Assembly (NCBI GenBank): GCA_937930535.1
Contig: CALGKJ010000036.1
Location: 1-34,240 of the forward strand
Source of the DNA: an uncultured Clostridia bacterium
GTDB lineage: Bacteria > Bacillota > Clostridia > Lutisporales > Lutisporaceae
Direction: 5' to 3'
Length of the DNA: 34,240 bases
Every line of letters starts with the position of its first letter. The stretch's first letter is position 1. Under the pieces are notes generated by a model. The model made no database searches. It had not been told where the DNA came from and was given only the letters and a program-made list of their open reading frames with translations. The position numbers and the translations under genes were made by a program. Shown piece after piece: positions 1 to 34,240 of this stretch.

Positions 1-1116
1 TAAAAGTGATAATAAACAAATACAAGCTATAATATTATATAGGAAAAATATACTGTGGTTTTCCAATATAATACCTCCTCCCAGATTACCAATAAGGCCT
101 CCAAGACCAAAGCCAAGAGAGGACAGTATGGTAATACCGGAGGCCTTAATTTTGTTTGGAACTATCTTATTAACATATTGCATAGCACTTACCAGAAATA
201 TCGGGTATGTAACTCCTTGGAGCAGTTGGATAATAATTGCTGTTGTATAGTCTTGGCTTACAGAGCTTAAGAAAAATCTGATAACATACAGAGCCACAGC
301 AAACAAAAACACATTTAGTTCACCATATCGACGCATAAGCCTATTGCCATAAAAAAACATAGGTAATTCACTCATAGCCTGAGCAAACCACACAAAGCCG
401 ATATTTGAAATATCTCCGCCGGTTTTTTCGATTAGTACAGGCACATAGCTGCTGTGAGCACCGGTGGAAATACTGGCTGTCAATACTGCAAATACAAATA
501 GGATAAATCTATAATCCTTAAGAACCGCTAAAATATCCTTGATAGTTGGTCTGCTGATATTTGAATTTCCTTTATGTTCAATATTCCACAAAAGCAGTAT
601 GGCTGCTATAAAAAATAATGAATATGTTATAAAGGTTAAGTTTATATTTGTAAACGCGATAATCTTACCAAGCACCAGTGAAATTATAGCAAAGCTTACA
701 GAGCCGATTAAACGTATTTTTCCAAACTGAAGCTCCGGTTTTGTTTCTATCAGCTCGTAGCAGTAGGTGTCAGTAATAGGCATTATCGGACTTTGAAAAA
801 GTATTAGTATAAATATTGCTGATGCTATCATTAAAAAGGACTTTACTGGTATAAAAAGAAATATAGCTAATGAACAGCAAATCAAATTAATAAGCAGAGT
901 TGTTTTTTTATTGAGATATTTATCTGTTACAAATCCCCAAACAGGCTGCGCTATTATACTGATAAGGGATTGTATTGCAAATACTATGCCTATCTGTGTA
1001 AATGAGAGTCCTCTATTTTTCAAATATACTGTAATAAAAGGAAAGTAGCAGGCTAAACCGCCGTAGAACATAAAATATAGTGCTTTAAGGTTTGTTTTAA
1101 GACTGATTTTTTTCAT
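1..1116 (-). CDS. MFS permease, partial (3' end off window)
   Basis: The reading frame is open from ATG at 1116-1114 to the left edge, 372 codons, so the C-terminus is missing. The translation opens MKKISLKTNLKALYFMFYGG and is almost entirely hydrophobic helices with short charged loops, the pattern of a 12-helix major facilitator permease. The first half contains the loop GFVTDKYLNKKTT, matching the conserved loop 2-3 signature. It most resembles the MFS_1_like/LacY-type group (nucleoside:H+ symporter or 3-phenylpropionate permease-like), with an even spread of helices and no large cytoplasmic domain. It is divergent from the mutT-like gene. The substrate cannot be read from the sequence. 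Confidence 0.8.
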   Translation of the reverse strand, partial: MKKISLKTNLKALYFMFYGGLACYFPFITVYLKNRGLSFTQIGIVFAIQSLISIIAQPVWGFVTDKYLNKKTTLLINLICCSLAIFLFIPVKSFLMIASAIFILILFQSPIMPITDTYCYELIETKPELQFGKIRLIGSVSFAIISLVLGKIIAFTNINLTFITYSLFFIAAILLLWNIEHKGNSNISRPTIKDILAVLKDYRFILFVFAVLTASISTGAHSSYVPVLIEKTGGDISNIGFVWFAQAMSELPMFFYGNRLMRRYGELNVFLFAVALYVIRFFLSSVSQDYTTAIIIQLLQGVTYPIFLVSAMQYVNKIVPNKIKASGITILSSLGFGLGGLIGNLGGGIILENHSIFFLYNIIACICLLSLL

Positions 1117-1404
1117 AGTATTCACATTCTTTCATTTTCAATTATCTATAAAATACATAAAGATATGCATTTTATTATTATATCAGTTAAGCTGGTGCAA
1201 ATATAGCAAAATTTTAAGATTTTTTATAAATGATATGGTGTATGAAAGCGGAAAAGAAAAAATAAAAAGCGAAGAATAAAAATGGTATTAATAGAATCAA
1301 TATCAGCGTGTATAAACCAACGTTTTATGTTAAATATAAATGATGTATGAGATTTAAAGACGATATAAATATTTGTTATTTAGTATTATGAATGGAGTGT
1401 TGGT

Positions 1405-1797
1405 ATGGTAATCGTTACTGCTGCAGTGGTAATAAATGATGATAAAGTACTTATTGCCCAAAGGCAGACAGGATCACACATGGAATTCAAATGGGAGTTC
1501 CCGGGAGGAAAGCTGGAGGACGGAGAGACACCAAAGGAGTGCTTGATACGAGAAATAAAGGAAGAGCTAAATATGGAAATTGTTCCCTTGGATTTATATA
1601 AAATAGTAGATTTTAGGCATGAAGAAAGAGAAATGAAGCTTATGGTATATCTGAGCATGTTATTAAAGGGCAATGGAGAGGCCATTGAATGCAATGACTT
1701 TAAGTGGGTTTCTAAAAATGAGTTGGATTTATATGAATTCACACCCGCTGATAAACCGATTGTAGAAAAATTGAAAGCTGATGATTTAATAAATTAA
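1405..1797 (+). CDS. mutT: MutT-type Nudix hydrolase ((d)NTP pyrophosphohydrolase)
   Basis: A 130-residue protein, the usual MutT size. It hydrolyses nucleoside triphosphates, typically 8-oxo-dGTP, to the monophosphate and so sanitises the nucleotide pool in the cytosol. The Nudix box spans about residues 35-58: GGKLEDGETPKE, then REIKEEL. This fits Gx5Ex7REUxEE, with Asn in place of the usual final Gly (EELN). The opening strand VIVTAAVVINDDKVLIAQRQ is typical of MutT and of CTP-diphosphatase-like relatives. The start is ATG at 1405 with GGAGTG about 8 bases upstream. The gene stands alone and shares a terminator hairpin with the convergent GNAT gene. Exact substrate (8-oxo-dGTP or CTP) is inference. 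Confidence 0.88.
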   Translation: MVIVTAAVVINDDKVLIAQRQTGSHMEFKWEFPGGKLEDGETPKECLIREIKEELNMEIVPLDLYKIVDFRHEEREMKLMVYLSMLLKGNGEAIECNDFKWVSKNELDLYEFTPADKPIVEKLKADDLIN

Positions 1798-1820
1798 AGC
1801 AGCCTTTAGAAGCTGCTTTA
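1795..1820. terminator. Bidirectional terminator hairpin between mutT and GNAT gene
   Basis: TAAAGCAGC at 1795-1803 pairs perfectly with GCTGCTTTA at 1812-1820 around an 8-base loop. The left arm overlaps the mutT stop codon and the convergent GNAT gene ends at 1830. The T-run is short on both strands, so it is probably a modest terminator. Confidence 0.65.
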
Positions 1821-1829
1821 ATCAATGTT

Positions 1830-2348
1830 TTATCTAAATTTTGCCATTTCATATACATCCAGATACTTTCCGTGACATAATACTTCTTCCTTATGAGTTA
1901 CCTCAACCTCAAAGCCACTGGCTTTATAGGCTTCCAGACTAAGAGGATCATTAGATTGAACAACTGCCTTCAGCTTTCGTATATTGCCCTCTATAGAAGC
2001 AAACTCGGAAAACAGCTTAATAGCTTCTTCTCTGTATCCACCTTCTAAATAAGCCTTATCACCAATAAACTGATACATAAAGGCAAATCCATTTTTCCAG
2101 AAAACAAATTCGACTCCTATAGCTCCTATTAATTTGCCATCCAAGGTTTCAATAGCCATGTGAAGGGAATTATCATCATCCTTTTCGAATCTCTGTTTAT
2201 ATTCCTTTTCAAGCTGTTCCTTATACGAGAATTTGGGGACATTATAGCTGCGGGTTTCCATTATATGCTCCTGATTTAGAAAATCAGCCATAGTTTTCTG
2301 ATCCTCCAAGGACTGATAACGTAGATTTACTAAGCTGCCCTTAAACAT
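1830..2348 (-). CDS. GNAT family N-acetyltransferase (RimJ/RimL-like), second of tandem pair
   Basis: A 172-residue GNAT protein that would transfer an acetyl group from acetyl-CoA to an amine. It begins MFKGSLVNLRYQSLEDQ, the RimJ/RimL-type opening strand and helix, and contains the late motif LEAYKASGFEVE, the C-terminal strand of the fold. The middle acetyl-CoA loop (EGGYREEAIKL) is less canonical than in its neighbour. The start ATG overlaps the stop of the upstream GNAT gene as TAATG, with a G-rich ribosome site before it, so the two are translationally coupled. The first residues, MFKGxxVNLR, are shared with the neighbour, suggesting tandem duplication. The substrate is unknown. Confidence 0.82.
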   Translation of the reverse strand: MFKGSLVNLRYQSLEDQKTMADFLNQEHIMETRSYNVPKFSYKEQLEKEYKQRFEKDDDNSLHMAIETLDGKLIGAIGVEFVFWKNGFAFMYQFIGDKAYLEGGYREEAIKLFSEFASIEGNIRKLKAVVQSNDPLSLEAYKASGFEVEVTHKEEVLCHGKYLDVYEMAKFR

Positions 2349-2887
2349 TAATTATTACCCCCTTGTAAAAACCTATCCCGGGTTATACTCATAGCAAAAT
2401 TATCATGATATTCTCCGTTGCGATAAAGCTCTTTTTTATTTATTCCCTCAACAATGAAGCCGCATTTTTCATAACATCTGATAGCACGCTTATTAAATGA
2501 AAAAACATTAAGCTTTACCTTTCTTAATCCAAGCTCATTAAACAGAAAGCCTAGAAACAGCTTTAAGGCCTCAGTGCCATAGCCTTTACTTCTATAATCA
2601 GGATGACCTACATAAATTGCAAAGTAAGTCACTCCGTTTTTCCAGTTTAACTGCATAGTATGACAGCCGCCAATATATAGCCCATCTTTATTTTCTATGG
2701 CAAAGCTAAAGCCATCCTTATGCTCCATGCTTCTCTCATACCAGTGATTTACAAAATCCTTTATAGGGGGAATACAAAACCCCATATAATAGTTGCTGAC
2801 TACGTCAGGATCCGACTGATATTTTACTATCAGTTCTGCATCCTCCTTCTTCTGCGGTCTTAAATTTACTCGTTCACCCTTAAACAT
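2348..2887 (-). CDS. GNAT family N-acetyltransferase (RimJ/RimL-like), first of tandem pair
   Basis: A 179-residue acetyltransferase with a clear acetyl-CoA binding loop GHPDYRSKGYGTEALKL (motif A, R/Q-x-x-G-x-G/A) and the C-terminal signature NKRAIRCYEKCGFIVEG. These are the hallmarks of RimJ/RimL and spermidine-acetyltransferase-like enzymes. It starts MFKGERVNLRPQKKEDAE, with GGGGTGGCG as the ribosome site. It overlaps the next GNAT gene by one base and follows the M20 peptidase gene by 17 bases, so the three minus-strand genes 4014-1830 probably form one transcript. The acetylated substrate cannot be inferred. Confidence 0.85.
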   Translation of the reverse strand: MFKGERVNLRPQKKEDAELIVKYQSDPDVVSNYYMGFCIPPIKDFVNHWYERSMEHKDGFSFAIENKDGLYIGGCHTMQLNWKNGVTYFAIYVGHPDYRSKGYGTEALKLFLGFLFNELGLRKVKLNVFSFNKRAIRCYEKCGFIVEGINKKELYRNGEYHDNFAMSITRDRFLQGGNN

Positions 2888-2904
2888 TTACGCCACCCCT
2901 TTTG

Positions 2905-4014
2905 CTACCTTATTTGTTTGATTATTGCTGCGACTAATTCTGAAGATTTTACTAAGCTTTCTATTGCGATGTTTTCGTTGGTAGTGTGTACATTGTTCAT
3001 GCCTATGGCTAAATTAACTGCACTTAAGCCTTTTTCACTGAAAATATTAGTATCACTGCCTCCTCCTGTAGATTTGTAGCTTGGAGTCATTCCAATGGAT
3101 TTTATAGCAGCATCAACAGTCTGTATAATTTCAGAATCAAGGTCTACTTTAAAAGGCGGATAGTTAAACTCGGCTACAATACTGCTGGTTGTTTCGTACT
3201 CTTTACAAGCAGCTTCAATACACTCTATCATATGCTTTATTTGAGCCTCTGCTTTTTCCTTAACAAGACTTCTGGCTTCTAATTTTATATCCACAGAATC
3301 ACATACAATATTTGTTGCAGTTCCGCCGTTGATTGTTCCAATATTTGCAGTAGTTTCAGGATCTATTCTTAAAAGCTTCATCTTATCAATTGCCCTTGCA
3401 GCTACCTGTATTGCATTAATACCAAGCTCAGGAGCTACACCTGCATGGGCAGCCTTACCATGAATGGTGGCAAACAGCCTCATTTGTGCAGGTCCTTGTA
3501 CTATTACGTCTCCAACCTCTCCGCTGCTGTCAAGAATAAATGCCTTTTTTGCACTAAGCTTAGAGTAGTCAAGATACTTTGCACCAAATAAGCCGCCTTC
3601 CTCAGATATTGTAAAAACTAATTCTAAATCCCCATGAGGGATATTGTTTTCTTTTATATATCTTACAGCCTCCAGTATTGCAGCTATTCCAGCCTTATCA
3701 TCAGCCCCAAGTATTGTAGAGCCATCACTATATATTATTTCATCACGTATTTGGGGATTTATATTTTCACCAGGTACAACAGTATCCATATGAGCGCAAA
3801 ACAATAATGGAGCAGCAGCAACAGTGCCCTTTATTTTTGCAATTATATTGCCAGTATTGCCGCCGCATTGTTCGCCAGCATTGTCTACGTAGATATCAAA
3901 GCCCATAGCTTCTAATTTCTTAGTTAGAAAAGCTGCAAAAACAGCTTCTTTTTTCGACAAACTGGATATTTTAACCATTTCAATAAATTCTTCTGTTATT
4001 CTTTCTTTGTTCAA
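2905..4014 (-). CDS. M20 family metallopeptidase, peptidase T-like
   Basis: A 369-residue cytosolic zinc peptidase of the PepT/YqjE type. Metal and catalytic residues are visible: H75 and D77 in CAHMDTVVPG, D105 in GADDKAG, the E138-E139 pair in SEEGG, an aspartate in FILDSSGEVG, and a late histidine in NNVHTTNE. The lid/dimerisation domain lies in between (about 180-290, with GKAAHAGVAPE and NIGTINGG). The start is TTG at 4014-4012: AGGGAGGGG lies 6 bases upstream and no ATG fits better. It probably trims di- or tripeptides. It heads a minus-strand run with the two GNAT genes. Calling it PepT itself would be overreach. Confidence 0.87.
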   Translation of the reverse strand: MNKERITEEFIEMVKISSLSKKEAVFAAFLTKKLEAMGFDIYVDNAGEQCGGNTGNIIAKIKGTVAAAPLLFCAHMDTVVPGENINPQIRDEIIYSDGSTILGADDKAGIAAILEAVRYIKENNIPHGDLELVFTISEEGGLFGAKYLDYSKLSAKKAFILDSSGEVGDVIVQGPAQMRLFATIHGKAAHAGVAPELGINAIQVAARAIDKMKLLRIDPETTANIGTINGGTATNIVCDSVDIKLEARSLVKEKAEAQIKHMIECIEAACKEYETTSSIVAEFNYPPFKVDLDSEIIQTVDAAIKSIGMTPSYKSTGGGSDTNIFSEKGLSAVNLAIGMNNVHTTNENIAIESLVKSSELVAAIIKQIR

Positions 4015-4065
4015 TGTATACCCCTCCCTAAAAAATCGCTAACATTACTATTATAACATAATGCT

Positions 4066-4122
4066 ATAGATAACCAACTCTAAAACTCAAAATACTTTTC
4101 TTTAAGAGTTGCTAATCTCTTT
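4066..4122. repeat. Palindromic intergenic repeat, copy A (57 bp)
   Basis: Starts ATAGATAACCAACTCT and ends AGAGTTGCTAATCTCT plus TT. The two ends are imperfect inverted repeats (13 of 16 positions pair), so the unit folds as one hairpin. It matches copy D at 17753-17809 over 57 bases with 4 differences. It abuts copy B. Confidence 0.8.
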
Positions 4123-4123
4123 G

Positions 4124-4167
4124 AGAGAAACAACTGGAAATATTAAATTGTGAAGTTGTTTCTCTAT
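4124..4167. repeat. Palindromic intergenic repeat, copy B
   Basis: AGAGAAACAACT (4124-4135) and AGTTGTTTCTCT (4154-4165) are a perfect 12-bp inverted repeat around an 18-base loop. Its right end AGTTGTTTCTCTAT also pairs with the left end of copy A at 12 of 14 positions. Copies A and B may therefore form one composite element of about 102 bp with ATAGA termini. Confidence 0.75.
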
Positions 4168-4205
4168 AATATTAAAAGTAATACTGAGAGCGTTATAAAA
4201 TAAAA

Positions 4206-4226
4206 ATCCACTATAGGGTAGTGGAT
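4206..4226 (-). terminator. Hairpin with T-run on minus strand (possible terminator)
   Basis: ATCCACTA (4206-4213) pairs perfectly with TAGTGGAT (4219-4226) around a 5-base loop. Read on the minus strand it is followed by TTTTTATTTTA, the form of an intrinsic terminator. No minus-strand gene lies to its right (folD is on the plus strand), so the transcript it would stop is unclear. It could block antisense transcription towards the M20 gene. This stretch (4015-4320) otherwise holds only repeats A and B and the folD promoter. Confidence 0.4.
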
Positions 4227-4254
4227 ATAGGAAGAATAGTATTCTGCAATTTTG

Positions 4255-4263
4255 TGATATAAT
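4255..4263 (+). promoter_or_regulatory. Extended -10 promoter element for folD
   Basis: TG-A-TATAAT forms an extended -10 box with a perfect TATAAT at 4258-4263. No strong -35 is seen about 17 bases upstream, as is common for extended -10 promoters. It lies about 58 bases before the folD start codon. Confidence 0.5.
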
Positions 4264-4320
4264 ATTAGATAATATTTAAACTTGCAGGTAAATAGAAAGT
4301 TTTAAATTTGGAGGTACAAA

Positions 4321-5172
4321 GTGGATAAGATACTAAGCGGTAAAGCTGTAGCACAGCATATTAGAACTAATGTAAAGAAAAATATAGAAAATCTTTTACA
4401 AAAACAGATAAAACCTGTTTTGGCTATACTTAGAGTAGGAATGCGTTCTGATGATATAGCATATGAGAGAGCTATAGTCAGAGCTTGTGAAGAGGTTGGG
4501 GTTAAGGCAGAGATCATGACATACGAAGCTGATATATGCATGGTAAATTTTGTAAAAGAACTTAAGGCATTAAATGAAAATAAAGAGATAAATGGAATAA
4601 TGATATTCAGACCGTTGCCAAAGCAGTTAAATGAAGATTATATAAAGAATATCATTGCTCCAAATAAAGATATAGACTGTATGAATCCTGAAAACATGGT
4701 AAAACTGTTTGAAGGGGATACAAGGGGTCTATTGCCTTGCACTCCTTCTGCGGTTCTTGAACTAATGAAATACTATAATATTAGTATGGAAGGAAAGCAT
4801 ATAGCTATACTGGGAAGAAGCATGGTAGTTGGAAAGCCTCTAAGCATGCTGCTGTTAAAGGAAAATGCAACAGTAACCATATGCCATTCTAAAACAAAGG
4901 ATTTAGAAGAAATTACATCAAGAGCGGATATTGTCATTGCAGCTATTGGGAAGCCTAGATTTGTCAAACAGGAATTTTTAAAACATGGATCAATAGTAAT
5001 TGATGTTGGGATAAATATGGACGAGGAGGGCAAGCTGTGCGGAGATGTGGATTATGATGATGTTTTTGACAAGGTTGCAGCAATAACGCCAGTATTAGGG
5101 GGAGTAGGTACTGTAACAACCTCTGTGCTTTTAAAGAATCTCGCAGCCGCAGCAGAAAAGCAGATAGGGTAA
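4321..5172 (+). CDS. folD: FolD-like methylene-THF dehydrogenase/cyclohydrolase, divergent paralogue
   Basis: A 283-residue member of the FolD family, which oxidises methylene-THF to methenyl-THF and hydrolyses it to 10-formyl-THF. The GTG start at 4321 has GGAGG 5 bases upstream. The fold is complete: tyrosine Y48, PCTPSAVLELM, the nucleotide loop GRSMVVGKP, IVIDVGIN and a C-terminal GGVG. Several family-invariant sites are changed. Aligned by eye to E. coli FolD, the catalytic Lys of Y-x-x-x-K is Ile52, the Gln of VQLPLP is Phe96 (IFRPLP), DVDGF is DIDCM, and PGGVGPMT is LGGVGTVT. Loss of the Lys should abolish cyclohydrolase activity. It may be a dehydrogenase-only or repurposed enzyme. 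It is a single gene, convergent with psuK. Confidence 0.85.
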   Translation: MDKILSGKAVAQHIRTNVKKNIENLLQKQIKPVLAILRVGMRSDDIAYERAIVRACEEVGVKAEIMTYEADICMVNFVKELKALNENKEINGIMIFRPLPKQLNEDYIKNIIAPNKDIDCMNPENMVKLFEGDTRGLLPCTPSAVLELMKYYNISMEGKHIAILGRSMVVGKPLSMLLLKENATVTICHSKTKDLEEITSRADIVIAAIGKPRFVKQEFLKHGSIVIDVGINMDEEGKLCGDVDYDDVFDKVAAITPVLGGVGTVTTSVLLKNLAAAAEKQIG

Positions 5173-5195
5173 TATCCCTGCCTGCTTTTGCATGA

Positions 5196-6116
5196 TTAAA
5201 TATTAACAATATCCAGTATTTTTTTTTCACACATTTCAGCACTTACAGTATCTTTTGAAGCGACAGTTATTGCTGCCGCTGCCAGACCGCACTTGCAGGC
5301 TGCTTCTATAGAATCGTATTTTAGAAGTCCAAATATAAATCCAGCAGTCAATGAATCTCCTGCTCCTGTAACATCCTTTACTATGGTTTTATAGCTGTCT
5401 ATGTAAAGGCTCTTATCAGCACTTGTAAGGCATACCCCTTTTTCACCAAGTGTAGTTATTACATATTTTACACCCTTGTCTATCAGCTTTGATGCCGCAT
5501 AGGTTATATCAAAGCTCTCTAAGCAGGTATCTGACAGTTCCTCCAGCTCATATATATTCGGAGTAATAAATGTAGTTTTTGAAAGCTTGTCTTTTATAGC
5601 TTTTGCTTTGGACACAGAAACAGGTTCTATACATATGGGAATATTATATTGCTCTGCAATATCAACAAGATATTGTACTGAAGCTGGGGGGATATTTGTA
5701 TCACATACAATAAAGCCTGAATTTTTAATAACCTCCAGCTTTGTTTCCAAGAATGCAGGCGTTATTTTGAAAAATATATCCATACATGAAACTGCTGCTT
5801 CCATTTCTCCCATACTGTTTAGTAATGCAATATATGTACCTGTATGATATTGTTTAGAGCATTCAACATAGGTAGTATCCACACCCCCATCAGAGGTTAT
5901 CTTAAGAACCCTTTCGCCTTCCCAATCATCACCTATAATGCTTATAAGCTTCACAGGAATTTTCAAACTTGCAAGGTTATGAGCTATATTTCTAACCACT
6001 CCTCCCGCTGAAAAATCAACAGTACCCGGATTTGAGTCCTTATAAAGGAAGTCAGAGTTTGACTTTGCTTTTATGTCCATATTTATACCGCCGATTGCAA
6101 CTACATAGCTATTAAT
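5196..6116 (-). CDS. psuK: Pseudouridine kinase (PfkB family)
   Basis: Phosphorylates pseudouridine to pseudouridine 5'-phosphate in the cytosol, feeding PsuG. It has a PfkB/ribokinase fold. The segment DSNPGTVDFSAGGVVRNIAH closely follows E. coli PsuK (YeiC; the region DSNPG...GGVGRNIAQNLA), and the C-terminal catalytic motif DVTGAGDSLTAGF carries the base Asp. The first ATG (6080) would cut off the first beta strand. The frame stays open upstream and encodes SYVVAIGGIN, the expected PfkB N-terminus. The best-placed initiator is ATT at 6116-6114, 7 bases after GAGAGG, giving 306 residues. No ATG, GTG or TTG fits. PsuG is encoded on the same strand beyond mtnA. Confidence 0.85.
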   Translation of the reverse strand: MNSYVVAIGGINMDIKAKSNSDFLYKDSNPGTVDFSAGGVVRNIAHNLASLKIPVKLISIIGDDWEGERVLKITSDGGVDTTYVECSKQYHTGTYIALLNSMGEMEAAVSCMDIFFKITPAFLETKLEVIKNSGFIVCDTNIPPASVQYLVDIAEQYNIPICIEPVSVSKAKAIKDKLSKTTFITPNIYELEELSDTCLESFDITYAASKLIDKGVKYVITTLGEKGVCLTSADKSLYIDSYKTIVKDVTGAGDSLTAGFIFGLLKYDSIEAACKCGLAAAAITVASKDTVSAEMCEKKILDIVNI

Positions 6117-6452
6117 ATATAAACCTCTCTTTGTATAATTATTACAGTAATATTTTAGAATTTACTAAAGGCTAGCAATTTCTCTTATATATTTTAACAT
6201 AAAAAAGGCAAAATGATTATTGTTCAAGCAACTATTCTGGAGCTTTGTTTAAATATTTTCTATTAAAAACAAGTTAATTTAAACAAACTATATTAAATAT
6301 AAATAGTGTATCGTTTTATGGCTATGTAAAATCTTTATCACTATTTATATAGATAACCAACTGAAAAATTTAATTTTGAAATTGTTTCTCTATAAAATAC
6401 ATGTATATTATATTATAATAAGTATGTAAATAATAAAATAGGGAGGTAACTT
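6117..6452. other. Intergenic region between divergent psuK and mtnA
   Basis: No gene is supported in these 336 bases. They hold the psuK ribosome site (GAGAGG on the minus strand, about 6124-6129), palindromic repeat copy C (6349-6393), AT-rich TATAAT-like sequence at about 6405-6425 that could serve mtnA, and GGGAGG just before the mtnA start. Confidence 0.6.
6349..6393. repeat. Palindromic intergenic repeat, copy C (short form)
   Basis: Left end ATAGATAACCAACT, identical to copies A and D. Right end AATTGTTTCTCTAT, like copy B. The two ends pair imperfectly around a short AT-rich loop, so this is a 45-bp minimal form that keeps only the termini. Confidence 0.7.
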
Positions 6453-7505
6453 ATGGAAAACATATTCGATAAGATACTATCAGTAAAGATGGAAGATGGC
6501 GATCTTATAATTCTGGATCAAACAAAGCTGCCGGAAGAAACTACCTTTATCACACTGGAAAAAGTAGAGGATGTTTGGGATGCTATATTCCATTTAAAGG
6601 TTAGAGGCGCACCAGCCATTGGAATAGCAGCAGCTTATGGATTATACATAGCAGTTAGAAATATAGATGCTCCTGACTTTGATGCATTTTGGGCAGAGCT
6701 GAAAAAGGCATCTGATTATCTGGCAAGCTCAAGACCTACAGCAGTTAATTTATTCTGGGCATTAAAAAGAATGGAAAGAAAAGCACTAGCTGCTAAAGAT
6801 AAGAACGTAGCTGAAATAAAGGACATCCTAAAAGAAGAGGCTCAGCTTATCAGGGATGAAGATGAAGCTATGTGCAGAGCTATAGGAGAAAATGCATTAA
6901 CACTGTTTAGAGATGGCATGACAGTATTGACACATTGCAATGCTGGCGGACTTGCAACAGCACAGTATGGAACAGCATTATCACCTTTGTATCTGGCAAA
7001 GGAAAAGGGCTGGGATATAAAGGTATATGCTGACGAAACCAGACCATTGCTTCAAGGTGCAAGACTTACAACCTGGGAGCTGCAAAAAGGCGGTGTGGAT
7101 GTAACCCTTATATGCGACAACATGGCAGCAATGGTTATGTCTAAAGGCATTATTGATGCAATAATAGTTGGCTGTGACAGGGTTGCGGCAAATGGAGATG
7201 CTGCAAACAAGATAGGTACATATGGCTTAGCTGTACTTGCAAAATACCATAATATTCCTTTCTATGTTGCAGGACCTACATCTACAATAGATATGGATAC
7301 CAAAACAGGAATGGATATTCCAATAGAGGAAAGAAAAGAATGTGAAGTATCCTGTGGTTTTGGCAAAAGAACTGCTCCAGAGGGAGTAAAGGTATTCAAT
7401 CCTGCCTTTGATGTTACCCCCAATGAGCTTATAACAGCAATAATAACTGAAAAGGGAGTACTAAAACAGCCATATACCGAAAGCCTTGCAAAATTATTTG
7501 AATAA
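6453..7505 (+). CDS. mtnA: S-methyl-5-thioribose-1-phosphate isomerase family protein
   Basis: Converts methylthioribose-1-phosphate to methylthioribulose-1-phosphate in methionine salvage. Related enzymes of the eIF2B-like family also isomerise 5-deoxyribose-1-phosphate. The 350-residue length is typical. Motifs are [31 protein letters not shown] with catalytic C162, [17 protein letters not shown], and [20 protein letters not shown] with catalytic D242, matching the Cys/Asp pair of B. subtilis MtnA. ATG at 6453 is preceded by GGGAGG. No other methionine-salvage genes lie in the window, and it sits between psuK and psuG on the opposite strand, so the physiological sugar phosphate is uncertain. 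Confidence 0.9.
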
Positions 7506-7546
7506 AAAAACAGCAGACTATTCTAATAAGTAGTCTGCTGTTTTTT
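7505..7546. terminator. Strong bidirectional terminator between mtnA and psuG
   Basis: CAGCAGACTA (7511-7520) pairs perfectly with TAGTCTGCTG (7531-7540) around a 10-base loop. The stem is flanked by a run of A on the left and T on the right, so it works as an intrinsic terminator on both strands for the convergent genes. Confidence 0.9.
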
Positions 7547-7559
7547 ATTTAATGCTTAT

Positions 7560-8480
7560 CTATAATTTGTTATACTCAACAGCGATTTTTGCTGCTATCT
7601 CCGCATTGTTTTTTATCAATGCAATATTGGTTTCCAGACTTTCACCAACAGTCAGCTCCTTTACCTTTGCCAGAAGGAAGGGTGTTACATGCTTGCCTCT
7701 AATGTTATTTCTATTTGCCTCATCCAAAGCTTTTTCAATAGCAGTACTTATTACATCGCTATTTGCTTCATACTCCTTAGGTACAGGGTTAGCCAATACA
7801 ACGCCTCCATCTAGGTTTAAATCCCATTTAGCCTTAAGTATTTTTGCACATTCAATAGGATCATTGGCAGTGCAGTCTACACCAAAGCCGCTGGAACGAG
7901 TATAGAAGGATGGGAACTCCTCTGTTTTATAGCCTATTACGGGAACACCCAATGTCTCAAGCTTTTCAAGGGTCAAGCCTATATCTAATATGGATTTAAC
8001 ACCTGCACATACTACAGCAACACTGGTTTGGGCAAGCTCTGTTAAGTCTGCTGAAATGTCAAAGGATTTTTCGGCGCCTCTATGTACGCCTCCTATTCCC
8101 CCAGTTGCAAACAGTTTTATACCTGCCATGCGGGCAAATATCATTGTAGAAGCAACAGTTGTAGCACCGGAAGCATTCAGCGCAATAATATGGGGAATAT
8201 CTCTGCGGCTTACCTTTGTAACGTCCTTTGAGCTTGCAAGGTACTCAATTTCCTCGGAGGTGAGACCTATTTTGATTCTGCCGTTGATTATGGCTATTGT
8301 AGCTGGTACTGCACCGTTTTGGATAACAGTATCTTCAACCTCAAGGGCTGTTTTAATATTATCAGGATAGGGCATGCCATGTGATATTATTGTAGACTCA
8401 AGAGCCACAATAGGTTTGTCGAACCTTAGAGCGTCTAAAACCTCATCATTTATATCTATGTAATCAGCGAAATTGTGCAT
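7560..8480 (-). CDS. psuG: Pseudouridine-5'-phosphate glycosidase
   Basis: Cleaves pseudouridine 5'-phosphate reversibly to uracil and ribose 5-phosphate, the second step of pseudouridine breakdown. The 306-residue length is normal. Family blocks are [17 protein letters not shown] near the N-terminus, [26 protein letters not shown], the glycine-rich [40 protein letters not shown], and a C-terminal [15 protein letters not shown]. The start is ATG at 8480 with TGGAGGTAG 8 bases upstream. Its kinase partner psuK is 1.4 kb downstream on the same strand, separated by mtnA and by the terminator at 7505-7546, so the two are probably transcribed separately. Confidence 0.93.
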
Positions 8481-8569
8481 TAATACTACCTCCAGTTTAT
8501 AAGTATAATATTAATATATCATAAAACTGAGTAAAATATAAAGCACAATTAGTTCTACAAAAACTTAAG

Positions 8570-8599
8570 TTGAAATTAACACTAAAAATGTACTAGAAT
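8570..8599 (+). promoter_or_regulatory. Candidate sigma-A promoter for GGDEF gene
   Basis: TTGAAA at 8570-8575 and TAGAAT at 8594-8599, 18 bases apart, each one base from consensus. It lies about 90 bases before the GGDEF start. Confidence 0.4.
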
Positions 8600-8691
8600 A
8601 ATAGTGTAAGATTACACAGTTAAATGTATATAAATTACAGATAAACAACTACATATATTGTAATAAATAGTATCGTTGAGGGGGAATAATT

Positions 8692-9810
8692 GTGGATTGT
8701 GCTTGTTTGGAACAGCAAAGCTGCGAGAAATTAAAAGAAATTCAAAAGGAAATTGACAGCTATCAGAAGTGTGTAGAGAAAAGCTTGCAGGATATATCGA
8801 ATCTAAATATAAAGTATGAAAAGACAGTAAATGAGTTAAGTTCTATAATTAATATTTTTCAATATATCAATCTGATTACAGACTTTAAGAATTTATTTCC
8901 CATAATTAACGATATGCTGATTGGTATACTAGGAGTAATAAGCAGTACAATTTTCAGTATCAACGGTGACGAATTAGTGGTTGAAACAAGCAGTATTCCC
9001 AGACAACAGCTTATAAATATGGACACGCTTTTAAAAAGCTTTGCTGAAAACAAGGGAGGCATTATAGAAATAAAGATTTTGGATGAGTCAATGCTGCAGG
9101 ATGACTTCAGCCGGCAGAGGGGTATTAAGTCGGCTGTTATGCTTCCCTTAACAAATAAAAATGGTCTTATGGGGCTTATTTATCTTGAGCACCTTGCGGA
9201 AAACTACTTTATGACAGATGATGTAAGGTATCTTAATACATTATCAATTGCCATCAGACTATCTGTTGAGAATGCACAGCTTTACTCCAGATTGGAGGAA
9301 ACTGCATTAAGAGATGGTTTGACAGGACTTTACAATAGAATGTTCTTTAACAAGGAAATCCAAAACTGCATGTCTAATTACAGCAAACTTGACCTGCCCT
9401 TTGTTTTGTCAATACTGGATATAGATCACTTTAAAAAGGTTAATGACAACTACGGTCACTTATGCGGAGATTTAGTATTAAAGGAAGTAGCAAATCTGGT
9501 TAAAGGTCAGATTAGAAAAGAAGATATTATTTGCAGATATGGCGGAGAAGAATTTGCAATTATATTTAAAAATACGGGAGACATTAATAGTGTTCTTCAT
9601 CGGGTTGAAGAGCTGAGAGAAAAAATCAAAGCTGCGGTTTTCAGTTATGAAGACAACAGTATAAGTGTCACATGCTCCTTTGGATTAGTCTCCTGCAGCT
9701 CATGCAGTAAGACCGCATCAATTGAAGAAGTTGTGAAATATGCTGATGAAGCTCTATACGAAGCTAAAAGAAGCGGAAGAAACAAGGCTTGTATGCATCA
9801 ATCACTTTAG
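8692..9810 (+). CDS. GAF-GGDEF diguanylate cyclase
   Basis: Makes cyclic di-GMP from two GTP. The 372-residue soluble protein starts at GTG 8692, with GAGGGGG about 9 bases upstream. An N-terminal coiled coil with four cysteines (MDCACLEQQSCE...YQKC) is followed by a GAF-like sensor domain (about residues 45-200). The linker DGLTGLYNR then opens the GGDEF domain. The active site is RYGGEEF with GGEEF at 284-288, so catalysis is expected. The allosteric I-site RxxD is present as RKED (275-278), five residues before the signature, implying product inhibition. No transmembrane segment is present. The ligand of the GAF domain is unknown; the N-terminal cysteines might sense redox state or metal (inference). 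Confidence 0.9.
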   Translation: MDCACLEQQSCEKLKEIQKEIDSYQKCVEKSLQDISNLNIKYEKTVNELSSIINIFQYINLITDFKNLFPIINDMLIGILGVISSTIFSINGDELVVETSSIPRQQLINMDTLLKSFAENKGGIIEIKILDESMLQDDFSRQRGIKSAVMLPLTNKNGLMGLIYLEHLAENYFMTDDVRYLNTLSIAIRLSVENAQLYSRLEETALRDGLTGLYNRMFFNKEIQNCMSNYSKLDLPFVLSILDIDHFKKVNDNYGHLCGDLVLKEVANLVKGQIRKEDIICRYGGEEFAIIFKNTGDINSVLHRVEELREKIKAAVFSYEDNSISVTCSFGLVSCSSCSKTASIEEVVKYADEALYEAKRSGRNKACMHQSL

Positions 9811-9845
9811 TATTATTAGCTGTAAATATGTGCTAGTTGTTTTTA

Positions 9846-9875
9846 TTGACATACAAGCTGTGAGTCGGTTAAAAT
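9846..9875 (+). promoter_or_regulatory. Candidate sigma-A promoter for prfC
   Basis: TTGACA at 9846-9851 and TAAAAT at 9870-9875, 18 bases apart. It lies in the short gap after the GGDEF gene, 34 bases before the prfC start, implying a very short leader. Confidence 0.55.
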
Positions 9876-9908
9876 CTATTAAGTAGTATATTGAAAAGAG
9901 GTTTGCAA

Positions 9909-11510
9909 ATGGCATTAAGAAATGATGATTTAATAAATGAGATACGCAGAAGAAGAACTTTCGCTATAATATCTCATCCTGATGCAGGAAAAACAACACT
10001 GACTGAAAAGCTCCTGCTATACGGAGGTGCAATAAGGCTTGCAGGCTCTGTAAAGGCTAGGAAAGCACAGAAGCATGCTGTATCCGACTGGATGGAAATT
10101 GAGAAGCAGAGAGGCATATCAGTAACCTCCAGCGTATTGCAGTTTGATTATAACAATTACTGTATAAATATATTGGATACACCCGGTCACCAGGATTTCA
10201 GTGAGGATACTTACAGAACTTTGATGGCGGCTGATAGTGCTGTCATGGTTATAGACTCAGCAAAGGGTGTTGAGTCACAGACAAAAAAGCTGTTTCATGT
10301 TTGTAAAATGAGAGGAATCCCGATTTTTACGTTCATCAATAAGATGGATAGGGCAGGAAAGGATCCCTTTGAGCTGATTGAAGATATTGAGCAGGTGCTT
10401 GGAATTAAGTCATACCCTATGAATTGGCCAATAAGAATAGGCAATTCCTTTATTGGGGTATATGACAGAAAGCAAGCACATATAGAGCTTTTTGACAGTG
10501 GCTCACATGGACAAAGCATGGTAAGCTCTTCTAAAAAGGACATAAATGATCAAGTTTTTGCTGATTTATTGGGAGAGGAAGCTCACAATAAGCTAAAAGA
10601 GGATATTGAGCTTTTAGATATGGCTGGAGACGAGTTTGATATAAATGCAATACTAAAGGGTGAGCTGACACCAATATTTTTTGGCAGCGCAATGACAAAT
10701 TTCGGGGTTCAGCAATTTTTAGAGGAATTTTTAAATATTACCACTGAGCCAATGTCAAGAATATCTGACAAGGGTGAGATTAACCCTGAGACTAATAACT
10801 TTTCAGGCTTTGTGTTTAAGATTCAGGCAAATATGAATCCAACCCATAGAGATAGATTGGCATTTATTAGAATATGCTCAGGCAAGTTTACAAAGGGCAT
10901 GAGTGTATATCACTCTCAGGCTAACAAGGAAATTAAATTATCACAGCCCCAGCAGTTTTTAGCTCAGGAAAGAGAAATAGTAGAAGAAGCATATGCTGGA
11001 GATATAATCGGAGTTTTTGACCCAGGCATATTCAAAATAGGGGATACCTTGTGTGAAGGTTCAGAACGCTTTGTATTTGAAGGAATACCTGTATTTGCAC
11101 CAGAGTATTTTGCCAGAGTATACACTAAAAACTCTTTAAAAAGAAAGCAGTTTATAAAGGGAATAGAGCAGTTGTCAGAAGAAGGGGCTATACAGATTTT
11201 TCAGCAGTGGGATTCTATTTTGCAGGAATTTATTATTGGGGTAGTTGGTGTTCTGCAATTAGAGGTTTTGGAATACAGACTAAAGAACGAATATGGCGTA
11301 GATGTAAGCATCGAGCACCTGCCGTTCAGACATATCAGGTGGGTTAAGGTTGACAGCTTCAATCCCGATAAATTTAAGATTACAAGCGATACAATGATTG
11401 GAAGAGATATGACAGGAAATCCTGTTCTTTTATTCCAGAATGAATGGTCAATAAGAACAGTTATAGAAAGAAATAACGGCGTAGAATTAGTGGATATCTT
11501 AAGCAAATAG
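9909..11510 (+). CDS. prfC: Peptide chain release factor 3
   Basis: A translational GTPase that recycles RF1/RF2 from the ribosome after peptide release. GTPase motifs are SHPDAGKTTLTEKLL (G1), DTPGHQDFSEDTYRTL (G3) and NKMDR (G4). The C-terminal half has LGVLQLEVLEYRL-like sequence (VVGVLQLEVLEYRLKNEYGV), the RF3/EF-G domain signature. ATG at 9909 is preferred over TTG at 9891: AAGAGG lies 7 bases before the ATG, and it gives 533 residues starting MALRNDDL, close to the usual 529. RF3 rather than EF-G is supported by the SVKARKAQKHAVSDWMEIEK block and the single-gene context. Confidence 0.95.
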   Translation: MALRNDDLINEIRRRRTFAIISHPDAGKTTLTEKLLLYGGAIRLAGSVKARKAQKHAVSDWMEIEKQRGISVTSSVLQFDYNNYCINILDTPGHQDFSEDTYRTLMAADSAVMVIDSAKGVESQTKKLFHVCKMRGIPIFTFINKMDRAGKDPFELIEDIEQVLGIKSYPMNWPIRIGNSFIGVYDRKQAHIELFDSGSHGQSMVSSSKKDINDQVFADLLGEEAHNKLKEDIELLDMAGDEFDINAILKGELTPIFFGSAMTNFGVQQFLEEFLNITTEPMSRISDKGEINPETNNFSGFVFKIQANMNPTHRDRLAFIRICSGKFTKGMSVYHSQANKEIKLSQPQQFLAQEREIVEEAYAGDIIGVFDPGIFKIGDTLCEGSERFVFEGIPVFAPEYFARVYTKNSLKRKQFIKGIEQLSEEGAIQIFQQWDSILQEFIIGVVGVLQLEVLEYRLKNEYGVDVSIEHLPFRHIRWVKVDSFNPDKFKITSDTMIGRDMTGNPVLLFQNEWSIRTVIERNNGVELVDILSK

Positions 11511-11536
11511 TAATAGAAAAAATAGGGGTTGAACAT

Positions 11537-12082
11537 ATGATATTATCCAGAGAATTTTCTTTAAAAAATGATTTGAGACTCATAATAAGAAATGCAGAGG
11601 AAAATGATGCAGAGCGCATAATTGAATATATTCAGAAGGTAAGCACAGAAAGTAATAATCTTTCTTTTGGTGAAGGAGAATTTAATATAAGTGTAGACGA
11701 GGAAAAGAAGCTTATTTCCAGCGTTAAGGATACTTCTAATTGTCTATTTATACTGGGGATAATAGACAACAGAATTGTTAGCGTCCTGAATTTTAATGGA
11801 GGCAAAAGGGCAAGGTTGTTACATGTAGGGGAATTCGGTATAACAGTGCTTAAAGAGTTTTGGGGACTTGGAATAGGAAGACTAATGCTGCAATTTATGA
11901 TCAACTGGGCAAGGGAAAGCAAGCTTATAAGAAAAATAAACCTCAGAGCACGAATTGATAATTATTCAGCCATAGAGCTTTATAAAAAAATAGGCTTTAA
12001 GGAAGAGGGTATACTTATAAGAGACATGATGGTCAATGGAGAATTTGTAGATTCAATAATTATGGGGTTATGTATAGACTAG
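11537..12082 (+). CDS. GNAT family N-acetyltransferase
   Basis: A 181-residue acetyltransferase. The N-terminal fold element is LRLIIRNAEENDAERIIEYI. The acetyl-CoA loop is KEFWGLGIGRLMLQFMINWA (x-x-G-x-G-R). The end motif is NYSAIELYKKIGFKEEGIL, typical of RimI/Pat-like GNATs. The start is ATG at 11537 with AGGGG about 8 bases upstream. It follows prfC by 26 bases on the same strand, so it is probably co-transcribed, and ends before a strong terminator. It is not closely similar to the tandem GNAT pair at 1830-2887. Substrate unknown. Confidence 0.87.
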   Translation: MILSREFSLKNDLRLIIRNAEENDAERIIEYIQKVSTESNNLSFGEGEFNISVDEEKKLISSVKDTSNCLFILGIIDNRIVSVLNFNGGKRARLLHVGEFGITVLKEFWGLGIGRLMLQFMINWARESKLIRKINLRARIDNYSAIELYKKIGFKEEGILIRDMMVNGEFVDSIIMGLCID

Positions 12083-12141
12083 ATATATTGAATACAGGGT
12101 GTACGTTAACCCTTAAGAACTTTTATATTTGTGTAAACTTG

Positions 12142-12184
12142 AAAAATCTTTAGAATAATCAAGAGTTATTCTAAAGATTTTTTT
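12142..12184 (+). terminator. Intrinsic terminator after prfC-GNAT
   Basis: A 17-bp AT-rich stem: AAAAATCTTTAGAATAA (12142-12158) pairs perfectly with 12167-12183 around an 8-base spacer and runs straight into a T-tract. Confidence 0.88.
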
Positions 12185-12333
12185 ATACAGCAAATTTACA
12201 AATGCAGCTTTTGAAATTTTGTGTTATAATTTATCGTTATAATGGTAAATATATGAAAGGTATTAATTTTCTATTTATCACAAAGGGCAATTTGTACAGC
12301 ATATTAGAAGAGAACAGCAAAGGAGGAATATCA

Positions 12334-15072
12334 ATGAATCAAAACTGGTATAGCAAAAGTGTAGATGTTATATCAAAGGAACTGTCAGTGAATACTGTCT
12401 CAGGCTTATCAAGTGATGATGCCAGAGCTAGAGCTGAGAAGCATGGATATAACGAGCTTAAGGAAAAGAAAAAGGAGACCATGCTTTCCAAGATTCTAAA
12501 GCAGTTTAAAAATTTTCTTGTATTGATACTGATAGCAGCAAGTGTTTTGTCTGGAGTAGTTGGAGAGATAGAGGATGCAATAGTAATTATAGCAATAGTA
12601 ATTGTTAATGCAATACTTGGAGTTGTTCAAGAGGGTAAAGCAGAGAAGGCATTGGAAGCTCTTCAAAAAATGTCATCCCCTAATGCCAGAGTATTTAGAA
12701 ATGGTAAGCTGGAGATAATTCCTGCAAGAGAATTAGTACCCGGTGATGTGGTTTATATAGAAGCAGGGGACAATATACCAGCGGATTTAAGACTTTATGA
12801 AAGTGCTAATTTGCAGGTAGAGGAAGCTTCCTTGACAGGGGAGTCGGTTCCTGTGGATAAGGATGCTGCAAAAACATATGATAAGGAAGTATCCATAGGA
12901 GATAGAAAAAATCTTGCATATATGAGCACTATAGTTACATACGGCAGAGGCAGAGGGATTGTAGTAAACACTGGCAGCAACACAGAAATAGGAAAGATTG
13001 CAGAAGCTATACAATCCTACAAGGATGAAGCTACACCATTGCAGAAAAAGCTGGATGAGCTTGGCAAATGGTTGGGAATTGCCTGTCTGTTAGTATGCAT
13101 AGTTGTATTTGCTATTGGATTTATACGGGGCGGTGATTTGCTGGAGATGCTGCTTGTTTCAGTAAGTCTGGCAGTTGCTGCTATACCAGAAGGACTTCCG
13201 GCAGTTGTAACAATTGTATTGGCTCTAGGTATGAAGCGTATGGTAGACAGGAACGCTGTGGTAAGGAGACTGCTGGCAGTAGAAACCCTTGGCTGTGTAA
13301 CTGTTATTTGCTCAGATAAAACAGGCACACTTACACAAAACGAAATGACAGTAGTAACAGCTCATACAGGCGGAAGCACCATAAGAGTCACAGGGCAAGG
13401 CTATAATCCTACTGGGGAATATTTGTTAAATGATACGAAAATTGCACTCGCTCAGGATAAAAACCTTGAAACTCTGCTGACTGCGGGTGTTTTATGCAAT
13501 GATTCTACACTAGAGCAAAAAAGTGAACAAGAAAATACCTGGGGTATCGTAGGTGATCCTACAGAAGGCGCATTAGTAACTGCTGGAGCAAAGGCGGGAC
13601 TGTTAAAGTCCGATATGAATACTAAGTATGAAAGAATAGCAGAGCTTCCATTTGACTCGGTAAGAAAGATGATGACTACCTTTCATAAAAATTTTATATC
13701 AGGCAAGATAGTATCCTTTACAAAGGGAGCTCCTGATATTATTATTAGTAAATGTACAAAGCTGTATATGAACGGTAATATTATAGATTTAACTGATGAA
13801 GCCAGACAGCAGATTTTTGTAAAAAACAGCGAATTTGCCGGCAAGGCATTAAGAGTACTGGCATTTTCCATGAAAGTATATGAAAGCCTGCCCAATGAAA
13901 TCACTTCGGAAAATGTTGAAAAGGACTTGGTGCTGATAGGTCTGATGGGTATGATTGACCCTGCCAGAGTTGAAGCTCTTGAGGCAATAAAAACCTGTCG
14001 TGAAGCAGGTATAAAGCCCGTAATGATAACTGGTGACTATAAGGACACGGCTGTAGCTATAGCAAAAGACTTGGGACTTATGAAGGGCAATGATAAGGTA
14101 ATGACTGGCGAAGAGCTGGATAGGATAACAGATCAGGAGCTGAAAAGCCAGGTGGAAGGCACCAGCGTTTATGCCAGAGTGTCTCCAGAGCACAAGGTAC
14201 GTATAGTGGAGGCTTTAAGGCAGAATGGGCATATAGCGGCTATGACTGGTGATGGTGTAAATGACGCCATGGCATTAAAAAGGTCAGATATAGGGGTATC
14301 TATGGGCATTACAGGTACAGACGTTGCTAAGGGAACAGCAGACATAATTTTAATGGATGATAATTTTGCAACTATTGTATCCGCAGTAGAAGAGGGCAGA
14401 ATAATATATAGCAATATCAGAAAGTTTGTGTTTTTCCTTTTGTCATGTAATGTAGGAGAAATATTAATAATATTTTTAAGTATATTATTTAATCTTCCAA
14501 TTCCACTAATACCCATACAATTACTATGGGTTAACCTTGTAACTGACAGCTTCCCAGCTTTGGCACTTGGTACTGAAAAGGGAGATCCTGATATTATGAA
14601 GCTAAAGCCGAGAAATACCAATGAACCTATATTAAATAAAATCATGATAACAGGTATTACTGTGCAAAGCATAGGATTAGTGCTGGCTGTACTTGGTTCT
14701 TTTATATGGGCATTAAATAAATATGCTGGAGGTCTTAAAGCTCCGAATGAACATGGATTAGTTACAGCAAGAACAATAGCCTTTGCTACACTAATAATTG
14801 CAGAGCTTATACGAGCATATTCCAGCAGGTCGGAAAGATTCTCAATAGTTAAGCTAGGCGTATTTACTAACAAGACTTTAACTATGGCTACAGCTTTATC
14901 TCTTGGCTTGCTTGCAGTAGTATTATATGTACCTTTCCTGCAGCCTATATTTAAGACAGCGGCATTGAGCATTAAGGATTGGGCAGTTGTATTGGTATTA
15001 GGTCTGGTTCCGTTGCTCTTTGGTGAAGTTAATAAATATTTTCTGCAAATAAGATTATCAAAGCAAGCATAA
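12334..15072 (+). CDS. P2A-type calcium-transporting ATPase
   Basis: Pumps Ca2+ out of the cell using ATP. The 912-residue SERCA/PMR1-like protein has a cation-ATPase N-domain (about 1-70), the actuator motif TGES, the PEGLPAVVTIVLALG helix (M4, Glu of site II), phosphorylation site DKTGTLT with D328, the hinge TGDGVNDAMALKRSD, and C-terminal transmembrane helices. Calcium ligands known from SERCA are retained: N and E in NVGEILIIF (M5), and N, T and D in NLVTDSFPA (M6). ATG at 12334 is chosen because AAAGGAGG lies 7 bases upstream. An in-frame ATG at 12202 would add a 44-residue tail starting inside the promoter region. Confidence 0.93.
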   Translation: MNQNWYSKSVDVISKELSVNTVSGLSSDDARARAEKHGYNELKEKKKETMLSKILKQFKNFLVLILIAASVLSGVVGEIEDAIVIIAIVIVNAILGVVQEGKAEKALEALQKMSSPNARVFRNGKLEIIPARELVPGDVVYIEAGDNIPADLRLYESANLQVEEASLTGESVPVDKDAAKTYDKEVSIGDRKNLAYMSTIVTYGRGRGIVVNTGSNTEIGKIAEAIQSYKDEATPLQKKLDELGKWLGIACLLVCIVVFAIGFIRGGDLLEMLLVSVSLAVAAIPEGLPAVVTIVLALGMKRMVDRNAVVRRLLAVETLGCVTVICSDKTGTLTQNEMTVVTAHTGGSTIRVTGQGYNPTGEYLLNDTKIALAQDKNLETLLTAGVLCNDSTLEQKSEQENTWGIVGDPTEGALVTAGAKAGLLKSDMNTKYERIAELPFDSVRKMMTTFHKNFISGKIVSFTKGAPDIIISKCTKLYMNGNIIDLTDEARQQIFVKNSEFAGKALRVLAFSMKVYESLPNEITSENVEKDLVLIGLMGMIDPARVEALEAIKTCREAGIKPVMITGDYKDTAVAIAKDLGLMKGNDKVMTGEELDRITDQELKSQVEGTSVYARVSPEHKVRIVEALRQNGHIAAMTGDGVNDAMALKRSDIGVSMGITGTDVAKGTADIILMDDNFATIVSAVEEGRIIYSNIRKFVFFLLSCNVGEILIIFLSILFNLPIPLIPIQLLWVNLVTDSFPALALGTEKGDPDIMKLKPRNTNEPILNKIMITGITVQSIGLVLAVLGSFIWALNKYAGGLKAPNEHGLVTARTIAFATLIIAELIRAYSSRSERFSIVKLGVFTNKTLTMATALSLGLLAVVLYVPFLQPIFKTAALSIKDWAVVLVLGLVPLLFGEVNKYFLQIRLSKQA

Positions 15073-15113
15073 GATTATTCAAAATCTTACGCTCTAAATA
15101 ATAAACAGTTAAT

Positions 15114-15145
15114 AGAAGAAAGCGTAATATGCTTTCTTCTTTCTG
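15114..15145 (+). terminator. Terminator-like hairpin after Ca-ATPase gene
   Basis: AGAAGAAAGC (15114-15123) pairs with GCTTTCTTCT (15131-15140) around a 7-base loop, followed by the weak U-tract TTCTGTTAT. Confidence 0.6.
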
Positions 15146-15150
15146 TTATA

Positions 15151-15243
15151 GGGTTTTAGCTAAAACATAAGTTATATCAAGCTAAAAACCTAGAAGGGAA
15201 GCAATAACTAGCTTAAGAATAAGTTAAGTTTTATGGTTGCTTC
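15151..15243. other. Two adjacent inverted-repeat hairpins, function unknown
   Basis: GGGTTTTAGC (15151-15160) pairs with GCTAAAAACC (15181-15190) at 9 of 10 positions. GAAGCAA (15198-15204) pairs with TTGCTTC (15237-15243), with a further inner CTTAA/TTAAG match. The pair sits between the Ca-ATPase terminator and the gene at 15339. It could be a structured leader, a small RNA or decayed mobile DNA. I recognise no known riboswitch core. Confidence 0.35.
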
Positions 15244-15338
15244 ATTATAGCTGCAAAAGTATAAGTTTTTTTATTTCTTGATAATAAGTAAATCAGCGAT
15301 TAAAATTATAATATAGCAAATAGTTTGGATGTGATTTT

Positions 15339-16067
15339 ATGTTTCCACTTACCCATATTTGGTTTAGCGAAAAAGTGCTGGGCTATGCAAATAAGCTTAC
15401 TATATTGGCAGCAGTTTTTCCTGATATTGTTATCACTAAATGCCTAAGCTATGAGCAGACGCATAATGCTGGCTGGGGGTTGTTTGATAATATTAAAAAG
15501 GAGCACCCTGATTTAATGGATTTTGCACGTTCAATGGTCACACATACTGTAAATCCTAAGGGCTTGGATTATTATGGCGATGAGGTTTACCAAAGTGGAT
15601 ATAAGGGATATTGCTTTCAAAAAGCTGTGTCAATTGAAAAGGAAGTCATAGACGCGTGTTATATTCCTCAAGAATATGGCTTATGGAAGGCGCATAATTT
15701 TATAGAGATGGGTATAGAGCTGAATATAGTAGCAAATCATCCAAAGCTGCCCCAAAAGCTGCATGACAGCTTTTGCGATAAAAATTTGATACGTGAGATT
15801 TCAAAGGTCTTAAGTAAGCACTATAATATCAGCGAAGCAGTATTAGTAAAAGGCTTTGACAGGTTTTCTGATTTTATAGAAATAATAAATGTAAACAGCT
15901 CAACATTAGCAGCAAAGTATTTTATTCAAATGCATGAAAAGCATGGAATTGATATAGATACTCTAAAATGCACGGAAATAATTGAAAAGGCTAGACAAAT
16001 TGCCAATAAGGATTTTGACAGCTTTATCGATTTTTGTATTAAGATGGTAGAGCCCATAATAAAATAA
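15339..16067 (+). CDS. Putative zinc-dependent phospholipase C-like hydrolase
   Basis: A 242-residue soluble protein without signal peptide. It opens MFPLTHIWFSEKVLG and holds evenly placed candidate metal ligands: H6, D29, H42, H69, D77, H119 and E123 (the HxxxE of KAHNFIEMGIEL). That order of His/Asp with a late HxxxE resembles the zinc-dependent phospholipase C/S1-P1 nuclease-like helical fold, seen in cytosolic clostridial proteins of unknown substrate. The start is ATG 15339 with GGATGTGAT upstream. The pyrophosphatase gene follows 38 bases later, so they may share a transcript. The family call rests on pattern by eye; the real substrate is unknown. Confidence 0.6.
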   Translation: MFPLTHIWFSEKVLGYANKLTILAAVFPDIVITKCLSYEQTHNAGWGLFDNIKKEHPDLMDFARSMVTHTVNPKGLDYYGDEVYQSGYKGYCFQKAVSIEKEVIDACYIPQEYGLWKAHNFIEMGIELNIVANHPKLPQKLHDSFCDKNLIREISKVLSKHYNISEAVLVKGFDRFSDFIEIINVNSSTLAAKYFIQMHEKHGIDIDTLKCTEIIEKARQIANKDFDSFIDFCIKMVEPIIK

Positions 16068-16105
16068 ACAGCAGCATGGCTGGGTAAGGGAGGTTGAAAA
16101 GCAGT

Positions 16106-17746
16106 ATGAATGAATCCATTTATATAATTGGGCATAAGAACCCTGATACTGATTCTATTTGTTCGTCTATTGCATATGCACATTTTAAAAACTGCATTAA
16201 TGACAGCAATAACTTTAAGCCCAAAAGAATAGGTGAAATCAGCGGTGAGTCTAAATACGTGCTTGATTATTTTCAGGTTGACGAGCCTGCTTTTATCGAA
16301 AATGTAAAGACACAGGTAAGAGATATTGTAATAAAGCGTATTCCTCCTGTAAAGCCTGATATATCCTTGAAAAAGGCTTGGGAAATAATGAAAAGTCATA
16401 ATATTACTACTCTTTTGGTATCTGAGGACGATAATATTCTGAACGGAATTATTACTGTTGGTGACATTGCAGAGTCTTATATGGATGTATACGATAACAG
16501 TATAATTTCTATAGCTCGCACACCCTATAGAAATATTGTAGAGGTACTTGATGGGCAGCTTATAGTTGGGGATATTAATGACAGCGTTATTAATGGACAA
16601 GTGCTTATTGGTGCAATGAATCCAGAGGTAATGGAAAGCTATATAAAACCTAAGGATATAGTTATACTTGGAAACAGGTATGAAACACAGCTTTGCGCAA
16701 TAGAAATGGGGGCTCAGTGCCTAATCATAACTGGAGGTCTGCCGGTAGCCGCTTCTATTAAGAAATTTGCTGAGAGCAATAATTGTGCTATTATTACATC
16801 ATCCTATGATACATACAAGGTTGCAAGATTTATAAACCAGAGTATACCTATTGGACATATTATGAGAACTACAAATCTTACAATATTTAGTATGGATGAT
16901 TATATTGATGAAATAAAAGAAGTAATGGTAAAAAAGAGATATAGAAACTTCCCCGTTATTGACAGTGATAGTAAAATAATCGGTGTAATTTCAAGAGCCT
17001 CATTGATTAACCTTAGAAAAAAGCGGGTAATCTTAGTGGATCATAACGAAAAATCGCAAGCTGTTGAGGGGCTGGAGGAATCCGAACTGTTAGAAATTAT
17101 TGATCATCACAGAATAGGAGACATAGAGACAACTGGACCTGTATATTTCAGAAATCAGCCCTTAGGTTGTACGGCGACTATTATAACCAATATTTACAGA
17201 GAAAACCATATACCTATACCAGATAAAATTGCTGGTATATTATGTGCAGCAATATTGTCCGATACGCTTATTTTTAAATCTCCTACCTGTACAGATATTG
17301 ATAAAAAGACAGCAGAATATCTTTCAGAAATTGCAGGTATGAATATGCTTGAATTTGCAAAATCCATGTTTAGAGCAGGCGCCAATCTTATACACAAAAG
17401 TGTAGAGGAGCTTTTTTATCAGGACTTTAAGCAGTTTAAGGCAGGTAAACTGAAAATCGGAGTTGGACAAATAAACTCAATGGACATAAAGGAATTACAG
17501 GATATAAAAGACAGGATTATTGTATACATGAAGAAGATATATGCAGAAAAGGACAAGGATATGATTCTTTTTATGCTTACTGATATCGTCAATGAAACGA
17601 CCGAGTTACTCTTTATGGGAAGCAAGCCGGAGATTATTGCTAGTGCCTTTGGAAGCAGCATAAGCAACAATTCAATAATTCTGCCAGGCGTAGTATCAAG
17701 AAAGAAGCAGGTTATTCCACCAATATTAAATTGTATTAACGAATAG
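16106..17746 (+). CDS. ppaC: CBS/DRTGG-regulated manganese inorganic pyrophosphatase
   Basis: Hydrolyses pyrophosphate to phosphate. It belongs to family II, the DHH phosphoesterases, in the nucleotide-regulated form. The N-terminal DHH part has GHKNPDTDS (H10, D14, D16). An insert of about 60-310 carries CBS motif 1 (MKSHNITTLLVSEDDNILNGIITVGD), a DRTGG domain (about 190-240, with IITGGLPVAASI), and CBS motif 2 (KKRYRNFPVIDSDSKIIGVI). The catalytic domain then resumes with IDHHRIGDI (D333-H335), ILSDTLIFKSPT and the C-terminal DHHA2 domain. The CBS-DRTGG insert is known to bind AMP, ADP and diadenosine polyphosphates. ATG 16106 is preferred over TTG 16094, which directly abuts the GGGAGG site. 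546 residues. Confidence 0.92.
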   Translation: MNESIYIIGHKNPDTDSICSSIAYAHFKNCINDSNNFKPKRIGEISGESKYVLDYFQVDEPAFIENVKTQVRDIVIKRIPPVKPDISLKKAWEIMKSHNITTLLVSEDDNILNGIITVGDIAESYMDVYDNSIISIARTPYRNIVEVLDGQLIVGDINDSVINGQVLIGAMNPEVMESYIKPKDIVILGNRYETQLCAIEMGAQCLIITGGLPVAASIKKFAESNNCAIITSSYDTYKVARFINQSIPIGHIMRTTNLTIFSMDDYIDEIKEVMVKKRYRNFPVIDSDSKIIGVISRASLINLRKKRVILVDHNEKSQAVEGLEESELLEIIDHHRIGDIETTGPVYFRNQPLGCTATIITNIYRENHIPIPDKIAGILCAAILSDTLIFKSPTCTDIDKKTAEYLSEIAGMNMLEFAKSMFRAGANLIHKSVEELFYQDFKQFKAGKLKIGVGQINSMDIKELQDIKDRIIVYMKKIYAEKDKDMILFMLTDIVNETTELLFMGSKPEIIASAFGSSISNNSIILPGVVSRKKQVIPPILNCINE

Positions 17747-17752
17747 CAGTAT

Positions 17753-17809
17753 ATAGATAACCAACTCTAAAACTCAAAAAATTTTTCGTTAAGAGTTGCT
17801 AATCTCTAT
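17753..17809. repeat. Palindromic intergenic repeat, copy D (57 bp)
   Basis: Begins ATAGATAACCAACTCT and ends AGAGTTGCTAATCTCTAT; the ends pair as imperfect inverted repeats. It differs from copy A (4066-4122) at 4 of 57 positions although 13.6 kb away. It lies 6 bases after the pyrophosphatase stop codon, where it could also act as a weak 3' hairpin. Confidence 0.82.
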
Positions 17810-17834
17810 TAATATTTTATGGGGAGAAGATGAA

Positions 17835-18593
17835 ATGGGCTTATGGGAAACAGTTTTTTTATGTATTGCCGGCTTTGTAGCTGCCGCAGTTGATTCTATA
17901 GCAGGAGGGGGAGGACTCATCAGTCTGCCTGCCTTGATAGCGGTAGGCATTCCTGCACATGCTTCCCTTGGAACTAATAAATTTGCAAGTACCTGTGCTT
18001 CCTTTACAAGCACGCTGACCTTTGCTAAATCGAAAAAAATTTATATGCCTCTGATTAAATTTCTTATACCCTGCACTCTGATTGGCTCGGCTTTAGGCGT
18101 ATTTACTGCTTTAAGCATAAGCTCTGATTTTTTGCAGGTAATGATTCTGGTATTGATTTTTGCTGTTGCGATTTATACTATACTAAAAAAAGATTTTGGC
18201 AGTACTGATATGTTTGAGGGACTGACCAGAAAAAATATATTAATCGGATGTATTTTCGCCTTTTCATTAGGCTTTTATGATGGTTTTTTTGGACCTGGGA
18301 CAGGCGCATTTCTTATATTTCTTTTTATAAGTGTTTATAAATTTGATTTTACCTTAAGTGCAGGGAATGGTAAAATACTGAATTTTACCAGCAATATAAC
18401 ATCCCTCGTGCTTTTTGCCATAAACGGAAAAATAATGCTTGCGGCAGGTATTCCTATGGCACTTTCTATGATTTTAGGTGCTAGAGTAGGAACTAAAATA
18501 GCAATAAAAAATGGTGCTAAAATAATAAAACCAATTTTTATTACAATAGCTATGGCTCTTACTATTAAATTATTATATCAAGCCTTTTTATAA
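17835..18593 (+). CDS. TSUP family permease (TauE/SafE)
   Basis: A 252-residue integral membrane protein of the TauE/SafE (TSUP) family, which exports sulfite, sulfoacetate or related organic anions. It has about eight hydrophobic segments in two related halves. Each half carries the family's glycine-rich signature: AAVDSIAGGGGLISLPAL at the start and GFYDGFFGPGTGAFLIFLF in the middle, plus the loop GIPAHASLGTNKF. ATG at 17835 is used because GGGGAGAA lies 6 bases upstream. An in-frame TTG at 17796 would begin inside repeat copy D. The gene is single, with a strong terminator after it. The substrate cannot be inferred. Confidence 0.9.
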   Translation: MGLWETVFLCIAGFVAAAVDSIAGGGGLISLPALIAVGIPAHASLGTNKFASTCASFTSTLTFAKSKKIYMPLIKFLIPCTLIGSALGVFTALSISSDFLQVMILVLIFAVAIYTILKKDFGSTDMFEGLTRKNILIGCIFAFSLGFYDGFFGPGTGAFLIFLFISVYKFDFTLSAGNGKILNFTSNITSLVLFAINGKIMLAAGIPMALSMILGARVGTKIAIKNGAKIIKPIFITIAMALTIKLLYQAFL

Positions 18594-18635
18594 CAAAAGA
18601 ATCCCTAAGCTTATGCGTAAGGGATTCTTTTGTTA
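18591..18635. terminator. Strong bidirectional terminator
   Basis: TAACAAAAGAATCCCT (18591-18606) pairs perfectly with AGGGATTCTTTTGTTA (18620-18635). The stem overlaps the stop codon of the TSUP gene and separates it from the convergent lipoprotein gene ending at 18647. Confidence 0.88.
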
Positions 18636-18646
18636 TAAAAATCAAG

Positions 18647-19567
18647 TCAATCACTTTGTTTTTCAGCGGCTTTCTCCATCTCGTCAGCAATTTTTAGTAT
18701 AACATCAGCTTTTGCAGTTATTACCATTACATTTTGCGACTCAACAGCCGCCTTTAAATCTGCAAGAGCAAATTCAAATTGATTCATTACTTCAATATTG
18801 TTCTTTTTAAGCTTAGGCTTAGTAATGATCCAGATGTTGTCAAGATAAGACATGGCATCATTTACAGTAGCGAAATCTTTAACTTCGCTGGATAATTTAA
18901 TCTGTTTAACTGCATATCTTACTCTATCTATTTCTGGCGGTGTTTTTGCTTTGTAAAGCATATAAAAATCTGGCAGGTTTTTATATGCCTGATTGGCATT
19001 AACAAGACTTGGGAATACTTCACGATCATTAATAGATTTGGTAAGATTATTTAAGGCTTCTTCAAAGCTAGTAATGCTGGTCTGCATTGCCAAATCTGCC
19101 ACAGCCTTTGGTTCATAAGTATTCCAGGTGCTATGTAGCTCCATAACATCCTTTTTTGTATCTTCCATGGTTTTAAACAATTCTTGTTCCATCTTAAGTC
19201 TTACTTCTTCGGCAGTTGGGGGCTGATCTGATTTTTTCTTGTCCTCTCCGCCTGTATTGTTGCCTTCCTCTTCCTTTTTTTCCTTCTCCTTATCTCCGCC
19301 TTCTTTTTTCTCCTTTTCCTGAACCTCCTGCTGAAGCAGTATTAATGGTTTTTTACTGCTTTCATGTAGGGATTGAAGAGTCTTTTCGATTTTTTCGATG
19401 CTTTTTTTCATATCTTCAAGCTCTTTGGGCGGTTCTTTTTCTTCTTGACTGGCTTTGGGTTTTTTAACTATAGTCTTTTTTTGAGCAGCACAGGAACAAA
19501 AGCTGAAGCTGACTGCCAAGATTAATAAAAGAGTTAATGCTTTTATGAAAAGGTTATACTTCTTCAA
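18647..19567 (-). CDS. Putative lipoprotein with Lys/Glu-rich linker, unknown function
   Basis: I do not recognise this 306-residue protein. The start is TTG at 19567-19565 with GAGGTG 6 bases upstream, giving MKKYNLFIKALTLLLILAV, a signal peptide followed by FSFCSC and an atypical lipobox (Phe and Cys before the last Ser-Cys). A low-complexity, highly charged stretch follows (about residues 30-135), rich in Lys, Glu and Gly with coiled-coil character (KKSIEKIEKTLQSLHESSKK). The C-terminal 170 residues are helical and look like a small all-alpha extracytoplasmic domain. It is probably membrane-anchored on the outer face. No operon partner; a convergent terminator follows it. Confidence 0.65.
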   Translation of the reverse strand: MKKYNLFIKALTLLLILAVSFSFCSCAAQKKTIVKKPKASQEEKEPPKELEDMKKSIEKIEKTLQSLHESSKKPLILLQQEVQEKEKKEGGDKEKEKKEEEGNNTGGEDKKKSDQPPTAEEVRLKMEQELFKTMEDTKKDVMELHSTWNTYEPKAVADLAMQTSITSFEEALNNLTKSINDREVFPSLVNANQAYKNLPDFYMLYKAKTPPEIDRVRYAVKQIKLSSEVKDFATVNDAMSYLDNIWIITKPKLKKNNIEVMNQFEFALADLKAAVESQNVMVITAKADVILKIADEMEKAAEKQSD

Positions 19568-19772
19568 ATATATCACCTCAAGCTTAGTATTACCTTTAAC
19601 TTTATTAATATTTATTGTGATTGATTTTAGTATTGAGCGTTTAAAAACTATAGAAGAATTTTTTTTTCGACAACAACATTCGAACAAATAATACACTGTC
19701 CATAGTATATAATTCTTATGTACTATATAAATGGAAGTTAATGCTTTAGCTTAAATGAGGGGAGAAATAATA

Positions 19773-20024
19773 ATGAATGGTAGTATTTATGTAACAGAAC
19801 ACGCAATAACAAGATATATTCAAAGAAAAAGAAAAATTACAAGACAGAATGCTATAAGAAAGATTATTGAAGGTGTAAGAAGAAGCAGAATAATAGCCAT
19901 GAACGAGGATGGAAAGGAGACAAGAGAACATAGAGGACTATTATTTATATGTAAAAAAGAAGGCGATGTTTTAACTGTAATTACTGTGTTATTCAGTGAG
20001 GTAGCCTTAAGATTTGTATCTTAA
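19773..20024 (+). CDS. Small basic protein, possibly DUF4258-like
   Basis: An 83-residue protein rich in Arg and Lys. It begins MNGSIYVTEHAITRYIQRKR and ends in a short beta-rich part (LLFICKKEGDVLTVITVLF). The N-terminal HAxxRYxxR-helix followed by a strand-rich half resembles the DUF4258/BrnT-like group of small toxin-like folds, but the match is loose. ATG at 19773 with AGGGGAG 8 bases upstream is preferred over ATG at 19755, which overlaps that ribosome site. No antitoxin-like partner is adjacent, so a toxin role is not supported. A terminator follows directly. Confidence 0.6.
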   Translation: MNGSIYVTEHAITRYIQRKRKITRQNAIRKIIEGVRRSRIIAMNEDGKETREHRGLLFICKKEGDVLTVITVLFSEVALRFVS

Positions 20025-20041
20025 AATTAATAAATTGCTAT

Positions 20042-20077
20042 AAAGAAATATCAGATACAGGTATTTCTTTTTTTTAC
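20042..20077 (+). terminator. Intrinsic terminator after small basic protein
   Basis: AAAGAAATATC (20042-20052) pairs with 20060-20070 (one G-U pair) around a 7-base loop and is followed by a run of T. Confidence 0.8.
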
Positions 20078-20210
20078 TAGAAAATTTTGATAAAATATAT
20101 ATAGACAGCTTTAAAACTTAGAATATATAAGCGGCATATGACATGGAATTTAAAACTGATAAAGAAGAATACTATAGAGAAACAACCGCTATAACAAAGG
20201 AGATGACAAA

Positions 20211-20930
20211 ATGAAAATTACTGACACTAGAATTAATGTATTACTGACTATATTATTTATAGCACTTTTACCAATATTATTTTTATTTACGGACGTACAA
20301 ATTGTTGCCTTTGACAGAGACTATTACCGAACACAATACGAAAACTATAATATAAGTCAAGCTATGGATATAGAGATGCCTGAGCTGATAAACAGTACAA
20401 ACAAGCTGCTGTTGTATATGGAGGGTAAGAGAGATACTCTGGATTTTGAGACTCAATTTAATAACGGAGTAAGAGAATTTTTCAGTGAACGTGATAAGCT
20501 GCATATGGTTGACGTAAAACAGCTTTTCAGCAAAGGAAGGATGCTTCGTAATATTGCGGCATTTTATATACTGTTTTTTTTATTCTATTTATATAAAACC
20601 TCAAAGGATTGGAAGAAAAAGCTGGCTAAGTATAACATAATTGCATTTATAGCCGGAATCCTGCCTATAATAGCACTAATCCTATTGATGAATACAGATT
20701 TCAATAAATATTTTACAATATTCCATGAAATGTTTTTTAATAATGATCTTTGGCTGCTAGAGCCTGCTCAGGACACTCTTATAAATATGTTCCCGGAAAG
20801 CTTTTTCGCAGATACTGCCTTTAGAATAGGTTATCTTTATATTGCAGAGTTGTTGGCTATTTTTATATTTTCATCGGGGTATTTAATATTACAAAAAAAT
20901 AAAATAAAAGATAATATAGGGGGATTTTAA
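20211..20930 (+). CDS. TIGR01906/DUF1461 integral membrane protein
   Basis: A 239-residue protein with four or five transmembrane segments (about 9-28, 114-128, 144-163 and 205-229) and a large extracytoplasmic loop between the first two. The loop carries the features I associate with DUF1461 (TIGR01906): FDRDYYRTQYENYNIS, LLLYMEGKRDTL and ERDKLHMVDVKQLF. The family's function is unknown. AAAGGAGATGACAAA precedes the ATG. Its stop overlaps the next start as TAATG, so it is translationally coupled to the GerMN lipoprotein and heads a five-gene run ending at 23919. Confidence 0.78.
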   Translation: MKITDTRINVLLTILFIALLPILFLFTDVQIVAFDRDYYRTQYENYNISQAMDIEMPELINSTNKLLLYMEGKRDTLDFETQFNNGVREFFSERDKLHMVDVKQLFSKGRMLRNIAAFYILFFLFYLYKTSKDWKKKLAKYNIIAFIAGILPIIALILLMNTDFNKYFTIFHEMFFNNDLWLLEPAQDTLINMFPESFFADTAFRIGYLYIAELLAIFIFSSGYLILQKNKIKDNIGGF

Positions 20931-21844
20931 TGAAAAGGTTATTGGCGTTATTACTTATTTTATCTGTTCTTTTGTCAGCTTGCAATCAAACTAATCAACA
21001 GGCTGTAATAAGTGAAGTAGAGGTAGATATCTACTATCCGACAAAAGGAAATGAAGGCTTAGGCACTGAAAAAAGAGACATTGAATATAAAGATATTAAT
21101 GAGCTTTATACAAAAACTATACAGGAGTATTTAAAAGGACCTCAGGACGAAGAAAAATTTGAAGGTGGGTATGCTAATACATCAAGCTTGCTGAACATAA
21201 TAATAAAGGATAGTGATATTACCATTAACTTATCAAGGGAATTTAATATTTTTTCAGGAGTCTTGCATGAAGCAGCAGTAATTGCTTCTTTTGTAAATAC
21301 AATGGTGCAGTTTGAGGAAATAAACAGGGTGAGACTTTTAGTAGAGGGCAAGGATTTAATAGCTCCAAGTGGAGTGCCTTATGGCTTTCTCGAATATACA
21401 GACTTTATAGCAGATGGCAATACAGCAGAGATAATACTTTATTTTGCCAATTCTCAAGCTACACACGTAGTTGCAGAAAAAAGAATAATCAATATTAAGA
21501 AAGATGCTGATAAGGAAGAACTGCTTAAAAGAATTGTTGAAGAGCTTATTAAGGGGCCGGCAGAAGAAAATCTTTATAAGACAATACCTGAACAAGTCAG
21601 GGTAAATAATCTATCTATAGAAGACAATTTGGTAAGAATAGACTTTTCAGAGGAAATGCATACAAAGCACAGCAGAGGAGCTGCTGGAGAATATATGACT
21701 ATTTCTTCTCTTGTTAATACTATTACAGAAGTTGAAGGCATAAATAAGGTTTTGCCCACAGTGGCAGGGCAGCCTCTAAGTATAGAGCATGAATATGTAA
21801 TTGAACCTTTAGAAAGACGAGAAGAGAGAATATATAGACAGTAG
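20930..21844 (+). CDS. GerMN domain lipoprotein
   Basis: A 304-residue lipoprotein with a classical signal peptide and lipobox (MKRLLALLLILSVLLSACNQ, Cys18). It has two GerMN repeats. The first, about 70-160, contains YLKGPQDEEKF, INLSREFN and ASFVNTMVQFEEINRVRLLVEG. The second, about 200-290, contains IKGPAEENLYKTIPEQVRV, RIDFSEEM and SLVNTITEVEGINKVLPTVAG. GerMN domains occur in GerM and other sporulation or germination lipoproteins and are thought to scaffold at the cell surface. It overlaps the DUF1461 gene by one base and is followed after 12 bases by the CPBP protease gene. Confidence 0.88.
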   Translation: MKRLLALLLILSVLLSACNQTNQQAVISEVEVDIYYPTKGNEGLGTEKRDIEYKDINELYTKTIQEYLKGPQDEEKFEGGYANTSSLLNIIIKDSDITINLSREFNIFSGVLHEAAVIASFVNTMVQFEEINRVRLLVEGKDLIAPSGVPYGFLEYTDFIADGNTAEIILYFANSQATHVVAEKRIINIKKDADKEELLKRIVEELIKGPAEENLYKTIPEQVRVNNLSIEDNLVRIDFSEEMHTKHSRGAAGEYMTISSLVNTITEVEGINKVLPTVAGQPLSIEHEYVIEPLERREERIYRQ

Positions 21845-21856
21845 GAGGATGAAAAA

Positions 21857-22810
21857 TTGGAGAATCAGATAAAAGGGAAAAATATAACAATATTTGGAGC
21901 TAACTTAGTATATATGACATGCCTTATATTATTTCTGTTTGCAGGGTATTATGTTCAGTCCCTGGATATTAGATTTGGTTTATTGATAACTGAATTTGTA
22001 CTTATCGCACTGCCTGTAATTATCTATATACTGATTAAGAAAGGCAGTATTAAGAATATTTTAAGGCTAAATAAGCTTAGCTTTGTAGATGCCGCTTTAG
22101 TTACAACTATATTTGTATCGGGATATTTTGTAGCAGTTTTTATAAGCTTGATTGGAAACATAATAGTAAGCCTTTTTGGTGAGCTGATACCTTCTCCTGT
22201 ACCAATAGCAACCAACCCAGGGGAGTACTTTTTATATATATTTATTATTGCAGTATCTGCTGGAATCTGTGAAGAGATTTTGATGAGAGGTCTGATGCTT
22301 AGTGCATATGAAAAGGTTGGAATGTGGAAAAGCATAATCTTTACAGCAGTACTCTTTGGTATTATGCATTTGAATGTTCAGAATCTATTTGGACCAACAT
22401 TTCTTGGTATAGTTTTGGGTTTTGTAGTTTATAAGACTAACTCCTTATATGCAGGTATATTAGGGCATTTTCTAAATAATGCCATATCTGTAACCTTGGG
22501 ATATATCATAACTCTGCTATCTGGTATTTTACCCCAGCAGGATGTTAATGCTGAAGCAGCCGCAGTAACCACGGGCAATCTGGCAATTGCGGCAATTCTA
22601 TTTGGCTTTATTGCTTTAATAACAGGCACAATCATGTTTTTTGCTATGAAAGCACTTGATGACCGCTCTAAAGGCAGAGCAGATATACCAGCCGATATAA
22701 GCTTAAGCAGAACGCTTAAGACACTAAGAATATCTTGGCCTATTTATGTAAGCTTATTTTTCTTTATAGCTATGGCTGGCTTGCAATTGTATATAGTTTA
22801 CAGAGGCTAA
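21857..22810 (+). CDS. CPBP family intramembrane metalloprotease
   Basis: A 317-residue membrane protease of the CAAX-protease/bacteriocin-processing (Abi) family. The active-site motifs are complete: E139-E140 and R144 in EEILMRG, H171 in FGIMHLN, and H204 with N208 in GHFLNNAIS. About eight transmembrane segments surround them, including C-terminal helices after residue 235. The start is TTG at 21857 with GGAGG 8 bases upstream. It belongs to the five-gene run and has no bacteriocin or prenyl-processing gene nearby, so its target is unknown. Confidence 0.88.
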   Translation: MENQIKGKNITIFGANLVYMTCLILFLFAGYYVQSLDIRFGLLITEFVLIALPVIIYILIKKGSIKNILRLNKLSFVDAALVTTIFVSGYFVAVFISLIGNIIVSLFGELIPSPVPIATNPGEYFLYIFIIAVSAGICEEILMRGLMLSAYEKVGMWKSIIFTAVLFGIMHLNVQNLFGPTFLGIVLGFVVYKTNSLYAGILGHFLNNAISVTLGYIITLLSGILPQQDVNAEAAAVTTGNLAIAAILFGFIALITGTIMFFAMKALDDRSKGRADIPADISLSRTLKTLRISWPIYVSLFFFIAMAGLQLYIVYRG

Positions 22811-22835
22811 ACAATTACCAAAAGGATGTGATAAT

Positions 22836-23690
22836 ATGTATGATGCAATAATAGTAGGCGGAGGTCCTGCTGCTTATTCCGCTTCTCTTAATCTAAAGAT
22901 AAGGAATAAAAGCCTTTTAGTTTTCGCAGGAAATGAAAAGACTACAGGCTTGATGAAAGCACCGCAGATTGACAATTATCTAGGAATGCCCGGGATCAGC
23001 GGTACTGAGCTTTTAGAAGCATATAAAAGACACGCAGAGGAAATGGAAGTCGAAATAAGGAAAGAAAAAATATATAACATACTGAATATGGGTGATTACT
23101 TTGCGTTAAATTCAGGCAGCGAATTTTATGAAGCTAGAAGTATAATAATTGCTGCTGGTCATGCAAAGTTTAAATACTTTGAAGGAGAGAGAGAGTATCT
23201 TGGGCGCGGCGTAGGCTACTGTGCCACCTGTGATGGGCCTCTATATAGAAACAAGTCGGCAGCCATAATCTCTGAGAACGAAGAAGGTGAGGAGGAAGCA
23301 AACTATCTTTCAGAAATCTGCTCTCAGGTTTACTATATACCTACGTATAACCATAAGACTAAGCTTAGAGAAGGCATTAAGATGATAGAGGAAAAGGTTT
23401 TGGGCATATATGGAAACGAAGTAAAGGCTGACACTTTAAAACTCTCTGACAGCCAGTTAAATGTTGATGTTATATTTATTATAAGAAATGTACTTCCTGT
23501 AAATCAGTTAATAGAAGGCTTGGAGCTGGAGGATGGCTCAATAAGGGTAGATAGAAGCATGGCAACTAATATACCAGGCATATTTGCATGCGGTGATTGT
23601 ACTGGAAAGCCCTACCAGATAGCAAAGGCTGTAGGTGAGGGTAATGTTGCGGCTTTGAGTGCAGTAAAGTATTTAGATACGGTTATATAA
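22836..23690 (+). CDS. Thioredoxin-reductase-like flavoprotein lacking NADPH-binding motifs
   Basis: A 284-residue FAD protein of the thioredoxin reductase fold, shorter than the usual 305-320. FAD sites are intact: GGGPAAYSAS at 8-17 and IFACGDCTGKPYQIAKAVGEG near the C-terminus. The redox centre CATCDG (C129, C132) is present. The NADPH domain has lost both signatures: GGGxxA is replaced by SENEEGEEEA (about 146-155), and HRRxxxR by PTYNHKTKL. This is the pattern of ferredoxin-dependent (FFTR) and deeply rooted (DTR) thioredoxin reductases of clostridia and cyanobacteria, so the electron donor is probably reduced ferredoxin. Its partner may be the DUF1858 selenoprotein 37 bases downstream. 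Confidence 0.85.
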   Translation: MYDAIIVGGGPAAYSASLNLKIRNKSLLVFAGNEKTTGLMKAPQIDNYLGMPGISGTELLEAYKRHAEEMEVEIRKEKIYNILNMGDYFALNSGSEFYEARSIIIAAGHAKFKYFEGEREYLGRGVGYCATCDGPLYRNKSAAIISENEEGEEEANYLSEICSQVYYIPTYNHKTKLREGIKMIEEKVLGIYGNEVKADTLKLSDSQLNVDVIFIIRNVLPVNQLIEGLELEDGSIRVDRSMATNIPGIFACGDCTGKPYQIAKAVGEGNVAALSAVKYLDTVI

Positions 23691-23727
23691 TATAAATATG
23701 GTGATACTATAAAGAGGGGTGATATTA

Positions 23728-23919
23728 ATGATTGATAAAAATATGGTTATAGATGACATACTATACAAAAATCCTGAGCTGGAAAAGGTATTTAAAGAAA
23801 ACGGTATTAAGTGCTTTGGATGAGGCGGAGCTCTATACATGACTGTAGAGCAGGCTGCTCTCAGATATAGAATAAATGCAGATGAACTTGTTGAAGAATT
23901 AAATCAGGAAATAGACTAA
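23728..23919 (+). CDS. DUF1858 protein with in-frame TGA (probable selenocysteine)
   Basis: A 63-residue protein if TGA 23821-23823 (codon 32) is read as selenocysteine. Before it: MIDKNMVIDDILYKNPELEK, then ENGIKCFG. After it: GGALYMTVEQAALRYRIN, then ADELVEELNQEID and a TAA stop. This matches DUF1858 end to end, including the opening strand, the Cys-x-Gly-Cys centre and the LxxLN tail, with Sec in place of the second Cys (C29-F-G-U32). AGAGGGG precedes the ATG. A SECIS-like hairpin follows the TGA. The gene ends the five-gene run directly after the flavoprotein. Alternatives are a recent Cys-to-stop mutation (TGC or TGT to TGA) or a sequencing error. Intact frame and codon use on both sides argue against decay. 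Confidence 0.8.
23824..23851 (+). promoter_or_regulatory. Candidate bacterial SECIS element
   Basis: Immediately 3' of the TGA, GCTC (23830-23833) pairs with GAGC (23848-23851) and TACA (23836-23839) with TGTA (23844-23847), leaving a TA bulge and the loop TGAC. The loop starts 17 bases after the TGA. This layout (lower stem, bulged U, upper stem, short loop with an early G) parallels the E. coli fdhF element bound by SelB. An alternative register gives an uninterrupted 8-bp stem with a 6-base loop. Confidence 0.65.
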
Positions 23920-23940
23920 ATTAATAATATTAACCCTGTT

Positions 23941-23961
23941 GACCGGTGAAATTCACCGGTC
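23941..23961 (+). terminator. GC-rich terminator-like hairpin after DUF1858 gene
   Basis: GACCGGTG (23941-23948) pairs perfectly with CACCGGTC (23954-23961) around a 5-base loop, then CTTTACATTT. The U-tract is broken, but the stem is strong and marks the end of the five-gene run. Confidence 0.7.
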
Positions 23962-23975
23962 TTTACATTTATATA

Positions 23976-24240
23976 TCTTAAACATATGCGTTAACTTAAG
24001 CCAAGCTATTCCAATATGCTGTAAATATAACTTTTCGGAAGTTGTTTACTCCACGAAGCCTAGCCCGAGAGGCAGCACAGTAATTTATATGAAATACCTC
24101 AATATAATAAGCATCATATAATGTTAGTTTTTTCATATTCTTAAGGTGCTGCTTTTGTAAACAACTGTAGAAAAATTATATTTACAGCCAGAGATTTGTA
24201 AAATTAGAGCTTAAGTTAACTCATATGATCTGGTATAAGA
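23976..24240. ncRNA. Long interrupted hairpin, candidate structured RNA of unknown type
   Basis: No gene is supported between 23920 and 24325. Instead a nested series of stems folds into one long hairpin. TCTTA 23976-23980 pairs with 24236-24240. CATATG 23983-23988 pairs with 24222-24227. GTTAACTTAAGC 23990-24001 pairs with 24209-24220. GCTGTAAATATAA 24018-24030 pairs with 24176-24188. TTTTC 24032-24036 pairs with 24170-24174. AGTTGTTTAC 24040-24049 pairs with 24157-24166. GCAGCAC 24072-24078 pairs with 24146-24152. ATATGAAA 24087-24094 pairs with 24131-24138. The internal loops are asymmetric, and a GC-rich side hairpin (GCCTAGCCCGAGAGGC) sits on the left arm. I recognise no 6S, SRP, tmRNA or riboswitch core. 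A degenerate miniature transposon is the alternative. Confidence 0.55.
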
Positions 24241-24260
24241 AAGTTATTTTGCTTTAAAAA

Positions 24261-24289
24261 TTGACAGTATAGTAAATTTAATATAGAAT
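24261..24289 (+). promoter_or_regulatory. Sigma-A promoter for SCIFF maturase gene
   Basis: TTGACA (24261-24266), a 17-base spacer and TAGAAT (24284-24289). The start codon at 24326 lies about 30 bases downstream of the expected start site, so the leader is short and excludes the long hairpin at 23976-24240. Confidence 0.72.
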
Positions 24290-24325
24290 AAGGATTGAAA
24301 TTTACCTAAATTGGGGGAAACTAAT

Positions 24326-25678
24326 TTGATACATAAGTATAAATTGAACAATTTAAAAATTGTTATCGATGTTCATAGCGGGACGGTACATTCAGTAGAC
24401 GATATTACCTTTGATATACTTGATATATATAGCTGTGACTTGGAGGATATTGTCACAAAGCTTTCAGATAAATATTCTGCATTAGAGATAAAAGAGGCAT
24501 ATAGCGAGCTTAAAGAGCTTGAAAATACAGGACTTCTTTTTTCATCAGATGCGTATATGGATAAGGTTTTGGGAGAAGAAAGGGAGTTTAATACTAAGGC
24601 ATTGTGTTTAAACATTGCCCATGACTGTAATATAAGATGCGGATATTGCTTTGCTTCCACTGGAGATTATCATGGAGGCAGAAAGCTTATGCCTCTGGAG
24701 GTAGCAAAACAGGCTATAGATTTTGTACTTAAAACCTCAGGCACCAGAAAACGTTTAGAGGTTGATTTTTTTGGCGGAGAACCTCTTTTGAATTTTGATG
24801 TTGTTAAAGCTGCGGTGGAGTATGGGAGAGAGAGACAGACGGAATATGGAAAAAGAATCGGCTTTACCATTACCACAAATGCCACTCTGTTAAACGATGA
24901 AATAATAGAATTTATGAATAATAACATGGACAATGTAGTACTAAGTATAGATGGAAGAAAAGAAGTAAATGATAGAATGAGAAAATTTTTGGATGACAGC
25001 GGTACCTTTGATGAGATACTGCCCAATATCAAAAATTTTGTAGCTAAAAGAAATGAAAAAAGCTATTATATTAGAGGAACCTTTACTGCTAATAATCTTG
25101 ATTTTTGTGAGGATGTTATATTCCTTGCAGACAACGGCTTTAAAGAAATATCTATAGAGCCTGTAGTAGCAGAGGAAAGCAATGAATATGCTTTAAGGCA
25201 CGAGCACATAGAAAAGATTTATGAACAATATGAGCAGCTTGCGAAAAAGTATATTGAGTATGAAGAAAATGGTAAAGGCTTTAGATATTATCATTTTTTG
25301 ATGGACTTAGACGGAGGTCCCTGTGTCTATAAAAGGGTATCCTCCTGTGGAGCAGGCGTTGAGTATTTTGCAGTTACACCTGAGGGCGAGCTTTACCCCT
25401 GCCATCAATTTGTAGGAAAAGAACAGTATATTATGGGAAATGTACGAGAAGGTGTTAAAAATAAAGTACTTCAAAAAAGTTTTTCCCAAAATACGGTTTA
25501 TCATAAAGAGAAATGCAAAGAGTGCTGGGCAAAATTTTATTGCAGCGGCGGATGCCAAGCCAATGCTGTAAATTTTAATAATGATTTAAAAAAACCTTAT
25601 GATATGGAATGTGAATTGCAGAAAAAGCGTATAGAATGTGCTATAATGTTAAAGGTATATCAATCTGTTAATAATTAA
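24326..25678 (+). CDS. scfB: SCIFF peptide radical SAM maturase (thioether-forming)
   Basis: A 450-residue radical SAM/SPASM enzyme that forms thioether cross-links in the clostridial SCIFF (six cysteines in forty-five) peptide. It has an N-terminal peptide-binding RRE-like domain (about 1-80, DVHSGTVHSVDDITFDILD), the radical SAM cluster C101-x3-C105-x2-C108 (HDCNIRCGYCFASTGDYHGG), VDFFGGEPLLNFD, and VVLSIDGRKEVNDRMR. The C-terminal SPASM cysteines are in GPCVYKRVSSCGAG, LYPCHQFVG and CKECWAKFYCSGGCQANA. TTG at 24326 is chosen: GGGGGA lies 7 bases upstream and the family starts MIHKYKL. No SCIFF precursor gene is visible upstream or downstream, which is unusual. Confidence 0.93.
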   Translation: MIHKYKLNNLKIVIDVHSGTVHSVDDITFDILDIYSCDLEDIVTKLSDKYSALEIKEAYSELKELENTGLLFSSDAYMDKVLGEEREFNTKALCLNIAHDCNIRCGYCFASTGDYHGGRKLMPLEVAKQAIDFVLKTSGTRKRLEVDFFGGEPLLNFDVVKAAVEYGRERQTEYGKRIGFTITTNATLLNDEIIEFMNNNMDNVVLSIDGRKEVNDRMRKFLDDSGTFDEILPNIKNFVAKRNEKSYYIRGTFTANNLDFCEDVIFLADNGFKEISIEPVVAEESNEYALRHEHIEKIYEQYEQLAKKYIEYEENGKGFRYYHFLMDLDGGPCVYKRVSSCGAGVEYFAVTPEGELYPCHQFVGKEQYIMGNVREGVKNKVLQKSFSQNTVYHKEKCKECWAKFYCSGGCQANAVNFNNDLKKPYDMECELQKKRIECAIMLKVYQSVNN

Positions 25679-25794
25679 GTATATTGTATACATAGATAAA
25701 ACATTCAGATACACAAGATTAAAATATATTTTCAATATATATTAATATTAATTACACTAATATTTATATTTAAAATTATGGGAGGAAGCATACT

Positions 25795-26367
25795 ATGCAA
25801 AAAACAGTACCAGTAAGCATGTCAAACAAGCATGTGCATATTTCGCAGCAGCATTTAGAGATACTCTTCGGTGAAGGGCATAAACTGACCAAAATGAAGG
25901 ATTTATCACAGCCGGGTCAGTTTGCTTGCGAAGAGAAGATTGATATAATAGGATCAAAGTCAACAATTAAGGGTGTAAGGATACTTGGACCCGTCAGACC
26001 TGAAACTCAAATAGAAATTTCAGTGTTTGATGCAAGAACGTTAGGTGTTGATGCAGTTGTAAGACCTTCTGGCAAGCTGGAAGGAACCCCGGGATGTACA
26101 ATAGTAGGTCCAAAGGGTCAGATTCAGCTTGAAAGAGGCGTTGTGGTTGCAGCTAGACATATACATATGCACACAGACGATGCGCCAAATTTCGGCTTAA
26201 AGGATAATGACATCGTTAAGGTAAGAGTTGGTGAAGAACGTGCTGTTGTATTTGAAAATGTAGTTGTACGAGTACACCCTGAATATGCATTAGATATGCA
26301 TATTGACATTGAGGAGGGTAATGCAGCGGGCATCAAAAACGGAGATATAGGCGAGATAGTAAAATAA
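25795..26367 (+). CDS. pduL: Phosphate propanoyltransferase / phosphotransacylase, PduL type
   Basis: A 190-residue PduL enzyme interconverting acyl-CoA and acyl phosphate (propanoyl or acetyl). It has two related beta-barrel halves with zinc-ligand histidines in SNKHVHIS (near the N-terminus) and [11 protein letters not shown] (about 120-130), plus [16 protein letters not shown], the usual CoA-site signature. The start is ATG 25795 with GGGAGGAAG upstream. No N-terminal encapsulation peptide and no shell gene is present, so a microcompartment role is not supported; a housekeeping phosphotransacetylase role fits better. deoC follows after 19 bases, so they are probably co-transcribed. Confidence 0.92.
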
Positions 26368-26386
26368 AAAAATTGGGGGAATAATA

Positions 26387-27043
26387 ATGGATAAACAAAC
26401 ACTAGCAGTATACATCGACCATACTGTGCTAAAACCAGAAGCTGCTCAAAATGATGTTACAAAGCTTTGTAATGAGGCTCTTGAGTACAAATTTGCTTCA
26501 GTATGCATAAATCCCAGCTATGTAAAGCATGCATATTCAATACTTAAGGATTCAGAGGTTAAGGTGTGTACAGTTGTAGGCTTCCCATTGGGAGCAACAT
26601 TACCAGAGGTAAAGGCATTTGAAGCTGTAAAGGCTATTGAAAACGGCGCAACTGAAGTAGATATGGTTATAAATATCGGAGCATTAAAATCAGGAAACCT
26701 TGCTTTAGTAGAGGAAGATATAAAGGCAGTGGTTGATGCATGTAAAGAAAAAGCTTTGTTGAAGGTTATTATAGAAACATGTCTTCTTACTGATGAAGAA
26801 AAAGTAATAGCATGTGAGCTTTCAAAAAAAGCAGGTGCTGATTATGTTAAAACTTCCACAGGCTTTTCAACTGCTGGCGCAAAAGCGGAAGATATAGCAT
26901 TAATGAGAAAAACAGTTGGTGAAGAAATGGGAGTTAAGGCTTCAGGTGGTGTTAAAAACCTGGAAATAGCTCTGAAAATGATAGAAGCCGGTGCATCCAG
27001 AATAGGTGCAAGTGCCTCAATAAGCATAGTAAACGAGCTTTAA
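26387..27043 (+). CDS. deoC: Deoxyribose-phosphate aldolase
   Basis: Splits 2-deoxyribose 5-phosphate into acetaldehyde and glyceraldehyde 3-phosphate. The 218-residue class I TIM-barrel has opening DHTVLKPEA, substrate site [40 protein letters not shown], Schiff-base K155 in [10 protein letters not shown], and VKASGGVKN before GASRIGASA, all standard. ATG 26387 follows GGGGGA. It directly follows pduL. Acetaldehyde from DeoC could be oxidised to acetyl-CoA and passed to acetyl phosphate by PduL, though no aldehyde dehydrogenase is encoded here. A terminator follows. Confidence 0.95.
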
Positions 27044-27053
27044 TTTATAAAAT

Positions 27054-27100
27054 AAAAAAGTGCTTTTCCATATATGTGGAATCGCACTTTTTTATTTTTT
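27054..27100 (+). terminator. Intrinsic terminator after pduL-deoC
   Basis: AAAAAAGTGC (27054-27063) pairs perfectly with GCACTTTTTT (27084-27093), with an inner TTCCA/TGGAA stem (27066-27070 with 27077-27081), then a long T-rich tail. Confidence 0.88.
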
Positions 27101-27352
27101 TTATATTGTTTTAATCCTCACTAATAAAGCTGTCTGCACATATTATATTTATTAGAAGCAGAGGGATGGAATCAACTGTAGATTTACGAACATCTATGTA
27201 AACAAATCATTGTTAACATAATACACTGACGGCAAAGCTTTTCTCATATAAGCAGTCTTTTAGCAAGTAATCTTATATGGGTATATATATTAGTGAAAAA
27301 TATGTCAAGGATATGTTTCGTAGTTATCAATAATAGCGAGAGGGGTTTTAGA
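27101..27352. other. Intergenic region between deoC and SDH-like protease gene
   Basis: No gene is supported here. It holds CATATAAG/CTTATATG inverted arms at about 27246-27253 and 27271-27278 (long loop), AT-rich promoter-like sequence around 27214-27225, and the GAGAGGGG ribosome site at 27338-27345. Confidence 0.5.
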
Positions 27353-28180
27353 GTGTTCAACATATCAAATAAAAAAAGAATCAGTTTGTTGAAAAGTATA
27401 GAAAACACATTGGAAGCAAGGGTCATTTCTTATATATCCTACTATCCAATGGATGATTATGTTCTTGTACCTCTCTACAAACAGTTAAGTACTATAGGTA
27501 AAACCGACAAATTATACTTGTTTTTAAATAGTTATGGCGGAGCAGTTGATACCCCTTATAAGATAGTAAACCTAATCAGAGAATACTGCGACTATTTTGG
27601 GGTTATAATACCATTTGTGGCAAAAAGTGCTGCAACTATGGTTGCTATAGGGGCTGACGAGATAATAATGGGCCCTACCTCCGAACTAGGACCTATAGAT
27701 CCTCTTGTAAAGCATCCAGTATATGACGATTTATGGGTGCCTGTGCAATCCATCAGGCTATGTGTAGACTTTATGGAGGAAAGAATTATAAACAGCGCGG
27801 ATCCCAAGGTAACTTCTTCAATACTTCATCCCATTGCAGAAAAGCTTGATCCATGGATAATTGGAGACTATGAAAAATCTATGAAGGCATCTTACCAATA
27901 TGCAGAGGCACTTCTTGCTAATAATATGTTTAAAAATAATAGAGATAAAGCAAAGCTGGTAACAAAAACTATGATAGAAAAATATTTTTCTCACGGATAC
28001 TGTATAAATAGAAAAGAAGCAATAAATGAGCTTGGCTTGAATGTTGTCAGTGGTGATGGTGATTTATGGAGTATTATTTGGGCACTGTATCTTGCGTATG
28101 ATGATTATTTACAGAAAAAGAGTTATACCTCCATAATGGAAATAACAGATTCAAAGGTAGATATGTCGGAAGTTGAATGA
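27353..28180 (+). CDS. SDH/SppA-like Clp-fold serine proteinase, membrane-free
   Basis: A 275-residue protein of the serine dehydrogenase proteinase family (ClpP/crotonase fold, related to SppA). It has the oxyanion-type loop FLNSYGGAVDTPYKIVN and the catalytic serine S92 in PFVAKSAATMVAIGADEIIM, followed by GPTSELGPIDP, the family's most conserved block. No transmembrane helix is seen. GTG at 27353 is preferred (GAGAGGGG 7 bases upstream) over GTG 27293 and ATG 27302, which lack a ribosome site. The physiological substrate is unknown; it may be a quality-control protease. The gene stands alone. Confidence 0.82.
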   Translation: MFNISNKKRISLLKSIENTLEARVISYISYYPMDDYVLVPLYKQLSTIGKTDKLYLFLNSYGGAVDTPYKIVNLIREYCDYFGVIIPFVAKSAATMVAIGADEIIMGPTSELGPIDPLVKHPVYDDLWVPVQSIRLCVDFMEERIINSADPKVTSSILHPIAEKLDPWIIGDYEKSMKASYQYAEALLANNMFKNNRDKAKLVTKTMIEKYFSHGYCINRKEAINELGLNVVSGDGDLWSIIWALYLAYDDYLQKKSYTSIMEITDSKVDMSEVE

Positions 28181-28202
28181 TAGTAACATAAAGTGCTAAA
28201 AC

Positions 28203-28231
28203 TTGACAGTTTCCATATTAAAAACTATAAT
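28203..28231 (+). promoter_or_regulatory. Consensus sigma-A promoter upstream of lgt
   Basis: Perfect TTGACA (28203-28208), a 17-base spacer and perfect TATAAT (28226-28231). The start site should fall near 28238, leaving an untranslated leader of about 140 bases with small AT-rich hairpins before lgt. Confidence 0.8.
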
Positions 28232-28376
28232 CATACAGTAGGAGTATAGGAATATTAGTATCTATCTTATTCTAATATCTATGCATGAAGTACGAATGAA
28301 TATACAAGATTCCAATTGAGGAATATCAATTCCTAGAAATACATATTAATAAAATATTAAAAACAGGAGGTATAAT

Positions 28377-29120
28377 ATGGATCCTATAGCATTTGAGGTA
28401 TTTGGTTTATCTATTAGGTGGTATGGTATACTTTTGTCAGCAGGTATCCTTATAGGAATATTACTGGCATACAGAGAAGCAAAAAAACTAGGGTATAATC
28501 CAGAGATTATAATTGATTTGGCATTGTGGTGCGTACCTATGGCAGTAGTTGGAGCCAGAGCATACTATGTAATATTTGAGTGGAATTATTATAAAAATAA
28601 CCTTGGAGAAATAATTAACATCAGAGGCGGAGGCTTGGCAATACATGGTGCACTAATTGCGGCAGTCGCAACAGGTTACATAATTACGAGAATAAAGAAG
28701 CTATCCTTTTGGGAAATGGCTGACATAGCAGCTCCAAGCATAATTATAGGACAAGCAATAGGGAGATGGGGAAATTTTATGAACAATGAAGCCCATGGGG
28801 GACCTACTAATCTACCTTGGGGAATAATGGTTGATGGAATCAAAGTTCACCCAACTTTTTTATATGAATCAGTTTGGAATCTGCTTGTTTTTATATTCCT
28901 TATGCTATATAGAAACAAAAAGAAAGCAAATGGGGAAGTATTTTTACTGTATGGAATATTATATTCTGTAGGAAGATTTTTTATTGAAGGTTTGAGAACA
29001 GACAGTCTTTATGTATTTGGGATGAGAACCGCACAGCTTATCAGTATTTTAACGATACTGATTTTTGGATGCATATTTATGTATAATAGAATTCGCAATA
29101 ACAAGAAAGAAGAATATTAA
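28377..29120 (+). CDS. lgt: Prolipoprotein diacylglyceryl transferase
   Basis: Transfers diacylglycerol from phosphatidylglycerol to the lipobox cysteine of prelipoproteins at the cytoplasmic membrane. The 247-residue polytopic protein has conserved blocks IRWYGILLSAGILIG, IRGGGLAIHGALI, the Lgt signature GRWGNFMNNEAHGG, VHPTFLYESVWN and GRFFIEGLRTDSL, and ends after a last transmembrane helix. AGGAGG lies 7 bases before ATG 28377. The lipoproteins encoded elsewhere in the window (18647-19567, 20930-21844) would be substrates. It is followed at a distance by the Spo0E-like gene. Confidence 0.95.
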   Translation: MDPIAFEVFGLSIRWYGILLSAGILIGILLAYREAKKLGYNPEIIIDLALWCVPMAVVGARAYYVIFEWNYYKNNLGEIINIRGGGLAIHGALIAAVATGYIITRIKKLSFWEMADIAAPSIIIGQAIGRWGNFMNNEAHGGPTNLPWGIMVDGIKVHPTFLYESVWNLLVFIFLMLYRNKKKANGEVFLLYGILYSVGRFFIEGLRTDSLYVFGMRTAQLISILTILIFGCIFMYNRIRNNKKEEY

Positions 29121-29197
29121 AAAATGGCAATAACTTACAGGCTGTGTCATAAACTATAAGCCAATAACAGAATAAAGAGAAAAATAACGAAAACTTG

Positions 29198-29225
29198 TCA
29201 AAATACCAGATATTTGGTATTTTGA
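29198..29225 (+). terminator. Hairpin after lgt (possible terminator)
   Basis: TCAAAATACCA (29198-29208) pairs perfectly with TGGTATTTTGA (29215-29225) around a 6-base loop. The following TAGATTTTAC is a weak U-tract. Confidence 0.55.
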
Positions 29226-29250
29226 TAGATTTTACAGGATAATATAAATA

Positions 29251-29279
29251 TTGACGTTTTTAGCTTGCCAATATAATAT
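29251..29279 (+). promoter_or_regulatory. Candidate promoter for Spo0E-like gene
   Basis: TTGACG at 29251-29256, then TATAAT at 29272-29277 (15-base spacer) or TAATAT at 29274-29279 (17). About 30 bases before the start codon. Confidence 0.5.
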
Positions 29280-29309
29280 ATAAGTACATTAGTTTTGGCG
29301 GTGATTAAA

Positions 29310-29456
29310 ATGAACAAAAAACAAATAGAATCAGTAAGACAGCAATTACATAGTTTGATACTTCAAAATGCCGGATACGATAAGATATATAATAAAAGTA
29401 TTGAGTTGGATATTCTTATTAATCAGTTTTACAGCGATTTGGCAATAACGGCATAA
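29310..29456 (+). CDS. Spo0E-like aspartyl-phosphate phosphatase
   Basis: A 48-residue protein that starts MNKKQIESVRQQLHSLIL, continues QNAGYDKIYNKSIELDILIN and ends QFYSDLAITA. It has the two-helix Spo0E pattern with the signature S-x-x-L-D (SIELD) followed by two hydrophobic residues and Ile-Asn. Spo0E members remove phosphate from Spo0A and so hold back sporulation; this fits a spore-former. ATG at 29310 has GGCGGTG upstream. It stands alone between lgt and mraZ and is short enough to escape most annotation. Confidence 0.82.
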   Translation: MNKKQIESVRQQLHSLILQNAGYDKIYNKSIELDILINQFYSDLAITA

Positions 29457-29479
29457 TACAATAATATTCAAAAACCAAC

Positions 29480-29540
29480 AAAAATGGTACAGAGACTAGG
29501 TCTAGAGACTAGGTCTTTCGTACCATTTTTATTTTTTTTT
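29480..29540 (+). terminator. Terminator with tandem repeat in its loop
   Basis: AAAAATGGTAC (29480-29490) pairs perfectly with GTACCATTTTT (29520-29530), followed by a T-run. The 29-base loop contains two direct copies of AGAGACTAGGTCT, each able to form a small AGAC/GTCT hairpin. It ends the Spo0E-like unit and insulates the mraZ operator region. Confidence 0.85.
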
Positions 29541-29552
29541 GGATAATGTATG

Positions 29553-29634
29553 AAAGTGGGAAGGATTTTAAAAAAATATATAGAATAACAAAGAAAGTGG
29601 TTTAAAGTGGAGTAAAGTGGTATACTTGTGTGGG
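29553..29634 (+). promoter_or_regulatory. Candidate MraZ operator: 10-bp-spaced AAAGTGG repeats
   Basis: AAAGTGG occurs at 29594-29600, 29604-29610 and 29614-29620 at an exact 10-bp spacing. A related AAAGTGGG lies at 29553-29560 and TGTGGG at 29629-29634. MraZ proteins are known to bind short G-rich direct repeats (TGGGN with 5-base spacers) before their own gene, and the next gene is mraZ. Confidence 0.7.
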
Positions 29635-29650
29635 AAAGCGTGGTGAGTAT

Positions 29651-30082
29651 ATGTTTATAGGCGAATATCAGCACAGCCTGGATCCTAAAAACAGGCTTAT
29701 AATGCCTGCAAAGTTCAGGGAGCAGCTAGGTGAAAAATTTGTGGCAACAAAAGGATTGGATAACTGCCTTTTCATATATTCACTGGAAGAGTGGAGTAAA
29801 GTGGAGGATAAGCTAAAGAATCTCCCAATGACCAGCAAGGATGCCAGAGCATTTGTAAGGTTCTTCTTCGCAGGAGCAAGTGAATGTGATATAGACAAGC
29901 AGGGAAGAACTCTGATACCCTCAAATCTTAAGCAATATGCCAATATAGACAAGGAAGTTGTAATAATAGGAGTTTCTACTCGTATTGAGCTGTGGAGTTT
30001 GGATGAGTGGAATAAATTTAATAATGATGCAGATATTAGTTATGAGGATGTGGCGGAAAAGATGTCACAGCTCGGAATATGA
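29651..30082 (+). CDS. mraZ: Transcriptional regulator MraZ
   Basis: The first gene of the dcw cluster, and a DNA-binding repressor of that cluster. The 143-residue length is standard. The two AbrB-like halves each carry the signature: [11 protein letters not shown] near the N-terminus and [11 protein letters not shown] in the second half. ATG at 29651 gives [10 protein letters not shown], the usual start; an in-frame GTG at 29630 would add seven residues without a ribosome site. GGTGAG lies just upstream. It should autoregulate through the repeat array at 29553-29634. Confidence 0.94.
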
Positions 30083-30100
30083 TATAGAGGGTGAGTTAGT

Positions 30101-31051
30101 TTGAATTTTCAACATGTTCCAATAATGCTTAACGAAGTGCTTGAATATATGGAGATAAAATCTGGAGGTGTATATGTTGATGGTACACTGGGAGGAGCAG
30201 GGCACTCAATTGAGATAGCAAGACGTATGCAGCCGGGAGGCAGATTAATCGGGATAGATCAGGATGAGGAGGCTATAGCCGCATCCTCTGAGCGATTAAA
30301 GGAATTTAAGGATAGCGTGATAATTGTTCATAATAACTTTAGAAATATTAAGTCTGTAGTAGAAAACGCAGGCTTTTCAGCCGTAGATGGGATATTGATG
30401 GATATTGGAGTATCATCCCACCAGATAGATCAGGAGGAGCGCGGCTTCAGCTATATGCAAGATGGACCTCTGGATATGAGGATGGACAAAAGCAGAGCTT
30501 TGACAGCAGAGGATTTACTAAATGATTTATCAGAAAAGGAATTAAGCAGGATTATCAAAGAGTATGGTGAAGAAAATTGGGCTGTCAGAATTTCTAAATT
30601 CATCTGTGATGAAAGAAGCAAGAATAGAATAAAAACAACAGGGCAGCTTGTAGAAATAATAAAAAAAGCAATACCGGCGGCGGCAAGGAAAGAAGGCGGA
30701 CATCCTGCCAAGAGAACTTTTCAGGCATTGAGAATAGCAGTTAATGATGAGTTGAGAGTTTTGGAGAGTGCAGTCAAGGACGCAGTTAGTATTTTGGCAC
30801 CCGGTGGGAGACTGGCAGTTATAACATTTCATTCCCTGGAGGATAGAATTGTAAAAACTTTATTTAACAGCATGGAAAAACCATGTACTTGTCCCCATAC
30901 TATTCCAATATGTATGTGCGGAAAGCAGCCTGAACTAAAGGTAGTTACCAGAAAGCCTGTAACAGCAACTCAAGAAGAGCTGGAGCTGAATTCAAGAGCG
31001 AAAAGTGCAAAGCTTAGAGTTGCCGAAAGAGTAAGTTCTAAAAGGGGTTAG
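30101..31051 (+). CDS. rsmH: 16S rRNA (cytosine1402-N4)-methyltransferase
   Basis: Methylates C1402 of 16S rRNA using SAM. The 316-residue length is typical. Motifs are HVPIMLNEVLEYM at the start, the SAM loop DGTLGGAGHS, GIDQDEEAI, LMDIGVSSHQID, ERGFSYMQDGPLDMRMD, the HPAKRTFQALRIAVN helix, and ITFHSLEDRIVK. TTG at 30101 is the start, with AGAGGGTGAG upstream. It is 18 bases after mraZ and 12 before the ftsL-like gene, in the usual dcw order. Confidence 0.95.
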   Translation: MNFQHVPIMLNEVLEYMEIKSGGVYVDGTLGGAGHSIEIARRMQPGGRLIGIDQDEEAIAASSERLKEFKDSVIIVHNNFRNIKSVVENAGFSAVDGILMDIGVSSHQIDQEERGFSYMQDGPLDMRMDKSRALTAEDLLNDLSEKELSRIIKEYGEENWAVRISKFICDERSKNRIKTTGQLVEIIKKAIPAAARKEGGHPAKRTFQALRIAVNDELRVLESAVKDAVSILAPGGRLAVITFHSLEDRIVKTLFNSMEKPCTCPHTIPICMCGKQPELKVVTRKPVTATQEELELNSRAKSAKLRVAERVSSKRG

Positions 31052-31063
31052 GAGGGAATAAAA

Positions 31064-31561
31064 TTGTTAGTAGCAGACAACAGAGCATATGATTATAGAA
31101 AAAGACAATACTTAGATAATATCCCCTTGGAACAACCAAAGAAACAGCCTGAAGTAAAACCAAGGAAAAAGCCCAAAACCAAAAAGCATATTTTCAACCT
31201 AGCTTTTGTTTTTGCAGTAAGTATAATAATTATAGCTAGATATGCTTACATTGCAGAATTGGGATTTGAACACAGGAATCTTAAGGCAGGCTACAAGGAA
31301 GCACAAAAAGAGCAGACTGATTTAAACGTGCAGATTGCAAAAACAGTAAATCTGGAGGCACTAGAGAAAACAGCTATTGAACAGCTTGGTATGCAGTATC
31401 CTAATGTTCAGACTCAGATTGTATATGTAAGTGTAAAGGAAGCAGAGGCTGAAAATAGAAAAAAATATGCAAGCTACCACGACGAAATGGAATTAAACGA
31501 GAATATATATATATCATATATAAAAAATGCAATAGGAAATCTACTAAAGCTGCTAGATTGA
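31064..31561 (+). CDS. ftsL: FtsL-like cell division protein
   Basis: A 165-residue bitopic membrane protein. It has a basic cytoplasmic N-terminus (residues 1-45, with KKQPEVKPRKKPKTKK), a single transmembrane helix at about 46-63 (FNLAFVFAVSIIIIARYAYI), and an extracellular coiled coil. The coiled coil carries NLKAGYKEAQKEQTDLN and LEKTAIEQLGMQYP, the leucine-rich FtsL/DivIC signature. It bridges other divisome proteins at midcell. The start is TTG 31064 after GGAGGG. Sequence identity in this family is low, so the assignment leans on position between rsmH and the PBP gene as well as topology. Confidence 0.85.
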   Translation: MLVADNRAYDYRKRQYLDNIPLEQPKKQPEVKPRKKPKTKKHIFNLAFVFAVSIIIIARYAYIAELGFEHRNLKAGYKEAQKEQTDLNVQIAKTVNLEALEKTAIEQLGMQYPNVQTQIVYVSVKEAEAENRKKYASYHDEMELNENIYISYIKNAIGNLLKLLD

Positions 31562-31592
31562 TTATAACTTAGTTACAAGGCGGTGCATTACT

Positions 31593-33575
31593 TTGTCCAG
31601 CGTAAAGAGAACAGTGAAAAAAAGATTAATTGTATTGCTTGCGGGCTTTTTTGCAGTTTATTTTGCATTAGTAGGCCGTTTAGTTTTTATACAGATAATA
31701 AACAGCAGTGAATACAGACAAAAAGCTATGGAGCAATGGACAAAGGATACAGTTGTTAAATCCAGAAGAGGAATAATATACGATCGTAATGGAAAAGAGC
31801 TGGCTATAAGTGCAACAGCTTATGAGGTAAGTGTAAGTCCAGCAAATGTTAAGGACCCGGAAGCTGTGGCTCAGGCATTAAGCGAGGTGCTGGGACTCGA
31901 TGAGCAGGCGGTGCTTGAAAAAGTAAAAACTAAAAAAGCCAGCGTTACAATAATGAAAAATGTGGACTCAGAAAAGGTAAAGCTGCTGAGGGAAAAAGAG
32001 TTAAAGGGATTATCCTTTGCAGATGGCTCAAAAAGGTTTTATCCTCAGGCGAATTTTGCAGCCTTTGTACTTGGCTTTACCAATATTGACAACGAAGGAC
32101 TTAACGGAGCTGAGCTTACATATAACAAATATCTGACAGGCTACCCGGGGCGTATCATAAATATGTACGATGCTCATGGCAAGGAGCTGCCGGGCAGTGA
32201 TACCAAGTATTACGAGCCAAAGGACGGATTAAATCTTGTACTAACTGTAGACGAGGTCATACAACACTTTGCTGAAAAGCATGTGGAGAATGCTTGGGTT
32301 GAAAATAAGGCAAAAAGCGTAACAGCAATAGTAATGGATCCGAATAACGGTGATATACTGGCTATGGCAAGCAAACCGGATTACGATAATAATGATTATA
32401 AAAAAGCACCTGAACAATATTTAGGTAACTGGGATTCAATGTCCTCCAAAGAAAGACAGGATGTACTAAACAGCATTTGGAGGAATCCAGCAGTAAATGA
32501 TACATATGAGCCGGGCTCAACCTTTAAAATTATTACCTCTGCGGTAGGCATAGAAGAAGGCGTAGTAAAACCTGAAGATAAATTTTACTGTGCAGGTTCA
32601 GTTATGATAGGCGGAAAACGATTAAAATGCTGGAGAAGCCATAATCCTCATGGAAGCCAAACCTTTGTAGAGGGCGTTATGAGCTCCTGCAATCCAGTAT
32701 TTATAGCTGTAGGTGAAAAGCTGGGAGCAGAGAAGTTTTATAAGTATATACGGGCATTTGGCTTTGGTGAGAAAACAAACATAATGCTGCCGGGTGAGGC
32801 ACCGGGAATAGTTCGCGGTGTAGGGGCAGTCGGACCTGTGGAGCTTGCTACCACCTCCTTTGGGCAGGGGATATCAGTTACCCCTATACAGTTGATTACG
32901 GCGGTAGCAGCCATTGCAAACGGCGGAAAGCTTATGGAGCCGAGGATAGCTAAAAAGCTTATAGATAATGAAGGCAATACAGTTTACGAATTTGAACCAC
33001 GCATGGTCAGACAGGTTATTTCCAAGGAAACATCAGATACAATGAGAAGTATACTTGAATCTGTTGTTGCATTCGGAACAGGCAATAAAGCTTATATTCC
33101 AGGCTATAAAATTGCAGGAAAAACAGGAACAGCTCAAAAAGTAGAAAATAAGGTTTATGCAGCAGGCAAATATATATCCTCCTTCTTAGGCTTTGCACCA
33201 GCAAATGATCCTAAGGTTATCGTACTGGTCGTAATAGATGAACCTGGTGGGGCTATATATTATGGAGGACAGATAGCGGCACCTGTGGTTGGAAATATAA
33301 TGTCGGACACTCTAAGGTATCTTGACATTAAGCCTCAGTATACAGAGGAAGAAGCAAAGCTGATGCAAAGACCAGCAGTAGTTGTACCAGAAATCCGCAA
33401 TATGTCATTGAAGGATGCGATTATAAAGATTCACGAGGCAGGTCTTAAGTATTCTGTAGAGGGAGAAGTAGATTATACAAACAGTTCTCTTGTATTAGAT
33501 CAAATTCCCAAATCAGGTTCAAATGTTAATGAGGGAACAACAGTAATACTAGCAGTTAAACCTGTTGAACAGTAA
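31593..33575 (+). CDS. spoVD: SpoVD/FtsI-type penicillin-binding protein with PASTA domain
   Basis: A class B transpeptidase that cross-links peptidoglycan at the septum or the spore cortex. 660 residues. An N-terminal anchor helix (about 10-30) is followed by the dimerisation/pedestal domain, with RRGIIYDRNGKELAIS and FVLGFTNIDNEGLNGAE. The transpeptidase motifs are STFK (S309), SCN (S365) and KTG (510-512). A single PASTA domain fills about 597-658. The start is TTG 31593 with AAGGCGGTG upstream. PASTA plus the position before murE points to SpoVD or its vegetative paralogue FtsI/PbpB; sequence alone does not settle which. Confidence 0.9.
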   Translation: MSSVKRTVKKRLIVLLAGFFAVYFALVGRLVFIQIINSSEYRQKAMEQWTKDTVVKSRRGIIYDRNGKELAISATAYEVSVSPANVKDPEAVAQALSEVLGLDEQAVLEKVKTKKASVTIMKNVDSEKVKLLREKELKGLSFADGSKRFYPQANFAAFVLGFTNIDNEGLNGAELTYNKYLTGYPGRIINMYDAHGKELPGSDTKYYEPKDGLNLVLTVDEVIQHFAEKHVENAWVENKAKSVTAIVMDPNNGDILAMASKPDYDNNDYKKAPEQYLGNWDSMSSKERQDVLNSIWRNPAVNDTYEPGSTFKIITSAVGIEEGVVKPEDKFYCAGSVMIGGKRLKCWRSHNPHGSQTFVEGVMSSCNPVFIAVGEKLGAEKFYKYIRAFGFGEKTNIMLPGEAPGIVRGVGAVGPVELATTSFGQGISVTPIQLITAVAAIANGGKLMEPRIAKKLIDNEGNTVYEFEPRMVRQVISKETSDTMRSILESVVAFGTGNKAYIPGYKIAGKTGTAQKVENKVYAAGKYISSFLGFAPANDPKVIVLVVIDEPGGAIYYGGQIAAPVVGNIMSDTLRYLDIKPQYTEEEAKLMQRPAVVVPEIRNMSLKDAIIKIHEAGLKYSVEGEVDYTNSSLVLDQIPKSGSNVNEGTTVILAVKPVEQ

Positions 33576-33591
33576 GCAGCTCTATAATAAT

Positions 33592-33635
33592 AGGCAACGG
33601 AATTAAAGATTTTGCTTTATTCCAGTTGCCTTTTT
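33592..33635 (+). terminator. Terminator-like hairpin after spoVD
   Basis: AGGCAAC (33592-33598) pairs with GTTGCCT (33625-33631), with an inner GGAAT/ATTCC extension, followed by a short T-run. It may reduce read-through into murE. Confidence 0.72.
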
Positions 33636-33776
33636 GCAAAGGTTGAAGGATAATAGTAATGGTGCAATTTAAGGTATATAAAATACACCAGCAATTGCAA
33701 CAGCATATATTTTATAAAACATGTCAACAATCAAAATATTATATAGGTTCAGTACACCTTGAGTAGGAGGACTAAA

Positions 33777-34240
33777 ATGCTGCTTAAAAAACTAATAAGA
33801 GATATTAAGGTAATATCATACTTTGGAAGCATGGAAACAAACATAACTGGTATAGAGTACGACTCGAGAAAGGTTAAAAAAGGTGATTTGTTTGTATGTA
33901 TAAAAGGCTTTCAGGTTGATGGACACGATTTTATACAAAGTGCAGTTCAAAATGGGGCGGTGGCTGTACTTGCAGAAAAGGATTTAAAAATTTACGGTGT
34001 TACGACTATAAAGGTAAGCAATACAAGGGAATCAATGCCTATTTTGGCAGCTTCTTATTATGAAAATCCTACAAAGCAGATTAAGCTTATAGGAGTTACA
34101 GGGACTAATGGCAAGACTACTACTACATATTTAATAAGATCGATTCTAGCTGCGGACAATAAAGCTTCAGGGCTTATAGGTACTATATCTGCAAAGCTGG
34201 GAGATAAAACTATAGAAGCCAGCAGAACCACCCCCGAAGC
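33777..34240 (+). CDS. murE: UDP-MurNAc-tripeptide synthetase MurE, partial (3' end off window)
   Basis: Adds the third amino acid (usually meso-diaminopimelate in clostridia) to UDP-MurNAc-L-Ala-D-Glu. 154 codons are visible from ATG 33777, which has TAGGAGG 7 bases upstream. The N-terminal Mur domain shows GIEYDSRKVKKGDLFVCIKG and DGHDFIQSAVQNGAVAVL. The ATP loop GVTGTNGKTTTTYLI and the start of the central domain (GLIGTISAKLG) follow before the window ends. The residues that select diaminopimelate or lysine lie beyond the edge. Confidence 0.94.
   Translation, partial: MLLKKLIRDIKVISYFGSMETNITGIEYDSRKVKKGDLFVCIKGFQVDGHDFIQSAVQNGAVAVLAEKDLKIYGVTTIKVSNTRESMPILAASYYENPTKQIKLIGVTGTNGKTTTTYLIRSILAADNKASGLIGTISAKLGDKTIEASRTTPE

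Follow-up and report, generated by a model that had tools for sequence, protein, structure and literature searches.

The window, by which we mean the whole stretch of 34,240 nucleotides analyzed here from an uncultured clostridial genome of the Lutisporaceae, contains a short gene with a single in-frame TGA codon, preceded by a gene for a flavin-dependent reductase. The features of this locus, all on the forward strand, are as follows, with the basis of each assignment in brackets.

22836-23690, forward: flavin thioredoxin reductase, probably of the ferredoxin-dependent type, with a CATC active site and missing NADPH motifs (motifs, structure matches)
23713-23719, forward: ribosome-binding site AGAGGGG, 8 nt 5' of the ATG (sequence)
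23728-23919, forward: predicted selenocysteine (Sec)-DUF1858 gene, ATG to TAA, 63 residues including Sec32 (translation, profile matches, ortholog alignment)
23821-23823, forward: in-frame TGA, predicted selenocysteine U32, second residue of a C29-x-x-U32 center (TGA in 18/18 distinct orthologues, TGT/TGC in close homologues)
23847-23861, forward: predicted SECIS apical hairpin AGAGCA-GGC-TGCTCT, 6-bp stem and 3-nt loop starting GG (covariation, synonymous shuffles, loss in Cys homologues)
23941-23961, forward: intrinsic-terminator-like hairpin 3' of the Sec gene, GACCGGTGA-AAT-TCACCGGTC, with a T-rich tail (sequence)

A MITE-like element of ~250 bp with inverted terminal sequences (23983-24229) separates the Sec gene from the radical SAM gene that follows it, and ~10 further near-full copies with 92-97% identity occur in the genome.

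With TGA read as U, the gene translates to MIDKNMVIDDILYKNPELEKVFKENGIKCFGUGGALYMTVEQAALRYRINADELVEELNQEID. Profile searches, scored with C substituted for U, gave whole-length matches to PF08984 (DUF1858; E value of 3.3e-14, 53.1 bits against a cutoff of 32.2) and to TIGR03980 (E value of 1.8e-16, 59.9 bits against a curated cutoff of 44.95), which bears out the first-pass annotation of a full-length DUF1858 gene with one in-frame TGA at the second redox cysteine (C29-F-G-U32) and a proper TAA stop ending at 23919. The CxxC redox pair of DUF1858/TIGR03980 is recognizable, with C29 invariant and position 32 occupied by TGA in all orthologues and by Cys in close homologues. An AlphaFold model with Cys replacing Sec is helical (pLDDT of 93.4), with residue 32 opening helix 32-37, and the top Foldseek matches are the DUF1858 structures 2k5e, 2k53, and 2fi0, followed by the YtfE domain. 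The window protein thus shares its full-length sequence and fold with the TIGR03980 hybrid-cluster-protein-associated redox disulfide domain represented by these three structures, but they are uncharacterized proteins without reported Sec, whereas the window protein has it. We know of no function for DUF1858.

The host's bacterial family also has among its members MAGs labeled Lutispora sp. (L080) and Gracilibacteraceae (L076), and the host is presumably a clostridial anaerobe of the Lutispora group. Among the 22 genomes sampled from this family, an orthologue was found in 18, always with TGA at the same codon. The CFGUGGA subfamily, again with TGA, occurs also in families f22 (six genomes) and f48, and the window's subfamily was found in other classes of the phylum; searches of viral and plasmid collections found no relatives. 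Across the 18 distinct sequences, dN/dS after the TGA is 0.15 in frame versus 0.9 and 2.6 in the other two frames, showing that purifying selection acts on the frame 3' of the TGA and that this frame, as the first-pass annotation had proposed, is conserved in relatives and not decayed. Standard gene finders stop at the TGA, and an ordinary stop would leave a 31-residue peptide, or a nonsense-mutated pseudogene with a relic 3' half; however, this reading is scarcely credible given the recurrence of TGA in 18 distinct orthologues and the selection on the 3' half, and a protein cut off at the TGA would be missing half of the DUF1858 fold. Because of the same two observations, we do not regard TGA32 as a chance occurrence, and the gene almost certainly encodes a selenoprotein with Sec read from this codon.

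The SECIS-like hairpin reported by the first-pass annotation was supported by covariation, and its position could be given more precisely, at a site inside the coding sequence of the Sec-DUF1858 gene. The arms of the conserved stem lie at 23847-23852 and 23856-23861 around a GGC loop, the stem beginning 23 nt and the loop 29 nt 3' of the TGA. In an ungapped alignment of 30 sequences anchored at the TGA, a 7-bp stem occupies columns 26-42, with a GGC loop (GGT in one sequence). RNAalifold finds the stem unprompted, with compensatory changes in 5/6 pairs; for the stem as defined here, 95.2% of cells are paired and 5/7 pairs show double changes. Covariation in the stem is 0.404, compared with 0.158 in shuffled alignments (0/500 shuffles reach the observed value), and pairing collapses to 30-44% in every slid register. 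Synonymous diversity drops to 0.25 for codons within the hairpin, against 0.65-0.75 for those adjacent to it.

We also compared pairing with that in 2,000 sets of sequences in which the protein was held fixed and codons were redrawn. Observed pairing exceeded the shuffled expectation in group B, which comprises the window's orthologues (6.3 of 7 pairs versus 4.5), in group C, a paralogous group treated below (6.9 versus 4.0), and in f22/f48 (6.1 versus 3.6), and in each case 0/2000 sets reached the observed value. The window sequence alone gives a P value of 0.035, and the weight of the shuffle test therefore rests on the multisequence comparison. Between 41 Sec and 61 Cys sequences, pairing falls from 6.1 to 3.4 of 7 pairs (P = 1.6e-14), a value that ignores relatedness and comes from a fixed register mixing groups whose SECIS may sit elsewhere; groups A and D have the TGA and lack the stem in the window's register.

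Folding of a single sequence gives a different picture. The lowest-energy fold of the isolated 48-mer from the window is another hairpin (-19.5 kcal/mol; constraining the conserved stem to form gives -12.6 kcal/mol), the 5' arm of which would presumably be covered by a ribosome positioned at the UGA. The conserved stem emerges only from sequence comparison, and the minimum-energy fold is a poor guide to the SECIS. Rfam returned no match anywhere in the window, and the SECIS is therefore not a curated match. The hairpin does have the form given for bacterial SECIS elements in PMC1088965, lying directly downstream with a small apical loop that contains G. Given the double-sided compensatory changes, the excess of pairing over synonymous shuffles, and the loss of pairing in Cys-encoding homologues, we assign 23847-23861 as the predicted SECIS element of this gene.

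The host assembly (4.69 Mb in 252 contigs) encodes the complete selenocysteine machinery, the absence of which had been proposed as grounds for abandoning the Sec reading. Contig C96 carries a tRNA-Sec gene whose anticodon is UCA, and selD, selA, and selB form a consecutive cluster on contig C136, with matches of 633 bits for selA and 390 bits for selB. The host selD (L129:7282-8202, G000:C136) is itself a TGA-containing selenoprotein gene, with the TGA near the N terminus (U33 in the translation).

Homologues exchange Sec and Cys at codon 32, in line with the alternation of TGA, TGC, and TGT that had been suggested as a check. In paralogue group A, proteins that are otherwise nearly identical have TGA (L063) or TGC (L036 and L057) at the Sec codon. 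Within the window's CxG[U/C]GGAL subfamily, one genome (G537) has both a TGA copy (L215) and two TGT copies (L201 and L216), with L215 and L201 being 78% identical, and TGA occurs in two genomes of family f145 (G504 and G468). Within the host's bacterial family, the CFGUGGA form was observed only with Sec and never with Cys. The residue inserted at a UGA cannot be proven from sequence alone, and the codon might be translated, by readthrough or recoding, as some other residue such as Trp or Cys, with no selenium involved; yet tRNA-Sec, SelA, SelB, and SelD are all in the genome, homologues have Cys at this position, and the covarying hairpin sits where a SECIS is expected and is lost in Cys homologues, so that such recoding is very improbable. 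For selenocysteine insertion, SelB carrying Sec-tRNA-Sec would bind the SECIS inside the coding sequence, and the ribosome would insert Sec at UGA32.

The first-pass annotation knew of no description of DUF1858 as a selenoprotein family, which is incorrect: two compilations (PMC9312934, Biomolecules 2022; PMC13188914, AEM 2026) tabulate DUF1858 as a CxxU selenoprotein family, with WP_012065717.1 as the example. The tabulated family has the same Pfam domain as the window gene and the same replacement of the second Cys by Sec, giving CxxU. These tables give one example without SECIS, context, or function, and our comparison is with the table entry only. The main texts of PMC2398784 and PMC5029168, the sources cited for the entry, do not name DUF1858. 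The window gene is a well-supported addition to the already catalogued DUF1858 selenoproteins.

The gene upstream ends 37 nt 5' of the Sec-DUF1858 gene and encodes a thioredoxin reductase with a CxxC (CATC) but without the NADPH motifs GxGxxA and HRRxxxR. The structures closest to it are 6gnc, 6gna, and 6gnd (E values of 1e-81 to 1e-84), which we take to be structures of ferredoxin-dependent flavin thioredoxin reductase (FFTR), and the next thioredoxin reductase matches at 4e-41. The combination of a CxxC with missing NAD(P)H motifs is that by which FFTRs are recognized in PMC10880999. In the trxA1-trxB1 operon of Clostridium difficile described there, an FFTR that is alike in this respect is encoded beside a thioredoxin, whereas in the window the Sec-DUF1858 gene stands there instead, as a possible partner of the reductase.

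With a single exception, every orthologous locus has the reductase directly upstream, and the order CAAX-type protease, reductase, Sec-DUF1858, SCIFF radical SAM maturase, and phosphate propanoyltransferase is kept across much of the bacterial family, although gene order can persist by descent among members of a single bacterial family without any functional tie. Three genomes (G001, G007, and G017; loci L193, L195, and L198) keep the reductase with the Sec gene absent from its slot, the radical SAM gene coming after the reductase in G007 and G017, while in G006 and family f22 the Sec gene is present and a reductase of the upstream type is not. We therefore rejected an obligate pairing of the two genes; the three losses from the slot offer a natural comparison. 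In G088, a gene for a CoA-disulfide-reductase-like flavoprotein is directly 3' of the Sec gene.

We hypothesize that C29 would pair with Sec32, the residue that opens a helix, in a selenenylsulfide-type redox couple, and that the protein would act as a diffusible selenol carrier or reductant, taking electrons from a flavin disulfide reductase and delivering them to disulfides, polysulfides, persulfides, or metals as substrates. In this scheme, the electrons would plausibly come from the upstream-encoded ferredoxin-dependent flavin thioredoxin reductase. On balance we favor a redox carrier as the function of the Sec-DUF1858 protein, and reduction by the neighboring enzyme is a tentative proposal, somewhat less likely than not. 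Since a reductase is usually upstream, the pairing is not obligate, and a different flavoprotein adjoins the gene in G088, our best guess for the role is a small selenol carrier serving flavin disulfide reductases.

The protein could instead be a selenoprotein that handles Fe-S clusters or metals in the manner of the N-terminal DUF542 domain of ScdA/YtfE, as might be suggested by its weak ScdA_N match, its match to the ScdA/YtfE family, and the location, in ~5 genomes, of group C paralogues 5' of genes for Rrf2 and cysteine desulfurase. We consider this unlikely, though deserving of some weight, as a flavin disulfide reductase adjoins the window orthologues in most loci, no Fe-S assembly gene was seen adjoining them, and a CxxU center where a helix begins is a usual mark of thiol redox proteins.

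Group C is represented in the host genome by a second Sec-DUF1858 paralogue (L014:874-1071, G000:C26), which has ~15 relatives (L090 and L109-L124). Its 14 distinct sequences all have TGA, in the motif C-G-U-G-G (CxU), with Ser, Arg, or another residue at the position of the first family Cys, and they have their own compensated hairpins (TTCGGCA/TGCCGAA and TTCAACA/TGTTGAA). No Cys version of group C was seen among 391 genomes of the class, and the CxU motif is absent from the DUF1858 rows of PMC9312934 and PMC13188914. The predicted model of the group C form is poor around the CxU motif. At L111:2434-4060 and at ~4 other group C loci, genes for an Rrf2-type regulator and for a cysteine desulfurase lie downstream of the CxU gene. 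Each group C Sec gene that was inspected has a conserved gene of ~250 residues directly 5' of it (L014:121-861 and 13 other loci); this upstream gene had no match in Pfam or NCBIfam, and a candidate assignment as a spore-coat-type (DUF3794) protein was withdrawn for that reason. In two other DUF1858 groups, GMHCLS[C/U]PGATGE and GMGCVG[C/U]PSAQ (L046, L050, L054, L056, L062, L063, L071, and L089), TGA and Cys codons alternate within the host's bacterial family, and the SECIS lies outside the register of the window gene.

It is possible, if rather doubtful, that these genomes maintain a dedicated set of Sec-DUF1858 carriers, in which the Sec-only CFGUGGA form, genomically paired with a ferredoxin-type thioredoxin reductase, and the Sec-only C-G-U form without the first Cys escape searches based on Cys homologues and may constitute a ferredoxin-fed, thioredoxin-like selenium relay. 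The CxU group suggests that catalogues relying on Cys homologues miss members of the family. The locus is a clean example of a selenoprotein gene that was hidden and is now backed by statistical tests. Its predicted SECIS was located from covarying positions in sequences from across Firmicutes, and exchange of Sec for Cys goes together with disappearance of the SECIS hairpin. The conserved neighboring reductase, together with Sec/Cys paralogue pairs in one genome, makes the function of DUF1858 testable.
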